Assembly (NCBI GenBank): GCA_013376995.1
Contig: JACAAZ010000001.1
Span: 62,001 to 126,000 of the forward strand
From: Bacteroidota bacterium
GTDB taxonomy: Bacteria > Bacteroidota > Bacteroidia > Bacteroidales > UBA4417
Direction: 5' to 3'
Length of the DNA: 64,000 bases
A model generated the notes under the pieces. That model was not told the DNA's origin, searched no databases, and was given only the letters and a program-made list of their open reading frames with translations. The first letter of the stretch is position 1, and each line of letters opens with the position of its first letter. The position numbers and the translations under genes are program-made. Of this stretch, positions 1 through 64,000 are shown one piece after another.

Positions 1-278
1 CCTGAAATCAGCTGGTATTTATCGTAACCCATCTTACGCACTGTAAGAGGCTGGATTATTCCCTGCTCAAGGATTGAATCGGCAAGTTCCCTGAGGGCAG
101 TATCATCGAATTCTTCCCTGGGTTGAAAGGGGTTTTGTTCAATATTCTCGAGCGGGATATTAGCAATAGCTCCGGCTACGAATGAACCTGAGATATCCCT
201 TGAGGTGATGTCAGTTTCCGGACTTTCCAGTATGGCGTTCAGTCCACGGCCTAAAGCTCTCTTTTTGAGGTTTGTCAT
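1..278 (-). CDS. parB: ParB chromosome-partitioning protein, N-terminal part (runs off the left edge)
   Basis: Reading leftward from an ATG at 278, the product starts MTNLKKRALGRGL and goes on through an NPFQPR motif and a region of the type ADSILEQGIIQPLTV. This is the start of the ParB/Spo0J nuclease-like (CTPase) domain. ParB binds parS sites and loads onto chromosome origins; ParA moves the complex. Only about 92 residues are visible, so the HTH and dimerisation domains lie outside the window. The ATG sits one base past the parA stop codon, so the two are co-transcribed. No parS palindrome was recognised in the window by eye. Confidence 0.93.
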   Translation of the reverse strand, partial: MTNLKKRALGRGLNAILESPETDITSRDISGSFVAGAIANIPLENIEQNPFQPREEFDDTALRELADSILEQGIIQPLTVRKMGYDKYQLIS

Positions 279-279
279 A

Positions 280-1086
280 TCAGTCCACCTTTATTTCTTT
301 ATCTTCTTGCTTCAGGATCGTCATATTGTTCTTCTGGAGGATCTCACGGGCAAGATTCAGGTAATTAACAGCTCCTGTGCTGGCAGCATCATGCATCAGG
401 ATCGTCTGCCCGAAGCTTGGTGCTTCACCCAGGCGTGTATTCCTGTAGATGATGGTTTCAAATACCATATCCTGGAAATGGGTTTTTACTTCTTCTACAA
501 CCTGGTTTGAAAGGCGTAAACGTGAGTCATACATAGTCAGGAGAATTCCTTCCATATCCAGGTCAGGATTCAGGCGTGACTGAACGATCTTAATGGTGTT
601 TAGCAATTTGCCTAAGCCTTCGAGTGCAAAATATTCACATTGTACCGGAATGATAACGGAATCAGCGGCAACAAGTGCATTTACAGTTACAAGCCCAAGT
701 GATGGAGAACAATCAATGATGATGAATTCATACTTATCACGCAATTTTTCAAGAACCTTCTTCATCATTTTCTCCCGGTTCGGCATATTGATCATCTCGA
801 TCTCAGCTCCAACCAGGTCAATATGAGCAGGCAGCAGGTCGAGGTTGGGAGTTTCGGTTGAGAGAATGATATTCTGAGCATCCACATCGTCCACAATACA
901 CTCATAGATACTGGTTTTAACAGTTTTGGGGTCAAAGCCAACTCCTGAAGTGGCGTTGGCCTGTGGATCAGCGTCTATGATAAGTGTTTTTCGCTCCAAT
1001 ACTGCGAATGCGGCTCCCAGGTTGATGGCAGTGGTAGTTTTTCCAACACCACCTTTCTGGTTCGCTATGGTAATTACTTTGCCCAT
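280..1086 (-). CDS. parA: ParA-family chromosome-partitioning ATPase (Soj)
   Basis: A 268-residue cytoplasmic ATPase of the ParA/MinD superfamily. The deviant Walker A motif KGGVGKTT lies at residues 11-18, the A' motif IDADPQAN near 38-45, and Walker B IIIDCSPS has its aspartate at 125. Length and order match chromosomal Soj. It works with ParB, encoded directly downstream, to segregate replication origins. A Bacteroidota-type -7 box about 100 bases upstream on the same strand is the likely promoter. No anomaly was seen. Confidence 0.96.
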   Translation of the reverse strand: MGKVITIANQKGGVGKTTTAINLGAAFAVLERKTLIIDADPQANATSGVGFDPKTVKTSIYECIVDDVDAQNIILSTETPNLDLLPAHIDLVGAEIEMINMPNREKMMKKVLEKLRDKYEFIIIDCSPSLGLVTVNALVAADSVIIPVQCEYFALEGLGKLLNTIKIVQSRLNPDLDMEGILLTMYDSRLRLSNQVVEEVKTHFQDMVFETIIYRNTRLGEAPSFGQTILMHDAASTGAVNYLNLAREILQKNNMTILKQEDKEIKVD

Positions 1087-1187
1087 TCTATCTTAATTTA
1101 CTATTGCTGCAATACCTTGAAAATATTGGGTACCTGGAACAGAAATAGTTATTGATTCATTAAAAACTTGACTTTTCGACAGGTTTG

Positions 1188-1195
1188 CAAAAATA
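1188..1195 (-). promoter_or_regulatory. Candidate Bacteroidota -7 promoter box for parAB
   Basis: The minus strand reads TATTTTTG, an exact match to TAnnTTTG, the -7 consensus of the Bacteroidota primary sigma factor. It lies about 100 bases before the parA start. No clear -33 TTG was seen at the usual spacing, so this is a motif match only. Confidence 0.4.
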
Positions 1196-1331
1196 CTATA
1201 AAGGCGGGAGCTAACTACGCCCGTGTTGATAAGTTTTCAGTAATGAGGTTACAGGATGTTCGGGGCATACAGGTATGAAACCTGGTCTCCGGTATGGATA
1301 ACTGATGTTTAATGTTTGATTGAAAGCAGGA

Positions 1332-1670
1332 CTATTCCTTGTCCAGGTCTTCAAAATCTACATCTACATGACTGCTGCGGGTGTCAGCATATTCCCTCTC
1401 AGGAGGGATAACACCTGTCTCAATAAAGGAGATTACGTCATTCAGACCGTTCCTGAACTTCTCAAAATCTTCCTTGTACAGGAACAGCTTATGCTTTTCG
1501 TAGAAGAACTTTCCCTGTGCATTGTCAAATCTTCTTTTACTCTCAGTGATGGTGAGATAGTACTGATCGGCACGGGTTTGTTTAACATCGAAAAAATATG
1601 TGCGTTTCCCAGCTTTCACAGCCCTCGAGAATACGTCCTCCCTGTTCTCCATATGGTCGAAGTCTTCCAT
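1332..1670 (-). CDS. DUF3276 / PUR-domain nucleic-acid-binding protein
   Basis: A 112-residue protein of the Bacteroidota DUF3276 family, a bacterial form of the Pur-alpha fold. Recognisable segments are the strands around FSRAVKAGKRTYFFDVK, YYLTITESKR and KFFYEKHKLFLYKEDF, followed by an acidic tail. PUR proteins bind single-stranded DNA or RNA; the cellular role in Bacteroidota is not established. The frame is open up to 1712, but I chose the ATG at 1670 because the promoter at 1715-1744 puts the transcript start near 1708, inside the longer reading. It is monocistronic and lies upstream of parA on the same strand. Confidence 0.85.
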   Translation of the reverse strand: MEDFDHMENREDVFSRAVKAGKRTYFFDVKQTRADQYYLTITESKRRFDNAQGKFFYEKHKLFLYKEDFEKFRNGLNDVISFIETGVIPPEREYADTRSSHVDVDFEDLDKE

Positions 1671-1714
1671 TTTTCGCTTTATTGATTTTAGGATGATATG
1701 TGCTTGTATCAACG

Positions 1715-1744
1715 CAAATTTATAATTTTTATTTTATTCTCAAA
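1715..1744 (-). promoter_or_regulatory. Promoter for the DUF3276 gene, -7 and -33 boxes
   Basis: The minus strand has TTTG at 1744-1741, an 18-base spacer, and TAAATTTG at 1722-1715. Both elements and the spacing fit the Bacteroidota consensus (TTTG, about 17-21 bases, TAnnTTTG). The predicted transcript start near 1708 decides in favour of the start codon at 1670. Confidence 0.6.
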
Positions 1745-1841
1745 GTGCGAAATAGTTTATATTCTGTTTATTTATCACCAATTTTTACAAGCTGTTGAAA
1801 TCATATTAAGCGGCTGTAAATAAGCTAATTATTGCTAGTTT

Positions 1842-1849
1842 TACTTTTG
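1842..1849 (+). promoter_or_regulatory. Candidate -7 box upstream of the TonB-receptor module
   Basis: TACTTTTG matches TAnnTTTG and lies about 140 bases before the ATG at 1989. It is the only good match in the spacer between the DUF3276 gene and this operon. The rest of the spacer is AT-rich with nothing else recognised. No -33 element was found at proper distance. Confidence 0.35.
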
Positions 1850-1988
1850 AAATTTATTTATTTCTCCAGATTATAGTAAAGAAAAATGCACGCAAAAGTC
1901 CGGATTGAGATATTTTAGTTTAAAATTGCCTGACTTTTGAATCATCCTCTTACTGCACTTACTAATCAGCTTTAAATATTTCATCTTT

Positions 1989-2729
1989 ATGAACTGCAAA
2001 TGGATTGGACTATTCTTATTGATGATCCAGTTCCTCTGTTTGAGTTATATTTCCGGACAAAACCTCTTGCCTGATAATGTTATGCTGGAATCTGCCAGGC
2101 ACAGCGTTACAGGGCTTTATGAAAAGAATGCCAGTAACCATCTCGGTATCTATACCGGAGCCGATTATCAGTTTGAACATACCAATATCGGAAATACTTT
2201 GTTCCACGATCCGCATTTTATTATTGGAGATGTGATTTATGACAACATCAGATATGTCGATATCCCCATGGTTTATGACCTTGTAAAAGATGAGCTTGTT
2301 GTTCAGAATCCTGAAAAGCTAAATAACATTGCCATACAGAGTGACAGGATCAGTCGCTTCTGGCTGCAGGGCTGTTGCTTTGTCCGAATCTCTCCCGATA
2401 CTGTCACTGGTCCTAACGTGAGTTCAGGTTTTTATCGGTGTCTGTATGATGGAAGGACAAGGGTATTTACCCGCAGCATGAAATTTATTGAGGAGTATGC
2501 TGAAGATGGTAAAATGAAAAAAATGGTTCGGGAAAAAGATGTTTGGTATATTAATAAAGGAGGTAAATTATTTGAAGTAAATAATAAGAGATCTGTTTTA
2601 ATGATCCTCGAAGACAGGAATAAGGAATTGAGACTATTTTGCAGGAAAAATCACCTGAAGTTCCGAACACCTATGGATATCTCGTTGATCAAACTGGCAG
2701 AATATTATGATCAAATAACAGGCAAATGA
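1989..2729 (+). CDS. Secreted protein of unknown function, first gene of TonB-receptor module
   Basis: A 246-residue protein with a hydrophobic N-terminal signal peptide ending near residue 24 (ISGQ). I recognise no catalytic domain. Central phrases such as HDPHFIIGDVIYDNIRY and PMVYDLVKDELVV suggest a beta-rich soluble fold, and the C-terminal third is lysine-rich. Its stop overlaps the start of the TonB receptor (ATGA at 2726-2729), so translation is coupled and the protein is probably a periplasmic or surface partner of that receptor. That role is inferred from position only. Confidence 0.75.
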   Translation: MNCKWIGLFLLMIQFLCLSYISGQNLLPDNVMLESARHSVTGLYEKNASNHLGIYTGADYQFEHTNIGNTLFHDPHFIIGDVIYDNIRYVDIPMVYDLVKDELVVQNPEKLNNIAIQSDRISRFWLQGCCFVRISPDTVTGPNVSSGFYRCLYDGRTRVFTRSMKFIEEYAEDGKMKKMVREKDVWYINKGGKLFEVNNKRSVLMILEDRNKELRLFCRKNHLKFRTPMDISLIKLAEYYDQITGK

Positions 2730-5512
2730 AGCATTCCCTCACACTTTGCCTTTGCCTCGCTCTTCTGATTATAACCAGTGAAAGCAAATGCCAGCAGTTA
2801 TCATCTGTCAATATCACGGCTGATTTTAAATCTTCAACCCTTGCTGGTTTTGCAGATCAACTGGAATCGAAGGCCCGGGTCATTGTTTATATCGATCCTG
2901 CCCTGGAGGACAGTATCCCTATTTCACTGAAAGTTACAAATGCAACGGTCAAGGAATTGCTGGAACAGGCCTTTCAAAATACAGGAATCTTATTTGAAGT
3001 TGATTCTGAAAGACACGTCTTCCTTACAAAAGGAAAAGAGATTGAAGTAGGCCTACCTCCTGATTTTTTCAATGATGAATTAAATCCTTCTTCTCCTTCA
3101 AATCATAACACTTTGCCAGATTATTCAGCCTCAGGTACCAATGAGCCTGACGGCAAACTGACAGGATCAAACTGGATGATGATAGGTTCAAAAGAAAACA
3201 GGAACCGGAGCAACATGGCAACTGTTACCGGAACAATCCGAAATTTCAAAACAGGGGAATCCTTGCCAGGCGTATCTGTTGTCTCGGATGACACTCATAC
3301 CGGCGTTAGCAGCGACCCTTCCGGAAAGTATTCGATAAGTCTTCCCCAGGGAGATCATTTTCTTTCATTCAGCTATATGGGTATGAATGAGGTGAGGAGG
3401 GCTGTAAGATTGATATCCGATGGGAAACTTGATGTGGAAATGCAGGAGAGGGTGATAACCCTAAAGGGTATTAATATCAGTGCCGATCAGGGTATTAATA
3501 TCAGGCGGGTACAAATGGGGGTTGATAAACTCACAGCACAAGCCATAAAGCAAATTCCGACTTTATTTGGCGAAAAAGATATCCTTAAAGTTGCACTATC
3601 CTTGCCTGGTGTAAAAGCTGTAAATGAAGCGAGCATTGGTTTTAATGTGAGAGGCGGATCCAGCGACCAGAACCTGATCCTCTTTAATAATTCTACGATT
3701 TACAACCCAACCCACCTGTTTGGCTTTTTCTCTGCTATTAATTCAGATGTAGTAAAGGACATTCAATTATACAAAAGCTGTATTCCTCCAAAATATGGAG
3801 GCCGGCTCTCCTCTTTACTCGAAATCACCTCCAGAGAAGGCATTGTGAATAAATTTTCAGGTACGATCGGTATTGGATTGCTGACAAGTCATCTCACCCT
3901 GGAAGGGCCAATTTTTAAAGGTAAGACTTCATTCCTCCTGGGTGTCAGGACTACCTATTCAGACTGGTTGCTTAATCAGATCCCAAAAAGTTCGGGATAT
4001 ACCAATAGTTCAGCTTCATTTTATGACCTTAACCTGAGTATTTATCACCAGTTCAACCAGAAAAATAACCTGCTCCTGTCTGCCTACCGGAGCCAGGATA
4101 AGTTTAACCTGGGTGAGGATACTTCTTACAATTACCTGGACAACAGCTTTTCCATGCGATGGCGGCATTTGTTCAGCAGCAAGTGTAATGGAGTGATTGT
4201 AACAGGATATGATGAGTATAAATCTGGAAATTCGAATACAGCGACTCCGGTTAGTGCGTATGATTTCACCTTCGATATTCATCAACTTTTCCTTAAGGCG
4301 GACTTCAATTATTATTTTAACCCGGGCAATACGTTGAATTTTGGAATAAATACGCTTCATTACCGGCTGAATCCCGGATCCTACCAGCCCGTCAGTAGTT
4401 TATCGCTTGTTAAACCTGACAGGTTGCAAACGGAACAGGCGCTTGAAAGTGCCTTTTATGTAAATGAAGAAATCGATTTGACCAGGAATTTGACTGCTGA
4501 CGCAGGTATCAGGTATTCCTTATATAATTTTCTTGGGCCGGCAAAGATATTTATTTACCAACCCAATCAACCCAGGACTGCCTCTAACATTATTGATTCT
4601 ACTTCTTATTCCAGGGGAAAGACAGGGAAAAGGTATTATGGACCTGAATACCGCCTGTCAGTTCGATGGGCGCTTTCCGAAGATTTATCATTGAAGGCCG
4701 GCTATAATACACTTCGGCAATATCTTCACATGATCAGCAATACGGCTGCAATGTCGCCAACAGACATTTGGAAACTGAGCGACCCGAATATCAAACCTCA
4801 GTATGGTGACCAGTTATCTTTGGGGATCTATAAAAACTTTCGATCCAATTCGATTGAAACATCCATAGAGATCTATTACAAGCACATCCAGGATTACCTT
4901 GATTATAAAAATGGTGCAGTCTTATTGATGAACCACCACCTGGAAACAGAGGTATACACTACGAGAGGAAAGGCATATGGAGTTGAATTCATGTTCAAAA
5001 AGGTTGCAGGGAAGTTGAATGGGTGGTTTTCATACACGTATTCCCGAACTTTTATCAGGATGGATGATGCCCTGGCCGGTGAAGAGGTTAACCATGGAAA
5101 TTATTATCCGGCAGGCTACGATAAGCCGCATGATTTCTCGCTTGTCGGAAACTATAAGTTTACCCACAGGTATAGCATATCACTGAATATGACTTATAGC
5201 ACAGGAAGGCCCTTTACTATGATCATAGGAAAGTTTTATTTTAATGGAGGGTATCGTGCTATTTATTCTGAGAGGAATGCTTTCAGGGTACCTGATTATT
5301 TCCGGGCAGACTTATCAATGAATATTGATGGGAATCATAAAATCTACCAATTGGTTCATGGTTTCTGGACATTTGGGATTTATAACCTGACCGGCAGGAA
5401 AAACCCATATTCCATTTATTTCATAACATCTTCTACCGGACAACTCCAGGGTTACAAGCTTTCGATATTTGGAAGTGCAATACCTTTTGTTACCTACACT
5501 TTAAAATTCTGA
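2726..5512 (+). CDS. TonB-dependent receptor with STN and carboxypeptidase-regulatory-like domains
   Basis: A 928-residue outer-membrane receptor. In order: signal peptide (about 1-22), STN domain (about 24-105), a carboxypeptidase-regulatory-like beta-sandwich (about 166-250, VTGTIRNFKTGESLPGVSV), a plug (about 255-380, with FNVRGGSSDQNLILFN) and a 22-strand-type barrel to an aromatic C-terminus (TYTLKF). An STN domain usually means signalling to an anti-sigma factor, but no FecR/FecI pair is present in this window. The neighbours (DUF4249 lipoprotein, MG2-like protein) form a module seen repeatedly in Bacteroidota. The ligand is unknown. The sequence does not look like a classical SusC, and no SusD follows. 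Confidence 0.9.
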   Translation: MKHSLTLCLCLALLIITSESKCQQLSSVNITADFKSSTLAGFADQLESKARVIVYIDPALEDSIPISLKVTNATVKELLEQAFQNTGILFEVDSERHVFLTKGKEIEVGLPPDFFNDELNPSSPSNHNTLPDYSASGTNEPDGKLTGSNWMMIGSKENRNRSNMATVTGTIRNFKTGESLPGVSVVSDDTHTGVSSDPSGKYSISLPQGDHFLSFSYMGMNEVRRAVRLISDGKLDVEMQERVITLKGINISADQGINIRRVQMGVDKLTAQAIKQIPTLFGEKDILKVALSLPGVKAVNEASIGFNVRGGSSDQNLILFNNSTIYNPTHLFGFFSAINSDVVKDIQLYKSCIPPKYGGRLSSLLEITSREGIVNKFSGTIGIGLLTSHLTLEGPIFKGKTSFLLGVRTTYSDWLLNQIPKSSGYTNSSASFYDLNLSIYHQFNQKNNLLLSAYRSQDKFNLGEDTSYNYLDNSFSMRWRHLFSSKCNGVIVTGYDEYKSGNSNTATPVSAYDFTFDIHQLFLKADFNYYFNPGNTLNFGINTLHYRLNPGSYQPVSSLSLVKPDRLQTEQALESAFYVNEEIDLTRNLTADAGIRYSLYNFLGPAKIFIYQPNQPRTASNIIDSTSYSRGKTGKRYYGPEYRLSVRWALSEDLSLKAGYNTLRQYLHMISNTAAMSPTDIWKLSDPNIKPQYGDQLSLGIYKNFRSNSIETSIEIYYKHIQDYLDYKNGAVLLMNHHLETEVYTTRGKAYGVEFMFKKVAGKLNGWFSYTYSRTFIRMDDALAGEEVNHGNYYPAGYDKPHDFSLVGNYKFTHRYSISLNMTYSTGRPFTMIIGKFYFNGGYRAIYSERNAFRVPDYFRADLSMNIDGNHKIYQLVHGFWTFGIYNLTGRKNPYSIYFITSSTGQLQGYKLSIFGSAIPFVTYTLKF

Positions 5513-5516
5513 TCTG

Positions 5517-6686
5517 ATGCCCCGAATAAAGACATATACCGTTGTTCTGATTCTCATGGTTCTTGTTGCCGGTTGCAGGGAACTCTACGACCCGGCTTCT
5601 GTTACAGGTAAAAGTAATTTCCTGGTTGTTGATGGAATGATAGCAGCAGGCAACAACCAATCTGTCATAACCCTTTCCAGGTCAACGGGATGGCACGATA
5701 CTATTGATGTGATTTATGTCAGGAATGCCCGGGTTGAACTCGAAGGCGAGGATGGCTCAATTTATTCGTTCAGTGAATCAGGAAATGGCCAGTATTCAGT
5801 CGACAGCCTTGGCCTTGACAGCAGTAAGCATTACCGCTTGAATATCAGGCTGGCTGAAGGAAAGTCATATTCATCCGATTTTGTCCCTGTATTAAATAGT
5901 CCTCCTATTGACAGTGTAAGCTGGTCACAAAATGTTGATCCAGAAGATCCAAATTTGCATGATCTCAACCTTTTTGTTAGTACCCACGATGATCTTAACA
6001 AAACCCGGTATTATTTCTGGAAATACGATGAGACCTGGAAGTATCATTCCCCGATAATCAGTAAGTTAATATACAAGCCGGGAGGATTCGTCATGGCCAC
6101 AAAAGAAGAGCAAGAGCGGCTCTATTATTGCTGGCAATCCTCAAAATCAAACTCAATCCTCATTGGTAACACTGATCTGCTGTCACATGATGCCATATCG
6201 ATGCAGCCGCTTACCCATATCACCGGAAATTCAATCAAGAAATCTTTTATCTACAGCATCAATGTAAAGCAGTATGCATTGACGCCCGGAGCGTATAATT
6301 ACTACGATCTTATTCGGAAAAATTCGGAGCAGTCAGGATCATTCTTTGATCCTCAACCCTCAACCCTGGTCGGTAATATAAGGAATGTGAAGGATGGTTC
6401 AGAACTGGTGCTGGGATACTTAAATATCTCCACTCCCTCTTCCAAAAGGATCTATATCAACGAAAACTTTTTTTACCATTATCCCACCAATTGTGAGGTG
6501 TCAATGCTGCACAGCCTGAGATATTCCGATATTCAGTATCCGGACATTAATTACCCTGTTGATTATCTGCTGGATCATTTGACATTGGTACAAACAGGGT
6601 TCCTGATAGCTCCATCGAAGTGCGTAAACTGTGAACTTTTGGGAGGCCACAACGGAAGACCTGTTTTCTGGCCGGATAGTCTTTAA
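5517..6686 (+). CDS. DUF4249-family lipoprotein
   Basis: A 389-residue protein with a lipoprotein signal (LVAGC, lipidated cysteine near residue 20). The body matches the DUF4249 pattern: an N-terminal beta-sandwich around LVVDGMI and VITLSRS, then a larger domain containing RYYFWKYDETWKY and a cysteine-containing C-terminus (CVNCELLGG). DUF4249 proteins are encoded next to TonB receptors and are thought to be surface lipoprotein partners; the biochemical role is unknown. The ATG lies four bases after the receptor stop codon. The C-terminal CxxC may bind metal or form a disulphide. Confidence 0.82.
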   Translation: MPRIKTYTVVLILMVLVAGCRELYDPASVTGKSNFLVVDGMIAAGNNQSVITLSRSTGWHDTIDVIYVRNARVELEGEDGSIYSFSESGNGQYSVDSLGLDSSKHYRLNIRLAEGKSYSSDFVPVLNSPPIDSVSWSQNVDPEDPNLHDLNLFVSTHDDLNKTRYYFWKYDETWKYHSPIISKLIYKPGGFVMATKEEQERLYYCWQSSKSNSILIGNTDLLSHDAISMQPLTHITGNSIKKSFIYSINVKQYALTPGAYNYYDLIRKNSEQSGSFFDPQPSTLVGNIRNVKDGSELVLGYLNISTPSSKRIYINENFFYHYPTNCEVSMLHSLRYSDIQYPDINYPVDYLLDHLTLVQTGFLIAPSKCVNCELLGGHNGRPVFWPDSL

Positions 6687-6700
6687 GTAAGGAAAAAAGG

Positions 6701-9118
6701 ATGAATCGAATTATTAAAATATTCATTTATGCAGCCCTTTTCAGCGGCCTGATCCCGGTTTTTCAATTTGCATATGGACAAGCTGAATGGAAAGGGATAT
6801 CCGGGAAATTAAGTGAATATGGCAGGCTCAACCTTCAGGAAAAGATCTTCGTCCATACTGACAAACCTATGTATTTCGCAGGAGAAATAATGTGGTTTAA
6901 AGTATATTGTGTCGACGGGACATTTCATAAACCTGTCGATATCAGTAAAGTGGTTTACATTGAATTGCTTGACAAGGATAATAAGGCTGTATTGCAAGGT
7001 AAAATTGCATTGGAAAACGGATCTGGCAGTGGTTCCCTTATTATTCCGACTTCTGTAAATACCGGGAGTTATCATTTGAGGGCATATACCAATTGGATGA
7101 GAAATTTCGACGCTGAGTTTTACTTCGAGAAAAACATCAGGGTAATTAACACATTGAAATCAGTTGAGCGGGCACAGAAAGATAAGGAGGAAACGTTAGA
7201 CATCCAGTTTTTCCCCGAAGGCGGAAATCTTGTTGAAAACCTGGAAAGCCGGGTAGCATTCAGGGTTGTTGACAAGAATGGCAAAGGGAAGGATTTCAGC
7301 GGGGAAGTAGTGGATGAAAATGGCAAGGTGATTTCTGAATTCAAACCATTGAAATTCGGAATAGGGAGTTTTCTGTTCAAACCTTTAAGCGGACATAGTT
7401 ACTATGCCTCAATAAAAAGTGAGGGCAGTGAAATAATTAATAGTCAAATACCAGCAGCGATAAATCAAGGTATTGTGATGAAACTGACCGGCAATGATGA
7501 TGATTCCCTTACCATCCATATTGAACAATCTCAATTGAACCCAGGTCAGAATTCTTCTGCCGTTTATCTGATGGTATATACCAGGCAAATCTTAAAACTT
7601 GGACAGGAGATTCAACTGTTGAATGGAAAGGGAGATTATACGTTCAGCAAGAGCCTGTTAGGTGAGGGGATTTCACAGCTAACACTATTCAACTCAATGG
7701 GGCAAGCTGCTTGTGAGCGTTTGTATTTTATTAGGCCGGATCAAAAGTTGAAAATAGAGGTCGTTACGGATTCTGAACATTATTTTACCAGGCAGAAGGT
7801 TAACCTTGCTTTAAATGCAACATGTGCCGGAAGTGCAATAGACAATATAGATATGTCAGTTGCTGTTTACAAGCTCGATTCCATGCAGAGCGTTGATCCG
7901 GTGAATATTCTCAATTATTTATGGTTGAGCTCTGACCTCAAAGGCAATATTGAATCACCGGATTATTATTTCAGCAATCATGGCAAAGAAGTGGATGAAG
8001 CAATGGACAATCTTATGCTTACCCATGGCTGGAGGCGGTTTAAGTGGTCGGAAATACTAAGTGAAAAGCCGGCTGAACAAGCATTTCTTCCAGAATATGA
8101 AGGATTCATTCTCAGTGGATTACTAAGCAAACCATTATCAAAACTTCCTGTTAGTGGCTTGCAAGTATATTTAAATGCGAATGGTAAACTTTATAGTGGA
8201 ACCAGTTCTGATAAAGGCCTGGTTAGCTTTTATACAAAAGGGTTCCAGGATCCTTCCCATATTGTATTCCTGGCTTCCTGTAAATATGATAGCTCTTTTA
8301 ACTTTGATTTTGATAACCCTTACTCTGCAGAGTTTTCTTCCAGGACCTATCCACCCCTTCATCTATCAAAGAATTTAAAGAATGATATTACACGATACAG
8401 TATTGGCATGCAAGCCCAAAATATTTATTATCCAAAAGAACTAAACCAATTTTTGGAACCTCCCTCCGATAGCCTTTTATTCTATGGGAAGCCTGACATA
8501 ACCTATTTCCTTGATGATTATACAAGATTTGGGACGATGGAAGAGGTAATTACAGAATATGTTAGAGATGCCTTCCTTCAGAAGAGAAAGGGTAAATTCC
8601 AGGTAAAGCTTCTGAATGTTGAGCAAAATGCGATTTTTGATGAGGAACCATTAATTTTATTCGATGGATTACCTGTTTGCGATATAGGCAAGATCATCGA
8701 TTTCGATCCCCTGAGGTTGAGGAAAATCGAATTAATAAAAAGGAAGTATAACCTGGGTTCTGAGGAGTTTGATGGGGTCATTTCTTTTTCAACCTATCAT
8801 GGTAATGAAGTCGTCTCCGGGATTAATCCAAATGCCCTGCTACTGAAATTTGAAGGCCTTCAGAAACAAAGGCAATTCTTCTCGCCTGTTTATGAAGCCG
8901 GTCAGACAGAAATGGCCCATATGCCGGATTATCGCAACCTTCTTTTTTGGTCAGCTGATGTTAAAACCAGGCATGATGGAAGAAACGGAATTAGTTTCTT
9001 TACTTCTGACCTTGAAGGGGATTATGTAATAATGGTTCAAGGAATTACAACTACAGGTGTTGCCGCCTGCACCACCAAAACATTCAGCGTTTCAGGAAAA
9101 ACTGACGGGTCAAAGTAG
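6701..9118 (+). CDS. Secreted MG2/macroglobulin-like protein with a degenerate TonB-plug-like segment
   Basis: An 805-residue protein with a signal peptide (about 1-26). The N-terminal third carries an alpha-2-macroglobulin MG2-like domain, with EKIFVHTDKPMYFAGE near residue 47 and GSYHLRAYTNWMRN near 120. Further beta-sandwich domains follow. Near residue 650 the stretch ILFDGLPVCDIGKI and then RKIELIKRKYNLG resembles the core of a TonB plug, but no barrel follows. Such proteins often end Bacteroidota receptor modules; a role in handling a proteinaceous ligand is inference. It lies 14 bases after the DUF4249 gene and appears to close the operon. Confidence 0.78.
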   Translation: MNRIIKIFIYAALFSGLIPVFQFAYGQAEWKGISGKLSEYGRLNLQEKIFVHTDKPMYFAGEIMWFKVYCVDGTFHKPVDISKVVYIELLDKDNKAVLQGKIALENGSGSGSLIIPTSVNTGSYHLRAYTNWMRNFDAEFYFEKNIRVINTLKSVERAQKDKEETLDIQFFPEGGNLVENLESRVAFRVVDKNGKGKDFSGEVVDENGKVISEFKPLKFGIGSFLFKPLSGHSYYASIKSEGSEIINSQIPAAINQGIVMKLTGNDDDSLTIHIEQSQLNPGQNSSAVYLMVYTRQILKLGQEIQLLNGKGDYTFSKSLLGEGISQLTLFNSMGQAACERLYFIRPDQKLKIEVVTDSEHYFTRQKVNLALNATCAGSAIDNIDMSVAVYKLDSMQSVDPVNILNYLWLSSDLKGNIESPDYYFSNHGKEVDEAMDNLMLTHGWRRFKWSEILSEKPAEQAFLPEYEGFILSGLLSKPLSKLPVSGLQVYLNANGKLYSGTSSDKGLVSFYTKGFQDPSHIVFLASCKYDSSFNFDFDNPYSAEFSSRTYPPLHLSKNLKNDITRYSIGMQAQNIYYPKELNQFLEPPSDSLLFYGKPDITYFLDDYTRFGTMEEVITEYVRDAFLQKRKGKFQVKLLNVEQNAIFDEEPLILFDGLPVCDIGKIIDFDPLRLRKIELIKRKYNLGSEEFDGVISFSTYHGNEVVSGINPNALLLKFEGLQKQRQFFSPVYEAGQTEMAHMPDYRNLLFWSADVKTRHDGRNGISFFTSDLEGDYVIMVQGITTTGVAACTTKTFSVSGKTDGSK

Positions 9119-9416
9119 AATGCATAATCCATTCTTCGAACAGGATATTGGAACATCGTTTACAAATCCTAAGATTTGAATCAGATCAGAAAATATTCAG
9201 CTTGAATGAATAAATTTGACGATTCCTAAAACTATTGATTATTAATCATTTAATTTATTATTAATGCATAAGTGTCGGGCCTGGCGCACTGGAAGTCACA
9301 ACTTCATTAGGCCAAGCATAAACATTATTCCAATTCTGATTTTTATGAGCCCTCATCACAATTAGCCATTTTTTTACTGTAATCAGGAAATTGGAATGCC
9401 AATTGAGTAAAACCTG
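9119..9416. other. Intergenic region, AT-rich, no gene
   Basis: About 300 bases between the outer-membrane module and nusB. It holds an AT-rich block around 9225-9265 (repeated TTATTAAT-type words) and no reading frame with family features. No strong terminator was seen after the MG2-like gene. The promoter for nusB lies at its right end. Confidence 0.5.
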
Positions 9417-9424
9417 TACCTTTG
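9417..9424 (+). promoter_or_regulatory. Candidate -7 box for the nusB operon
   Basis: TACCTTTG matches TAnnTTTG 31 bases before the nusB ATG. A TTGG at 9391-9394 could be the -33 element, but the spacer of 23 bases is slightly long. Confidence 0.5.
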
Positions 9425-9454
9425 CAAATCTTATAAATTTGTTCATTCACATCT

Positions 9455-10417
9455 ATGCTTAGCAGGAGATTCCTACGTATTAAGGTGATGCAGGCGATCT
9501 ACGCCTTCCAGCAAGACGGCCCGGAAAACATCAACACAGGTGAGAAACAGCTCATCACCAGCCTCGATAAACTCTACGAACTATTTATCCATCAGCTTTC
9601 TTTCCTGATCGAACTTTCGGACTTCGCAAGGCGAAGAATGGAGGAAAACAAACTGAAGTATCTTCCAACCGAAGAAGACCTGAACCCCAATATGCGGTTC
9701 ATCGAAAACCGGTTCCTTTCCCAGTTGTCCAATAACCGTGATTACAAGAAAAAGGTTGATCAATACAAGATCAACTGGGTGGACGAAGAAGAGATGTTGC
9801 GCAAATGCTATAACCAGATGCGTGAACATCCCGATTACATCGCATATATGTCGAAGGATACAGTGACATATCCTGACGAAAAGAACATTATCGAAGAGAT
9901 CTTCATTAAAATTATCGCACCGCTGGAATTACTCCGCAGCTATTACGAAGAAAAAAGCATTTACTGGTCCGATGATTTTGATACCTCTGTTATGATGGTT
10001 GTCAAGACTATAAAAGGATTCAGGGAGAACTGGGATGAGTATACAACCCTGCCTACCTTGCTAAAGGACCAGAATGATGCCGGTGGCAGCGAAGATATGA
10101 CCTTTGTTAAGCAACTCTACAGGAAAACGCTTCTTCATAGCGAGGACTACAACAAGGTTATCTCGCAGCATGCTGAGAACTGGGATATTGAAAGAATTGC
10201 CCTTATGGATACCATCCTGATTAAAATGGCTATTTCTGAGTTTGTTGACTTTACATCCATCCCTGTTAAGGTCACTCTCAACGAATATATTGAACTGTCA
10301 AAGCATTACAGCACTCCAAAAAGCAAGGTATTTATCAACGGGATACTCGATAAACTCATTGCAGAATATAGGGAAAATGGAAAAATTTCCAAGACCGGCA
10401 GGGGGTTGATGGAATAA
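9455..10417 (+). CDS. nusB: Transcription antitermination factor NusB, long Bacteroidota form
   Basis: A 320-residue protein, about twice the length of E. coli NusB, as is normal for Bacteroidota. It begins SRRFLRIKVMQAIYAF, the RNA-binding first helix, and ends with the canonical NusB helices (ERIALMDTILIKMAISEF, IPVKVTLNEYIELSKHYS, FINGILDKL). The middle region (about residues 60-190) is a charged helical insertion. NusB binds BoxA RNA with NusE (ribosomal protein S10) during rRNA transcription. It heads a cluster with yajC, a YbbR-like gene and coaE that recurs in the phylum. Confidence 0.93.
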   Translation: MLSRRFLRIKVMQAIYAFQQDGPENINTGEKQLITSLDKLYELFIHQLSFLIELSDFARRRMEENKLKYLPTEEDLNPNMRFIENRFLSQLSNNRDYKKKVDQYKINWVDEEEMLRKCYNQMREHPDYIAYMSKDTVTYPDEKNIIEEIFIKIIAPLELLRSYYEEKSIYWSDDFDTSVMMVVKTIKGFRENWDEYTTLPTLLKDQNDAGGSEDMTFVKQLYRKTLLHSEDYNKVISQHAENWDIERIALMDTILIKMAISEFVDFTSIPVKVTLNEYIELSKHYSTPKSKVFINGILDKLIAEYRENGKISKTGRGLME

Positions 10418-10458
10418 GTATTGTTTATGGATACACTTCTGCTTCAGAGGTAAATCAT

Positions 10459-10902
10459 ATGGAAATAGTCTATAGTATTCGCGATTACACTCCTTCAGAC
10501 TACCCGGAACTAATTGCTGTTTGGGAAAAGATTGGCCTGGGTGCAGCTCACAGGGGAGATGTTCCTGAAGTTATTGACCGCACGTTGAAAATGGGTGGAA
10601 GGCTTCTTCTTCTCATCAATAAATCGAATAATGAAATAATGGGTACTTCCTGGCTGACAATTGATGGACGAAGGACTTACCTGCACCATTTTGGAATTGC
10701 AGAAAAATACCAGGGAATGGGCCTGTCAAAGCCATTACTCGAAGCGTCATTAGCAATAGTTAAGGCGATAGGTTTGCAGGTGAAACTCGAGGTACACCAG
10801 AGTAATCTTAAAGCAGCCAATTTGTATAAGAAATATGGTTTTACTTACCTCGGTGATTATGACGTTTATATTATACGTGATCTTTTATCTGTAATACTAT
10901 AG
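10459..10902 (+). CDS. GNAT-family N-acetyltransferase
   Basis: A 147-residue GNAT-fold protein. It starts YSIRDYTPSDYPELIAVWEKIG, a typical first strand and helix, and has the acetyl-CoA-binding motif in HFGIAEKYQGMGLSKPLLEA (Q-x-x-G-x-G/S type), followed by EVHQSNLKAANLYKKYGF, the usual C-terminal helix and strand. The substrate cannot be told. It sits 41 bases after nusB in an otherwise conserved operon and is probably co-transcribed. The next gene has its own promoter. Confidence 0.85.
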   Translation: MEIVYSIRDYTPSDYPELIAVWEKIGLGAAHRGDVPEVIDRTLKMGGRLLLLINKSNNEIMGTSWLTIDGRRTYLHHFGIAEKYQGMGLSKPLLEASLAIVKAIGLQVKLEVHQSNLKAANLYKKYGFTYLGDYDVYIIRDLLSVIL

Positions 10903-10917
10903 CAAGTCAGGATTTTA

Positions 10918-10925
10918 TACCTTTG
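10918..10925 (+). promoter_or_regulatory. Candidate -7 box before the DUF1573 gene
   Basis: TACCTTTG matches TAnnTTTG. The implied transcript start near 10932 lies downstream of a possible TTG start at 10923, which supports the ATG at 10941 as the true start of the DUF1573 protein. No -33 TTG is evident. Confidence 0.5.
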
Positions 10926-10940
10926 TCAATCAATTTCCAA

Positions 10941-11420
10941 ATGAAAATGAAAAGAATTCTGTTTAAGCTTGTATGCGCAACTTTCCTGATAAGTCTGATT
11001 AGTTCCTGTAACCGAAACGGAAATGGATCAGATATTCCCGCCAATGTGGTAACAAACCCAAATACTGCGGATGGCAAGGCCGATATGAATTCATTGCCTG
11101 TAATTACGTTTGAAAAGGATTTTCATGATTTTGGCGAATTAAAAGCAGGGGAGAAGGTAACTTATTCTTTCAAATTCCGGAATACCGGTAAATCCCTGCT
11201 AGTTATCTCCAATGTTACCACATCATGCGGCTGCACTGTTTCTGAATACCCTCATCAACCTGTCAAGCCTGGTGAACAGTCGACGGTAGATGTCAGCTTT
11301 GACAGCGAAGGCAAGCGCGGTATACAAAATAAATCCGTTACGGTTTTCACCAATACACAGCCTCCTTCAAATATATTGCGTATAAAAGCTGCTGTTGTTG
11401 AAGCCGAACAAATGAATTAA
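10941..11420 (+). CDS. DUF1573-domain lipoprotein
   Basis: A 159-residue lipoprotein with lipobox LISSC (cysteine near residue 23). The remainder is an Ig-like DUF1573 (ASPM-SPD2-Hydin-like) domain: FEKDFHDFGELKAGEKV, YSFKFRNTGKSLLVI, TTSCGCTVSEYP, PGEQSTVDVSFDS. The SCGC pair in the loop is typical of the family. Function is unknown; location is the periplasmic or outer-membrane face. It is often next to yajC in Bacteroidota, as here. Start chosen at the ATG after the promoter box. Confidence 0.88.
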   Translation: MKMKRILFKLVCATFLISLISSCNRNGNGSDIPANVVTNPNTADGKADMNSLPVITFEKDFHDFGELKAGEKVTYSFKFRNTGKSLLVISNVTTSCGCTVSEYPHQPVKPGEQSTVDVSFDSEGKRGIQNKSVTVFTNTQPPSNILRIKAAVVEAEQMN

Positions 11421-11458
11421 GAATAATAATCAATACTCAATCATTTAACACCAAACTT

Positions 11459-11794
11459 ATGACATTGCACAATGTATTATTAATGGCCCCACAACCTGGT
11501 GGAGGGGGTTCAGGAATGGCAAGTTCACTGATCTTTTTGCTGCTGATCTTCGTAGTTTTCTATTTTTTCTTTATCAGGCCACAGGTCAAAAGACAGAAAG
11601 ACCAGAAAAAATACCGCGAATCTCTTGCTAAGGGACAAAAGATCATCACAATAGGTGGAATTCATGGCAGGATATTAGAAATCCAGGATACCACGGTAAC
11701 CATTGAAGTTGAAGGTGGAAACCGCCTGAAAGTTGAAAAAAGTGCTGTAGCAACTGATGCCCAGGACCAGCTCACTGGTGAAGCTGCTAAATAA
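11459..11794 (+). CDS. yajC: YajC, Sec translocon accessory subunit
   Basis: A 111-residue protein with one membrane helix (about 23-41, SSLIFLLLIFVVFYFFFIRPQ) and a cytoplasmic KOW-like tail containing GQKIITIGGIHGRI and TIEVEGGNRLKVEK. This is the standard YajC layout. YajC associates with SecDF and helps preprotein translocation. The N-terminus has a short proline/glycine-rich stretch ahead of the helix. It sits between DUF1573 and YbbR-like genes. Confidence 0.93.
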   Translation: MTLHNVLLMAPQPGGGGSGMASSLIFLLLIFVVFYFFFIRPQVKRQKDQKKYRESLAKGQKIITIGGIHGRILEIQDTTVTIEVEGGNRLKVEKSAVATDAQDQLTGEAAK

Positions 11795-11835
11795 TTAACG
11801 GCTCCCGATAATCAAAAACTTAAGAAGGGTGACTA

Positions 11836-12846
11836 ATGAATACTGAGGATCGCCCGCTTGATTCACAACAAGATCAGCCAGATAAAAAGCCCGGCAGGAG
11901 GAAGTTAAGAGTAAAAATATTCATCTTCCTTGTCTGCCTGGCTATTTCCGGTTCCATGTGGATATTCATCGAACTGATGAAAGATTACACAGCGGATCTT
12001 GTTTTCCCTATCACTTTCAAAAATGTGCCCAAAGATCTGATTCTTGAGAATCAGACGGATAGTACCATTATTGCCGGCGTTAATGCCCAGGGTTTTGAAT
12101 TAATTGTTTCCCAGTTTCTCAGGAAACCTCAGTCTATCGAGATCGACCTGGCCGGGGTTCATATCAGGCAGGACGAAAATGGGTATTCAGCTTTTATCCC
12201 CGCTTCACAGATAACACAACAGCTGGCAGGCCAACTGGCATATTCCAAGGCAGTTGTGTTTATTAAACCTGATACTTTATTCTTCAGGTTCTCTGAAATT
12301 TACAGGAAACGAGTCCCTGTAAAGCTCGACCTTTCCTATTCCTTTGCCGACCAGTTCCAGTTTTGCGATTCTGTCCACTTCCAACCCCAAACCGTGCTTG
12401 TTTCGAGTATCAAAAACGTGATTGATACCATTCATTTTGTTCAGACGCAGCATGTGGAAGTTAATAACCTTGACAGCAATAGAACTGTTATTGTCCCATT
12501 GCGCAAATCGCTGCGATCGAATATGATACGGTATTCGCAGGATTCAGTTACCGTGCATTTGCAGGTATGCCGTTATACAGAAGCAGTTTTCAGCATACCT
12601 GTTAAAGTAATAGGAAACGTAATGCCTATAAGAATTCTGCCCGACCAGGTCGAAGTAACCTGCCAGGTTCCTCTTTCCAGTTATAAAGATATAGATGCCA
12701 GCGATTTCAGCGCTGAAGTGATGGCATCCCCTAACTTGCTGACAGCCAGCAATCGTTTGCCCGTTATGCTTACCAGGTATCCTTCGGTAGTTCGTTCAGT
12801 AAGAATTCATCCTGACCAGGTTGAATATATTATCATCGCAAAATGA
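11836..12846 (+). CDS. YbbR-like domain membrane protein
   Basis: A 336-residue protein with a basic N-terminus, one membrane helix (about 28-49, IFIFLVCLAISGSMWIFIE) and several YbbR-type beta repeats beyond it. The phrases FPITFKNVPKDLIL and VPVKLDLSYSF are typical. In Firmicutes YbbR (CdaR) regulates the diadenylate cyclase CdaA, but in Bacteroidota the gene lies between yajC and coaE and the partner is not known. The last four bases overlap the coaE start (ATGA at 12843-12846). Confidence 0.85.
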   Translation: MNTEDRPLDSQQDQPDKKPGRRKLRVKIFIFLVCLAISGSMWIFIELMKDYTADLVFPITFKNVPKDLILENQTDSTIIAGVNAQGFELIVSQFLRKPQSIEIDLAGVHIRQDENGYSAFIPASQITQQLAGQLAYSKAVVFIKPDTLFFRFSEIYRKRVPVKLDLSYSFADQFQFCDSVHFQPQTVLVSSIKNVIDTIHFVQTQHVEVNNLDSNRTVIVPLRKSLRSNMIRYSQDSVTVHLQVCRYTEAVFSIPVKVIGNVMPIRILPDQVEVTCQVPLSSYKDIDASDFSAEVMASPNLLTASNRLPVMLTRYPSVVRSVRIHPDQVEYIIIAK

Positions 12847-13430
12847 TCACAGCAGGATTAACCGGCAGTATGGGAAGCGGTAAATCTATCGTTGCTTCAA
12901 TCTTTGAACACCTTGGTATCCCTGTTTATCATGCTGATACCGAGGCTAAGAAGTTCCTCGGATGGGATAGCGTAAAAGGACAACTGGTAAATCATTTCGG
13001 AGACTCTATTCTTGACATGAATAGCAATATTGACAGGAAGCAGCTTGCTTCCATTGTCTTCCCGGTTCCCGATAACTTACAAGTCTTGAATTCAATTATT
13101 CATCCGCTTGTAAGGATCGATTTTGAAAAATGGCTGGGGGCCGAAAGAGATGTGCCTTATGTGGTCCAGGAGGCGGCCATCCTGTTTGAAAGCGGTTTTG
13201 AAAGGTTCTTCGATTGCACAATAGCGGTAACAGCTCCAATGGAACTTTGTATTCAACGTGTTATGGAAAGGGATGGTATTTCATCACTGCAGGTTCAGGA
13301 AAGGATGAAAAACCAATGGGACCAGGAGAAGAAAGCTGCTATGGCTGACTTTATTCTTGTCAATGACGGAATTTCTATGCTTTTGCCCCAGGTCCTTGAA
13401 TTACACAGGAAGATTTTGTCTGTAGCATGA
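12843..13430 (+). CDS. coaE: Dephospho-CoA kinase
   Basis: A 195-residue P-loop kinase that phosphorylates dephospho-CoA at the 3' hydroxyl, the last step of coenzyme A synthesis. The Walker A motif GSMGSGKS is at residues 8-15. The substrate region HADTEAKKF and the lid motif VMERDGIS are present, as is VQEAAILFESGF. It is coupled to the YbbR-like gene by a four-base overlap and ends the operon. Confidence 0.95.
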   Translation: MITAGLTGSMGSGKSIVASIFEHLGIPVYHADTEAKKFLGWDSVKGQLVNHFGDSILDMNSNIDRKQLASIVFPVPDNLQVLNSIIHPLVRIDFEKWLGAERDVPYVVQEAAILFESGFERFFDCTIAVTAPMELCIQRVMERDGISSLQVQERMKNQWDQEKKAAMADFILVNDGISMLLPQVLELHRKILSVA

Positions 13431-13667
13431 TATCTGCCAGGACAATCCTGGGAAAGAAAATCATTTAAAAAGCATTCGACTTACAATAATTCGGCACTCA
13501 ACATATATCAGAATAATCTAAGATTACACTTCTTGATTTCTGAGTGGCCTGGTGTCTTTGTGGCGAAATGAATGTCAACAAAGCACTAATACACAAAGTT
13601 TCACTTAGAAATATTGTAACGTCCTGATAATATTTACTGTAGCCAGGGTAAATATTTCGATTTAATG

Positions 13668-14312
13668 TTATTTCACTATCCTGAAATTGAAGGTAGGAGT
13701 TCCCATGGATACCATCAACCGGATCCAGATAGGAAGCAGTTGTTCGGTTCCCCTGGCAGTGGTAATATCACCAAGATCGATAATGTCTTTCCAACCAAAT
13801 GCACTCAGAATTTCCTTCACTGTGCTTTTTGCTGACTCGTCGTTACCGCTAACGAATATGCTGGTTGGCTCACTAAGTGATGAAGGGTTTATCATGATGC
13901 TGCAATTGACGGTGTTCAATGTCTTGACAACCTTTACATCGGGGAACTGTCGTTGAATAGCTTCACCCAGGGAATCCGTGTTGCATATGGAGAGGCTGGG
14001 AGGCATTCCTCCCGAGAAATCAAGGGGATTTGCAATATCTACCAGAACCTTGCCGGAAAGATTTTCTCTTCCAGCCAGTTGCAAGGCTTCAAGTGAAGCC
14101 TGTCCCGAAGTGCAATTGAAAATGATTTCGCCGAATGAAGCTGCTTCAAAGAATGTCCCGTTGCTGGCTTTAGAGCCATTACTTTTTTTCCATTCAATGG
14201 CTTTTTGATTCTCCCGGGTCCTGGAACCCATCATTACTTCATGCCCAAGAGCTATTAATCCTGAACCGATGGTAGCACCTACCATTCCTGTGCCTATAAC
14301 TGCAATTTTCAT
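13668..14312 (-). CDS. F420-oxidoreductase-like NAD(P)-binding protein
   Basis: A 214-residue Rossmann protein of the NADPH-dependent F420 reductase family (COG2085 type). The dinucleotide motif GTGMVGATIGSGL starts at residue 7, and the following strand reads VMMGSRT. The SR after the second strand suggests NADP preference. Other family marks are LVDIANPLDF and VVKTLNTVN. Bacteroidota generally do not make F420, so another electron carrier is likely. An in-frame start nine codons upstream (14339) is possible, but MKIAVIGTG is the natural N-terminus. It is convergent with coaE and monocistronic. Confidence 0.82.
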   Translation of the reverse strand: MKIAVIGTGMVGATIGSGLIALGHEVMMGSRTRENQKAIEWKKSNGSKASNGTFFEAASFGEIIFNCTSGQASLEALQLAGRENLSGKVLVDIANPLDFSGGMPPSLSICNTDSLGEAIQRQFPDVKVVKTLNTVNCSIMINPSSLSEPTSIFVSGNDESAKSTVKEILSAFGWKDIIDLGDITTARGTEQLLPIWIRLMVSMGTPTFNFRIVK

Positions 14313-14406
14313 AAATAAATAATTTATTTCGTTCTTCAATTTAACAAGCTACCGGATGATTTGTTTCAATTTTGATCCCGAGTTAGTCTATTTCTATTGG
14401 TTAACC

Positions 14407-14414
14407 TATTTTTG
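14407..14414 (+). promoter_or_regulatory. Candidate -7 box for the 14433 gene
   Basis: TATTTTTG matches TAnnTTTG 19 bases before the ATG at 14433, giving a very short leader. This supports the start chosen for that gene. Confidence 0.45.
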
Positions 14415-14432
14415 TAAAAAAAAAGATTCGAT

Positions 14433-14966
14433 ATGGCAGAACTATTATTGGGAGTTGGTTCCCGTGTCAGGCACCCGCAATTTGGGAAAGGAGCAGTGGT
14501 TCAGATTCGCTCAGATGCTTATGAGATTTGTTTTATTGAAAATGGGGTGCGCCAGATTTTGCGCGATTATGAAGGGCTGGAGGTTATCGAATTAGTTGAA
14601 ACACCTTCGGATCTTGCAACATATGAAAAGATTGAAAAAAGCCTGGTTCGTGTACTTCGCCGCTTCAGTGACGTGCAGGAAACGGTTAGTATGGGCGGCA
14701 AATGGACAGGGGGGAAGATGATACTGATCCCTGGCGACCTGAGCCTTAAAGAAAAAGAAGTTCCCATCGATGCTTTCTTTCATAAGATCGTCATGTTGCG
14801 CGACCGTTTACGGGTACTGGAAGCCAGGGTGAATGCCAGCAACCTCACTGATGAGGAAAAAGTTGAGCTTCAGCAATATGTAACCCGCTGCTACGGAAGC
14901 CTTACTACCTTCAACGTGCTATTTAAGAATAAGGAAGACCAGTTCGTTGGGGAAAAGGGGGCCTGA
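14433..14966 (+). CDS. Conserved protein with N-terminal Tudor/CarD-like motif, function unknown
   Basis: A 177-residue cytoplasmic protein. Residues 6-50 (GVGSRVRHPQFGKGAVVQI) look like the small SH3/Tudor-like fold at the C-terminus of UvrD/PcrA helicases or the RNA-polymerase-binding domain of CarD. The rest is helical with a probable coiled coil around 110-155 (IVMLRDRLRVLEARVN). A nucleic-acid or RNA-polymerase contact is a reasonable guess from the fold only. It is monocistronic with its own promoter. Confidence 0.75.
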   Translation: MAELLLGVGSRVRHPQFGKGAVVQIRSDAYEICFIENGVRQILRDYEGLEVIELVETPSDLATYEKIEKSLVRVLRRFSDVQETVSMGGKWTGGKMILIPGDLSLKEKEVPIDAFFHKIVMLRDRLRVLEARVNASNLTDEEKVELQQYVTRCYGSLTTFNVLFKNKEDQFVGEKGA

Positions 14967-15024
14967 GCGAATGGTAACTGGTACATTTATTATAAACAAG
15001 CTTTCTCATTGTTTTTTTCAAAAT

Positions 15025-15054
15025 GCAAATTTCAAATTTCAAATTTAAATTTGC
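15025..15054. repeat. AT-rich inverted repeat
   Basis: GCAAATTT at 15025-15032 is matched by its reverse complement AAATTTGC at 15047-15054, with AAATTTC copies between. It lies about 60 bases after the stop of the 14433 gene, and could be its terminator hairpin or simply a low-complexity tract. Confidence 0.45.
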
Positions 15055-15354
15055 TTAAATTGCTGTGCCGACAGTGTTTATATCATTCCTGTTCATCAAT
15101 TTGAAAATTATTACAACGAAATTGATTTAAAATGGGAGAGTTTTGCGTATATTTGATTTTGAAAATTATTGAAGTAAATGATATTGTTAATTGCTTAGCT
15201 GATTAAGTTTTCCATTAGTAACTATTTTAAGATTTCAAACTAAAAATCTCAGGATAATCAAGTTGCTTTATATTTTGTTTTAAGAAGCCAAAGGCTTTTG
15301 GCATTTTGGTATACGATTCTATTTATTACAAGAATGAAATGACATGATATCAAA

Positions 15355-15445
15355 TAGTATAAATATTAACTCAAATCCACTTGAAATGATATCAAGTCTA
15401 CTTGATTCGTTGTCAAATTGATTTGAAATGAAATCAACGATTCAT
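15355..15445. repeat. Cluster of related TTGAAATGA-TATCAA words, possible operator region
   Basis: ACTTGAAATGATATCAAGT forms an inverted repeat (arms ACTTGA and TCAAGT), and closely similar words (TTTGAAATGAAATCAA, ATGATATCAAA) flank it within 90 bases. The repetition of one motif in both orientations is what a multi-site operator looks like. The sequence is AT-rich enough that chance cannot be ruled out. Confidence 0.35.
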
Positions 15446-15650
15446 AAAGCAATATCAATTGTTTCTGATATGTTAACAAATACCAGTGAAATGATTCATG
15501 AGAGTGCTTCCCCGTGCACAAATCCTTTTGTTATTAACCAAAACTATTAGAAACCTCAATAAATAGAGTTAATACTATCGAATAAAGAATTATTCAGGAT
15601 TCAATTCCTATTCAATTCAATCAATTATTAATCTTTTAAATCAAACAACT

Positions 15651-16595
15651 ATGAACACACATCAAATTGCCTTGCATCAAATGCTTGGAAACACAAGTCG
15701 CTTTGCTGAAATTAACAAAGCTAAATTTTCAGATTTGCCTTTGTTCGCCGATTACGTTACCAGGCTCAGTAAATTGGTCGCAGATATCGGTACTGACAGT
15801 CAGATTCTTGATGTTAGTACCGTCGGTATTACAAAGAATAAAGACGTGGCAAAGACAAGACTTGTTGAACGTACCATGGATGCTGTAAAATGTATTAAGG
15901 CTTACGCGAGTATTAATGGTAATCATGAATTGTTAAGCAAAGTCAATTTTAAAGAAAACACCCTGGGTAAAATTCACCAGGCTGAATTGAGCTTTAAATG
16001 CAAAGAACTGATCGGAATTGCTAATACTCTGCTACCTGAACTCAGCGCATTTGGGTTGACACAAGAATTGCTGGAAGATGTTGAAACGGCAATCCAAGCT
16101 TATGATATGAAGAGTACAATAAAACCACAGCACAAAGGCGCTATTAAGGCTGCAAGGCTAACTATTGATAAGTACTTCCAGGAGGCACTCAGCCTGGTAA
16201 AGGATAAAATGGATCCCTTAGTCGAGTTAATTAAAAAGTCCGACCCGGATACTTATACCTCCTACAAATATGCCCGGTCAATTGTTTATCTGCCGGTTAG
16301 ATCAGTGGCGCTAAAAGGAAAAATACTGGATTCTATCAGTGGTTCGCCAATCAAAGGTGTGCAGGTGACTATATGCCAGTCAATAACTGACAGTGCAAAA
16401 AATGGCATTAATAATGGTAAAATTGTGAAGAAAAGTGCCAGGCAGGGTGGTTTTCATGTTCAATCGCTAAATTCTGGCCAGTTTGAATTAATGGCCATAA
16501 AAGAAGGCTATGAAGAACAAAGACAACAGATTTATATAAATGAAGGTGAGAGTACAGCTATCCAGATAAATATGAAACCTGTAAACCTGGGTTAG
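15651..16595 (+). CDS. Cytoplasmic helical protein with C-terminal carboxypeptidase-regulatory-like domain
   Basis: A 314-residue protein without signal peptide or membrane segment. Residues 1-215 look all-helical and I recognise no family. Residues about 220-312 form a carboxypeptidase-regulatory-like (transthyretin-like) beta-sandwich: VALKGKILDSISGSPIKGVQV, GGFHVQSLNSGQFEL, IKEGYEEQRQQIYI. That domain is normally found on secreted or outer-membrane proteins in this phylum, so its presence on an apparently cytoplasmic protein is odd. The gene stands alone between a long AT-rich spacer and a strong terminator. Function unknown. Confidence 0.75.
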   Translation: MNTHQIALHQMLGNTSRFAEINKAKFSDLPLFADYVTRLSKLVADIGTDSQILDVSTVGITKNKDVAKTRLVERTMDAVKCIKAYASINGNHELLSKVNFKENTLGKIHQAELSFKCKELIGIANTLLPELSAFGLTQELLEDVETAIQAYDMKSTIKPQHKGAIKAARLTIDKYFQEALSLVKDKMDPLVELIKKSDPDTYTSYKYARSIVYLPVRSVALKGKILDSISGSPIKGVQVTICQSITDSAKNGINNGKIVKKSARQGGFHVQSLNSGQFELMAIKEGYEEQRQQIYINEGESTAIQINMKPVNLG

Positions 16596-16625
16596 CCTAA
16601 TTTAAAATATCATTTTGTCCGATTG

Positions 16626-16658
16626 GCAGCTTCCTGAAGAGGGAGCTGCTTCTTTTTT
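16626..16658 (+). terminator. Rho-independent terminator after the 15651 gene
   Basis: The stem GCAGCTTCC (16626-16634) pairs with GGGAGCTGC (16641-16649) over nine base pairs with one G-T, a six-base loop, followed by TTCTTTTTT. It lies 30 bases after the stop codon. Confidence 0.85.
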
Positions 16659-16803
16659 AGTAAGCTCAAAACAATAATAGATTACTCAATAAATATTCAG
16701 CCTTCTGGGAAAGAATAAATTATATTTGCTATTAGTTGTATATTAGTCTTGTATTTGTTGACAATGTATTCGTGCTTCGAAATTTGATTATCTAAAATAA
16801 GAG

Positions 16804-16823
16804 AAGGCGAGTTTCCCCGCCTT
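16804..16823 (-). terminator. Possible terminator after the AraC-type regulator
   Basis: AAGGCG (16804-16809) and CGCCTT (16818-16823) form a six-base-pair stem. Read on the minus strand the hairpin is followed by a T-rich CTCTTATTTTAG. It lies about 105 bases beyond the regulator stop codon. The rest of 16659-16927 is AT-rich and holds nothing recognised. Confidence 0.5.
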
Positions 16824-16927
16824 AAATGTTTTCACAACTGCGTATTCATTTGTTGTGCTTCTGCTCCTCCGCACTCAATCATCCAAAGATACAATCTGAA
16901 AGTACTTCACAACGAACTGTTTGTGTA

Positions 16928-18241
16928 CTATTTATTTGCAATCTTCCCTTTCTTAAATTCACTTGGCGTTATACCGGTATATCTTTTAAAAGCCGTATTA
17001 AAGGTTGATTTTGAAACAAAGCCAACCATATGCGCAATTCCAAGGATGGAATACTTATCATTTCCTGATTCGCCAAGTAATTTCCTGGCCTCTTCAATAC
17101 GGAAGGTATTTATGAAATTGTAGAAATTTCGTTTATATGACTCATTTATCACCTGGGATATATATTTGCTGTTTGTCCCCAAACGGTCTGCTACATCTTC
17201 AACACTCAGATTGCTGATCATAAATAGTTTATCTTCCAGCATCAAGGCTTCGAGACGCTTCAATATAATTTGCTTCTGCTCAGCAGTAAGCGCAGAGCCC
17301 GAGTATTTTTCCGAAAAACCCTGATTTTCATGCGTAGGAAGAGTCTCAGGACCCGGAATGTCAACTTCAGTATGGATATTTATTAACGGTTCTGTTAATG
17401 ATTTTGGCTCTTCTTTTTCCCCATTGACAGGAACGTTTATCGAGTTGACCTGCAAATCATCAGTGCGCTTAGTGAATTCCGATCTCACGGTTTTTATATC
17501 GAGCAGCTCTTTCTGCCTTAATCCCTGTATTCCGGCAAACAAGGTTATTCCCAGCATTGAAACCGTGTAAAATACCTGTGACAGGATGTGTTGCTTGAAC
17601 CCGACTATATACAGGACATTGTTGATTATAAAAAACAGGATCAGTGCCAGAATAGTGATCAGGATCCACCTCAGGTCAATATTCTCGGTATTTGAATAGT
17701 GGTCGAGAATGAATTTCCGATGTATCCTGTAAACCCTGATCGTTCGGACCAGGTAGAAGAATAGCTGCAGATTGCTTATTCCATAGGCTCCAATCATGTA
17801 GATTGTCAGGAGGTACCTGACAGGAGCGTGTTGAGAAGGTGCATTGTTACCCATGCTCAGGTAAAGCAATTTGTCTTCATGACTGATGAGCAGATAGGGG
17901 GCATTTAACAATAATATCAGAAATGCCGGGATAAAATGTAAAAGATGAACAGATCTGAGCCTGAAGTTATGAGTAGTTACAGAAAGGATATAAAGGTAAA
18001 ATACCGGGACGAACGAAAGTATTATAGGTATTATAAAGAAATAGAGGTCGGCTATCAGCTCAAACAACCTCACTTTATAAAAGAGATTGAATGTAAAATA
18101 GAAGGCCAGCAGTAACTGAAATACTCCCATCAGCCACCGGGACCGCCCTTCATACATCCTGTGCTGGGCAAAAAGCAAAATTGCCAAAACAATACATTGA
18201 TATACGGGAAGGTAATAAAGGGCAGTAGCCAGGGTTTCCAT
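16928..18241 (-). CDS. Membrane-bound AraC-family transcriptional regulator
   Basis: A 437-residue protein with an N-terminal membrane region (six or seven hydrophobic helices within about residues 1-235), a linker, and a C-terminal AraC/XylS double HTH (about 335-432). The second HTH carries the family signature ILGIAHMVGFVSKSTFNTAFKRYTGITPSEFKKG. This layout, a 7TM-like sensor fused to AraC, is common in Bacteroidota, where the signal is usually unknown. It is divergently transcribed from the BACON-repeat type IX cargo gene at 18468, which may be a target; that link is inference from position. Confidence 0.88.
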   Translation of the reverse strand: METLATALYYLPVYQCIVLAILLFAQHRMYEGRSRWLMGVFQLLLAFYFTFNLFYKVRLFELIADLYFFIIPIILSFVPVFYLYILSVTTHNFRLRSVHLLHFIPAFLILLLNAPYLLISHEDKLLYLSMGNNAPSQHAPVRYLLTIYMIGAYGISNLQLFFYLVRTIRVYRIHRKFILDHYSNTENIDLRWILITILALILFFIINNVLYIVGFKQHILSQVFYTVSMLGITLFAGIQGLRQKELLDIKTVRSEFTKRTDDLQVNSINVPVNGEKEEPKSLTEPLINIHTEVDIPGPETLPTHENQGFSEKYSGSALTAEQKQIILKRLEALMLEDKLFMISNLSVEDVADRLGTNSKYISQVINESYKRNFYNFINTFRIEEARKLLGESGNDKYSILGIAHMVGFVSKSTFNTAFKRYTGITPSEFKKGKIANK

Positions 18242-18274
18242 AGTTCAGCTAAGTTGCAAGACAATTTTGGAATA

Positions 18275-18282
18275 CAAATTTA
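18275..18282 (-). promoter_or_regulatory. Candidate -7 box for the AraC-type regulator
   Basis: The minus strand reads TAAATTTG, an exact TAnnTTTG match 34 bases before the start codon at 18241. No -33 TTG at the normal spacing was seen. Confidence 0.45.
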
Positions 18283-18467
18283 CTTAAATCATTTTTTGGA
18301 ACGTAAGGATAACTTTCGCATTCAAAAAAGAAAGAATAACCGGCTTCCTTGTTCATATAAGTCCGGATTCAGGAATCCGAACTTGTTCAGTAATTTGTGG
18401 TTCAAAAATTAATCCTTAGTTTGTATGCTCAAATAAAGAGAACTAAAACTATTAAAACCACCTGATT

Positions 18468-21400
18468 ATGAATATGCTTATCCGGCGCTCACTCCTCCTC
18501 TTGTTGTTTATTCTTCCTTTGCTTTCCCAGTTGGAAGCCCAGAATTATGTTGAGATCGGTACAGGCACTGTTGCCAATACCATGCCCATCTACTCTTACT
18601 GGAATTATTCCTGGAGTTCCCTTATATATAACCATGCAGACCTGGGTGCTGCCAAGAGCATAACCAAGATAGCATTGAACTGCACGAATGGACCGAAGAC
18701 TGTTACAAACCAAAAGATCTACTATAAGCTCACATCCAACACTATATTTGCCAATGCCAACTATGAAGACCCGCTGAATAACGGCTATACCCTAATTTAT
18801 TCTGGAGACCTTAGTTTTGTAAATGGGTGGAACGAAATAACCCTGCTTACTCCAATACCATACGATGGCATACAGAATCTAGCAATGCATTGGGAAGATC
18901 GTTGGGGTAATTCCTATGGACCAGTCTTTAATGCAACTACATCCAGCATTAACAATAATAAAAACTGTGGGAATGATTCTTTTTTCCCGCTTCCAACCCA
19001 GACCGGCTACCTTAACCCATATCCCAGTGCACTGCCAAATATGCGTTTCTTTTACGCTGGCAGCGGGCCTGCTACACCTACTAATCCTATACCGGCTGAT
19101 AATGCAACTGTCGTTTCCGTTTCCACTTCACTTTCATGGGTGCTTGGCGCTAACACGACAAGTTATGATCTTTATTTCGGAACCAATCCCCAAAATCTTC
19201 CACTGGTTGTAAGCAATGCTCCCGCAAGTGCCGGGACCTATACCTATACACCGCCTACCATGCTTGCTGACTCCACCATGCATTACTGGAAAGTTGTTGC
19301 CAAGAATGGAGGCCAGCAGGAGGTATCTCCGGTATGGAAGTTCAAGACCGAAGTGGTTATAGACCAATTTCCATATCATGAAGGATTCGAAGATTCTCTG
19401 GTTTTTCATACCTATCCGGTGGTGAGTGCCTGGGTAATTGATCCTGACATTTCCTGGTACCAGTATGATACAATCCAGCATTCGGGCCTGTTATGTGCAA
19501 AGACATCATGGTATACCTATGGTAACCAGGCAAGTATGCGATCCCCCAAGGTGTTGCTGCCTCCCAACTACTCCATTTCCTATTTCTGGAGAAATACCAA
19601 TGCCAATAAGGTTGAAGGACATGATACTACTTATTTTGAAATAACTACGAATGGAGGGCTCAGTTGGCTTAAACTCGATACTCTTTCTCCTGCCACCGTA
19701 AATGCCGCCTATGTTCAAAGGACTATTAACCTTAATTCATATGCCGGAAACAACTTCTATTTCCGTTACAGGCATGTAACTGATTTAACAGGTTCAGCTT
19801 GTAATGTTTACCTGGATGATATTTCGATCTTCCAGTCGAGCAGTACACCATCCCTGGTTGTTACGCCTCCAAATCAAAACGTGACCTCTTCTTCAGGGAG
19901 TACGCAATTCTCGGTAGCTTCGAATTCAGCCTGGACCGTCAGTTCTGACCAATCATGGTGTACCGTGTCCCCATCCGGCAATGGGAATGGAATTATTACT
20001 GCCAACTATACGGGAAATACAAGCGGATCGCCGCGCGTTGCACATATTACAGTGACAGTTGCCGGGATAAGCCCGGTAGTGGTTACTGTTACACAGAGCG
20101 CCACAGGATCAGTTCTTACTGTAGATCCCATGAACCAGAATGTTAGTGCTCCTGCAGGCAGTACTTCGTTTTCAGTCACGACAACTGATGCATGGACAGC
20201 CGCCAGCAACCAGGCTTGGTGCGTAGTGACATTGTCGGGAACTGGAAATGGAACAATAACAGCCAATTATACGGAGAATACAACAGGTGCCCAGAGGGTT
20301 GCGAATATTACAGTCACAGTTACAGGCCTGACCCCAGTTATAGTCACTGTTACTCAAAGTGCTGCAGCTACCACATTATCGGTTTCCCCGCCTAACCAGA
20401 ATGTTGCTTCCGCAGCTGGTAATACTGCTTTTACGGTAACATCAAACGCAGCCTGGACAGCTGCAAGCAACCAGGCATGGTGCACGGTAAATCCTACAGG
20501 GAGCGGGAATGGTACAATCACAGCAACTTTTACGGAAAATACATCAGGTGCTCAGCGGATTGCCAATATTACAGTCACTGTATCCGGCTTATCACCTGTA
20601 GTTGTAACTGTAACGCAGAATGCCGCAAACGCAACTCTGTCAGTATCTCCGCTTAATCAGGATGTTACATCAGATGCAGGTAATACGTCATTCACCGTTA
20701 CCTCTAATTCAGCCTGGACGGCAGCCAGTAATCAAAGCTGGTGTACTGTTACTCCCTCAGGAACTGGGAATGGAGCCATCACTGCAACGTATACAGAAAA
20801 CACTGCATTGGTTTCAAGGGTGGCAACTATAACTGTAACTGTTGCGGGGTTATCTCCTGTGAATGTCACGGTTACCCAGGAAGCTTCACTGCCTTTCCTT
20901 GGTGTTACACCTTCTAACCAGGATGTAAGTTACCAGGGAGGAACCACCAACTTTACCGTGAACTCCAACATAGGATGGAGTGCTGTCAGTGATGCTGGTT
21001 GGTGCGCTGTAACAAGTTCAGGATCAGGAATAGGGACTCTCTTTGCAACTTATGCTGAAAACAATATTGCAGCAACACGAATTGCCCATATCACTGTAAC
21101 AGCAAGCGGATTATCACCTGTTATTGTAACTGTTACACAATCAGGGCCAGCTGCAGTACTGGGCGTAACACCGGTAGTTCAGAATGTTACCTACCTTACC
21201 GGATTAACAACTTTTGCAGTTACTACCAATGCTTCCTGGACTGCCGGGAGTGATGCTGCCTGGTGTGTACCTACAGCTTCAGGTACCGGATCTGGCGTTT
21301 TGATGGCTGTCTACGAGCAAAATACTTCACTGGTAACCCGAACTGCGCATATCTCTGTCAATGCTTCCAGTATATCCCCTGTTATAGTCCAGGTTATACA

Positions 21401-21674
21401 GCAACCTTCTACGGTTGGAATTCCAGATGAAAATAAGAACGAAGTCATAGTAAGTCCAAACCCTTCAAACGGAATGATTTCAATCGAAACAGGTGAAAAG
21501 ACATTCAGCAATGCTACTCTTGTTGTACTCAACATAGAAGGAAAGGTAGTTTACAGTCAGAGCTATTCATCGTCAAAAGAAAAGCTTGACTTAAGCAGGA
21601 TGGCAAAAGGTATCTATATACTAAGGATACTTTCGGACAACTCAGTTTTAACCACGAGATTTATTATTCAATAG
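18468..21674 (+). CDS. Type IX secretion cargo with six BACON repeats
   Basis: A 1068-residue secreted protein. It has a signal peptide (about 1-24), an unassigned N-terminal beta domain (to about 200), a fibronectin-III-like domain (about 203-295), a choice-of-anchor/MAM-like jelly roll (about 300-455), and six BACON domains of about 87 residues starting near 460, 548, 634, 721, 808 and 895. Each BACON copy has a W at the NSAWT position and WC near its middle, ending VTVTQ. The C-terminus (about 994-1068, SPNPSNGMISI to FIIQ) is a type A type IX sorting domain, so the protein is exported and probably surface-anchored. BACON domains are linked to carbohydrate or mucin binding. No catalytic domain was recognised. 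Confidence 0.9.
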   Translation: MNMLIRRSLLLLLFILPLLSQLEAQNYVEIGTGTVANTMPIYSYWNYSWSSLIYNHADLGAAKSITKIALNCTNGPKTVTNQKIYYKLTSNTIFANANYEDPLNNGYTLIYSGDLSFVNGWNEITLLTPIPYDGIQNLAMHWEDRWGNSYGPVFNATTSSINNNKNCGNDSFFPLPTQTGYLNPYPSALPNMRFFYAGSGPATPTNPIPADNATVVSVSTSLSWVLGANTTSYDLYFGTNPQNLPLVVSNAPASAGTYTYTPPTMLADSTMHYWKVVAKNGGQQEVSPVWKFKTEVVIDQFPYHEGFEDSLVFHTYPVVSAWVIDPDISWYQYDTIQHSGLLCAKTSWYTYGNQASMRSPKVLLPPNYSISYFWRNTNANKVEGHDTTYFEITTNGGLSWLKLDTLSPATVNAAYVQRTINLNSYAGNNFYFRYRHVTDLTGSACNVYLDDISIFQSSSTPSLVVTPPNQNVTSSSGSTQFSVASNSAWTVSSDQSWCTVSPSGNGNGIITANYTGNTSGSPRVAHITVTVAGISPVVVTVTQSATGSVLTVDPMNQNVSAPAGSTSFSVTTTDAWTAASNQAWCVVTLSGTGNGTITANYTENTTGAQRVANITVTVTGLTPVIVTVTQSAAATTLSVSPPNQNVASAAGNTAFTVTSNAAWTAASNQAWCTVNPTGSGNGTITATFTENTSGAQRIANITVTVSGLSPVVVTVTQNAANATLSVSPLNQDVTSDAGNTSFTVTSNSAWTAASNQSWCTVTPSGTGNGAITATYTENTALVSRVATITVTVAGLSPVNVTVTQEASLPFLGVTPSNQDVSYQGGTTNFTVNSNIGWSAVSDAGWCAVTSSGSGIGTLFATYAENNIAATRIAHITVTASGLSPVIVTVTQSGPAAVLGVTPVVQNVTYLTGLTTFAVTTNASWTAGSDAAWCVPTASGTGSGVLMAVYEQNTSLVTRTAHISVNASSISPVIVQVIQQPSTVGIPDENKNEVIVSPNPSNGMISIETGEKTFSNATLVVLNIEGKVVYSQSYSSSKEKLDLSRMAKGIYILRILSDNSVLTTRFIIQ
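19850..21412 (+). repeat. Six tandem coding repeats of about 260 bp (BACON units)
   Basis: Six in-frame units within the cargo gene begin near 19850, 20112, 20369, 20631, 20891 and 21153. Units 2 to 4 are the most alike (shared words such as AACCAG at the NQ positions and GGAAATGGAACAAT-type segments), while 5 and 6 are more diverged. This implies duplication of internal units. Confidence 0.8.
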
Positions 21675-21706
21675 GTTTTTTACTTTTCCTGATTTCAATG
21701 ACGCTG

Positions 21707-21735
21707 ATCCCCCCGTTTTCGGGGGGATTTCTTTT
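21707..21735 (+). terminator. Rho-independent terminator after the BACON cargo gene
   Basis: ATCCCCCCG (21707-21715) pairs perfectly with CGGGGGGAT (21720-21728) around a TTTT loop and is followed by TTTCTTTT. It is a very strong GC stem in an AT-rich spacer, 32 bases after the stop codon. Confidence 0.92.
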
Positions 21736-21793
21736 AGAATAAATGTTGAGATCCGAATAGCACAAAGAACTATTCACTAAAAGATTTTAAGGG

Positions 21794-21801
21794 TATCTTT
21801 G
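21794..21801 (+). promoter_or_regulatory. Candidate -7 box for the esterase gene
   Basis: TATCTTTG matches TAnnTTTG 55 bases before the ATG at 21857 and lies just after the preceding terminator, as expected for an independent transcription unit. Confidence 0.5.
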
Positions 21802-21856
21802 TATTTGGAGTTGGATTCATAGCCTGGCATCTCTTTCTATCCGGCAAATAACCTAC

Positions 21857-22999
21857 ATGAAAATAAAGATACTATTCCTGATAGTAAGCATATACTGTTT
21901 CCTGGTTGCCAAATCATCTGCGCAGACTAGCGGTAGCTTTATTTTTGATGGCGTAAACCGGACGTATACGTATTATGTTCCGGCATCCTGGTCGCAAGGC
22001 AAACATTACCCGCTACTGCTTGCACTTCACGGATTTACACAGACCGGGAATCAGATGATGACTTTCACGGGTTTCAATTCATATGCCGATGAATATAACT
22101 TCATTGTTGTTTATCCTGATGCCCTTATGACAAGCTGGAATGTCGGTTATTCCGGGGGATCAACCGCTGATGATGTTGGTTTCCTTTCTGCCCTTATCGA
22201 TACAATGTATGATGGCTATTCAATTGATCTGAACAGGGTTTATTCAACCGGATTTTCAAATGGAGGATTCATGTCGTACAGGCTTGCCTGCGAGTTGGGT
22301 AACCGGATTGCAGCCATTGCATCAGTTTCAGGTACAATGGTAGATGCAGCCCTTACTGGGTGTCAGCCTCAACGGCTTATGCCGGTCATGCATATACACG
22401 GGACAAGCGATTTGGTGGTATTTTATAATGGAGGCCTTGGAAATGCATCCGTTGATGAGGTGTTAAGCTTCTGGAGAAGCAATGACTCCTGTGCCTCAAT
22501 ACCTGGCATACAGAACTTGCCTGATATTGTCCAGGAAGGGTCAACAGTGCAGAAAATTACCTGGTCACCTTGCAATGATTCAACAGAAGTGGTCCATTTC
22601 AAAATCATTAACGGAGGACATACATGGCCGGGTTCTGTAGGAACTACCGGTACAGGAAATACCAACCGTGATATAAATGCGAGTTTAGAGATATGGAATT
22701 TTGTAAGCCGCTTTTCATTACCCGTGAATACTACATCCATAGAAGACCAGCCTCAGTCATTATTCTACCTGTACCCGAATCCGTCTGTCGGAAACTCCGT
22801 AAGACTTGAAATGCGCCCCCTTGATTCCGAATGTCTTTTAATACTGTATTCTGCTGAAGGGATTATTATTTCAACACAAAGAATTCCTGAAAGGACATCC
22901 TCTGTGGCAATAGCTACGAACAGCATTGCCAAAGGGTTCTATATAGTCAGGGTCAGCGGGAAAGGTACTGATTACAATGAAAAACTAGTAATCCAATAA
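21857..22999 (+). CDS. Secreted PHB-depolymerase/feruloyl-esterase-like alpha/beta hydrolase with type IX sorting domain
   Basis: A 380-residue protein: signal peptide (about 1-22), an esterase domain of the LpqC/polyhydroxybutyrate depolymerase family (about 25-285), and a type IX sorting domain (about 300-380, LYPNPSVGN to KLVIQ). The nucleophile elbow is GFSNG in STGFSNGGFMSY near residue 134; the oxyanion region is LLLALHGFTQTG, the acid is probably in HIHGTSDLVV, and the histidine in NGGHTWPG. Such enzymes cleave polyester or feruloyl/acetyl side chains of plant polysaccharides; the actual substrate is not evident. It lies downstream of the BACON cargo gene. Confidence 0.9.
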   Translation: MKIKILFLIVSIYCFLVAKSSAQTSGSFIFDGVNRTYTYYVPASWSQGKHYPLLLALHGFTQTGNQMMTFTGFNSYADEYNFIVVYPDALMTSWNVGYSGGSTADDVGFLSALIDTMYDGYSIDLNRVYSTGFSNGGFMSYRLACELGNRIAAIASVSGTMVDAALTGCQPQRLMPVMHIHGTSDLVVFYNGGLGNASVDEVLSFWRSNDSCASIPGIQNLPDIVQEGSTVQKITWSPCNDSTEVVHFKIINGGHTWPGSVGTTGTGNTNRDINASLEIWNFVSRFSLPVNTTSIEDQPQSLFYLYPNPSVGNSVRLEMRPLDSECLLILYSAEGIIISTQRIPERTSSVAIATNSIAKGFYIVRVSGKGTDYNEKLVIQ

Positions 23000-23008
23000 T
23001 TACCTGAT

Positions 23009-24031
23009 TTATTTATCAAATCCTATCTCCAGCACTGTAAATGTGCCAGGCAGGATTGCAGGGCGTGGATGTGGATTTTCATCAGTTTTAGCCGGTGTCT
23101 CGCCATATTCTGCAGTAGACAGGAAAAGGTGATGAGTGGACTTGTCAATAGTGATGGTCCTTGCTCCGGCTTGTGTTTGCAGATTTCCCATAACTTCAAA
23201 ATGGTCCTTATCAATTTCCCTAATAATGGATAATGTTCCTTCGCCGTTAGAACTGTAGGCCCTTTTTAATTCCGGATCGAATGTAACGCCATCAACTCTG
23301 TCACCAATAGTCAGCGATGTAATCACCTTGCCGTTGTCGGAATCAAGAATAACCATCATTTTGTCGCAAACGGAGAATAAACGGTGATTTTGAAGGTCTA
23401 TAGCCAGTCCTGATGGCTCTTCACCCGGGTTAATAGGCCAATAATGAATTACTTTATATGTGTTTGCAGCGATTACAGCTATTTCACTTTTATCTTCGAT
23501 ATTCAAAAAGATATTTCCATTGCCGTCGCTTACCCCGAATTCAGGTTTTCCATCTAGAGGGATAGTGGACACTACATTGTTTGTTGCTGCATCAATTACG
23601 GTGGCATTGGCGCTCCTGCCATTGAATACAAATACCTTGTCAGAATATGGGTCAAACAGCAAAGCATCCGGATTGGCCCCGCTAACTTTGACCTGCGCAA
23701 TTTTTTCAAAAGTTCCAAGGTTGAATACTGTAACGGTGCTATCCTTGCCATTGGTTATAAATCCCTTATGAAATTTCTCAGCAAATGCAATACCATGGAC
23801 ACCCTGAAGTCCTGTAATGGTCGCCAGCAATTGTCCTGAGACCGGCTCAAGAACTTGAACCTGGTTGCCGTGTGAAATAAAAAGCCTACCGGTCGATTCC
23901 TGAATTGCCAGGTAATCCCATCCAGCATTTCCAATGAGATGATGACGATGCAAAATCTTGTAATCTGAAAATGATTGGGCTGTCAGAACTGATGTTGTAA
24001 TCAGAAGCAAAAAGGTCAGAATGGTTTTCAT
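23009..24031 (-). CDS. Secreted YncE/YVTN-type beta-propeller protein
   Basis: A 340-residue protein with a signal peptide (about 1-20, ending TAQS). Repeats of the form 'VFNLGTFEKIAQVKV' and 'VIDAATNNVVSTIPL' mark a seven-bladed YVTN/YncE propeller. Such proteins sit in the periplasm or outside the cell; YncE binds DNA in E. coli, but most homologues have no proven role. It is convergent with the esterase gene, with only nine bases between stop codons, and seems monocistronic. Confidence 0.85.
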   Translation of the reverse strand: MKTILTFLLLITTSVLTAQSFSDYKILHRHHLIGNAGWDYLAIQESTGRLFISHGNQVQVLEPVSGQLLATITGLQGVHGIAFAEKFHKGFITNGKDSTVTVFNLGTFEKIAQVKVSGANPDALLFDPYSDKVFVFNGRSANATVIDAATNNVVSTIPLDGKPEFGVSDGNGNIFLNIEDKSEIAVIAANTYKVIHYWPINPGEEPSGLAIDLQNHRLFSVCDKMMVILDSDNGKVITSLTIGDRVDGVTFDPELKRAYSSNGEGTLSIIREIDKDHFEVMGNLQTQAGARTITIDKSTHHLFLSTAEYGETPAKTDENPHPRPAILPGTFTVLEIGFDK

Positions 24032-24380
24032 GGGAAAAGTTTAGGGGGCAGAACCGTTAAATAATTATTGAATTGACTTCAAAAACAGGAATCCGGGAAT
24101 TTGATCAGAAAATGGCGAACAATAATAAAAATATTCACCACTACTCATATTGCAAAGCAATAAAGCAAGGTGCTAAGGTAGTTAACATTATTTGTAAAAA
24201 AGGGAAAGCGTTCGGTATTTTGTACTGAAATCACTCCTTAATAAGGAGATAATAGATCAAAAATAGCTCAAAAATGCATTTCATAGCGCTCCAGGATGAA
24301 ATCAACCATAGGTTGCGCTTCGGAAACTACAGTTCCCGTTGAACCTAAGTTCGGGACTCCTTAGATTAGAGGAGAGATTA
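24032..24380. other. Intergenic region with a possible structured element near 24310-24360
   Basis: No gene was recognised. At 24310-24360 two small hairpins stand close together: CAACC-ATA-GGTTG, and an imperfect one built from GAAC/GTTC inside CCC/GGG. Its higher GC content differs from the AT-rich surroundings. It might be a small RNA, a terminator region or a repeat remnant. Confidence 0.35.
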
Positions 24381-24596
24381 TTATTCCTGCGTTGCTGTTT
24401 GAGTAAATCCTTCTGTGCTGATATTTGATTTTCCTTCATAATAAACGTTCGGAAAATATTGCCGCGACCAACTTTTCAATTCTTCAATTTCTTCCGTATC
24501 ATTTCCCATCCACAGTATTAATTTTCTCAGTTCCTTGTTAAAAAGGTCTTTGTCACAACTCAGTCTGCTGAGTATCGATTTGGCCATTTCTTTCAT
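24381..24596 (-). CDS. Small protein of unknown function
   Basis: A 71-residue frame, MKEMAKSILSRLSCDKDLFNKELRKLILWMG and on, with a helical, charged N-terminal half and no signal peptide or membrane segment. A near-match to the promoter box (GAATTTTG on the minus strand at 24643-24650) lies about 47 bases upstream. No family was recognised. Natural-looking composition, the promoter-like box and its isolated position favour a real gene, but no homologue is known to me. Confidence 0.5.
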   Translation of the reverse strand: MKEMAKSILSRLSCDKDLFNKELRKLILWMGNDTEEIEELKSWSRQYFPNVYYEGKSNISTEGFTQTATQE

Positions 24597-24937
24597 GTTT
24601 GGGTCTTTTTGAATTTAACAATACTTTTAAGTGTTACAGGTGCAAAATTCACCGTTTAGCAGGAGTCGAGTATTAAAGAGAAATTACTTTTTATTAATTA
24701 ATTGCTTTTATATTAAAAGGTTACATCCAGGAGTTAAAATATCTTCAAAAAAGGTTATAAAGTCGAGTCCTGATTTGATGCGATTTTGGTGGATTGTATA
24801 TTGACATGGCTTGAAACCCCTGTCAATATTGGGATTCAGATTTAGAGACAGGAAGGTTTGCGTGAACAACCGTTATCCTTTTGCTGAAGAAATACAGCAG
24901 GATAATTACAGAAATACTAATAATTCAGGGCGGAATT
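24597..24937. other. Intergenic region with two hairpins downstream of the TPR gene
   Basis: No gene was recognised. Two stem-loops lie beyond the TPR stop codon: TTATCCT/AGGATAA with an inner GCTG/CAGC at 24873-24905, and a nine-base-pair perfect stem ATATTGACA/TGTCAATAT at 24798-24829. Neither is followed by a long T tract on the minus strand. They may end or stabilise the TPR transcript. Confidence 0.5.
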
Positions 24938-25639
24938 TTACGAATCTGACTTGCTGAAAACTCTCTCTTCAGCCATATGCTGGAGCTTCTCAGCCTTGAG
25001 CCAATCGAGCTCAGCTCCGGATTGGCTTCCTATCTTCAGCTTGGCATTACCACGACCAACATAGGCAACTGCATATCTCGGATCCAGCTTAATGGCCTGG
25101 TTGAAATCATGCAAAGCTCCCCGGTGATCTTCCAGTTGTAATTTCAGGTTTCCCCGGTTGCATAGTGTGACAGCATCATAAGGATCCATCTGGAGAGAAT
25201 TTGTGAAATCGATAAGTGCCCCCTTCAGATCATTCATTTCAAATTTGGTGTTACCCCTGTATGTAAAGGCTTGAGCCAGAGAGGGATTTAATTCAATTGA
25301 CTTATCCAGTTCCTTCAATGCTTCAGGATACTGTTTCAATTGAAATAATGCATTTCCTCGAAGCAGATATGCTTCGGCATAAGATGGCCTGTAAGAAATA
25401 CTTTTGCTTAAATCCTCTATTGCCCCCAGGTAATCCTTTTGGTCCAATTTAACCAGCCCCCTGTAATAATATGCAAGATAATTGCGAGGATCGTTTTGAA
25501 TCACAATTTGAATAGCAGCCAATGCTGATTCGAAATCACCAGTTTCAATTTTCTTTCGTCCCTTCCTGATAAGAAGATAAGCTTTGATTCCAGATAGAGT
25601 GAAAATATTTTGAAGCCTGGAAAAGGTTGGATTACTCAT
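24938..25639 (-). CDS. Tetratricopeptide-repeat protein
   Basis: A 233-residue cytoplasmic protein made of about five to six TPR units from residue 35 onward, for example AYYYRGLVKLDQKDYLGAIEDLSKSI, AYLLRGNALFQLKQYPEALKELDKSI and TLCNRGNLKLQLEDHRGALHDFNQAI. TPR arrays bind other proteins; partner and role are unknown. No signal peptide or membrane segment is present. It stands alone, with hairpins downstream. Confidence 0.88.
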   Translation of the reverse strand: MSNPTFSRLQNIFTLSGIKAYLLIRKGRKKIETGDFESALAAIQIVIQNDPRNYLAYYYRGLVKLDQKDYLGAIEDLSKSISYRPSYAEAYLLRGNALFQLKQYPEALKELDKSIELNPSLAQAFTYRGNTKFEMNDLKGALIDFTNSLQMDPYDAVTLCNRGNLKLQLEDHRGALHDFNQAIKLDPRYAVAYVGRGNAKLKIGSQSGAELDWLKAEKLQHMAEERVFSKSDS

Positions 25640-26018
25640 TCTGTATACGGGTTTTGAGAGTATATTGAGGGCGATACACTACTTCATCACGTAACCCCTA
25701 GAAACAAGTGCGTCAATTGCTGCTAAGTTATTAAAATTAATTTCAATCAATACCTTGAAAAGGATATTAATATTAATTTTTTGGTCAGCTTTTTTAATAA
25801 TTCGGTGATATATATGCAAAATAAGGATAATAAATGATAAAATGTTACGATTAAAACTGAGAGTAATTGCTAAAGCTTAAATGCCCGAAACTTTATAAAA
25901 TCTGCTGCTGATATTCATTTTACTTTCTATCTTTCAAATAATAGAGGCTGTTGCATAATATCTGATTTATGCAACAGCCTCATAAATATGAGTGTTTGAA
26001 TTGACTAGTTGTAATTTG
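25640..26018. other. AT-rich intergenic region holding one strong hairpin
   Basis: About 380 bases between the TPR gene and the end of the TonB receptor gene. Apart from the perfect inverted repeat at 25944-25981 it is AT-rich with no gene or promoter box recognised. Confidence 0.5.
25944..25981 (-). terminator. Perfect 15-bp inverted repeat, probable terminator of the TonB receptor gene
   Basis: GAGGCTGTTGCATAA (25944-25958) is the exact reverse complement of 25967-25981, with an eight-base loop. It lies 37 bases beyond the receptor stop codon on the transcribed strand. The following minus-strand sequence is only moderately T-rich, so it may be a terminator, a 3'-end stabiliser, or a mobile-element end. 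Confidence 0.6.
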
Positions 26019-28247
26019 CTAAAAACTACCCCTTAGGCTCACAAATACATTTCTTCCGGGACCATTGATCCCGCTGGCAAAGGTTCGGTACTGGGTATCA
26101 AATATGTTGTCGACCCCGGCCTGCAAACTCATTGCACTGCATAGTTTATAGGAAGCGTGCAAATTGACTGTAAACCATGCAGGCATTCCTTCACCTGCCA
26201 CGGCATATTGCTCATTGTCTTCTCCTCCCAGGTAATAATTCTTCAGTTTTTTCCAGCTATTGTAGTTTACGAAAAACAGGGAACTGAAATTCTTATAAGA
26301 ATATTCCCAGGACATCCTTGCCATGAACGGTGGAATATGATCAAGAGGAGTATCCGGCCCATCAGTCTTGATCCTGCCATAGGTATAATTCATCATAAAG
26401 GAGAACCGGAAATAATCTGAAAGCTGTGATTTAAGGTTTGAACTGAATCCGTAGATATACGCCTCACCCTTATTCTGGTTGGCATATACCTGGCTCATGG
26501 TTCCGTCATACAACACAGAATCCTGGCCATTTATAGTGAACTTTTCCGTTACAATTGCATCCACAAAATGGGTGTAGTAAACAGTGTTTTCCCAACGCGT
26601 CCTGTTGTTGAAAATCTTTGTGACACCCAACTCAGTATTGATGGTTTGTTCTGGTTTGAGGTCTGGATTTGGAACAATAACAGAACCTGCTCCTGTTTCG
26701 AAAATCTTGGATAGGTCGTCAACATCCGGAACCCTGAAACCGGTTGAAACCAGAATGGACAATTTCAGGTCATCAGAGGGATTATTTATCAATCCTATAC
26801 TTCCGGAATAAACGGGGTTTGACTGGTCAACAGAAGTTACTGGCAGGTTAAAAAATGTATTGTCATTAATAGTGGAATGCAGTTTTGAAAATCCTAACCT
26901 TGCTCCATCATTCAATACTAGCTGATCATTGATCTGCCAGGTATGGGAAACATACAATGCAGCGTTAAGTAAGGTATTATCACCATCCGGGTACCTTGTG
27001 TCAAGTGGAGATTCAACTCCTGTGGTGATGTTCTTTGAATTTGCAGTTGACTTCAGGATATTGTATTGTGCATCCATGCCAAGCCTCAGTTTATGAGAGG
27101 ATACAGAACGTTGAAAATCAATATTCATTCCGGCAACGGTTATATTTTCAATCCGGCTGTTAAGCTTGGAACTGCCAAACTTTCGTGAAACCCTGCTTTC
27201 TTCAATTTTCTGCAGATTTGCACCTACATGTATATCCTGGAAGAAGTCTACCGTATTTTTATAATTGCCATCGTAAGCAGCCATAAAACGTTTCTGGGGG
27301 CCATAATACCATTTGGCATAGGCTAAACCCGATTCGCCTGCAGGGTCAGTAAGGCGGTCATAGCGAGGTACATCGCCTGAATTTGAGAATTGAACATTCA
27401 GGTTATGTGTTAACCTCTCATTTTGTTTAAAGGCAAATTTCTGGAGGATATCATATTGTGTATAGCCACTCTGAACCTGAAGATACCTGTCGCAGTTTTT
27501 TACCAATGAGTCTTTCCCGTTGACCTGGTCTACATAGTAGGGACGTTCGCCATAGCTGTTTGAATAGAATGGATTTTGGTTTTTGCCACCTTTTAAATCA
27601 CCAAAGTTTGAGTAGGTAAAAGATGTAAGAGATGCAAATTTCCTGAGCCCGATGTTGAAGTCAACATGCCCTGTAAACTCATTGTTTACACTACCATACC
27701 TGAGAAGTGCATTTGTTTTTATGTTCTTATCTTTTGCTGTATTCGAAAAGAGAGGATTTCGCGTATATAGGTGAACAACTCCGCCAAGAGCATCAGATCC
27801 GTATATGGTTGAAGCCGGGCCATAAACGATCTCTGCTCGATCAAGAATTGCGTTGTCAAGCGTTATGATATTCTGGAGATGTCCAGCCCTGTAAACAATA
27901 TTATTCATACGGACTCCATCAATCACCAGCAAAATACGGCTGGCTTCAAATCCCCGCAGAACCGGGCTTCCACCTCCCTGCTGGCTTTTCTGAACAAAGG
28001 CTGCACCTGAATTTGACAGGAGGTCAGCAGTGTTCTGGGATTGTAAATCTGCAATATCCCTTGATCTGAGAACCAGCATCTGCTGTGCCACAGTCCTAAG
28101 GGTTTCAGGTGTTTTAGTTGCGGAAATTATAACTTCATCAAGGTTGATAGATTTGATATATGCTGTGTCAGGAGTGTTTGATTGCGCTTTCATGACAATT
28201 GAAACGCCTAGTAGCAAAAACAGAAGAGTGGTTTTAAGAATTTTCAT
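26019..28247 (-). CDS. TonB-dependent outer-membrane receptor (haem/siderophore/cobalamin type)
   Basis: A 742-residue receptor: signal peptide (about 1-21), TonB box region and plug (about 35-165, with DEVIISATKTPETLR, GGSPVLRGFEASRILLVIDGVRMNN and YGPASTIYGSDALGGVV), and a beta-barrel ending GRNVFVSLRGSF with a terminal phenylalanine. The plug wording is close to TonB-dependent haemoglobin, colicin and cobalamin receptors rather than SusC, and no carboxypeptidase-like N-terminal domain is present. Ligand unknown. A 171-residue secreted or membrane protein is encoded immediately upstream on the same strand. Confidence 0.9.
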   Translation of the reverse strand: MKILKTTLLFLLLGVSIVMKAQSNTPDTAYIKSINLDEVIISATKTPETLRTVAQQMLVLRSRDIADLQSQNTADLLSNSGAAFVQKSQQGGGSPVLRGFEASRILLVIDGVRMNNIVYRAGHLQNIITLDNAILDRAEIVYGPASTIYGSDALGGVVHLYTRNPLFSNTAKDKNIKTNALLRYGSVNNEFTGHVDFNIGLRKFASLTSFTYSNFGDLKGGKNQNPFYSNSYGERPYYVDQVNGKDSLVKNCDRYLQVQSGYTQYDILQKFAFKQNERLTHNLNVQFSNSGDVPRYDRLTDPAGESGLAYAKWYYGPQKRFMAAYDGNYKNTVDFFQDIHVGANLQKIEESRVSRKFGSSKLNSRIENITVAGMNIDFQRSVSSHKLRLGMDAQYNILKSTANSKNITTGVESPLDTRYPDGDNTLLNAALYVSHTWQINDQLVLNDGARLGFSKLHSTINDNTFFNLPVTSVDQSNPVYSGSIGLINNPSDDLKLSILVSTGFRVPDVDDLSKIFETGAGSVIVPNPDLKPEQTINTELGVTKIFNNRTRWENTVYYTHFVDAIVTEKFTINGQDSVLYDGTMSQVYANQNKGEAYIYGFSSNLKSQLSDYFRFSFMMNYTYGRIKTDGPDTPLDHIPPFMARMSWEYSYKNFSSLFFVNYNSWKKLKNYYLGGEDNEQYAVAGEGMPAWFTVNLHASYKLCSAMSLQAGVDNIFDTQYRTFASGINGPGRNVFVSLRGSF

Positions 28248-28331
28248 AGTTCATTTGTTAGGGTGAAAAATACAATAAACCAATTGCCGGATATTTCCAG
28301 CAAATGGAACTACTAATGAAGGATGTAGAAA

Positions 28332-28847
28332 TCAGAGGGTAAAAAGCCTGGGGGGAGGAGTCAGGATTTCAGGGAAATGGAAATGAAAAGATGAAATGTA
28401 AAATGTATCGATTTTAGCCCCAAATGAATGAATTACAGCATATGAAACAGAAAAGGGGAACATATAATCCAAAGTAAGCAGAGAAAGGATCTTTCCTATA
28501 AAACCTCTGTTAGCAAGAAAGCCGGGATCAAGTGCATGGTTAACAGCCAGGTTTAATGATTCTTCGGTGGAGTCATGAAGTACTTCTATGTTGACCCTAT
28601 TTCCGGATATATGCCATGACTTAATATCGAATCGCTTGCTATCCAGGAGGATTTCATTGTTCGAAGTACGGCTTAGGTTAAATTCGTTTACGGATAAGGA
28701 AATATGTTCCAGACCCGAGCAGTCCTTCTCAAGCACTTCTTTCATCCGGTGCTGCTGTATGGCTATCTCTACCCTGAAGAATATCAATAACCCACCTGAC
28801 TGCAGGAAAAGCAGTATTACCAGGAATAAGCAGAGGAATTTCTTCAA
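28332..28847 (-). CDS. Small membrane-anchored protein paired with a TonB receptor, function unknown
   Basis: A 171-residue protein with one N-terminal hydrophobic segment (about 4-26), followed by an amphipathic region with QQHRMKEVLEK and a C-terminus ending ILTPPPRLFTL. Small proteins with the same plan (N-terminal helix, charged middle, terminal PPP tail) occur next to TonB receptors in other Bacteroidota; this one looks like a diverged member, though that comparison is from memory. It is 84 bases upstream of the receptor gene and probably in the same transcript. Confidence 0.65.
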   Translation of the reverse strand: MKKFLCLFLVILLFLQSGGLLIFFRVEIAIQQHRMKEVLEKDCSGLEHISLSVNEFNLSRTSNNEILLDSKRFDIKSWHISGNRVNIEVLHDSTEESLNLAVNHALDPGFLANRGFIGKILSLLTLDYMFPFSVSYAVIHSFGAKIDTFYISSFHFHFPEILTPPPRLFTL

Positions 28848-29003
28848 GATTTAGTAATTTGATTTAAGCTTACTTCGTCATACCAAGCCGGAATTAGAGT
28901 CAAATATGGCATTTTAGCCTGGCATTCAGCAAGTTGAGCTTAGATATGGAATTTCGCGACAAATATAGAAACTTTTATATGAAAGAAGCATCATTTGTTT
29001 GTG

Positions 29004-29011
29004 TAATTTTG
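29004..29011 (+). promoter_or_regulatory. Candidate -7 box for aconitase
   Basis: TAATTTTG matches TAnnTTTG 54 bases before the aconitase ATG. The spacer to the divergent gene at 28847 is short, so this is the only good candidate. Confidence 0.5.
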
Positions 29012-29065
29012 CGACACTAAGTATATTCGTAGTTATCATTTTAACACGCATCTAAACCTAATCCT

Positions 29066-31330
29066 ATGTTATTTGACCTTGATCTCATCAGGAAAGTTTA
29101 TGGAGAATTCCCTCAGAAAATTCAGAAAGCACGCCAGTTGCTTGGCAGGGATCTGACGATCAGTGAAAAGATATTATATGCCCATTTATGGGATGAGCTT
29201 CCTAAATCTCCCTTCAACAGGGGAGGAGATTATGTTAATTTCGGTCCGGATCGTGTTGCTATGCAGGATGCAACTGCCCAGATGGCCTTACTTCAGTTTA
29301 TGACGGCGGGTAGAAAAAAGACTGCAGTGCCGTCTACTGTTCATTGCGATCACCTGATTCAGGCTTCTGTTGGAGCTGATGCAGACCTTACGCTTGCCAA
29401 AGACCAGAACAAAGAGGTATACGATTTTCTTGAGTCGATATCCGCTAAATATGGTATTGGATTCTGGAAACCAGGAGCTGGGATCATTCACCAGGTGATT
29501 CTTGAAAATTATGCTTTTCCCGGAGGAATGATGATAGGTACTGATTCACATACTGTAAATGCCGGGGGTTTGGGAATGATAGCCATAGGTGTTGGAGGTG
29601 CTGATGCAATGGATGTTATGGCAGGTATGGCCTGGGAACTCAAGATGCCAAAATTGATAGGCGTAAAGCTTATTGGCAGGATGAGCGGATGGACCTCTGC
29701 CAAGGATATAATATTGAAGGTCGCTGGTATTCTGACCGTTAAAGGTGGAACCGGGGCAATTGTCGAGTATTTTGGTGATGGAGCTGATGCAATTTCTGCA
29801 ACCGGAAAGGGAACTATTTGTAACATGGGTGCTGAAATCGGGGCAACCACTTCCATTTTTGGGTATGATGCCAAGATGAGTGCTTACCTGAGCGCTACAG
29901 GAAGGTCTGAAATAGCCAGGATGGCCGACCAGATTGCTGGTGATCTTAGGGCAGATGCTGATGTATATGTGCATCCGGAAAAATATTTCGATCAGCTTAT
30001 TGAAATTAACCTGGATGAACTGGAACCTCATGTAAATGGTCCGTTTACACCGGATGCAGCCTATCCTGTTTCAGAATTTGTCAGGATAGTTAAAGAAAAG
30101 AACTATCCAAGAACTCTTGAAGTTGGATTGATAGGTTCATGTACCAATTCATCCTATGAAGACCTGACACGCGCGGCTTCACTCGCCCGGCAGGCAATTG
30201 ATAAGAAGTTGGGAGCAAAGGCAGAGTTTGTTATTACTCCTGGTTCTGAACTCATTCGCTATACCACTGAAAGGGATGGGCTCCTGGCTAGCTTTGAAAA
30301 GATTGGCGGAGTGGTAATGGCTAATGCCTGCGGCCCCTGCATAGGGCAATGGAAGAGGCATACAGACGACCCTTTAAGACCCAATTCAATCATTACTTCC
30401 TTCAACAGGAATTTTGCTAAACGAAATGATGGAAATCCCAACACTCATAGTTTTGTTGCTTCCCCCGAAATGGTAACAGCTTATGCAATATCGGGAGATC
30501 TCTGTTTCAACCCTTTAACTGATACTCTTACAAACCAGGATGGTGAACAAGTAAAACTTGACGAGCCTGTAGGTGTTGAACTGCCTGTAAACGGGTTCGA
30601 TGTAAAGGATGCCGGTTACCTGGCGCCTCCGACTGACGGTTCCGCTATTCAGATTAATGTTTCTCCAAGTTCTGAGCGCTTACAATTGCTTGAACCTTTC
30701 GAGGTATGGACTGGGGAGGATCTCCTCGGATTGCCTTTATTGATCAAGGCCAAAGGAAAATGCACAACCGATCATATTTCCATGGCCGGCCCATGGCTAC
30801 GATTCAGAGGTCACCTTGATAATATTTCCAATAATATGCTTATTGGTGCAGTCAATTTTTTCAATGAGAAAACGAATGCAGTTAAAAACCAGCTTAATAA
30901 TACCTACGCAGCTGTTCCTGATACCGCCAGGGCATATAAGGCAGCTGGCCTGGGTTCCATTGTTGTTGGTGATGAGAATTACGGAGAAGGTTCTTCCCGG
31001 GAACATGCTGCCATGGAACCCAGGCATCTTGGTGTCAGGGCAATCCTTGTGAAGTCTTTTGCCCGTATTCACGAAACGAACCTAAAGAAACAGGGCATGC
31101 TTGCTCTAACATTTGCAGATAAGTCAGACTATGACAAAATCCTTGAAGATGATCGCCTGGATATTGTCGGACTTAAAGAGTTTGCACCTGGAAAACCATT
31201 ACATATTGTACTTCACCATTCAAACGGAAGTTCAGAAAAGATTGCTGTCAACCACTCATACAATGCCATGCAGATCAGTTGGTTTGAGGCAGGAGGTGCT
31301 CTTAACCTGATCCGCCAGCAAAGTCACTGA
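29066..31330 (+). CDS. acn: Aconitate hydratase, mitochondrial-type
   Basis: A 754-residue aconitase that interconverts citrate and isocitrate in the TCA cycle. Length and sequence fit the mitochondrial (ACO2-like) class common in Bacteroidota rather than AcnA or AcnB. The [4Fe-4S] ligands are in [11 protein letters not shown] and [10 protein letters not shown]. Other active-site segments are [16 protein letters not shown] and, in the swivelling domain, [17 protein letters not shown]. It starts at the ATG at 29066 and appears monocistronic. Confidence 0.96.
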
Positions 31331-31551
31331 TTATATTAATGTTTGGAGGTAAGACATTAAAGGATTAGTGATAATTTTATACCGAATCTATAAGTGTGTG
31401 ATCCGCCAGTTTGCCGAAACCTTATTAGCTAAACATAACTGGATCTAAGCTAATATACTTCGAACCAACTGCTCCCCTTTGGGGTATTTATACTAAGATT
31501 CAGTGCAATTGACAACTGAAATTGTTTAATATTATTTTCAATCCTGCTTTT

Positions 31552-32265
31552 ATGAAAATCCGCATTCTAATTGGAGTTGTTTCATTATTGATGATCAGCT
31601 TCCTCATTTCTTCCTGTGAAGATTGTATTCGTGGCAATGGCAATGTAACCACCAAGAAAATCAAGGTTGGCGATATTACCAATATCCGCTTTTCAGGTGA
31701 TGCCAATATTGTTCTTGTTAAGGATTCAACTGACCAGATCAGCATTACAGGTGAAAGCAATATCATTGACCTCTATGAGTTTGATGAATCCGGTAACAGC
31801 CTGAAGATAAAATCCAGTAAGTGCATACTGGGTCATGAGACTGTTACTATCAGGATCCCGGTCAAAACCATTGAATCACTTACACTTAACGGTTCCGGTA
31901 ATTTCTCTTCTGAAAATATGCTGAAAGGTGGAGATGTGGATCTGGATCTCAATGGTTCCGGTGATTTCAACCTGCAACTTGAAGCTGAAAATGTGGTAGG
32001 GCATATCAATGGTTCAGGGAATATTATCCTGAAGGGATCTTCCAGGAACGAAAGGATGCAGATAAACGGATCAGGAGATGTGGATGCAGCAGAATTTGCC
32101 TCCGGTCAGGTAAAAGTGACAATTAATGGTTCAGGGGATTGCAAGGTATTGGCAACCAACTCGCTGGATGTTGTTGTAAGGGGAAGCGGCAATGTTTACT
32201 ACAAGGGATCTCCGGATGTAACAACAGAAATCAAAGGTTCCGGGACAGTTGGAAAACTAAACTAA
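31552..32265 (+). CDS. Head-GIN domain (DUF2807) lipoprotein
   Basis: A 237-residue lipoprotein with lipobox ISSC (cysteine near residue 22). The mature part is a DUF2807 right-handed beta-helix with many NGSG/GSG turns (SLTLNGSGNF, DLNGSGDFNL, HINGSGNI, INGSGDV, INGSGDC, VRGSGNV, IKGSGTV) about every 20 residues. The first turn is GNGNVTTKKI. This family is widespread in Bacteroidota and has no proven role. An in-frame start ten codons earlier at 31522 exists, but the ATG at 31552 gives a proper signal peptide. Confidence 0.88.
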   Translation: MKIRILIGVVSLLMISFLISSCEDCIRGNGNVTTKKIKVGDITNIRFSGDANIVLVKDSTDQISITGESNIIDLYEFDESGNSLKIKSSKCILGHETVTIRIPVKTIESLTLNGSGNFSSENMLKGGDVDLDLNGSGDFNLQLEAENVVGHINGSGNIILKGSSRNERMQINGSGDVDAAEFASGQVKVTINGSGDCKVLATNSLDVVVRGSGNVYYKGSPDVTTEIKGSGTVGKLN

Positions 32266-32449
32266 CAGCTGGCTGAAAGTATCTGCTTACCAGTAAATGG
32301 AGTTTACGTCAGATCCGAAGTTGCTTTTTTTATTTCGGCTGATACAACCCTTAGGTAGCCATTCTGCCCATATACCCATACTAGATCCTCTAGCAAACCG
32401 TTAGTGGATAGATGTCATAGTTTTTCAGGTAAAACATAACTGATAATTT

Positions 32450-33499
32450 GTGAAAGCTTTTTTTAGGCCAATTCTACTTCTACTGTTTTGTGTTTCTTTA
32501 CAGATTCCCAATATCTCAGCCCAGACAGCAGGTAACAATACGTTCGATTTCCTTTCCCTGACAAATTCAGCCCGCCTGGCAGGGTTGGGTAGCAGTTTTG
32601 CTGCCATTCATGACGACGACATTAGTCTTACCCTTGCGAATCCATCGCTGATATCCAGTGCAATGCATAATAAGCTTGCCTTTAGCTATGTAAGTAATTA
32701 TTCAAAGGTAAATTACGGTTATGCATCGTATGGAAGATCTTTTTCAAAAGCCGGGAATCTTGTGGGGAGCCTTCAGTTTATCGATTACGGGCAAATGAAG
32801 TATGCAGATGAAACCGGCCTGACCTCCGGGCAATTCAATGCAGGGGAATACGCGGCAAGTGTTGGTTGGGGCAAGATGCTCGATTCTACTTTCAGCATTG
32901 GCGCTAATGCCAAGTTGCTTTATTCAGACCTGGAATCATACAATTCCTTTGGGTTGGCTGTTGATGTCGCCGGTAGTTATATACCGAACAATAGTACATG
33001 CATTTCAGTAGTTTTCCAGAATATTGGCAGGCAATTGACTTCCTATACTTCCAATGGCGTATCACCTCTTCCATTTGAGATACAGGCCGGGATTTCAAGG
33101 AGGCTGGCTCACCTGCCTTTCAGGTTCTCACTGGTACTGCAGCACCTGGAAAAGTGGGATCTCACCTATACTTCTACAAGTACTGAAATCGACCCTTTTA
33201 CCGGTCAGGCAATAAAAAAGAATTTCCTTGATAATTTCGGAGATAAGGCTATGCGACATGTTGTTCTTGGAGGAGAGTTTATTCCTGCAAAATTCCTGAG
33301 CCTGAGATTCGGATTTGATTACAAGAAAAGGAAAGAAATGAAGGTTGAAACCAAACCGGGTACTGTTGGTTTCTCCTTTGGATTTGGAATCAATGTTTCA
33401 AAATTCTCTATAAATTATTCTCGGGCAGCCTACCATATCGTTGGCTCGCGTAACTACATCACCTTAACTACCAACCTTGGTGACTGGGTGAAGAAGTAA
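32450..33499 (+). CDS. porQ: Type IX secretion system protein PorQ
   Basis: A 349-residue outer-membrane beta-barrel protein with a signal peptide (about 1-25, ending ISAQ). The mature N-terminus NNTFDFLSLTNSARLAGLGSSF, followed by DDDISLTLANPSL, is characteristic of PorQ. In P. gingivalis PorQ works with PorU, PorV and PorZ in the attachment complex that processes cargo and links it to A-LPS. The start is GTG at 32450, because no ATG gives a signal peptide. It fits the two sorting-domain proteins at 18468 and 21857. Confidence 0.88.
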   Translation: MKAFFRPILLLLFCVSLQIPNISAQTAGNNTFDFLSLTNSARLAGLGSSFAAIHDDDISLTLANPSLISSAMHNKLAFSYVSNYSKVNYGYASYGRSFSKAGNLVGSLQFIDYGQMKYADETGLTSGQFNAGEYAASVGWGKMLDSTFSIGANAKLLYSDLESYNSFGLAVDVAGSYIPNNSTCISVVFQNIGRQLTSYTSNGVSPLPFEIQAGISRRLAHLPFRFSLVLQHLEKWDLTYTSTSTEIDPFTGQAIKKNFLDNFGDKAMRHVVLGGEFIPAKFLSLRFGFDYKKRKEMKVETKPGTVGFSFGFGINVSKFSINYSRAAYHIVGSRNYITLTTNLGDWVKK

Positions 33500-33514
33500 G
33501 CTTAAAATTTCTGC

Positions 33515-34834
33515 TTATCTGCTGAGAAGATATTCCTTTAAATCAAGGAACTCTGGCTTTATTAGGATGCTTTCCTTTTTCAGTTCTGATAGATGCCTTA
33601 AGGATTCAGGGATTTCGATGGTCTTCCTAATGCTTTTTTCCACAATATCTCCAAACTTAACCGGGTGTGCGGTTTCAAGCATAATTCCTTTCTTTCCAGG
33701 ATTTTTTTCAAGATACATTTCCAGAGCATGGTAAGCAACAGCCCCATGAGGCTCCAATAAATAGGAATCCTTCTTAAATACCCTGGATATAGTATCCGAT
33801 GTTTCCCCATCTGAAATACTGTAACTGCTGATCAGGTTCCGGATAGCAGGAAAATCATTTTCAAACAGCTCCAGCAAACGTACGAAATTACTTGGATTAC
33901 CTACATCCATTGCATTTGAATAAGTCTCAACAGCGTCCGCAGGTTGATAAACGGAAGTATCAAGGTAATCTGTAAATACCTTGTTCTGATTACATGCTGC
34001 TATGAAATGTTGAACCTGAAGTCCGGAGGCATTCCCCAGCAATCCTGCACATATGTTTCCGAAATTACCACTTGGTACGCAGATTACCGGGAGGGCTTCC
34101 TCTTTCCATTGCTGCAATGCGAAGAAATAATAAAATTGCTGGGGAATCCAGCGGGCGATGTTGATTGAATTGGCAGAAGTGAGCGAGAGTTTCGAGTTTA
34201 GTTCATTATCCAGGAATGCTTGCTTGACCATCTTCTGGCAATCGTCGAAAGTGCCCTGGACTTCTAAAGCTGTAATGTTCTTTCCAAGCGTAGTAAGCAT
34301 CTTCTCCTGAACCTTGCTGACCTTACCTGAAGGATACAGAATTACAACATCCACATTTTCCACTCCCAGGAATCCATTGGCAACAGCGCTTCCGGTATCT
34401 CCTGAAGTGGCTACAAGAATCGTGATATGTTTATTGCTTCCTTTCGAAAAATAGCCCAGGCAGCGGCTCATGAAACGTGCACCAACATCCTTAAAAGCGA
34501 GTGTGGGTCCATGATAAAGCTCAAGTGACCAGATATCCTGGTTGACCCTTACCAACGGGAAATCGAAGTTTACAGTTTCTTCGCAAATGGTGAAAAGGTC
34601 GGCATCCGGAATTTCACCGCTTACATATGGACGAATTACTTCATAAGCCAGCTCAGGCCTGGATTTATTCCTGAAAGTTTTCTGAAATTCTCCTGTCAGG
34701 ACTGGAATTGATTCCGGGAAATACAATCCTTTATCCGGAGCCTGGCCGTTGATGGTAGCTTCCCTGAATCCTACAAGGGGTGATTGTCGTTGTGTACTGA
34801 AGTATCTCACTGGAAGATCTTGTTTTCTTTTCAA
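33515..34834 (-). CDS. thrC: Threonine synthase
   Basis: A 439-residue PLP enzyme that converts O-phosphohomoserine to threonine. The PLP lysine is in GPTLAFKDVGARFM, the phosphate-binding loop in VATSGDTGSAVANGF and the substrate region in SANSINIARWIPQQFYYF. It is the last gene of a thrA-thrB-thrC operon. Its start overlaps the end of thrB by four bases. Confidence 0.96.
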   Translation of the reverse strand: MKRKQDLPVRYFSTQRQSPLVGFREATINGQAPDKGLYFPESIPVLTGEFQKTFRNKSRPELAYEVIRPYVSGEIPDADLFTICEETVNFDFPLVRVNQDIWSLELYHGPTLAFKDVGARFMSRCLGYFSKGSNKHITILVATSGDTGSAVANGFLGVENVDVVILYPSGKVSKVQEKMLTTLGKNITALEVQGTFDDCQKMVKQAFLDNELNSKLSLTSANSINIARWIPQQFYYFFALQQWKEEALPVICVPSGNFGNICAGLLGNASGLQVQHFIAACNQNKVFTDYLDTSVYQPADAVETYSNAMDVGNPSNFVRLLELFENDFPAIRNLISSYSISDGETSDTISRVFKKDSYLLEPHGAVAYHALEMYLEKNPGKKGIMLETAHPVKFGDIVEKSIRKTIEIPESLRHLSELKKESILIKPEFLDLKEYLLSR

Positions 34835-35751
34835 ATAAACCTTACACCTTGATTATTGATAGTGCTGACATGAGTATGGAAATCGATGTTCAGCCCTGAA
34901 TACGCCTGTATGATAGCGGCTTCCACTTTCCTTGCAGTAACCAGGTCATGGCTGAGCATGAATACTGAAGGACCGGAGCCGGAAATACCACCCCCCAGTG
35001 CCCCGGTTTCCAGGCTGACTGTTTTAACCAGGTCGAAGCCTGGTATCAGAATGCTTCGGATAGGCTCAACTATAACATCAACCAATGAGCGGCTGATCAG
35101 TTCATAGTCGCCTTTCATCAAACCCGCTACAAGACCTGCAACATTTCCCCATTGGATGGCTGCATCTTTCAACAATATCTCTTTTTTCAGGATCTCACGT
35201 GCATTGGATGTTTTAATTTCAATTTGAGGATGCAGGATTGTGACAAAAAGGGGAGGGGCCGGAATCCCAATAATATCAAGGGGAAATGAGGAACGAATCA
35301 GAGTAACTCCTCCCATTATGGCAGGAGCAATATTATCTGCATGTTTTGCTCCGGAAGCAACCTGTTCACCGCACATGGCAAAACGGATCAGGTCGCTGGT
35401 ACTGAAAGGCTGTTTCAGTAAATGATTAGCGGCAATGACAGCACCAGCAGCACTTGCAGCACTTGAACCAATCCCGCTTCCGGGTTTGATAACCTTGGTA
35501 CTTTCAATCTCAAACCCAATTTCTTCGCGGGTTTCTTCCAGCATTGCCAGTAAAGCTCCGCCAATCACATTCTTTTCAGGTTCAAGCGGCAGATTATAAC
35601 CATCCAGGTTAATTATGCGTATGCCTCTCCTCGTTTTCCGTATGGTTAGCTTATCACAGGGTTCTTCGAGGGCCAGGCCGAGGATGTCGAATCCGCAAAC
35701 CAAATTTGCCACTGTTGCAGGCGCCAGCACCGTTACTTCTTCAAGCATCAT
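34831..35751 (-). CDS. thrB: Homoserine kinase
   Basis: A 306-residue GHMP-family kinase that phosphorylates homoserine. The ATP-binding motif is PGSGIGSSAASAAGAV (about residues 90-105). The N-terminus VLAPATVANLVCGFDILGLAL and the third GHMP motif GGGISGSGPSVF are also present. It lies in the middle of the thr operon, with a four-base overlap into thrC and an octamer repeat between it and thrA. Confidence 0.96.
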   Translation of the reverse strand: MMLEEVTVLAPATVANLVCGFDILGLALEEPCDKLTIRKTRRGIRIINLDGYNLPLEPEKNVIGGALLAMLEETREEIGFEIESTKVIKPGSGIGSSAASAAGAVIAANHLLKQPFSTSDLIRFAMCGEQVASGAKHADNIAPAIMGGVTLIRSSFPLDIIGIPAPPLFVTILHPQIEIKTSNAREILKKEILLKDAAIQWGNVAGLVAGLMKGDYELISRSLVDVIVEPIRSILIPGFDLVKTVSLETGALGGGISGSGPSVFMLSHDLVTARKVEAAIIQAYSGLNIDFHTHVSTINNQGVRFI

Positions 35752-35814
35752 TCAAAAAGATAATTGATAATATTTTAATCAGTAAGCTAATCCTCCAAGA
35801 TCCTTTAAACGCCG

Positions 35815-35846
35815 AACCCTTCAACCCTTTAACCCTTAAACCCTGG
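35815..35846. repeat. Four tandem 8-bp units (AACCCTTN) across the thrA stop codon
   Basis: Units AACCCTTC, AACCCTTT, AACCCTTA and AACCCTGG follow one another without gap. The thrA stop codon (35836-35838, minus strand) and its last codons lie inside the array, and the rest fills the thrA-thrB spacer. Confidence 0.75.
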
Positions 35847-38280
35847 CAGCGCGAATCACATCGGCAAATATGCCTGATGCGGTGACATCAGCTCCGGCTC
35901 CGGCGCCCTTAATTACGAGGGGTTGCTGAGAATAACGGTTCGTGTAGAAAAGGACAACATTGTCTTTGCCATAAAGCTGGTAAAGATCGTGATCTTTGCC
36001 TATATGCTGCAGGCCGACTGAAGCTTTGCCATCTTTCAGGCTTGCAACGAATTTAAGTTTGCAATCATTTTTAGCTGCATTGTCGAACAAGGACTTAAAA
36101 TGAGCTTCATGAGTTTCCATTTCCCTGTAAAAATCAGCAACAGAACCGGCAAGGCAGGATTCAGGTAAGAATGAACGGCTCTCAATGTCCTCCATCTCCA
36201 TTTTATATCCCGATTCCCTGGCAAGGATAAGAATCTTGCGCATCACATCAGTGCCGCAAAGATCAATCCTTGGGTCTGGCTCTGCATAGCCTTCATCTTC
36301 AGCCTGCCTGACTATTTTAGCAAATGGAACAGAACCATTGTAGTTGTTAAATACAAAGTTCAGGGTACCTGAAAGTACAGCTTCGATTCGATGCACCTTA
36401 TCACCTGAACGGACCAGGTCATTCAAGGTGTTTATGATTGGAAGGCTGGCCCCAACATTGGTCTCGAACAGGTAAGCTGTATTGTATTCCCTTGCCAGCT
36501 GCTTCAGCTTTTTATAATTCTCATAGGAGGATGAAGAGGCTATCTTATTACAGGCAACGATGGCTACGCTTTTCCTGAGGAGCTTTTCATAAATTTCAGT
36601 AACTTGTTGGTTTGAAGTGATATCAACAAAAATAGGATTTCGCAGGCTCTTCTGATTTATGAAATTTACAAATTCAGTCAATTTCATGTTTTCAGAGCTC
36701 AGGAGTTGTTCTTGCCAGAAATTCAGGTCGATACCATTTTCATTCAGTAACATCCGTCGACTGTTTGCAATGCCTACTATCCTTAATTGCAACCGCATGT
36801 TTTCAAGCAGGAAAGCTTGTTGCAGCCTGAGCTGCTCCATGAAACGGCTGCCGACATTCCCTAATCCAACAATGAAAAGGTTAACCTGCTTGTAAGCTGT
36901 TTCGAAGAATTCTTCATGCAGGACGTTAATAGCCTTTGCCACATCCGCAGTGCTGATAACGGCAGAGATATTCTTTTCAGAAGAACCTTGTGCAATCGCC
37001 CTGATATTTACGCTATTGCGTCCCAGGGCTCCGAACATCTTGCCGCTGATACCGGGATGGTTCTTCATGTTATCCCCAACAAGAGCAACGATTGAAAGGC
37101 CGGTTTCCACATGCAAGGGCTCAACCTTGCTAGTTTCAATTTCAATGGCAAACTCCTCGTCGATAGACTTTTTGGCTGCCTTTACATTAATATCATCAAT
37201 AGCAACACAAATGGAATGTTCAGAAGAGCTTTGTGTAATGAGGATAACATTGATCTTTTTTTCAGCCAATGCCCCGAAAAGCCTGCGGGAGAATCCCGGA
37301 ATACCTACCATGCCGCTGCCTTCCAGGCTGAGGAAAGCCATCTTACCCATACTTGAGATCCCCCTGACTATGTTCTTATCTTCAACAACATTGCTTTCTA
37401 TCAGGGTGCCATAATCACCAGGGGCAAAAGTATTTTTGATCCATACCGGGATATTCTTGCTCATCAAAGGTTGGATAGTAGGAGGATAGATGACTTTTGC
37501 GCCGAAATGCGACAATTCCATGGCTTCTTTATAGGAAATGTATGGAATGACCTTTGCGTTGCTAACAACTCTTGGATCGGCAGTCATCATGCCGCTGACA
37601 TCGGTCCATATTTCCAGCAGGCCTGAATTTGTAGCAGCTGCAAAGATGGAAGCTGTAAAGTCAGAACCTCCTCGTCCGAGGGTAGTTGTAACCCCTTCAG
37701 GATCACTGGCAATAAAGCCGGGGGCAATATAAAGATCAGCAGGATGGTCCATTATAAAACTTAGAATGGATTCACTTGTCAACGCCATATCAGGGGCTGC
37801 AATTCCGTGGTTGGAATTGGTGCGGATCACTTCCCGTGAATCAATCCATACATTAAGAGTTTTCCTTGATTCCAGGGCTGCAGAAATAATGAGAGAAGAC
37901 AACAATTCACCATTGCTTACAATCCCGTCGAGAGATCTGGCAGATAATTCTTTCAGCAAGAATATGGCCTTATAGATGCTTTCCAGCTCATTGCATTTCT
38001 TCTTGACAAGGCTTAGTACTGGACTTTGGTCACCAACAGGCAACAATTCTCTTACTACCTGCAAATGCCTGTTTTCAAATATTTTAAGTTTATCCAGGTA
38101 ACTTTCGTCCTGTTTGGCAGCCTGGTTACCGGCATCTATCAATAAATCTGTTGTCCCGCCAAGAGCTGAGACAACCACAATGGTTCTGTCTTTAATTAAT
38201 GCCTTGGTAACAATATCTATAACTTTGAGAATATTGGCTGAGTTTGCTACCGAAGTGCCTCCAAATTTCAATACTTGCAT
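35836..38280 (-). CDS. thrA: Bifunctional aspartate kinase / homoserine dehydrogenase
   Basis: An 814-residue fusion. The aspartokinase part (about 1-290) opens with VLKFGGTSVANS and has TTLGRGGSDFTA. Two ACT domains (about 315-455; GMVGIPGFSRRLFGAL, HPGISGKMFGALGR) sense threonine. The homoserine dehydrogenase part (about 465-814) has NAD(P) motif VGLGNVGSRFME and the substrate motif LSGTLNFVFNNY with EPDPRIDLCGTDV. It catalyses the first and third steps to threonine. It leads the thrABC operon. No leader peptide or attenuator was recognised upstream, nor a good promoter box. Confidence 0.96.
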   Translation of the reverse strand: MQVLKFGGTSVANSANILKVIDIVTKALIKDRTIVVVSALGGTTDLLIDAGNQAAKQDESYLDKLKIFENRHLQVVRELLPVGDQSPVLSLVKKKCNELESIYKAIFLLKELSARSLDGIVSNGELLSSLIISAALESRKTLNVWIDSREVIRTNSNHGIAAPDMALTSESILSFIMDHPADLYIAPGFIASDPEGVTTTLGRGGSDFTASIFAAATNSGLLEIWTDVSGMMTADPRVVSNAKVIPYISYKEAMELSHFGAKVIYPPTIQPLMSKNIPVWIKNTFAPGDYGTLIESNVVEDKNIVRGISSMGKMAFLSLEGSGMVGIPGFSRRLFGALAEKKINVILITQSSSEHSICVAIDDINVKAAKKSIDEEFAIEIETSKVEPLHVETGLSIVALVGDNMKNHPGISGKMFGALGRNSVNIRAIAQGSSEKNISAVISTADVAKAINVLHEEFFETAYKQVNLFIVGLGNVGSRFMEQLRLQQAFLLENMRLQLRIVGIANSRRMLLNENGIDLNFWQEQLLSSENMKLTEFVNFINQKSLRNPIFVDITSNQQVTEIYEKLLRKSVAIVACNKIASSSSYENYKKLKQLAREYNTAYLFETNVGASLPIINTLNDLVRSGDKVHRIEAVLSGTLNFVFNNYNGSVPFAKIVRQAEDEGYAEPDPRIDLCGTDVMRKILILARESGYKMEMEDIESRSFLPESCLAGSVADFYREMETHEAHFKSLFDNAAKNDCKLKFVASLKDGKASVGLQHIGKDHDLYQLYGKDNVVLFYTNRYSQQPLVIKGAGAGADVTASGIFADVIRAARV

Positions 38281-38441
38281 AGGTAAAAAAGCTTGTTGAT
38301 GAGATAAAGATATGAAAACATTTGTATATGTAGTGTTTCCGCGCCTTTGTAGTATTCATTTTCAGGGCATTTTTGATTTTTCGATTTCAAAAATCCGTAT
38401 TTCCTAAGTTGTTTTTTTCAGCTGCTTTGCTTAATATTAGC

Positions 38442-38449
38442 TACTTTCG
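38442..38449 (+). promoter_or_regulatory. Near-consensus -7 box for ispH
   Basis: TACTTTCG differs from TAnnTTTG at one position. The implied transcript start near 38456 is 13 bases before the ATG at 38469 and would exclude the in-frame start at 38373. Confidence 0.35.
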
Positions 38450-38468
38450 CAATATAATTTTCGATGTT

Positions 38469-39341
38469 ATGATTGTATCTGTTGACCCTGATGCTGGATT
38501 TTGTTTCGGTGTTGAAAATGCCATTGCAATAGCCGAATCAGAACTATCAGCTAATGCCGGACTGAAGTGTTTGGAAGATATTGTCCATAACTCAACTGAA
38601 TTGGGCAGATTGGAGCATGCAGGTTTACAGAAGGTTACGCATAATGATTTGCCGGCATTATCAGGTGAAAAGGTACTGATCCGCGCTCATGGAGAACCAC
38701 CTGATACTTATAAGGTTGCAACGGAGAACCAGGTAAAGATTGTGGATGCAACCTGCCCCATTGTGCTGAAACTCCAGGAACGTATTGGGAAATGCTACCA
38801 GGAGGAGGCTGCAAAGAATATACAGATTGTATTGTTTGGAAAGAAAGGCCACCCCGAAATCCTTGGATTGATGGGACATGCAGGTAACCAAGCCATTATT
38901 GTAGAAAACGAGGATGATCTGGGCCGGATCGATTTCTCGAGGCCTGTCAGGTTATACTCCCAGACTACTATGGATATTGATGCTTACGAAGATCTTGCTG
39001 CCAATATAAGTGCAAGGATGAGTGAGCAGTTTAATGATGATCTTGTTGTTAATAATTCCTATTGCCGGCAGGTTTCCCGCAGGTCGCATACCCTCAGGGT
39101 GTTTGCCTCAAGCTATGATGTATTGATATTTGTGAGCGATGACAAGAGTTCCAACGGAAAGTTTCTCTTCGATGTCTGCAAAAAAGCCAACCCAAAGAGT
39201 TATTTTATAAAGGAACCTAAAGACCTGGATAACAAATGGTTTTCAGCATGCTCTACAGTAGGTGTAACAGGGGCTACTTCTACTCCTTCCTGGTTGATGC
39301 AGAAAGTTGCGGAAACGATTGGGGAAATGGAAGGGAAGTAG
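38469..39341 (+). CDS. ispH: 4-hydroxy-3-methylbut-2-enyl diphosphate reductase
   Basis: A 290-residue iron-sulphur enzyme for the last step of the MEP isoprenoid pathway, making IPP and DMAPP. The three cluster cysteines are in DAGFCFGVENAI, DATCPIV and NSYCRQVSRR. The substrate residues are in VHNSTELG, RAHGEPP, KKGHPE and SSNGK. I start it at 38469 because homologues begin right at this beta strand (MIVSVDPDAGFCFGV) and the upstream in-frame extension is hydrophobic and unlike the family. It is followed by a heptamer-repeat spacer and recF. Confidence 0.94.
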   Translation: MIVSVDPDAGFCFGVENAIAIAESELSANAGLKCLEDIVHNSTELGRLEHAGLQKVTHNDLPALSGEKVLIRAHGEPPDTYKVATENQVKIVDATCPIVLKLQERIGKCYQEEAAKNIQIVLFGKKGHPEILGLMGHAGNQAIIVENEDDLGRIDFSRPVRLYSQTTMDIDAYEDLAANISARMSEQFNDDLVVNNSYCRQVSRRSHTLRVFASSYDVLIFVSDDKSSNGKFLFDVCKKANPKSYFIKEPKDLDNKWFSACSTVGVTGATSTPSWLMQKVAETIGEMEGK

Positions 39342-39345
39342 TTGG

Positions 39346-39429
39346 GAAGCAGTAGACAGGTGGCAGGAAACTGGAAGCCCGCAGACGGAAGTTGGATGAC
39401 AGAAGCCAGGTGCCGGAAGACGGAAGCAA
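39346..39429 (+). repeat. Degenerate 7-bp tandem array, 12 units (GAAGCAG family)
   Basis: Twelve consecutive heptamers, starting GAAGCAG, TAGACAG, GTGGCAG, GAAACTG, GAAGCCC, GCAGACG, GAAGTTG, keep exact 7-base phase through many substitutions. GAAGCAG is the reverse complement of a rotation of TTCCTGC, the unit of the array at 60279-60467, so both belong to one family. The array begins five bases after the ispH stop codon. Confidence 0.6.
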
Positions 39430-39540
39430 GGATGGTTGATAGGTGTTGTCGAAGTGATTCGGCAATTCGGTCCGTCAGCTTTCAGATGATAATTTGGGAA
39501 CGCGGAACTCCAAACGCTGAAATCCATACAGTAAACAACT

Positions 39541-39561
39541 AATAACCAATAACCAATAACT
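39541..39561 (+). repeat. Short 7-bp tandem array (AATAACC, three units)
   Basis: AATAACC, AATAACC, AATAACT directly before recF. The reverse complement GGTTATT is a rotation of the GTTATTG unit found at 45993-46062. Confidence 0.65.
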
Positions 39562-39577
39562 ATTCTTCTACAACGTC

Positions 39578-40687
39578 GTGTTCCTCAAAAAACTGCAAAT
39601 CATAAACTTCAAGAACTATATTCACTCAGAAATAGAATTTTCTGAGAAGATTAACTGTTTTGTCGGGAATAACGGGGTAGGGAAGACCAACCTGCTGGAT
39701 GCAATCTATTATCTTTCTTTCACTAAAAGTTATTTCAATACAATCGATACGCAGAACATCCGGCACCAGGAAGATTTCTTTGCTATACATGGAACTTACC
39801 AGCGGAATGGGGGTTTGCCGGAACAAGTGAGTTGCATTCAAAAATTAGGATACAAGAAGCAATTCAAACTGAACCAGAAGGAATATGAGCGGATGTCGGA
39901 CCACATAGGTGCATTTCCCTGTGTGATGGTTTCGCCTTATGACCGTGACCTTATCAATGAAGGAAGCGATATACGAAGGAAATTCATCGACTCAGTTATT
40001 TCCCAGTTCGACCGTATTTATCTTGATGACCTGATCCGTTACAATCGACTGCTGGAACAAAGAAATACTTTATTAAAGCAATTTGCCGAGAACAGGCATG
40101 TGGATCAGGATCTCCTTTCGCTCATAGATGAGCAAATGTCAGTTCCGGCAGGCAAGATCTTTGAAAAGCGTAAGTCCTTCCTGGGAGGTTTTCTTCCAAT
40201 CTTCAGCCATTATTTTGAGTTTATCAGCGGTGGTAAAGAACTGGTGGATATTCGTTATGATTCAAGGCTTCATGAAGGGAACTACCTTTCAATCGCTTCA
40301 TCAAACCTTGACAGGGATATCTCATCACGGTACTCAACTGTTGGCATACATAAAGATGATCTGCTGTTTGATATTAACGGATACCCGGTTAAAAAATTCG
40401 GATCACAAGGACAGCAGAAATCCTTTGCTGTGGCTTTGAAGCTCGCACAATTTGATTTTACATGCAGCCTTGTGAATTACAAGCCTTTGTTGCTTTTTGA
40501 TGATATATTCGATAAACTTGATCCGGACAGGGTTCAACAGATCATAGACCTGGTAAGTAAAGATAGCTTTGGTCAGGTATTTATAACAGATACCGAACCT
40601 GAGCGCATCCACAGGTCATTCTTTTCTAAGGAAATCAATCATAAAGTATTTGAAATCAATTCAGAATCTATTCAATTCAGGTATTGA
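39578..40687 (+). CDS. recF: DNA replication and repair protein RecF
   Basis: A 369-residue SMC-like ATPase that loads RecA at gaps through RecOR. The Walker A motif is GNNGVGKTNLLDAI (about 31-44), the signature region is FGSQGQQKSFAVALKLAQ, and Walker B is LLLFDDIFDKLD. The start is GTG at 39578, which gives the standard N-terminus FLKKLQIINFKNY. It is followed two bases later by a DUF721 gene, a common pair in this phylum. Confidence 0.95.
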   Translation: MFLKKLQIINFKNYIHSEIEFSEKINCFVGNNGVGKTNLLDAIYYLSFTKSYFNTIDTQNIRHQEDFFAIHGTYQRNGGLPEQVSCIQKLGYKKQFKLNQKEYERMSDHIGAFPCVMVSPYDRDLINEGSDIRRKFIDSVISQFDRIYLDDLIRYNRLLEQRNTLLKQFAENRHVDQDLLSLIDEQMSVPAGKIFEKRKSFLGGFLPIFSHYFEFISGGKELVDIRYDSRLHEGNYLSIASSNLDRDISSRYSTVGIHKDDLLFDINGYPVKKFGSQGQQKSFAVALKLAQFDFTCSLVNYKPLLLFDDIFDKLDPDRVQQIIDLVSKDSFGQVFITDTEPERIHRSFFSKEINHKVFEINSESIQFRY

Positions 40688-40689
40688 TC

Positions 40690-40983
40690 ATGATCAGGCG
40701 CTCTACGGAAATATTGCTGAAGGATGCCATTGAGAAATTTCTCAAGGATTTTCACCTGGAAGATAAATTGAAGGAAACACAGTTGCTCGGTTCCTGGGAG
40801 AAAGTTGCCGGTAAGTTAATTGCCAGGCATACCGAAGAGATCTTTATCAGGGAACAGGTTCTTTATATTAAAGCGGATTCCCCTGCATTAAAGCAGGAAT
40901 TGAATTTTATGCGGACCAAATTACTGACCAAGCTTAACAAAGCTGTCGGAAGCGAGGTGATCAAGGATATTAAGCTTATTTAA
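40690..40983 (+). CDS. DUF721 (DciA-like) protein
   Basis: A 97-residue protein with the DUF721 pattern: LLKDAIEKFLKDFHLEDKLKE, LLGSWEKVAGKLIARHTE and LYIKADSPALKQELNFM. DUF721 is related to DciA, the ancestral loader of the replicative helicase DnaB, and to KH-fold nucleic-acid binders. The in-frame TTG at 40684 overlaps recF, so I prefer the ATG at 40690, two bases after the recF stop. Its 3' end overlaps the convergent FAH-hydrolase gene by eight bases. Confidence 0.9.
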   Translation: MIRRSTEILLKDAIEKFLKDFHLEDKLKETQLLGSWEKVAGKLIARHTEEIFIREQVLYIKADSPALKQELNFMRTKLLTKLNKAVGSEVIKDIKLI

Positions 40984-41587
40984 TCTCGCAGGCCAGCATC
41001 CTTTTACTTTCAAGAAATGCTTCCAGTTTATCTCCAATTTTAACAGGCCCTACTCCTGAAGGAGTTCCCGTAAAAATATAGTCACCGGTCCTGAGTGTGA
41101 CAAACCTGGAAACGTAAGCTATGATAGTTTCAATAGAAAAGATCATATCCTTTGAATTTCCCTGTTGAACAGCAGTTCCATTTAAATCCAGGCTGAAGTT
41201 CAGGTTGTTGAGATCCTTAAAATCGGTTATTGGAATAAATGTGCTGACCGGGGCTGAATAATCGAAAGCTTTGGCCGGCTCCCATGGCAGGCCTTTTTCT
41301 TTTGCTTTTTGCTGAAGGTCACGTGCCGTAAAATCGATTCCTAACGCAACAGCATCAATATAGGTTAAAGCGAATTTTGGGCTTATATGTTTTCCAACCT
41401 TACATACCCGGTAGACGATCTCACATTCATAATGAAGGTCTTTCGTGAAATCGGGGTAATAGAATGGCCTGTTTCGGATGAGCAAGGCAGTGTCAGGTTT
41501 GATGAAAAATACTGGTTCTGTAGGAACAGCATTGTTAAGTTCCTTAGCATGTTCAGAATAATTTCGGCCTATGCAGATGATTTTCAT
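40976..41587 (-). CDS. Fumarylacetoacetate-hydrolase-family protein
   Basis: A 203-residue single-domain FAH protein of the YcgM type. It begins CIGRNYSEHAKELNN, and the metal ligands fall in the HYECEIVYRV (E-x-E) region and GIDFTARDLQQKAK. The signature FTGTPSGVGPVKIGDKL is near the C-terminus. Relatives hydrolyse acylpyruvates or decarboxylate oxaloacetate; the substrate here is not determined. It lies 27 bases downstream of the exonuclease gene on the same strand. Confidence 0.9.
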   Translation of the reverse strand: MKIICIGRNYSEHAKELNNAVPTEPVFFIKPDTALLIRNRPFYYPDFTKDLHYECEIVYRVCKVGKHISPKFALTYIDAVALGIDFTARDLQQKAKEKGLPWEPAKAFDYSAPVSTFIPITDFKDLNNLNFSLDLNGTAVQQGNSKDMIFSIETIIAYVSRFVTLRTGDYIFTGTPSGVGPVKIGDKLEAFLESKRMLACEIK

Positions 41588-41614
41588 TGAATACTGCTGG
41601 TTTTCGGATATGAC

Positions 41615-42424
41615 TTATCCTTTATTAAAGTTCCTTAATTTAATAGCAGTGATCAGTTTCTTAGTAGAAAGCAGGAATTCACCCTTCATCATCCAGTCAT
41701 AATAGGAGGGCTCCATTTTAAAGACTTCTTCGACAGTTTTTCCTTTGTGCTTCCCGAAGTTGAAGACCTCCTGACCTTTAGCATTGAAGATAATTTGTCC
41801 GCCCAGGTCAGCGTTTTTGTTATAAAAAGAAAAGTCATGCAGGGCTTTCACATCATTTACCACAGGTTTACTCACTTTCCCGTCATGATCAACATATTCG
41901 GTATCGGCGTAGCGATCAAGCTGTGATTTGAGGATTTCGTATGTAGCACGGGTATCCGCTTCTGCTGAGTGAGCGTTGATCAATTCCTTGCTGCAATAGA
42001 ATTTATAGGCGGCTTTCAGGGTGCGCTGTTCCATCTTGTGGAAAATATTCTGCACGTCAATGAAGCGCCTGCCCTTCATATCAAATTCAACTCCGGCCCT
42101 AAGAAACTCTTCAACAAGAACAGGAATATCGAACTTAATTGAGTTATACCCGACAAGATCACAGTTTTGCAAATAAGCATTTAGATTTCCTGCAACATCC
42201 TTGAAACCTGGCTTATCTTTTACATCTGCATCGCTGATTCCATGGATTGCAGTGACTTCCGGAGGAATTGGGATTCCAGGGTTCAGAAGATGATGGCGGA
42301 ATTCCTCATGCCCGTCGGGAAGTATCTTAAGGATGGCAATTTCTACTATGCGGTCAGTCGCTATATTCACACCAGTGGTTTCGAGGTCAAAGATGATAAG
42401 CGGGCGGGTTATGTTGATTTCCAT
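41615..42424 (-). CDS. DnaQ-like 3'-5' exonuclease
   Basis: A 269-residue DEDDh exonuclease. ExoI is LIIFDLETTGVN, ExoII is YNSIKFDIPVLVEEFLR and ExoIII has HSAEADTRATYEIL. The C-terminal tail FNFGKHKGKTVEEVFKMEPSYYDWMMK is an ExoX-like accessory segment. It may act as a proofreading subunit of DNA polymerase III or as a stand-alone repair nuclease; the tail favours the latter. It is upstream of the FAH gene and starts at the ATG at 42424. Confidence 0.88.
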   Translation of the reverse strand: MEINITRPLIIFDLETTGVNIATDRIVEIAILKILPDGHEEFRHHLLNPGIPIPPEVTAIHGISDADVKDKPGFKDVAGNLNAYLQNCDLVGYNSIKFDIPVLVEEFLRAGVEFDMKGRRFIDVQNIFHKMEQRTLKAAYKFYCSKELINAHSAEADTRATYEILKSQLDRYADTEYVDHDGKVSKPVVNDVKALHDFSFYNKNADLGGQIIFNAKGQEVFNFGKHKGKTVEEVFKMEPSYYDWMMKGEFLLSTKKLITAIKLRNFNKG

Positions 42425-42550
42425 GAATTGACTGTAATTAAGGATATGTTAGGAGATAGATTTCTGTGTGAATTCTCAGTAAAGATAGGCAATTTGACAG
42501 GATGATCGCCGGGAGTTGAAACAAGAGGATGAACCAAATTCTAAAAGAAA

Positions 42551-42581
42551 ACCGGGCAGGTAATATTTCAACCCACCCGGT
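42551..42581 (-). terminator. Terminator after the E2 gene
   Basis: ACCGGG (42551-42556) pairs with CCCGGT (42576-42581), with an inner GGT/ACC across a small internal loop. On the minus strand it is followed by TTTTCTTTTAG. It lies 36 bases beyond the E2 stop codon. Confidence 0.75.
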
Positions 42582-42616
42582 GTATCCACCATAAACAAAT
42601 CTATATTCTTTTCTGA

Positions 42617-43906
42617 TCAGATTAAAAGGCTTACATCAAAACCTTCCAGCAGTTGCTGCATCCTCTTCAGGAACTGGCCTCCCAATGCGCCATCAACGAT
42701 CCGGTGGTCATATGCGAGTGAAAGCATACATATATGCCTGATAGCAATAACATCACCATCTGAGGTTTCAAGAACCCATGGACGTTTCTTAATCGTGCCT
42801 ATTCCAAGTATGGCAACCTGGGGCTGATTAATGATTGGGGTGCCGGTAAGGCTGTCAAAACTTCCGAAGTTGGTAATTGTAAAAGTACCGCCCTGTATAT
42901 CATCAGGATTAAGTTTATTCTTTCGGGCCCGATCTGCAAGATCATTAACATCCTTTACAATCCCCAACAGGTTCTTTTGATCGGCATTTTTGATCACCGG
43001 AACGATGAGGTTTCCATCGGGTAAAGCTGTTGCCATACCGATATTTACATTCTTACGCTGGATGATCTTATAGCCATCCACAGATGCATTCACATTGGGG
43101 AATTCGCGCAGAGCTTTCGATACTGCTTCGAGGAAAATCGGTGTAAACGTGACCTTCTGTCCTTCCCGTTTCAGGAAGCTATCTTTAACCTTGTCGCGCC
43201 ACCTTACAATATTAGTAACATCAACCTCTATGAAAGAAGTTACGTGCGGTGAAACCTGTTTCGACATGACCATATGGTCAGCAATCAGCTTACGCATCCT
43301 GTCCATATCAAGGACTACATCTCCAATAGAAGAAGTTACAGCAGGTGCCGCTATTTTCTGTGCTGAAACTGTTGCCTGGCTCGCCGTGCTAACAGCCGGG
43401 CTTCCAGCGGTCCTGTTTTTCAGGTAATTCAGGATGTCATCCTTGTTAAGCCTTCCATCTTTGCCTGAACCGGTAACTTTATCCAATTCTGAAAGTGAAA
43501 TATTTTCCTGTTTTGCTATGCTCCTGACAAGCGGTGAGTAAAACCTTCCGGATTCCGAAACACTTGAAGCGGCTGGCATTGTTTCAGCTGGTTTGGATGA
43601 AGCCGGAGCTACTTCGTCAGGTAAAACGGTGGCAGGTGCTTTCTCTGGTTCTGCCGCGCTTTCCCCACCCATATCTATAATAGCTATCACGGTGCCAACT
43701 GGTACAACATCACCTTCATTGAATAAGGTCTGGGTTATGATACCCTCCACGGGCGAAGGTATTTCAGAATCTACCTTATCAGTTGATAAATCTGCAATAG
43801 GTTCGTCTTCAGTTATTGTCTCGCCGGCTTTTTTGAGCCAACGTACGATGGTTGCTTCTATTATACTTTCGCCCAACTTAGGCATTACCAATTCAAATTT
43901 TGCCAT
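42617..43906 (-). CDS. 2-oxo acid dehydrogenase E2 (dihydrolipoyl acyltransferase)
   Basis: A 429-residue E2. It has a lipoyl domain (about 1-76, lipoylated lysine in LSTDKVDSEI), a proline/alanine-rich linker, a peripheral-subunit-binding domain (about 125-165, FYSPLVRSIAKQENISLSELD) and a catalytic acyltransferase domain (about 200-429) with the HxxxD active site in AYDHRIVDGALGG. It moves acyl groups from E1 to CoA. The sequence type and the fused E1 at 54387 suggest a branched-chain or general 2-oxoacid complex. No E3 is in the window. Confidence 0.92.
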   Translation of the reverse strand: MAKFELVMPKLGESIIEATIVRWLKKAGETITEDEPIADLSTDKVDSEIPSPVEGIITQTLFNEGDVVPVGTVIAIIDMGGESAAEPEKAPATVLPDEVAPASSKPAETMPAASSVSESGRFYSPLVRSIAKQENISLSELDKVTGSGKDGRLNKDDILNYLKNRTAGSPAVSTASQATVSAQKIAAPAVTSSIGDVVLDMDRMRKLIADHMVMSKQVSPHVTSFIEVDVTNIVRWRDKVKDSFLKREGQKVTFTPIFLEAVSKALREFPNVNASVDGYKIIQRKNVNIGMATALPDGNLIVPVIKNADQKNLLGIVKDVNDLADRARKNKLNPDDIQGGTFTITNFGSFDSLTGTPIINQPQVAILGIGTIKKRPWVLETSDGDVIAIRHICMLSLAYDHRIVDGALGGQFLKRMQQLLEGFDVSLLI

Positions 43907-44013
43907 AAAGCTATGTCAATCATTAAAATACATAAAAAGAAATCCGGAGTTTTCGTTTAATCCTGATCACCTTATCTTAAACAAATTTCATCTAATTTTG
44001 GTTCAAATGCAAT

Positions 44014-45978
44014 TTATTTTCTGCCGAGATTTCTGAAGCCCTTGAAAATAATTCGGAATTCACCAAGGAGATGGTAATCCCTGGCATAAAGAATATTTAA
44101 GCGCTGAACAGATTGTTCATCCAGGCCTGTTTTACCGAAAGCATCTGTTGGATGAAGAATACCAGCACGAATTCCGGGAAGTTTGTTGTCGTGAGCAACT
44201 ACTGGTGCATATCCTGACCAGGATCTTGCACCTGCAAGCACTTTCAGGATATTTAACAGGAAGTTGGCAGGATCCTTGACAATGAAGGCTGTAACAGGGT
44301 AGGAGATAAGAAGTGCCAGGCTTGTAATTACGTCGAAAACGCGCTTGTTTCGCCGGTTGTTCACTTTATTGATGGAATTGATATCAATTACATACAGATC
44401 TCCCGCAGTGTTTATAGAATTACTGCCAATAATGGATAAACTCTCTGGCGGGGCAATCTTAAAATCAACTTCAAGACCCTGCAGGGCTGCCATTTGGTCG
44501 ATAATAACCTGGGCCGGTACATCTCTTGCACAGAATATCACTTCATCAATGGAGTATACTTTAATGATCTCCTGGACTTGCGAGAGATTTCCAAGGAAAC
44601 CGTTTTTGTCAACAAGCCCGTTTCCTGATTTCACCAGTCCGATAAATCCGGGGTTATTGAGGGCTTTCTTCAGGAGGTCAGCAACACGATGAGATTCCTC
44701 ATCTTCCCCGACAATTACAAATCGTTTGCTTTGCCCGACTCCAAAACGATACTCCTGGATATTCAGCAGGTGAAGTATGAGGCGAATGCCTGACATTGAT
44801 ATCATTCCCCAGGCTGCTCCAAAAATGGTAAGCATCCTGGAAAAGCGGAATTGAGCTGGTAACAATGCGTAAATAACGAGTATGATCACAGTGCCGGTAG
44901 CCATTCCCTGAAGGCTCTTCCAAATTTTTACCGGTCGGTCATATCCCCCGGAGAAATAAACCGCCAGTAACCATGCAATTAGGTAACCTGGAAGGATAAA
45001 ACTGTAAAACTCGACGGGATAGTGCCCTCCATTTGGATAGATCACCTTCAACTCCCAATAACGGGCAAGTGCAAAAATGCCTGCAAAAGTAAAGAGCATG
45101 TCGATTAGTGGAAGAAATGCCTTCCGCAGAACCCTGAAAGCTACCGAAAGAGAAGCCCTGAAATAGATCGCCAGGTTAATAAATATAGAGAAAACTCGCG
45201 CATTTTGAGGCGAAAAATGCTTCTTCGCAAAAATGATCATTGCGTTATAAAAGACGAAAACATAATTCAGGCTTCCCTTTTTTGTGCTCTCACCTTTATA
45301 ATGAATGATCCTGGTTTCAGGGAAATAATAATTGCAGAAACCGGCCTTTACAATCCTGTAGGAAAGATCAATATCTTCCCCGTACATGAAGAATTGCTCA
45401 TCCAGGTAACCAATACTGTCGAGGATGGATTTTCGGACCAGCATGCAGGCTCCTGATAAAACATCTACTTTATGTGTCTTATTCTTATCAAGGTAGCCCA
45501 GGTGATACTTGTTGAACCTGGGAGAATGTGGAAATAACCTTGAAAGGCCAAATATCTTATAAAACGCAACGACAGGCGTAGGCAGCCCTCGTTTCGATTC
45601 AGGCAGGAAATTTCCTTTCCCATCAACCATTTTTACCCCAAGTCCCCCGGCATCCGGATGTTGATCCATGAACCCGATCACCTTGCTGAAAGTATCGGTT
45701 TCAATAACGGTGTCAGGATTGAGCAAAAGGATATATTCTCCCTTCGCAATAGAAATTGCCTGGTTATTGGCTTTGGCAAAACCAACATTTTCTGTGTTGG
45801 CAATACAATGGGTTCCGGCAAATTTTTCCCCGACCATTTTCACCGACCCATCAACTGAGGCATTGTCAACTACAAACACTTCTACTTCCAGCCCTTTGCT
45901 TGCCTCCCTGACGGAGTGCAGGCATTGTTCCAGGAAGTACCTGACGTTGTAGTTTACGATGATAACGCTAAGCTTCAC
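44014..45978 (-). CDS. GT2 glycosyltransferase fused to a degenerate phosphosugar-transferase-like membrane region
   Basis: A 654-residue protein. Residues 1-260 are a GT2 (GT-A) domain of the rhamnosyltransferase type: SVIIVNYNVRYFLEQCL, VDNASVDGS, LLNPDTVIE. Four or five membrane helices follow (about 280-400), then a Rossmann-like segment (FVIVGEDEESHRVADLL) as in WbaP/WcaJ-type polyprenyl-phosphate sugar transferases, and a helix starting KRVFD at about 545. The catalytic motifs of that family (GP, QxRxG and KFRSM regions) are missing, leaving only AGARSWSGY and LPGIRAGIL. The C-terminal half may bind lipid or scaffold a surface-glycan pathway. Confidence 0.82.
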   Translation of the reverse strand: MKLSVIIVNYNVRYFLEQCLHSVREASKGLEVEVFVVDNASVDGSVKMVGEKFAGTHCIANTENVGFAKANNQAISIAKGEYILLLNPDTVIETDTFSKVIGFMDQHPDAGGLGVKMVDGKGNFLPESKRGLPTPVVAFYKIFGLSRLFPHSPRFNKYHLGYLDKNKTHKVDVLSGACMLVRKSILDSIGYLDEQFFMYGEDIDLSYRIVKAGFCNYYFPETRIIHYKGESTKKGSLNYVFVFYNAMIIFAKKHFSPQNARVFSIFINLAIYFRASLSVAFRVLRKAFLPLIDMLFTFAGIFALARYWELKVIYPNGGHYPVEFYSFILPGYLIAWLLAVYFSGGYDRPVKIWKSLQGMATGTVIILVIYALLPAQFRFSRMLTIFGAAWGMISMSGIRLILHLLNIQEYRFGVGQSKRFVIVGEDEESHRVADLLKKALNNPGFIGLVKSGNGLVDKNGFLGNLSQVQEIIKVYSIDEVIFCARDVPAQVIIDQMAALQGLEVDFKIAPPESLSIIGSNSINTAGDLYVIDINSINKVNNRRNKRVFDVITSLALLISYPVTAFIVKDPANFLLNILKVLAGARSWSGYAPVVAHDNKLPGIRAGILHPTDAFGKTGLDEQSVQRLNILYARDYHLLGEFRIIFKGFRNLGRK

Positions 45979-46381
45979 AGGATTGATGAATTGTTAATGG
46001 TTACGAGTTAATAGTTATAAGTTATTGGTTATTAGCAATTTGTTATTGGTTATGGGTTATTTCCAACTGAGACGGATTGGAAAACAGATATGATTAGTTT
46101 TTGTCCAGGTTCTTAATTCAGCGGTTAACACTTCTTAATGCCGGGTTTCCATCGGACATAAACAAACTAAGCTTTAATGATGCTAATAATGGGGACAGAA
46201 CATCAGGCTTTGGTTGTTTTACTAACAATATTTTTATGAGCATATCTAATGCAATCTCAGGGATCAGATTAACTGAAAGAATTGTCAGCTGGACAAAGTT
46301 ACTCAAACATGATGATTTATAAACCCAACCGAAAAATCATTTGAATCATTTCTTTTGAACCGGATTGTTTGTATCTTTCTT
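45979..46381. other. Divergent intergenic region with a heptamer array, no gene
   Basis: Between the divergent glycosyltransferase and hydrogenase-like operons. The left side carries the 7-bp array at 45993-46062. Small open frames on both strands at 46101-46322 overlap each other and show no family features. The promoter for the right operon follows at 46382. Confidence 0.5.
45993..46062 (+). repeat. 7-bp tandem array, ten units (GTTATTG family)
   Basis: Ten heptamers in exact phase: GTTAATG, GTTACGA, GTTAATA, GTTATAA, GTTATTG, GTTATTA, GCAATTT, GTTATTG, GTTATGG, GTTATTT. It begins 15 bases upstream of the glycosyltransferase start codon. The same unit in reverse complement occurs before recF. 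Confidence 0.7.
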
Positions 46382-46410
46382 TTTGAGATTACCTTAATGA
46401 ATTACTTTTG
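46382..46410 (+). promoter_or_regulatory. Promoter for the hydrogenase-related operon
   Basis: TTTG at 46382-46385, a 17-base spacer and TACTTTTG at 46403-46410 match both elements of the Bacteroidota consensus. The predicted start near 46417 leaves a leader of about 100 bases before the first gene at 46519. Confidence 0.6.
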
Positions 46411-46518
46411 TAATCGTATTTGGTTTTGATCCAATGGAATCAAGGGTTATTGTCCATCAGCCTATAATGCTGATAGCTCTGATAACTGCTTGGCTATGAT
46501 CAGTTTAATCAAAGATTA

Positions 46519-48546
46519 ATGGCTTTATTAATTACTTTTCTTGCTTTAACCTTATCGTCGGTTATTCTGATTCCTTTTTTTTCTGCAAGGTGGAAGGGAA
46601 AACTTATGATCGGAACAGTGTTGCTGAATTCTGTAGTAAGCGCAATTCCGGCTGTTCAATGTTTTTTGGGTTTCGATTTCAGGCTAACTCTTCCTGGTTC
46701 ACTTGTTACAGGTGAGATACCGGTCAGTATGGATGCATTGTCCTCCTGGTTTGTGCTTCTGATCAACTTTACAATGCTGACAGGGGCTTTTTACGGTCAT
46801 AGCTACCTCAAGGCTTACAGGGATCAGCGCAATGAGTTATCAGTTCATCATATTGCCTATGTGCTGGTTCATGCATCCCTGATTTCCATTTGTGTATTAC
46901 AGAACAGTATGGCTTTCCTCATCGCCTGGGAAATTATGGCATTGAGCTCTTTTGTACTTATTATATTTGAGCATCTTAAGCATGATACATTAAAAGCCGG
47001 GATCAATTTTCTGGTTCAGTCACACGTAAGTGTCCTTTTTCTTGTTTTAGGTTTCATTTGGGTAGGCACCAGCATGAATTCATTTGGATTTAAGGCTATA
47101 TCTGACTTTGCGCTTCTGCAGCCTCATGCCAGCAGCCTGATATTGCTCATCCTGTTTTTTATAGGTTTTGCCATCAAAGCCGGATTTGTTCCCTTTCATA
47201 CCTGGCTGCCCTATGCCCATCCGGCTGCACCGGCTCATGTTTCAGGAGTGATGTCGGGTGTGATCATTAAGATTGGTATTTATGGAATCCTGCGTATGCT
47301 ACTGCTTGTCAGGCATGATTTTATTTCGATTGGTTACATAATACTTATCGTCTCTGTTATTTCAGGAGTCTATGGGGTTATGCTTGCAACCATACAACAT
47401 AACCTTAAAAAATTATTGGCATTCCATAGCATCGAAAATATTGGTATCATAGGAATGGGTATAGGGCTTGGATGCCTAGGGCTGGGATATGGTATTATGC
47501 CCCTTGTCGTATTGGGTTTTGCGGGTGCATTGCTGCATACGCTAAATCATTCCCTTTTCAAATCAGTCCTGTTCTATGCATCCGGCAATGTTTACCAGGC
47601 TACTCATACAATGAACCTGGAACGGCTTGGCGGGCTAATAAAAAAGATGCCTAAAACATCCCTGGTATTTCTGGTTGCAGCAATGGCTATTTGCGGACTT
47701 CCGCCGTTCAATGGGTTTATATCTGAATTCCTGATCTATTCAGGTATATTATCGGGGTTAAAATCCGCCAACCTGACACTGGTATGGATGTTGGCATTTG
47801 CAATATTAGGTCTAGTTTCAATTGGTGGACTGGCTATCATGTGCTTTACCAAAGCTTTTGGTAGCGTATTTCTAGGAAGTCCGCGTCAAACCCTTCGTTC
47901 TAATCCTGAAGAAGCCGGGCCTCTTTCTTTGTTTCCACTTTATGCAGGAATTCTGTTGATTGTTCTCATTGGAATTTTCCCATCACTAGTATTCCAGGTG
48001 TTGAATAAGCCTGTTTCCCAGTTTGTGTCAATATCAGGGATGCCGGTTCAGGCTGAGGGTTTGCTTTCATTTCCTGGATTAAACTGGATTGGAGTAGCTT
48101 CAGCCGGGATTTTTGGAGTGGTGGGGATACTGATGTTCATTCGCTGGAAAGTTACACATAAAAGAGAGATCGTAACCGGCCCAACCTGGGGATGTGGATA
48201 TGTGGCACCGAACCCACGCATGCAATACACTGCAAGTTCTTATGTCAGAACCTACAGAAAATTAGCCGAGCCGATGCTTTCCATTGATGTAAAAAAGACA
48301 GAAATCTCCGGGATTTTTCCTGAGGTTGGAAAACATGAAACTCATCCTTACGACAAGGCCGAATCCTGGATTATTGATTTTCCTGTGCGACAGCTGCAGG
48401 TTTTTATCAACAGGTTTTCCTTCCTTCAGAATGGCAAGTTACAGGTGTATATCTTGTATGGCGTTCTCTTTATTTCGCTGATTCTTATCATTCCTTTGGT
48501 GTATGATAAGATAGTTTCGGCGATTCAACTTCTTAACCAGATGTAA
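46519..48546 (+). CDS. HyfB/NuoL-like proton-pumping membrane subunit of a hydrogenase-related complex
   Basis: A 675-residue protein with about 14-16 membrane helices, homologous to HyfB/HycC and complex I antiporter-like subunits. Conserved ion-path residues are visible: the glutamate in FLIAWEIMALSSF, the lysine in GFAIKAGFVPFHTWLPYAHP, the second lysine in VIIKIGIYG, and HSLFKSVLFYASG. A C-terminal tail beyond about residue 540 contains GCGYVAPNPRMQYTASSY, as in HyfB-type proteins. It heads the six-gene operon; the next gene starts two bases after its stop. Confidence 0.9.
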   Translation: MALLITFLALTLSSVILIPFFSARWKGKLMIGTVLLNSVVSAIPAVQCFLGFDFRLTLPGSLVTGEIPVSMDALSSWFVLLINFTMLTGAFYGHSYLKAYRDQRNELSVHHIAYVLVHASLISICVLQNSMAFLIAWEIMALSSFVLIIFEHLKHDTLKAGINFLVQSHVSVLFLVLGFIWVGTSMNSFGFKAISDFALLQPHASSLILLILFFIGFAIKAGFVPFHTWLPYAHPAAPAHVSGVMSGVIIKIGIYGILRMLLLVRHDFISIGYIILIVSVISGVYGVMLATIQHNLKKLLAFHSIENIGIIGMGIGLGCLGLGYGIMPLVVLGFAGALLHTLNHSLFKSVLFYASGNVYQATHTMNLERLGGLIKKMPKTSLVFLVAAMAICGLPPFNGFISEFLIYSGILSGLKSANLTLVWMLAFAILGLVSIGGLAIMCFTKAFGSVFLGSPRQTLRSNPEEAGPLSLFPLYAGILLIVLIGIFPSLVFQVLNKPVSQFVSISGMPVQAEGLLSFPGLNWIGVASAGIFGVVGILMFIRWKVTHKREIVTGPTWGCGYVAPNPRMQYTASSYVRTYRKLAEPMLSIDVKKTEISGIFPEVGKHETHPYDKAESWIIDFPVRQLQVFINRFSFLQNGKLQVYILYGVLFISLILIIPLVYDKIVSAIQLLNQM

Positions 48547-48547
48547 G

Positions 48548-49453
48548 ATGCTGAGCTTTATCCTGATCATACTAGCCGCTTCCATCTTTACCGGGATTGT
48601 AAACCGGGTAAGAAGTTTAGTTTCCGGTAGAAAAGGCCCCGGGCTTTTCCAGCCTATACGTGATGTTGTCCGGCTCTTCAGGAAAGGATCCGTTTATAGT
48701 GATACCTGCAGCTGGATATTCAAACTGGCCCCGAGTGTGAGCATGGCCACTGTCCTGATGGCAATGTTGGTTATCCCCTTTGCAAGAACAAAGGGAGTTC
48801 TTTCATTTGAGGGTGATTTTGTGTTTTTTGCTTATGTGCTGGCACTTGGGAAATTCTTTTCCATAATAGCATCCTGGGATACCGGCAACAGTTTCGAAGG
48901 AATGGGTGCAAGCAGGGAGGCCTTGTATTCGACCCTGGCAGAACCAGCGTTCTTTATCCTGATCGGTTCATTTGCCATGTTAACGGGATACACTTCGTTT
49001 TATGACATCTTCAGGACCCTTCATTTCGGGTCCTATATCTCATACTTGCTGGGCTTACTGGCAACTTTTGTATTGATCACACTGGCAATGATCGAGAACA
49101 GCCGCATGCCGGTTGATGATCCTAGGACCCATCTTGAACTTACCATGATCCATGAGGTGATGATACTTGATAACAGTGGATTTGACCTAGGATTGATCCT
49201 TTCAACATCTTACCTGAAATTTGCCCTGTACGGAGCCCTGATCGCCAATTTCTTCATTGATATCATGCCCTGGTACATTGCAATTCCATCCTTTTTTGGC
49301 ATTCAGTTCCTGGTTGCAATAGCAGTCGGGATATGGGAATCGTTCACTGCCAGGTTCAGGATGAGTCATAATCCGCAATTCATCTTTATCCTGTCATCAG
49401 TTTCGCTCCTCATATTTTTTGGAGTGATGCTGGTTCTTCACATGTTCAATTAA
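48548..49453 (+). CDS. HyfC/NuoH-like membrane subunit
   Basis: A 301-residue membrane protein homologous to HyfC/HycD and complex I NuoH, which joins the redox arm to the ion-pumping arm. Family motifs are intact: GRKGPGLFQPIRDVVRLFRK on the first cytoplasmic loop, SFEGMGASREALYSTLAEP, and ENSRMPVDDPRTHLELTMIHE. About eight helices are predicted. The conserved acidic residues that couple quinone or hydrogenase chemistry to pumping are therefore kept, although the soluble subunits have lost their metal sites. Confidence 0.92.
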   Translation: MLSFILIILAASIFTGIVNRVRSLVSGRKGPGLFQPIRDVVRLFRKGSVYSDTCSWIFKLAPSVSMATVLMAMLVIPFARTKGVLSFEGDFVFFAYVLALGKFFSIIASWDTGNSFEGMGASREALYSTLAEPAFFILIGSFAMLTGYTSFYDIFRTLHFGSYISYLLGLLATFVLITLAMIENSRMPVDDPRTHLELTMIHEVMILDNSGFDLGLILSTSYLKFALYGALIANFFIDIMPWYIAIPSFFGIQFLVAIAVGIWESFTARFRMSHNPQFIFILSSVSLLIFFGVMLVLHMFN

Positions 49454-49465
49454 AATGAAGGAAAG

Positions 49466-50095
49466 ATGATAGATGTCCTGTTGATAATCTTCGCCAGTAG
49501 TTTGCTTTACGTGAGTATAGCCAACCGTTTGCTTACCTACATCAAGATACTCTCCTTCCAGGGTGTGTTGCTCTTTGGAGTAGCCTTCCTAGAACTGAAT
49601 GAAATGAGTACAATTAACCTCGTTTTTATCCTTCTTGAAACCATCATCTTCAAGGCAATTGCAGTTCCTATGTTTATCAATTATGTGATAAAACGGAATA
49701 ATATTACCCGGGAAGCTGAACCATTTCTGCCAAATTTTATTTCACTTATCATAGTAACGCTGATCATTATTAGTACCATAATATTGTCCACTTCCATTTC
49801 TGATCCCTATCTGAATAAAACGTTTTTCATAGTTGCACTGGCAACTATTTTCAGCGGCTTATACATCATAGCCACCAGGAAGAAGGTTATTACCCATGTT
49901 ATGGGATATATGATCATAGAGAACGGAGTGTTTATCCTTTCCCTGGCTGTTGGAAATGAAATGCCCATGCTTGTAAACCTTGGTATCATGCTCGATATTT
50001 TTGCGAGTGTTCTTATACTGGGAATATTTGTAAATAAAATTGGTGATATACTTAAGGGTGTGGATGTCAATCAATTGAGGCACCTTAGAGATTAA
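49466..50095 (+). CDS. HyfE-like membrane subunit
   Basis: A 209-residue protein with about six hydrophobic helices matching hydrogenase-4 component E, distantly related to NuoK/MrpC. Recognisable parts are the glutamates in VAFLELNEMSTINLVFILLE and GYMIIENGVFILSLAVGNEMPMLVNLGIMLD. It lies 12 bases after the HyfC-like gene and 18 before the HyfF-like gene. Confidence 0.88.
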   Translation: MIDVLLIIFASSLLYVSIANRLLTYIKILSFQGVLLFGVAFLELNEMSTINLVFILLETIIFKAIAVPMFINYVIKRNNITREAEPFLPNFISLIIVTLIIISTIILSTSISDPYLNKTFFIVALATIFSGLYIIATRKKVITHVMGYMIIENGVFILSLAVGNEMPMLVNLGIMLDIFASVLILGIFVNKIGDILKGVDVNQLRHLRD

Positions 50096-50113
50096 AACTG
50101 GTTTAAAAATACT

Positions 50114-51541
50114 ATGATTATTATATACCTGATAGCTGCTATTGCATTGAGTTTGGGATTATTCCTGAACCGGAGCACACTGGTCAATAACCTGCTGCTA
50201 TTGGTTTTTGTTGTGCTCCAGGCAGGATTTACCATTTATGAATGCTTCAACCTGAATACAATCCAGTTCGGGTTTTTCAAGCCTGATGCGATAGCTGTTT
50301 TGCTTCTGATAACGCTTAGTATTGTCAGTATCCCTGCAATTTTCCACAGCCATATATACCTGGTTACTCATCGGGAAACCAAACCCAGGGTCAGGGCAAT
50401 CTATTTCTCAGCCATGGTTTTGCTGATCACTTCAATAGGCATGGCTTACCTGGCTAACCATATTGCTGTCACCTGGATCTTTGTCGAAATAACTACCCTC
50501 TGCGCATCTGCACTTATTTATCATCATCGGAATGAACGTTCGCTCGAAGGTACCTGGAAGTATGTCTTTATCTGTGCAATCTCGGTTTCATTCATCTTTA
50601 TCGGGATTCTTTTCCTGAGTATGGCTATGCAACAGGCCGGGTCGACAGACCTTTCCTTTGCAAACCTGCTGGTGAAGGCACCCATGCTGAATATGTTCTG
50701 GCTGCGGTTATCCTTTCTATTCATCTTTACCGGCTTTACAGCAAAACTGGGACTTGTGCCCATGTATACTGCTGGGATTGATGCCAAGGATAAAGCGCCT
50801 GCGCCGGCAGCGGCACTCTTTTCAACGGTCCTGATGAACATGGGATTCCTTGGGATATTCAGGGTTTATGTAGTTATTTCTCATACTCCGTTGCATTCCT
50901 GGGCCAATAATGTTATCCTGATAGCTGCATTCCTTTCGGTCTTTGTAGCAGCTGTGTATATGATGAAGGTGAAGAACATCAAGCGGATGTTCGCCTATTC
51001 GAGTATAGAACAGATGGGTATTGCCATGCTTGGATTCGCTGCAGGCGGTATTGGTTATTACGCAGCGATCCTGCATATCATCCTTCATTCCTTTGTAAAA
51101 TCCAGCTTGTTCTTCCAGTTTAACCAGGTTTACCGAATCTATCAAAGCAAAAGTATTTACGATACAGGAAATTATTTCAAGTACAATGTAACCGGCGCAA
51201 TGGTTCTTCTGTTCGGCTTCCTCTTCATAACTGCCATGCCACCTTCTGGAATGTTTGTAAGTGAATTTATGGTATTCCGGTCAATGTTCGTTGCACACCA
51301 TATTCTCCTTCTGGTCGCTGTACTTATACTTTTAACGGTAATTATATGGGCTTTTGGAAAGAGCATGTTCAAACTTCTGTTTGCTCCACCTGTTGGATTT
51401 GATGAATCCTCTGTTGTGAAAATAAATCCTTTGCTCTCATTGTCACAATTTGCATTGCTGGGGTTATCAGTTTACCTGGGGCTCAATCCCCCGGCCCAGT
51501 TTGTTGCATTGATAAAGGAAGCCATCATTAATTTACCGTGA
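50114..51541 (+). CDS. HyfF/NuoN-like proton-pumping membrane subunit
   Basis: A 475-residue antiporter-like subunit with about 13-14 helices. Its membrane glutamate is in HIAVTWIFVEITTLCAS and its lysine in FTAKLGLVPMYT. The segment GIDAKDKAPAPAAALFSTVLMNMGF replaces the usual H-x-W-L-PDAH wording of NuoL/M, which is normal for HyfF. HSFVKSSLFFQFNQVY carries the later lysine. It is a second pumping unit beside the HyfB-like protein, giving the complex at least two antiporter-like modules. Confidence 0.9.
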   Translation: MIIIYLIAAIALSLGLFLNRSTLVNNLLLLVFVVLQAGFTIYECFNLNTIQFGFFKPDAIAVLLLITLSIVSIPAIFHSHIYLVTHRETKPRVRAIYFSAMVLLITSIGMAYLANHIAVTWIFVEITTLCASALIYHHRNERSLEGTWKYVFICAISVSFIFIGILFLSMAMQQAGSTDLSFANLLVKAPMLNMFWLRLSFLFIFTGFTAKLGLVPMYTAGIDAKDKAPAPAAALFSTVLMNMGFLGIFRVYVVISHTPLHSWANNVILIAAFLSVFVAAVYMMKVKNIKRMFAYSSIEQMGIAMLGFAAGGIGYYAAILHIILHSFVKSSLFFQFNQVYRIYQSKSIYDTGNYFKYNVTGAMVLLFGFLFITAMPPSGMFVSEFMVFRSMFVAHHILLLVAVLILLTVIIWAFGKSMFKLLFAPPVGFDESSVVKINPLLSLSQFALLGLSVYLGLNPPAQFVALIKEAIINLP

Positions 51542-51545
51542 TAAG

Positions 51546-53045
51546 ATGAAAGCTGTAAGCATCCATAATAATCAGTCCATCCCGGTAAAATCAATACCGG
51601 ATCTCAGCTACACTGAATTCCTGGAAGCTAATACCTCCCTGGTTATCAATGACCGTGAAAATCATTGTGTAAACTATTTTGGATTTCCCTTCGAAGATGG
51701 AATAAGGCTGGTTTGTTGCATTGCCAATGACCATGATCATCTCATCCATATTTCCTCAACTTTACTGAATATTGATCGGGAGTATCCATCTTTTTCTTCA
51801 CTTCATCTTTCATTTGAAAAGTTTGAACGGGAGATTCACGAGAATTTTGGAATAAAATACCTGGACCATCCCTGGCTTAAACCGGTCAGGTTTCCTTTCA
51901 ATCAATACGATACAGCTAACACTATTGCCAACTATCCCTTCTTCCAGGTTTCCGGGGAGGAAATCCATGAAGTAGGAGTGGGGCCCATTCATGCCGGGGT
52001 CATAGAACCCGGTCATTTCAGGTTTAGCTGCAATGGGGAACAGATATTGCACATGGAAATCCAACTTGGCTACCAGCATAGGGGGATTGAATACCTATTA
52101 CTTGAGAAAAAGAAGTTGCTTCAAAGGACGACCATTGCCGAGTCAATAGCCGGGGATACAGTTGCAGGACATACAACAGCTTTTATCAATCTCTTTGAAA
52201 GCCTTTCAGGTTTTAAAGCTACCGAAGACTTGAGATTCTCAAGGATGCTGGCACTTGAGCTGGAGAGGATTGCAATGCACACGGCCGATCTGAGCGCACT
52301 CTGCACAGATATAGCCTATCAATTAGGTAGTGCTGTTTATGGACGGTTACGCACACCCATCATTAACTTTCTCCAGGTATGGTGTGGGAACAGGTTAGCT
52401 AAGGGCTTGCTGCGTCCTGGTATGACTCATTTTCCTTTTACCCAGGCATTAGCAGAAAAATTAAATGCTGTTTTGGATTCCTTCGAGCCGGATTTTATAG
52501 AGATGTCCAAGAAGCTTTTCAGCCTTCCTTCAGCCTTATCCCGATTTGAGAAAACAGGAGTCGTATCTGAGGAACAGCTTTTAGAAATGGGTTGTGTAGG
52601 AATGGCAGCAAGGATGTATGGAGTTTCGAGAGATGTTAGGTTTTCTCATCCGCATGATCTCTATTCAGATATTCAACATGAACTTATCATTAAACACCAT
52701 GGGGATGTCTATTCAAGAGCCCAGATCAGGAAGCAGGAGATCATACAATCCATTGCCTTTATTAGGGAAATGCTCAAGTCAATTCCTGAACCAAAAGAAG
52801 CAGGTGAAGACTTGCAACCAATGGGAAAAAATATGTTAGCGCTATCATTGGTTGAAGGTTGGAGAGGTGAGATATGTCATTGCGCAATAACGGATTCATC
52901 CGGAGAACTTGAAGTTTATAAAGTTAAGGACCCTTCTTTCCATAACTGGTTGGCCTTAGCCATGTCAGTGAGGAACAATGAGATATCTGATTTCCCCATC
53001 TGCAACAAGAGTTTCAATTTGTCTTATTGTGGTCACGATTTGTAA
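51546..53045 (+). CDS. Hydrogenase-large-subunit-like protein (HyfG/NuoCD type) lacking all Ni ligands
   Basis: A 499-residue protein. Residues 1-120 are NuoC-like (FEREIHENFGIKYLDHPWLKPVRFPF) and the rest is a group 4 [NiFe]-hydrogenase large-subunit / NuoD fold, with QLGYQHRGIEYLL near residue 175. The N-terminal Ni motif, C-x-x-C in hydrogenases, reads ESIAGDTVAGH, so the cysteines are A202 and T205. The C-terminal motif reads SFNLSYCGHDL, with S493 and G496 where the other two cysteines belong (C495 is out of register). It cannot hold a NiFe centre. This is the defining trait of energy-converting hydrogenase-related (Ehr) complexes. Reaction unknown. Confidence 0.88.
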   Translation: MKAVSIHNNQSIPVKSIPDLSYTEFLEANTSLVINDRENHCVNYFGFPFEDGIRLVCCIANDHDHLIHISSTLLNIDREYPSFSSLHLSFEKFEREIHENFGIKYLDHPWLKPVRFPFNQYDTANTIANYPFFQVSGEEIHEVGVGPIHAGVIEPGHFRFSCNGEQILHMEIQLGYQHRGIEYLLLEKKKLLQRTTIAESIAGDTVAGHTTAFINLFESLSGFKATEDLRFSRMLALELERIAMHTADLSALCTDIAYQLGSAVYGRLRTPIINFLQVWCGNRLAKGLLRPGMTHFPFTQALAEKLNAVLDSFEPDFIEMSKKLFSLPSALSRFEKTGVVSEEQLLEMGCVGMAARMYGVSRDVRFSHPHDLYSDIQHELIIKHHGDVYSRAQIRKQEIIQSIAFIREMLKSIPEPKEAGEDLQPMGKNMLALSLVEGWRGEICHCAITDSSGELEVYKVKDPSFHNWLALAMSVRNNEISDFPICNKSFNLSYCGHDL

Positions 53046-53062
53046 AAGCAAGCCCGAAAATC

Positions 53063-53806
53063 ATGTTAGACAATCTCAAAATACTATATCACCAGGGGAA
53101 GCAATACATTCCTGACCTCACTAAGGCTGAAGTTCCGGGCATTTTTCGGGGTAGGCCTGTTATCAGCGCTTCTGAAGTTGACGAGGCGAAACTTGTTGAG
53201 CTTTGTCCTACCGGTGCAATCCAGGCAAACCCTGTTTCTATTGACTTGGGAAAATGCACGTTTTGTGGGGAGTGCGCTTTTGCATTTCCAGGTAAAATCC
53301 AATTTACCAAAGATTATAAGCTTTCGGTAAATTCCAGAACCGATCTTGTGATTATTGAAGGCAGTGATAAACCACTGGAATTAAGACCAGAGTTGATCAG
53401 GAAAGAAATCAAATCCTTTTTTGGAGGTTCGCTTAAATTGCGCCAGGTATCTGCCGGAGGTGATAATAGCTGTGAATTGGAGCTGAATGCTTGCGGAAAT
53501 GTGAATTTCGATATGGGAAGGTACGGGATTGAATTTGTGGCTTCTCCCCGCCATGCAGATGGTATTGTCATTACTGGCCCGATCCCGGCTAATATGGCTG
53601 AGCCTTTACAGATTTGTTTTGATGCCACACCCGATCCTAAACTGATCATCCTGGTTGGTACGGATGCCATCAGTGGTGGCATCTTCGAAGGCAGTCCCGC
53701 TCTTGACCGCAGTTTCCTGGATAAATATAAAGTTGATCTTTACGTACCGGGAAATCCTGTTCATCCATTGACCTTCATCAATGGTGTTCTTTCACTCATA
53801 AGGTAA
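53063..53806 (+). CDS. Fused ferredoxin / NuoB-like small subunit with only one intact [4Fe-4S] site
   Basis: A 247-residue protein joining a HycF-like N-terminus to a HycG/NuoB-like domain. In the ferredoxin part C48 (LCPTGA), C65, C68 and C71 (CTFCGEC) make one complete [4Fe-4S] site, while F75 replaces the cysteine that would serve the second. In the small-subunit part (about 120-247) the proximal-cluster ligands are D134 and C137 in AGGDNSCELEL, D201 in GTDAISGG and N231 in PGNP, so three of four are lost. SPRHADG and SGGIF are intact. The ATG at 53063, 17 bases after the preceding stop, is preferred to an in-frame TTG at 53027. Confidence 0.85.
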   Translation: MLDNLKILYHQGKQYIPDLTKAEVPGIFRGRPVISASEVDEAKLVELCPTGAIQANPVSIDLGKCTFCGECAFAFPGKIQFTKDYKLSVNSRTDLVIIEGSDKPLELRPELIRKEIKSFFGGSLKLRQVSAGGDNSCELELNACGNVNFDMGRYGIEFVASPRHADGIVITGPIPANMAEPLQICFDATPDPKLIILVGTDAISGGIFEGSPALDRSFLDKYKVDLYVPGNPVHPLTFINGVLSLIR

Positions 53807-53890
53807 ATTGCAGATTGATCCTGGTTAAAGGTTGGCGTCTGAAGTGTAAAGTTTTTTTATAGATCCATTGCCGAATTTTCAATTTACCTT

Positions 53891-53946
53891 CACGCCCTCA
53901 CGCCCTCACGTCCTCACACTCTCCCGCCCTCACGCCCTCACGCCCA
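53891..53946. repeat. 8-bp tandem array, seven units (CACGCCCT family)
   Basis: Seven octamers in exact phase: CACGCCCT, CACGCCCT, CACGTCCT, CACACTCT, CCCGCCCT, CACGCCCT, CACGCCCA. It ends two bases before the stop codon of the convergent YciI-like gene and 85 bases after the small-subunit gene. GC-rich in an AT-rich spacer. Confidence 0.8.
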
Positions 53947-53948
53947 TA

Positions 53949-54350
53949 TCAGTTCTTCCCGCCAACAATAATACTCCCCGGTCCATACCACGGCCTGATT
54001 TCCATTTTCAGCCTCCCCGCCTGGACTGCCGGATCCGTTTCGGTTACTTTCCTAGCTTCTTCAACGGTTGGGACATCCAGAATGAAAATGCCCATCACTT
54101 CACCATCATCAAGAAAAGGCCCGGCTAAAACAAGTTTCTTCTCTTCAAATAACCGGCTGATATTATTAAGGTGAGCCTCCTGGATTTTAGCAGCCGTTAT
54201 ACTGTCCTGGCTCCGGTTAGGGCCTTTCGACAGGAAGACCATAAAGTACTGCTTCATATCCCATTCCTTCTCAATTTTGGTTTGAGCGGCAGATGTCAGG
54301 CTGAGTAGTATCAGCGAAATTACCAGGATTGATAAATTGATTGCTTTCAT
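53949..54350 (-). CDS. Secreted YciI-like (YCII-related) protein
   Basis: A 133-residue protein with a signal peptide (about 1-22, ending SAAQT) and a YCII-related ferredoxin-like domain: QYFMVFLSKGPNR, the AHLNNISRLFEEKKLVLAGPFLDDGEVMGIFI stretch, and EVEEAR-like TVEEARKVTETDPAVQAGRL. The family histidine (AHL) and aspartate (LDDG) are present. Function is unknown; homologues are small hydrolase- or dehydrochlorinase-like proteins. An in-frame GTG at 54359 is less likely than the ATG at 54350. It is convergent with the hydrogenase-like operon. Confidence 0.85.
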   Translation of the reverse strand: MKAINLSILVISLILLSLTSAAQTKIEKEWDMKQYFMVFLSKGPNRSQDSITAAKIQEAHLNNISRLFEEKKLVLAGPFLDDGEVMGIFILDVPTVEEARKVTETDPAVQAGRLKMEIRPWYGPGSIIVGGKN

Positions 54351-54386
54351 TTGATTCACGGGGTGACTATAGTCTCGGGGTGACTG

Positions 54387-56816
54387 TTAAAAAATCTTCG
54401 GGTATTTCGAAGGATTGACATCATGCATCAGGTTATAGATCGCATCGAAGACATCCTCAGCATTCGGATTGGAAAAATAATCCCCATCGGTACCATAGGC
54501 TGCACGATGTGCCTGGGCAGTAACTGTTACTGGCTCTGCATCAAGATGGTAAAATCCTTTCTGTTCTTCCAGCACTTTCTGCATCATATAAGCTGTAGCT
54601 CCCCCGGGGACATCTTCATCAAAGAAAACAACCTTGTTGGTCTTTTTTAGAGATTCAGCTATCATGTGATGAATGTCAAAAGGCTCCAGGGATTGAACAT
54701 CAATGAGTTCAACAGAAATATCGAAATCACGAAGTTGCGCAACTGCATCCTGGGCAATCCTAACACAGGATCCGTAGGTAACCAGGGTCACATCCCTGCC
54801 TTCTTCGATAATCTCCGGAATGCCAAGCGGAACGGTAAAAGTACCGATGTTTTCAGGGCGTTTTTCCCTTAACCTGTACCCGTTCAGTGGCTCAATGATC
54901 AATGCAGGGCTGTCCGATTTAAGTAATGTATTATAAAAACCGGCTGCACGGGTCATATCCCTGGGGACCAGCACATATACCCCGCGAATGGAATTAATAA
55001 CCATGCTCAAAGGTGAGCCTGAATGCCAGATTCCTTCAAGTCTATGCCCTCTCGTAGTAATAATCAGTGGAGCCTTTTGTCCGCCCCTGGTCCTGTAGAG
55101 CATAGTTGCCAAATCATCGCTGATCACCTGCAGTCCGTAAAGTAAATAGTCAAAATACTGAATCTCGGCTACAGGCCTTAATCCTCTTAAGGCAAGCCCA
55201 ATACCCTGTCCAATAATAGTTGCTTCACGAATGCCGGTATCAAAGATCCGCTGTTCACCATAAACTTCCTGTAATCCTTCGTAGGTTTGATTCACGCCAC
55301 CAATTTTCCCCACATCCTCACCAAAAATACACACCCGCGGATCTTTCTGAAGTATAAAGTCCCAGTTGTCGCGCAGGATTTCCCTTCCGGGTACCATCTG
55401 GGTATTATCGAGATAAACAGGTTTTACTTCAGGTATATTAATGGCAGCATCTTCAGATTCACTGTATAACAAGGTGTTATATCTTTCCCGGCTATCTTTC
55501 ATTTCTTTCTCTAGCCAGTTTGTAACATTAATCTTGAGAGAATTTGAAGGATTGCTGCAGGAATTACAAATCAAACGGAGGATCTTTTTTGCAGAGGACA
55601 TTACATCTTTCCGGATGGGCTCGGCTACCTGACGTAATTCCTGTTTGATAGCATTTATCTTATCCGTTTTTGCACAGTTACAAGTAGTGACATCAGCGAG
55701 TTTCAGGAATTCGTCCCGCATATGAAGCAGGGGTGTGCTGTAGTTCTTCCAGGCATTTTTCCTGGCATCTTTCACCTTCGCAATAGCTTCTTTTTCAATA
55801 GTATGAATAATTTCTTCAGTTGCTATCCCCGTAGCGATCATCCAATTTCGCATCTGGCTTATACAGTCGTATTCCTTTTCCCACAGAAGCCGTTCATCGG
55901 ATTTATACCTTTCATGGGAACCCGATGTGCTATGCCCTTGAGGCTGCGTCAACTCAGTGATATGAAAAAGTACAGGTACATGGTCTTTGCGGCAGATTTC
56001 AATTCCGCTTTTATACATTGTAAAGAGAGCAGGGTAGTCCCAGCCTTTGGCGCTGAGGATCAGGAATCCATCCTTTACGGAATTTCTCTCAAACCCTTTA
56101 AGTGCTTCTGAAATATTCTGTTTGATGGTTTGAAGACTATTGTCAACAGAAATACCGTAGCCATCATCCCATATCGAAATGGCCAATGGCACCTGCAAAA
56201 CACCTGCGGCATTAAGCGTCTCCCAGAAATGGCCTTCAGAAGTGCTGGCGTCACCAATTGTTCCGAAAGCTACTTCATCCCCTTTGTGAGAAAAAGTAGT
56301 CAGAGCATGTAGTTCATTGTTTTTCCTAAACAGTTGAGATGCAAGGGCTAGTCCCAGAAGCCTTGGCATCTGGCCGGCAGTGGGGGAGATATCGGCTGAT
56401 GAATTTTTCTGTTTCATCAGATCTTTCCATTTCCCGGATTGGTCCAGTGAGCGGCTTGCAAAGTGATTGTTCATCAGCCTGCCTCCATTCATGGGGTTGA
56501 ATTTAATGTCGGTATCACCGTAAATTTGGGCAAACAGCTCTTCAAGGCTCATCAATCCGGCAGCAAGCATGAAGGTTTGATCCCTGTAATATCCTGAGCG
56601 CCAGTCGCCGTTCTGAAATACTTTAGCCATGGCTAACTGAGCCACTTCCTTACCATCTCCAAATATTCCAAACTTGCCTTTGCCGGTCAGCACCTCCCTT
56701 CTGCCCAACAAACTAGCCTGCCTGCTTTCAAAAGCTATCCTGTAATCGTTAAGTACTTCCTGAACATTTAATCCAGATTTTGAGCCTGGTGATTTGCTTG
56801 TCTTTGCAGAAGCCAT
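54387..56816 (-). CDS. 2-oxo acid dehydrogenase E1, fused alpha and beta subunits
   Basis: An 809-residue fusion of the alpha (about 1-420) and beta (about 460-809) parts of a thiamine-diphosphate E1. The alpha part has the ThDP motif GDASTSEGHFWETLNAAG through DDGYGIS. The beta part has FGEDVGKIGGVNQTYEG, DTGIREATIIGQGIGLAL and FFDEDVPGGATAYM. It decarboxylates branched-chain 2-oxo acids or pyruvate and passes the acyl group to E2, whose likely gene lies 11 kb away at 42617. The fused form is common in Bacteroidota. It starts at the ATG at 56816. Confidence 0.92.
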   Translation of the reverse strand: MASAKTSKSPGSKSGLNVQEVLNDYRIAFESRQASLLGRREVLTGKGKFGIFGDGKEVAQLAMAKVFQNGDWRSGYYRDQTFMLAAGLMSLEELFAQIYGDTDIKFNPMNGGRLMNNHFASRSLDQSGKWKDLMKQKNSSADISPTAGQMPRLLGLALASQLFRKNNELHALTTFSHKGDEVAFGTIGDASTSEGHFWETLNAAGVLQVPLAISIWDDGYGISVDNSLQTIKQNISEALKGFERNSVKDGFLILSAKGWDYPALFTMYKSGIEICRKDHVPVLFHITELTQPQGHSTSGSHERYKSDERLLWEKEYDCISQMRNWMIATGIATEEIIHTIEKEAIAKVKDARKNAWKNYSTPLLHMRDEFLKLADVTTCNCAKTDKINAIKQELRQVAEPIRKDVMSSAKKILRLICNSCSNPSNSLKINVTNWLEKEMKDSRERYNTLLYSESEDAAINIPEVKPVYLDNTQMVPGREILRDNWDFILQKDPRVCIFGEDVGKIGGVNQTYEGLQEVYGEQRIFDTGIREATIIGQGIGLALRGLRPVAEIQYFDYLLYGLQVISDDLATMLYRTRGGQKAPLIITTRGHRLEGIWHSGSPLSMVINSIRGVYVLVPRDMTRAAGFYNTLLKSDSPALIIEPLNGYRLREKRPENIGTFTVPLGIPEIIEEGRDVTLVTYGSCVRIAQDAVAQLRDFDISVELIDVQSLEPFDIHHMIAESLKKTNKVVFFDEDVPGGATAYMMQKVLEEQKGFYHLDAEPVTVTAQAHRAAYGTDGDYFSNPNAEDVFDAIYNLMHDVNPSKYPKIF

Positions 56817-56909
56817 AAATAAAATATTCCTTATCTTAATTTCAACAAAATTTCATGAAACCTTGTTCAGGTTTCACCTATTTATCATTCTTTTATACTA
56901 TTGGTAACC

Positions 56910-57485
56910 TCAGTAGTTTTCGGCGAGGACTTCAAAATATGCCTGGGGATGTTCACAGCCAGGGCAATTTTTAAGAGCACGGGTGCTTTCATAAATTAAT
57001 CCACATTTCCTGCAGATCCACTTCACTTTCTTTTTCTTCCTGAACACCTCTCCATTTTCAATGTTACTCGCCAGTTTGCCAAACCTGCTGGCATAGAAGA
57101 GTTTAATCTGCCTGAATAGCTTCAGTTTGGTTGCAACCTTTTTGAAACCTTCGTCCCAGGCTGTTTTCTCAAAATTGCTATAGAGCATTTCAGCCTGTTC
57201 AGTTTCAGCATTTAAGGATGCAATGAGATTTTCTAAATTAGTAGCAATAGATTCGGCAATGTAATCTGTAGTAACCTGTACCTCTGCTCCTTCGATGAAT
57301 CGGAACAGGGTTTTGCAATGTGATTTTTTCTGCTCAGCCGTTTCAAGGAAAATGGCAGCCATTTGCTGGTAACCTTCTTTTGCTGCAACCTTGGCAAACC
57401 AGCCATACTTCTGTATAGCCCGGGATTCAACAGCTAGCGCTATAACAAGATTCTTTTCGGTTTGGGTTCCCTTCAATTCATTCAT
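56910..57485 (-). CDS. Rubrerythrin homologue with degraded diiron site, rubredoxin domain intact
   Basis: A 191-residue protein colinear with Desulfovibrio rubrerythrin over its whole length. The rubredoxin-type site is complete (C158, C161, C174, C177 in ICRKCG and NCPGC). In the four-helix bundle E20, H56 and E94 are kept, but position 53 is K and 97 is Q, and the final E-x-x-H helix motif has become KLFY (128-131). A normal diiron peroxidase centre is therefore unlikely. It may be an electron-transfer or structural relative. It is monocistronic, upstream of the E1 gene. Confidence 0.88.
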   Translation of the reverse strand: MNELKGTQTEKNLVIALAVESRAIQKYGWFAKVAAKEGYQQMAAIFLETAEQKKSHCKTLFRFIEGAEVQVTTDYIAESIATNLENLIASLNAETEQAEMLYSNFEKTAWDEGFKKVATKLKLFRQIKLFYASRFGKLASNIENGEVFRKKKKVKWICRKCGLIYESTRALKNCPGCEHPQAYFEVLAENY

Positions 57486-57560
57486 AACTTACATTTTTAC
57501 GAAAGCATAACCTGAGCTGTCGGATAACTTTTCTTTTGTTAATTTCCGAAAAGTAAAGAT

Positions 57561-57587
57561 AAAAAAAAGGGAAGTGTTACCTTCCCT
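57561..57587 (-). terminator. Rho-independent terminator after the glutathione peroxidase gene
   Basis: AGGGAAG and CTTCCCT (57568-57574 and 57581-57587) form a seven-base-pair stem with a six-base loop. On the minus strand it is followed by eight T residues (57568-57561). It lies 28 bases past the stop codon. Confidence 0.88.
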
Positions 57588-57614
57588 AATTTTACTGACT
57601 CTCGAATGCAGTAT

Positions 57615-58157
57615 TTATTTTGACTGGTTAATCCAGTTCAGGATCTTCTCAGTTTTCGGATTGTCCTTTGGTGGGACCATTCCAACCAGGTTGCCTTTTT
57701 CATCGATCATGAATTTTTGGAAATTCCAGGTTACTGGTGCATCCATCACTCCATTTTCCTGTTTAGTAGTTAGCCATTTATAGATTGGGTCTATATCATC
57801 CCCCTTCACTGAGATCTTTTGCATCATAGGAAAGCTCACATGATATTTTTCAGTACAGAATTCTTTAATCTCACTATTTGAGCCAGGTTCCTGGCTTAGG
57901 AAATTATTTGCCGGAAATCCTAAAATGACAAAACCTTTGCTCTGATAAGTTTCATACAGTGATTGAAGATCGGCATACTGAGGGGTATGACCGCAACGGG
58001 AGGCGGTATTAACAACCAGCACTTTTTTCCCTTTCAGGCTTGACAGATTGAAATCCTTTCCATCAATGGTTTTGGTTGAAAAATCATAGAAGCTCTTTTT
58101 CTGTGCTGAACAGTTGAGTGCCATCAAAATAGCAAGAAGTCCTACTAAAGCTTTCAT
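57615..58157 (-). CDS. Glutathione-peroxidase-family thiol peroxidase, exported
   Basis: A 180-residue GPx-fold protein. The peroxidatic cysteine is C55 in TASRCGHTPQY, the glutamine is in GFPANNFLSQEPG and the tryptophan in VTWNFQKF. As a cysteine rather than selenocysteine enzyme it probably uses thioredoxin. An N-terminal hydrophobic segment (about 1-18, ending CSAQ) suggests export to the periplasm. The ATG at 58157 is preferred over an in-frame start at 58184. It has its own strong terminator. A thioredoxin-like gene lies just upstream on the same strand. Confidence 0.92.
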   Translation of the reverse strand: MKALVGLLAILMALNCSAQKKSFYDFSTKTIDGKDFNLSSLKGKKVLVVNTASRCGHTPQYADLQSLYETYQSKGFVILGFPANNFLSQEPGSNSEIKEFCTEKYHVSFPMMQKISVKGDDIDPIYKWLTTKQENGVMDAPVTWNFQKFMIDEKGNLVGMVPPKDNPKTEKILNWINQSK

Positions 58158-58358
58158 CGTATTATTTTTAGTCTGGTTCTCCACGCATGAATCAGGTAAA
58201 CTTGGATAGTTATCTTTTGATACCGCTGAAAGAACTTAGAGGGTTATTGTTTAATTGTTATTGCTATATATTAAACAGGAAAATTGCCTCATTGTTCAAG
58301 CAACAGATGAAAAGGCTGTCTTAATATTTGTGAATTTTAGGAGGAAACCAGGAAATAG

Positions 58359-58685
58359 CTAGCTGAAATAAAGCTGATAATATCGATTTATCTTCCCCCT
58401 GAGTTCTTGAACGGAAACATATTTGCTTTCGCGTATAGTCTCCTTGCCGTCAATAAACAGTAGGATAGCTGGAGAATTATAGATGCCATAGCTTGCCGTA
58501 ATATCACTGTTCTGAACTGCATTTACGAATCCCAGCTTAATTTCCGGGAATTCGGATTCAACCATTTGATTCACTTTCGGCCTCAGCGAAATACAGGGGG
58601 CACAATTATCATTGTAGAAGTAAAGAATGGCCATTGCATTCGATGCTACAAGCTTTTCAATGTTTTCTTTTCCAACTATTTCCAT
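58359..58685 (-). CDS. Thioredoxin-family protein
   Basis: A 108-residue cytoplasmic thioredoxin-fold protein with redox motif CAPC at residues 28-31 (YNDNCAPCISLRP) and the cis-proline strand SPAILLFIDG. The ATG at 58685 lies two bases past the stop of the TIGR02757 gene, so the two form an operon. It could reduce the glutathione-peroxidase-like enzyme encoded next downstream, but that is inference from proximity. Confidence 0.9.
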   Translation of the reverse strand: MEIVGKENIEKLVASNAMAILYFYNDNCAPCISLRPKVNQMVESEFPEIKLGFVNAVQNSDITASYGIYNSPAILLFIDGKETIRESKYVSVQELRGKINRYYQLYFS

Positions 58686-58687
58686 AA

Positions 58688-59473
58688 TCAATATCGTTCA
58701 AAAACACCAAGCCCGAACAGGGCAAAATCATATTTCACAGGGTCAATCGAATCAAAGTTCTTAAGCGCAGAAGTTAGTTCCTCAACGGATCTCCAGTCAT
58801 CCTGCTTTCGCTTCAGCAAACCAAGTTTTCTGGCGACCCGTCCTGAATGAACATCCAGGGGGCACATGAGTGAAGATGGGGGAATGCTTTTCCAAATCCC
58901 GAAATCGACTCCATTATTATCTGCACGAACCATCCACCTTAAAAACATGTTTAAGCGCTTTCCTGCAGAGCCACTGAAAGGATCTGAAATATGCTTTTCC
59001 GAACGCGGCAGGTGAGGAGTCTTTAATACAGAATACCGGAAGAATGCAATAGCTGAAAGCACGGAATTGCCTGCTTCAAAGCCGTACCGGAAAACTTCTT
59101 CCATATCCTTATTTGATGCATACAGGTTTCTTAATGCCTGCAGCATGAAGATACAATCTTCACCATTAAAGGTCCTGTGGACAAATTTCAGGAAGCGAAT
59201 ATATTCATCTTCCCTGGCTCCCGAAATAAACTCATAGGGTGCTGAATCCATCATTCCCATTAAGCGCCTGGAATTGTTAACAATGGTGGCTCTTTGCCCC
59301 CACGATAGAATGGCAGCCAGGAACCCGGAAATTTCAATATCTTCTTTCCTGCTGAAAAGATGAGGGATGCTCACCGGGTCTGTAGCAATAAATTCCAGCG
59401 AATTATACTGCCTTACCTTCTGATCAAGAAGTTCTTTCAGGGATTGGCCGGTTGCTGCGTTTTGAATTGCCAT
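58688..59473 (-). CDS. TIGR02757 (DUF2400) family protein
   Basis: A 261-residue protein of a family found mainly in Bacteroidota and some other bacteria. Typical segments are DPVSIPHLFSRKEDIEISGFLAAILSWGQR, KRLNMFLRWMVR and CPLDVHSGRVARKLGLL. The helical layout and the ILSWG-x-R segment resemble HhH-GPD DNA glycosylases, but no catalytic assignment is proven. It is upstream of, and coupled to, the thioredoxin gene. Confidence 0.88.
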   Translation of the reverse strand: MAIQNAATGQSLKELLDQKVRQYNSLEFIATDPVSIPHLFSRKEDIEISGFLAAILSWGQRATIVNNSRRLMGMMDSAPYEFISGAREDEYIRFLKFVHRTFNGEDCIFMLQALRNLYASNKDMEEVFRYGFEAGNSVLSAIAFFRYSVLKTPHLPRSEKHISDPFSGSAGKRLNMFLRWMVRADNNGVDFGIWKSIPPSSLMCPLDVHSGRVARKLGLLKRKQDDWRSVEELTSALKNFDSIDPVKYDFALFGLGVFERY

Positions 59474-59509
59474 TCTGCTAAAGTACGATTTGAGAAGTGT
59501 ATAAAAGTA

Positions 59510-59543
59510 AAATCCCTTCCTCCGGCTTTGGAAGAAGGGATTT
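59510..59543 (-). terminator. Terminator after the 2-oxoacid:ferredoxin oxidoreductase operon
   Basis: AAATCCCTTC (59510-59519) pairs with GAAGGGATTT (59534-59543), and the inner bases extend the stem to 14 pairs. The extra pair is G-U on the minus-strand RNA but a mismatch on the plus strand, which points to minus-strand use. A T-rich TTTTACTTTTA follows. It lies 17 bases past the gamma-subunit stop. Confidence 0.85.
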
Positions 59544-59560
59544 TATTATGTCTGTCAATA

Positions 59561-60115
59561 TTAATTCAGCAATTGAATTGCGTTGATAAGCCCTTTGCCG
59601 GTTTCAATGGCTTTTTCATTTTCAGGGATCATGCCATGGTGACGGGCAGGCAATGATTTTTCTAGTCCTTTATGGATATATTCCATGCCGATAATAGGTT
59701 TCAGTTTCAGGAAACCTCCAAGGACGATCATATTGAATACTTTCAGCAAGCCTAATTTGCCCGCCATTTCAGCTGCTTCAATGGAGTAGATGTTAATATC
59801 CTTTCTTTCCGGGTGGCGGGTGATACCATTGGGATCATAGATCAGGAGACCACCGGGTTTTACCGTGTTCTCAAATTTATCCATGCTCTGCTGGTTCAGG
59901 ATAATGGCTGTATCATAGGCATTGAGGATTGGAGAGCTGATCCTTTCATCACTGATAATAACAGTAACGTTGGCTGTGCCTCCACGCATTTCCGGTCCGT
60001 AAGAAGGCATCCAGCTTACTTCCTTATTCTGCATAACGCCTGAATAGGCTAAGATCTTCCCCATGGATAGAACACCCTGTCCGCCGAACCCGGCTATGAT
60101 AATTTCTTCTGTCAT
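59561..60115 (-). CDS. 2-oxoacid:ferredoxin oxidoreductase gamma subunit
   Basis: A 184-residue gamma subunit (KorC/VorA/PorG type): IIIAGFGGQGVLSMGKILAYSG at the N-terminus, SWMPSYGPEMRGGTANVTVIIS, and MIVLGGFLKLKPII. Together with the alpha, beta and ferredoxin subunits upstream it makes a four-subunit enzyme that oxidises a 2-oxo acid to acyl-CoA, reducing ferredoxin. I prefer the ATG at 60115 over the in-frame start at 60136. It is unusually far (about 390 bases) from the beta subunit gene because of a heptamer array. Confidence 0.92.
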   Translation of the reverse strand: MTEEIIIAGFGGQGVLSMGKILAYSGVMQNKEVSWMPSYGPEMRGGTANVTVIISDERISSPILNAYDTAIILNQQSMDKFENTVKPGGLLIYDPNGITRHPERKDINIYSIEAAEMAGKLGLLKVFNMIVLGGFLKLKPIIGMEYIHKGLEKSLPARHHGMIPENEKAIETGKGLINAIQLLN

Positions 60116-60501
60116 GACTCTACTGGTTTTATTCAATTCGTTGTCTTAATATTGTCTTGATAATGCTTGCTTCCAACCTGTCTGTTCCAATCTACCTCCT
60201 ACTAGCATTAATAATGAAGACAGAGATTGGTTTTGTATTTTGTCTTTTTCCTTTTGTCTTTTGTCTTCAGCCTACAGCTTCCAGCTTACTGCTTCCTGCT
60301 TCCTGCTACCTGCTTCCTGCTACCTGCTTCCTGCTTCCAGCTTCCAGCTTCCTGCTTCCAGCTTCCTGCTTCCAGCTTACTGCTTCCTACTTCCTGCTTC
60401 CAGCTTACTGCTTCCTGGTTCCTGCTTCCTGCTTCCTACTTCCTACTTCCTACTTCCTACTTCCTGCTTCTAACTTTGGGCTCCGGGCTTTAGGCTCCCG
60501 C
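60116..60501. other. Intra-operon spacer dominated by a heptamer array
   Basis: Spacer between beta and gamma subunit genes. Besides the 7-bp array at 60279-60467 it has T-rich runs with repeated TTTTGTC words at 60232-60268. The plus strand is open in all three frames across the array only because the 7-base unit avoids stop codons; these frames are not genes. Confidence 0.65.
60279..60467 (+). repeat. 7-bp tandem array, 27 units in perfect phase (TTCCTGC family)
   Basis: Twenty-seven consecutive heptamers without a single insertion or deletion. The main forms are TTCCTGC, TTCCAGC, TTACTGC, TACCTGC and TTCCTAC. Substitutions fall mostly at positions 2, 3, 5 and 6. The array lies between the beta and gamma genes of one operon and would be transcribed as a purine-rich (GCAGGAA) RNA. 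Confidence 0.92.
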
Positions 60502-61281
60502 CTACTCCTCATTCACCTTAATATCCCCCAAAGGATAATACGGGAACATATTCTCCACCATCCATTCATTCGATTTCAGAGGTGTCATCTTCCAACCTGA
60601 ATTACAGTTGGATACGATTTCAATGAAAGACAGCCCCTTATTCAGTTTCTGATTTTCAAACGCTTTGCGTACAGCCTTTTTTGCTTTTCGGACTGCGGAA
60701 GGAGTATGAACAGCCTGGCGGGTAACATAAATAGTTCCTGGAAGTTGGGCTACCAATTCAGTTATCCTCAACGGGTTTCCCATGGTATGAACATCACGCC
60801 CATAGGGAGAAGTGCTTGACTTCATTCCCGGAAGTGTAGTTGGAGCCATCTGGCCACCTGTCATTCCGTAAATTCCGTTGTTGACGAAGATGATGACAAT
60901 ATTTTCACCCCTGTTACAGGCATGAATGGTTTCAGCAGTTCCGATGGCAGCAAGGTCACCGTCACCCTGGTAAGTGAATATGAATTTATCAGGCATCAGT
61001 CTTTTTACAGCTGTAGCAAGTGCAGGAGCACGCCCGTGAGCAGCCTGCTGCATATCGATGTTCATGAATTCGTAAGCAAGTACGGAACATCCGACAGGTG
61101 CGATACCGATAGTTTTATCCTGGATGTCCATTTCTTCGAGGACTTCCATGATGATACGGTGAGCAGTTCCATGGCCGCAACCCGGGCAATAGCTGAGAGC
61201 CTTCGGGGTTAGCAGATCCGTGCGTTTGTATACCAGGTTTTCCGGTTGTACGATTTCTGGGTTCGTTTTGAATTCAGCCAT
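60502..61281 (-). CDS. 2-oxoacid:ferredoxin oxidoreductase beta subunit
   Basis: A 259-residue thiamine-diphosphate subunit (KorB/VorC type). It has SYCPGCGHGTAHRI near the N-terminus and the ThDP/Mg motif YQGDGDLAAIGTAE followed by FVNNGIYGMTGGQ. A long in-frame extension to 61410 overlaps the alpha gene and does not look like the family, so I start at the ATG at 61281, four bases after the alpha stop. It contains the site of C-C cleavage of the 2-oxo acid together with the alpha subunit. Confidence 0.93.
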   Translation of the reverse strand: MAEFKTNPEIVQPENLVYKRTDLLTPKALSYCPGCGHGTAHRIIMEVLEEMDIQDKTIGIAPVGCSVLAYEFMNIDMQQAAHGRAPALATAVKRLMPDKFIFTYQGDGDLAAIGTAETIHACNRGENIVIIFVNNGIYGMTGGQMAPTTLPGMKSSTSPYGRDVHTMGNPLRITELVAQLPGTIYVTRQAVHTPSAVRKAKKAVRKAFENQKLNKGLSFIEIVSNCNSGWKMTPLKSNEWMVENMFPYYPLGDIKVNEE

Positions 61282-61285
61282 GATC

Positions 61286-62368
61286 CTATCCTCCGATAAT
61301 TTTTTGTTTAAGTGCTTCAACCACTTCAATAGGTGAAGGAATAATTCCCCCCATGCGGCCGAAATGTTCAACTTTAACCCTTCCTTGCGTAGCCAGTTGA
61401 ACGTCTTCAATCATTTGCCCTGCATTCATTTCCACAACCAGTATGCCTTTGACTTTTTCGGTCATCTGGGCAACAGCTTTCTTTGGGAAAGGGAAAAGGG
61501 TGATAGGACGCATCAACCCAACCTTGATACCTTGCTCAGCCGCCAGTTCAATTGCTTTCTGGCAGATACGGGCACTGGTTCCAAAGGCGATGAATGCATA
61601 ATCTGCATCCTCACATCCGATCTTTTCGTAACGGACTTCGGCCTCTTCAATTTTAGCATATTTTTCCTGCAGGAGAATATTGTGCCTCTCCATCTTAGAC
61701 GATTCAAGGTCAAGGGAAGTTATGATATTGCGTTCGCGGTCTTTTGTCTTTCCAGTAGTTGCCCAGGGAGTGTTCTTAATGATCTCTTCTTCAGTAAGCC
61801 TGGGTTTCTGAGCATCGAGCTCAACTTTTTCCATCATCTGTCCGATAGCTCCATCTGAAAGCACCATTACAGGGTTCCTGTATTTGAAAGCAAGTTCAAA
61901 TCCAAGCCCAGCAAAATCAGCCATTTCCTGGACTGAACTGGGTGCCAGGACGATCATCCTGTAATCACCATGGCCGCCACCTTTTGTAGCCTGGAAATAA
62001 TCTGATTGCGACGGTTGAATCGTACCGAGACCTGGACCGCCCCTGACCACGTTCAGGATCACACAAGGCAATTCTGAACCGGCTATGTAGGAGATTCCTT
62101 CCTGCTTAAGGCTGATACCGGGACTGGAAGAAGATGTAAGTACCTTTTTCCCACAAGATGCTCCTCCATAAACCATGTTAATGGCTGCCACTTCACTTTC
62201 AGCCTGGAGAGTGATCATACCCGTGCGCTCATGCGTTTTTTCGGCCATGAGGTATTCCATCACCTCCGATTGCGGTGTAATGGGGTAACCAAAGTATCCA
62301 TCTGCCCCGGCGCGGATAGCAGCCTCGGCAAATGCTTCATTACCCTTCATTAATTTTAATTCTTTCAT
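61286..62368 (-). CDS. vorB: 2-oxoacid:ferredoxin oxidoreductase alpha subunit (VorB/KorA type)
   Basis: A 360-residue alpha subunit. It has KGNEAFAEAAIRAGADGYFGYPITPQSE at the N-terminus, LTSSSSPGISLKQEGISYIAGSELPCV, and RGGPGLGTIQPSQSDYFQA. Length and wording are those of the subunit annotated as 3-methyl-2-oxobutanoate dehydrogenase VorB, so a branched-chain 2-oxo acid is the likely substrate, though 2-oxoglutarate cannot be excluded. It lies between the ferredoxin and beta genes. Confidence 0.92.
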   Translation of the reverse strand: MKELKLMKGNEAFAEAAIRAGADGYFGYPITPQSEVMEYLMAEKTHERTGMITLQAESEVAAINMVYGGASCGKKVLTSSSSPGISLKQEGISYIAGSELPCVILNVVRGGPGLGTIQPSQSDYFQATKGGGHGDYRMIVLAPSSVQEMADFAGLGFELAFKYRNPVMVLSDGAIGQMMEKVELDAQKPRLTEEEIIKNTPWATTGKTKDRERNIITSLDLESSKMERHNILLQEKYAKIEEAEVRYEKIGCEDADYAFIAFGTSARICQKAIELAAEQGIKVGLMRPITLFPFPKKAVAQMTEKVKGILVVEMNAGQMIEDVQLATQGRVKVEHFGRMGGIIPSPIEVVEALKQKIIGG

Positions 62369-62390
62369 ACCTGGTCTATTTCTGATTCAA

Positions 62391-62618
62391 CTATTCGGTA
62401 AATTTTTTCCGGTAAACGGTGATGGCTCCATCGGGACATACTACTGCACAATTAGTGCAGCCTGTACATAGATCATTGGTGGGCTGGGCAAAATGATACC
62501 CTTTCCTGTTTACCTGTTTGGCCATAGCGATCACTTCTTCAGGGCATACAGGGATACAAACCTCGCAACCCTTGCACCTTTCAGTATCAACTATAATTTC
62601 ACCTTTAACTTTTGCCAT
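62391..62618 (-). CDS. 2[4Fe-4S] ferredoxin-type delta subunit of the oxidoreductase
   Basis: A 75-residue ferredoxin with two complete motifs, CKGCEVCIPVCP and CTGCTNCAVVCP, separated by about 28 residues. It carries electrons from the alpha/beta catalytic site to free ferredoxin. It is the first gene of the four-gene operon, 22 bases before the alpha gene. Confidence 0.94.
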   Translation of the reverse strand: MAKVKGEIIVDTERCKGCEVCIPVCPEEVIAMAKQVNRKGYHFAQPTNDLCTGCTNCAVVCPDGAITVYRKKFTE

Positions 62619-62799
62619 TGTTGTTCGTATTTCTCTTAAATGTGGGGCGAAGTTAGAGATTTAAACCAAACTGGATTCTGATTCTCCCCCTAAAGTTCGC
62701 TTTCCAATTAATTTATAATGAGTTTAAATTGCTTTGATAAAAGTTATCTTTACTTCTATTCAACCAGTCATCAATTGACCGGCATCATTGTAAGGTGTT

Positions 62800-62832
62800 T
62801 ATAAAAACAATGAGGTCTTTTTAACCTCATTG
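62800..62832 (-). terminator. Rho-independent terminator after the aminotransferase gene
   Basis: CAATGAGGT (62808-62816) pairs with ACCTCATTG (62824-62832) over nine base pairs. On the minus strand it is followed by TTTTTAT. It lies nine bases past the stop codon. Confidence 0.9.
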
Positions 62833-62840
62833 CATAATCA

Positions 62841-64000
62841 TTAAGAAACAGGATGATGTTCTTTAAACATCTTCAGCCTGTATTCGAGATCCGGGAATTG
62901 AGTTCTGCTGACAAGCGATACGCAGGCCCGCAATCCTTCGGAATGTTCACTGCCGGTTATGGAAAGTGAGATGGCGCTGATACCATAATACAGTAATTCC
63001 TCAATCAGATCCGGCCCATCGAAACCGGGGTACATGATTGTGAAGTAGAAACCGTCCGCAATAGGCTGGTCGATGTCTTTATCATATACAATGTGGAAGC
63101 CGTTGTCGGTAAAGAGTTTCTTCATAATCTTGGCTTTCTCGCCATATTCTCTTACATCATTGACAAAGTTGAAACGGCCTTCATTTGCAGCTTTCAGAAT
63201 TGCAGCCAGGGCATATTGAGCAGAATGTGCAGTCCCTGAACTCAATGAATATACTGTCCCAAAAATCATGGCCCGACCAAAAATGTCACTGCTGTAATAC
63301 CTGAGCAGGTCGCGTGACTGCCTCTGGAATAAGCTGTCGCTGATCACCATCATTCCAATTCGCTGACCTGCATAAGAAAATGCTTTGGAACTGGAAATGA
63401 AAAGGATATAGTTGTCAGTGTACTTTGCAACCGTAGGCTGGAAAGGAGGCACTCCCGGTTTGCTGTAATCCTTTCGGAAATCCATGCCGAAGTAAGCAAG
63501 ATCTTCCAGGATTACGACATTATATTGGTTTGCAAGGTCGCCAATGATCTTCAGTTCTTCGTCCGTGAAACAAATCCAGGAAGGATTATTTGGATTTGAA
63601 TAGAGCACGGAATGGATATTCCCCATGCTGAAGAAACTCTCCAGTTTAGCGCGCAAAGCTTCACCCCTGTAATTGTATACATCGAATGAGGCAAACTTCT
63701 GGCCCAGAACCCTGTGTTGTTGTTTGTGTACCGGGAAGCCAGGATCAATAAATAAAGTAGTGTCCTTCTTGGCATCCATACGGGCAAGGGTAAGAAATGC
63801 GGCAAAACCGCCCTGCATGGAACCAACGGTCGGGATACATCCCTCCGGCTTTACATCTACGTCCAGGAAATTCTTGACAAATTTTGAGACCTCCTGTTTC
63901 AGCATTGGTATCCCGTCAATATCAGGATAAATGGCAGCAACCCCTCTTCTAAGCGCTTCTATTTCTGCTTCGGTCCCCACAGCAGCTGGTGGTAATCCCG
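62841..64000 (-). CDS. PLP-dependent aminotransferase, class I/II (N-terminus outside the window)
   Basis: At least 386 residues of a fold-type I aminotransferase. The PLP lysine is in SSSKAFSYAGQRIGMM, the aspartate in NVVILEDLAYFGMD, the asparagine/proline motif in YSNPNNPSWICFTDE, and the carboxylate-binding arginine in LRACVSLVSR. The reading frame stays open to the window edge and reads GLPPAA before the GTG at 63980, which is typical upstream sequence of this family, so the gene begins beyond 64000. Substrate not determined. Confidence 0.9.
   Translation of the reverse strand, partial: GLPPAAVGTEAEIEALRRGVAAIYPDIDGIPMLKQEVSKFVKNFLDVDVKPEGCIPTVGSMQGGFAAFLTLARMDAKKDTTLFIDPGFPVHKQQHRVLGQKFASFDVYNYRGEALRAKLESFFSMGNIHSVLYSNPNNPSWICFTDEELKIIGDLANQYNVVILEDLAYFGMDFRKDYSKPGVPPFQPTVAKYTDNYILFISSSKAFSYAGQRIGMMVISDSLFQRQSRDLLRYYSSDIFGRAMIFGTVYSLSSGTAHSAQYALAAILKAANEGRFNFVNDVREYGEKAKIMKKLFTDNGFHIVYDKDIDQPIADGFYFTIMYPGFDGPDLIEELLYYGISAISLSITGSEHSEGLRACVSLVSRTQFPDLEYRLKMFKEHHPVS

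Follow-up and report, generated by a model that had tools for sequence, protein, structure and literature searches.

A Bacteroidota operon related to energy-converting hydrogenases, with its NiFe ligands and most N2 ligands replaced

The coupling of electron transfer at the N2 (proximal) cluster of respiratory complex I to remote ion pumping is a long-standing question, and a conserved natural form in which the membrane arm is intact but the N2 ligands are missing would offer a direct test of what this arm does without electron delivery. Here, we ask how ions could be moved by a complex encoded in a 64,000-nt stretch of Bacteroidota DNA (contig JACAAZ010000001.1, hereafter the window), which a preliminary description had read as an ion-pumping, energy-converting hydrogenase-related (Ehr) complex without a NiFe site.

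Operon, membrane arm and genomic setting

The six adjacent genes reported earlier were recovered as six co-directional ORFs, all open in the window, that match HyfB-, HyfC-, HyfE- and HyfF-like membrane subunits plus large and small subunits (Table 1); the assignment is based on Pfam and NCBIfam profiles, with several NCBIfam scores lying below the curated cut-offs. Specifically, HyfB matched the NCBIfam hydrogenase 4 subunit B profile with an E-value of 8.7e-144, which is under that profile's cut-off, and the PF00420 score of HyfE also fell slightly short. The small-subunit ORF as listed spans 53027-53806 and opens with a TTG at 53027, from which small-subunit residue numbers are counted. The ATG at 53063 is the more likely start, given that all 24 sequences aligned share the methionine M13 of the listed ORF.

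Table 1. Genes of the operon and cofactor-site segments of the small subunit, in window coordinates.
Feature	Position	Strand	Evidence
HyfB/NuoL-like antiporter-type membrane subunit, 675 aa	46519..48546	+	Pfam PF00361, E 7.7e-53
HyfC/NuoH-like membrane subunit, 301 aa	48548..49453	+	PF00146, E 4.9e-34
HyfE/NuoK-like membrane subunit, 209 aa	49466..50095	+	NCBIfam hydrogenase 4 membrane subunit, E 5.5e-18, below cut-off
HyfF/NuoN-like antiporter-type membrane subunit, 475 aa	50114..51541	+	PF00361, E 1.8e-41
Large subunit, NuoC-like plus NuoD/HycE-like domains	51546..53045	+	PF00346, E 1.5e-32; PF00329, E 2.5e-5
Small subunit, ferredoxin domain plus NuoB/HycG-like domain	53063..53806	+	PF01058, E 2e-19; PF00037, E 4e-5
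Sole kept 4Fe-4S motif, ferredoxin domain, C60/C77/C80/C83	53204..53275	+	146/146 loci
First N2 site segment, D146-N-S-C149 (C-x-x-C in N2-bearing relatives)	53462..53473	+	alignment, conservation
D213, third N2 ligand position	53663..53665	+	alignment, conservation
N243, fourth N2 ligand position	53753..53755	+	alignment, conservation

Relatives show 44-80% identity, depending on the subunit, and the membrane-arm residues of the ion path are retained under strong selection. In agreement with the earlier impression that the pumping residues are intact, the charged residues of the four membrane subunits were found in 60/60 to 64/64 relatives: E138, K220, K251, E306, K348, E403 and K445 of HyfB in all 60 relatives that passed the filter, E152 and D177 of HyfE in 64/64, and E125, K211, K290, K329 and E384 of HyfF in 64/64. 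HyfF carries N242 at a position that is lysine in HycC and, likewise, asparagine in E. coli HyfF. HyfC hosts the motif D190-D191-P-x-T-H195-L-E197-...-H202-E203, of which H195, E197, H202 and E203 are shared by 63/63 relatives, whereas E. coli HyfC/HycD have E and Q in place of the two motif histidines.

Turning to the surroundings, no hyp genes lie in the stretch around the operon, as had been described, but this does not extend to the genome, in which hyp genes begin about 11 kb downstream; together with a [NiFe] hydrogenase in which the two CxxC motifs are present, they occupy the region 11-21 kb downstream, just beyond the window. In a sample of the family, 15 of 16 genomes have the operon (one as a fragment), HypD was found in 9/16 and a [NiFe] hydrogenase in 10/16. 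Cultivated species that have the complex include Chryseolinea serpens (DSM 24574), Niastella vici and Flavihumibacter profundi. The statement on a well-formed promoter also has to be limited: the TTTG-N17-TAnnTTTG match at 46382-46410, based on what we take to be the promoter consensus, is a pattern picked after the sequence had been read, and it carries no weight alone because the window contains 2 matches versus 3.3 expected by chance. A search for extra genes beside window-type operons, covering ORFs of at least 90 aa at loci of which many had short flanks, and with antiporter-like families merged in one cluster, revealed none that recurs (best, 5 of 80 loci). Operons of the window type stand alone as a unit. 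Elsewhere in the window, 2-oxoacid:ferredoxin oxidoreductase genes were read by eye at about 59564-62386.

Ligand replacements at the NiFe and N2 sites

When aligned to FHL 7z0s_E, Mbh 6cfw_L and E. coli HycE/HyfG, the large subunit shows A202, T205, S493 and G496 where HycE and HyfG have C, C, C and C, in line with the loss of Ni ligands noted before. The two CxxC Ni-Fe motifs that characterize group 4 [NiFe] hydrogenases are thus absent, and no cysteine pair elsewhere stands in register with the Ni-ligand positions in the large-subunit alignments; C495 adjoins such a position without occupying it and is not invariant. Window-type sequences hardly vary at H40, C41, C253 and C444 in a conservation alignment that contains the window three times (WIN, L003, L005), as does one of the N2 conservation alignments.

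The preliminary description was right about the NiFe site, but it did not include the loss of the N2 ligands. Alignment to MbhJ 6cfw_J, HycG 7z0s_G and E. coli sequences places the N2 cysteine positions of the small subunit at D146, C149, D213 and N243, so that three of the four cysteines are replaced. Foldseek matched the small-subunit fold to NuoB and MbhJ chains; a single-chain prediction of the subunit has a mean pLDDT of 70 that falls below 50 at 145-151, and because it is weak there, the nearness of the four positions rests on NuoB/MbhJ homology. After filtering by identity and coverage, 146 loci remained, 130 of the window type and 16 with C/C/C/C; 18 locus pairs have identical core sequences, and the 128 distinct sequences comprise 112 and 16, respectively. 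These counts leave out L003 and L005 (window duplicates), L217 (same genome as L177), the fragments L047-L050, L020, L021 and L213 (below about 44-45% identity) and complex I NuoB matches, include the incomplete L044 and L097, and may in some cases count one species twice, once per genome collection.

Within the window type, D146, D213 and N243 are nearly invariant, and C149 is kept in 119 of the 130 loci, the other 11 having no cysteine at all at the N2 site; judged by these sequences, C149 is dispensable. The four cysteines of an outer ferredoxin cluster are complete in 13 of 16 N2-bearing loci versus 0 of 130 window-type loci. A set of large-subunit cysteines taking the place of N2 was considered and rejected, as these cysteines occur in N2-bearing relatives and are missing in some N2-less members; similarly, C444 plus C253 as markers of the N2-less type fell once L206 and L208 were included. 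We recognized no report of N2 loss in the complex I/hydrogenase superfamily among the literature matches listed.

In the large-subunit tree, which includes two active hydrogenases and one complex I as its references (no Mbh, Ech, Coo, Mbs or Fpo), several strongly supported nodes separate the window clade from E. coli HycE/HyfG, and the node joining all NiFe-less sequences against HycE/HyfG is weakly supported (11.5/68). With N2 columns excluded, an AU test on the six-gene tree rejects a single origin of N2 loss (p 0.0097), and tests on the large and small subunits together (p 0.065), on the small subunit alone (p 0.61) and on the five genes without the small subunit and without locus L207 (p 0.34) do not. 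In a tree with fewer sisters and N2 columns included, the N2-less type forms one clade (support 100). Two further N2-less copies, far apart in the tree, each have two acidic residues in the pocket: one of Allomeiothermus silvanus (N2 positions T,D,E,S) and one of Mycobacterium branderi (N,D,D,A). With its long branch, Q at R440 and E,A,C,G at the NiFe positions, the latter is highly divergent and could be degenerate. From these data, we claim that N2 would have been lost at least once in Bacteroidota and twice elsewhere.

Possible working of the complex

The Ehr placement proposed earlier is supported by the CxxC-less large subunit and by the antiporter-like and NuoH-like genes of the operon. 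The view of it as a redox pump is open to doubt: the N2 site, too, has lost three of its four cysteines, which removes the only known path that takes electrons from the ferredoxin domain to what was once the NiFe/quinone site. Since both NiFe and N2 ligands are lost, ions are probably moved without ordinary electron transfer through the complex. We infer that the old NiFe/quinone site could not receive electrons from the remaining cluster, and that the membrane arm would therefore not be driven by an internal redox reaction. Our tentative preference, held at somewhat less than even confidence, is for an Ehr-type six-subunit complex that translocates ions under other control, with no electron flow through N2. 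Most likely, H+, Na+ or K+ would be exchanged or translocated between the two antiporter-like subunits, with the peripheral arm acting as a gate: its acidic former-N2 pocket would bind a proton or cation, and the lone ferredoxin cluster would serve as a redox-state sensor or play a structural role. Such a complex might work in the way of an Mrp-type or other ion exchanger without redox chemistry. The frequent retention of C149 counts against this explanation, as pure loss would not need it; a ferredoxin cluster kept by all members suggests a continuing role for electrons, and a mononuclear metal at D/D/N may also count against it. More broadly, it is possible, though we hold this with less confidence, that the complex I/group 4 architecture became, more than once, a machine without electron transfer through N2, in which protons or cations occupy a carboxylate site in the pocket and the membrane arm is driven by ion binding or by a substrate being transported, rather than by redox chemistry.

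Several other readings have to be weighed against this one. The complex may still be a redox pump, with the N2 pocket occupied by a different cofactor (an Fe-S cluster ligated by Asp/Asn, or mononuclear Fe or Mn) or with C41, C57, C58, C253 and C444 as a redox site, such that electrons reach the old NiFe/quinone cavity. Asp and Asn are common ligands of hard metals, and the nearly invariant D146, D213 and N243, the nearly invariant large-subunit H40, C41, C253 and C444 and the ubiquitous ferredoxin motif all agree with such a pump. However, we regard it as unlikely, given that some window-type loci lack even the remaining cysteine, that C41, C253 and C444 are found in the N2-bearing relatives L206 and L208 as well (and C41 and C57 in L007), and that C57, C58, C444 or C446 are missing from some N2-less members. 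An ordinary Ehr redox pump with working N2-type electron transfer, as described at first, would fit subunits and a gene order equal to those of N2-bearing relatives, but the lost ligands, down to zero cysteines in 11/130 loci, make it very improbable. A decaying relic of a former hydrogenase is hardly credible: several cofactor sites are indeed lost, but the six genes are open, relatives remain 44-80% identical, and the near-invariance of the ion-path residues of HyfB, HyfC, HyfE and HyfF argues that the operon is no relic.

A rather unlikely alternative is transport coupled to an anion or to CO2/bicarbonate in the manner of DAB/NDH-1 CO2 pumps, with the peripheral arm as a substrate site rather than a redox site. 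At 16 N2-bearing Bacteroidota loci with flanks, a SulP transporter lies beside the operon in 6 (upstream in five, all of one family, and immediately downstream in one) and an HTH/PTS_EIIA_2 gene directly upstream of HyfB in 12, while the more distant L161 has a SulP-STAS-EIIA fusion within the operon; the conserved HyfC H195/E197/H202/E203, with histidines missing in E. coli, would also fit. In DAB2, the membrane potential is coupled to the hydration of CO2 through a NuoL-type subunit (PMC13144422). Against it, SulP and EIIA genes are both missing at L206-L208, the three N2-bearing loci nearest to the window type, the 80 window-type loci gave zero EIIA matches and a single weak SulP-like match (22%, L070), and a Pfam search of the six window proteins found zero matches to the DabA family PF10070. 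Finally, the single ferredoxin cluster might be where a soluble partner docks and where electrons both come in and go out; docking, or reduction of this cluster, would then move the arm without N2. The motif present in 146/146 loci and the 2-oxoacid:ferredoxin oxidoreductase genes of the window are compatible with this, but a cluster on its own switches by one electron and has no acceptor within the complex, and such a neighbour is not recurrent across loci; we consider it improbable.

Comparison with known systems

The window complex resembles Ehr complexes in its group 4-like large subunit without Ni ligands and its antiporter-like membrane subunits. As far as the available parts of the Ehr descriptions go, they mention missing NiFe ligands only, and N2 ligands form no part of the definitions compared, whereas the window complex also lacks N2 ligands and the outer ferredoxin cluster. 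N2 ligands are present in the 16 N2-bearing Bacteroidota relatives and in most of the outside ones examined, and are mostly lost in the window complex, which bears on Ehr complexes generally. The rhizobial Hyq operon, in the portion of its description available (PMC2650096), has the BCEFGI gene order in common with the window operon. None of the four Ni ligands is present in the Rhizobium sp. WSM1274, Bradyrhizobium and Azospirillum plasmid copies. Unlike the small subunit of the window operon, theirs lack a ferredoxin domain and still have all four N2 cysteines. Our findings also raise doubt about naming rhizobial Hyq a hydrogenase.

E. coli hydrogenase-4 (Hyf) and formate hydrogenlyase (Hyc) have homologues of HyfB, HyfC, HyfE, HyfF and both the large and small subunits; in comparison, the window operon lacks the NiFe ligands, most N2 ligands and a separate HyfA/HycB or HyfH/HycF gene. 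The likeness to DAB2, as far as the accessible text goes, lies in a NuoL-type subunit tied to non-redox chemistry (PMC13144422), but the window complex has four Hyf-type membrane subunits and a NuoB/C/D-type arm. With respiratory complex I (NuoB, C, D, H, K and L/N), the complex has domain families and the small-subunit fold in common; it differs from complex I in having no NADH module among its six genes and in having lost three of the four N2 ligands.

Cofactor ligands and the membrane arm

The six adjacent genes listed in the preliminary description were recovered at the same positions, with protein profile matches to HyfB, HyfC, HyfE, HyfF, a NuoC/NuoD-type large subunit (LSU), and a ferredoxin/NuoB-type small subunit (SSU). 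When the LSU was aligned with E. coli HycE and HyfG, and with the large subunits in the formate hydrogenlyase and Mbh structures, A202, T205, S493, and G496 fell at the Ni-ligand positions, confirming that all four Ni-ligand cysteines are replaced. The SSU start codon is probably at 53063, since all 24 aligned sequences share M13; residue numbers here count from the TTG at 53027.

We found that the SSU also lacks ligands of the proximal N2 cluster, as seen by alignment to MbhJ (6cfw_J) and HycG (7z0s_G), a loss that the preliminary description overlooked. The predicted SSU structure matches NuoB and MbhJ chains, with the first N2 segment poorly defined in the model. Among 146 loci passing identity and coverage filters (the window entered once), the four N2 positions read DCDN in 117, CCCC in 16 (N2-bearing), and DADN (4), DNDN (3), DSDN (2), DTDN, DGDN, DCEN, or DCDY (1 each) in the others. 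Once identical sequences were removed, the N2-less form, or window type, accounted for 112 of 128. The site holds no cysteine in 11 of 130 window-type loci and, therefore, binding of an N2 cluster in the usual way is impossible there.

Coordinates and residues of the features discussed
Feature	Location	Reading	Basis
Six-gene operon	window 46519-53806, + strand		profile matches
First N2 segment	SSU	C-x-x-C replaced by D146-N-S-C149	alignment
Third N2 Cys position	SSU	D213	alignment
Fourth N2 Cys position	SSU	N243	alignment
2-Oxoacid:ferredoxin oxidoreductase genes	window 59564-62386, minus strand		read by eye
hyp genes and [NiFe] hydrogenase	contig ~127-137 kb (L150 10196-19900)		
Na+/H+ exchanger gene	L061 7526-8743		PF00999
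LSU and SSU genes of L207	L207 4272-6576		

A single 4Fe-4S motif (C60 with C77, C80, and C83) is kept in 146 of 146 loci, while a second ferredoxin motif (four further cysteines) is complete in 13 of 16 N2-bearing and 0 of 130 window-type loci. By Thermus Nqo9, we take the kept cluster to be N6b, adjoining N2, and the lost one to be N6a, the outer cluster. Having lost both the N6a-like cluster and N2, the window type is therefore left with one isolated cluster whose usual inlet and outlet are missing.

The membrane pumping residues, previously described as looking intact, proved conserved in the filter-passing relatives: HyfB E138, K220, K251, E306, K348, E403, and K445 (60/60); HyfC E124, E132, E183, D190, E197, E203, and E264 (63/63); HyfE E152 and D177 (64/64); and HyfF E125, K211, K290, K329, and E384 (64/64). 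HyfF N242 is likewise kept in 64/64; HycC has Lys there and E. coli HyfF also Asn. HyfC H195 and H202 occur in 63/63 window-type loci, 12/12 readable N2-bearing relatives, and 6/6 other loci of energy-converting hydrogenase-related (Ehr) type, whereas the residues at these positions are E and Q in E. coli HyfC and HycD. This His/Glu group is located within the loop bordering the quinone cavity in complex I.

Distribution, N2 losses, and neighboring genes

With each species represented by one genome, a scan yielded 267 stretches encoding an SSU relative, some of them possibly complex I NuoB. All 80 of the best matches are window type, among them loci from Niastella vici, Flavihumibacter profundi, Chryseolinea serpens, Petrimonas, Mucilaginibacter, Lutibacter, Prolixibacteraceae, Saprospiraceae, many uncultivated Bacteroidota, and one record titled Marinimicrobia. 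Across the 395 genomes of a phylum sample, 15 full-length relatives were counted (leaving out two more distant ones, L020 and L021): 13 with N2 and two of window type, from the window's own genome and one other. In the order sample, 66 of 295 genomes had a full-length relative (rows with E < 1e-80); N2 was read in 41 loci of this sample or its fetched stretches, one being too distant to align. The family sample showed a relative in 15 of 16 genomes (one a fragment), HypD in 9, and a [NiFe] hydrogenase in 10. The reported absence of hyp genes near the operon held within the window but not in the genome: 11–21 kb downstream of the operon, just past the window end, lie hypF, D, E, A, and B with a [NiFe] hydrogenase whose large subunit has both CxxC motifs. 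Names in this cluster other than HypD and the hydrogenase large subunit are our own reading, and the hydrogenase small-subunit gene is cut at the end of the stretch analyzed there. A cytochrome b-like gene accompanies this hydrogenase.

A single origin of N2 loss within Bacteroidota was rejected by the six genes (AU p 0.0097) but not by LSU plus SSU (0.065), by SSU alone (0.61), or by five genes without L207 (0.34). In that locus, which keeps all N2 cysteines, the LSU and SSU genes adjoin a DUF349 protein, and a membrane subunit gene was not found on its 15 kb stretch. The tree node joining all NiFe-less sequences is weakly supported, with few reference hydrogenases. Two distant plasmid copies, one genome each and both on long branches, have likewise lost N2 ligands: Allomeiothermus silvanus (T, D, E, S) and Mycobacterium branderi (N, D, D, A; also without R440). 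Both keep the single ferredoxin motif alone, and in all three lineages the pocket has two acidic residues, one at position 213, around which M. branderi and the window share VGTDAISGG. Other plasmid copies examined read C, C, C, C (Variovorax, Burkholderia cenocepacia, B. multivorans, Caballeronia, Azospirillum, Rhizobium, Bradyrhizobium, Paraburkholderia, and Cupriavidus).

The window-type operon is a stand-alone unit; beyond the six genes, even the most widespread ORF family reaches only 5 of 80 loci. The 2-oxoacid:ferredoxin oxidoreductase genes lie ~6 kb downstream. A tandem pair of HyfB-type genes opens the operon in six N2-less and N2-bearing loci (L063, with one copy split across two frames, L129, L217, L154, L155, and L169), a Variovorax plasmid (L139) carries two Ehr-like operons in tandem, and PII-like DUF190 genes lie near Ehr-like operons in Burkholderia, Caballeronia, and Mycobacterium (L141, L162, L165, and L166).

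Candidate modes of action

The complex has thus lost its NiFe ligands, three of its N2 ligands, and the outer ferredoxin motif, but retains the ion path and a single cluster motif. Without N2, electrons of the remaining cluster would have no known path to the LSU cavity, and ion movement in the membrane arm would then not be powered by an internal redox reaction. The reading we tentatively favor is that the complex may exchange ions or act as a gated pump for them, its membrane arm being controlled by the peripheral arm with the acidic N2 pocket and lone cluster. A substitute redox cofactor seems unlikely. The conserved LSU cysteines C41, C253, and C444 are also present in N2-bearing L206 and L208 and so do not look like an N2 replacement.

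Among the 16 N2-bearing Bacteroidota loci with flanks, an HTH_17/PTS_EIIA_2 gene lies directly upstream of HyfB in 12, and a SulP anion transporter adjoins the operon in six (five upstream, in one family, and one directly downstream). In the more distantly related L161, the LSU and SSU genes are separated by a SulP-STAS-EIIA fusion, and in window-type L061 by an Na+/H+ exchanger gene. Neither EIIA nor SulP was found at L206–L208, the N2-bearing loci nearest the window type. These neighbors, in part of the family only, point to ion and anion transport over a redox partner. Anion- or CO2-coupled transport is doubtful, and a docking role for the lone ferredoxin cluster quite improbable. SulP genes occur next to or within N2-bearing Ehr operons in three arrangements (L152, L153, L170–L172, L151, and L161).

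Ehr complexes are defined by absent NiFe ligands, and the portions of PMC6349859, PMC10284858, and PMC10432482 describing them call their function unknown or suspected and do not mention N2 loss. Deletion of the rhizobial Hyq operon gave a phenotype in nitrogen-fixing culture, and the published A. caulinodans operon is described as an endo-hydrogenase with an inferred NiFe center and N2 cluster (PMC2650096). In contrast, the Hyq-type plasmid copies examined here, from Azospirillum, Rhizobium, and Bradyrhizobium (L142, L143, and L167), keep N2 but have S, S, S, and G in place of the four Ni ligands. For DAB2, the part of PMC13144422 drawn on here shows that a NuoL-type subunit can couple to non-redox chemistry.
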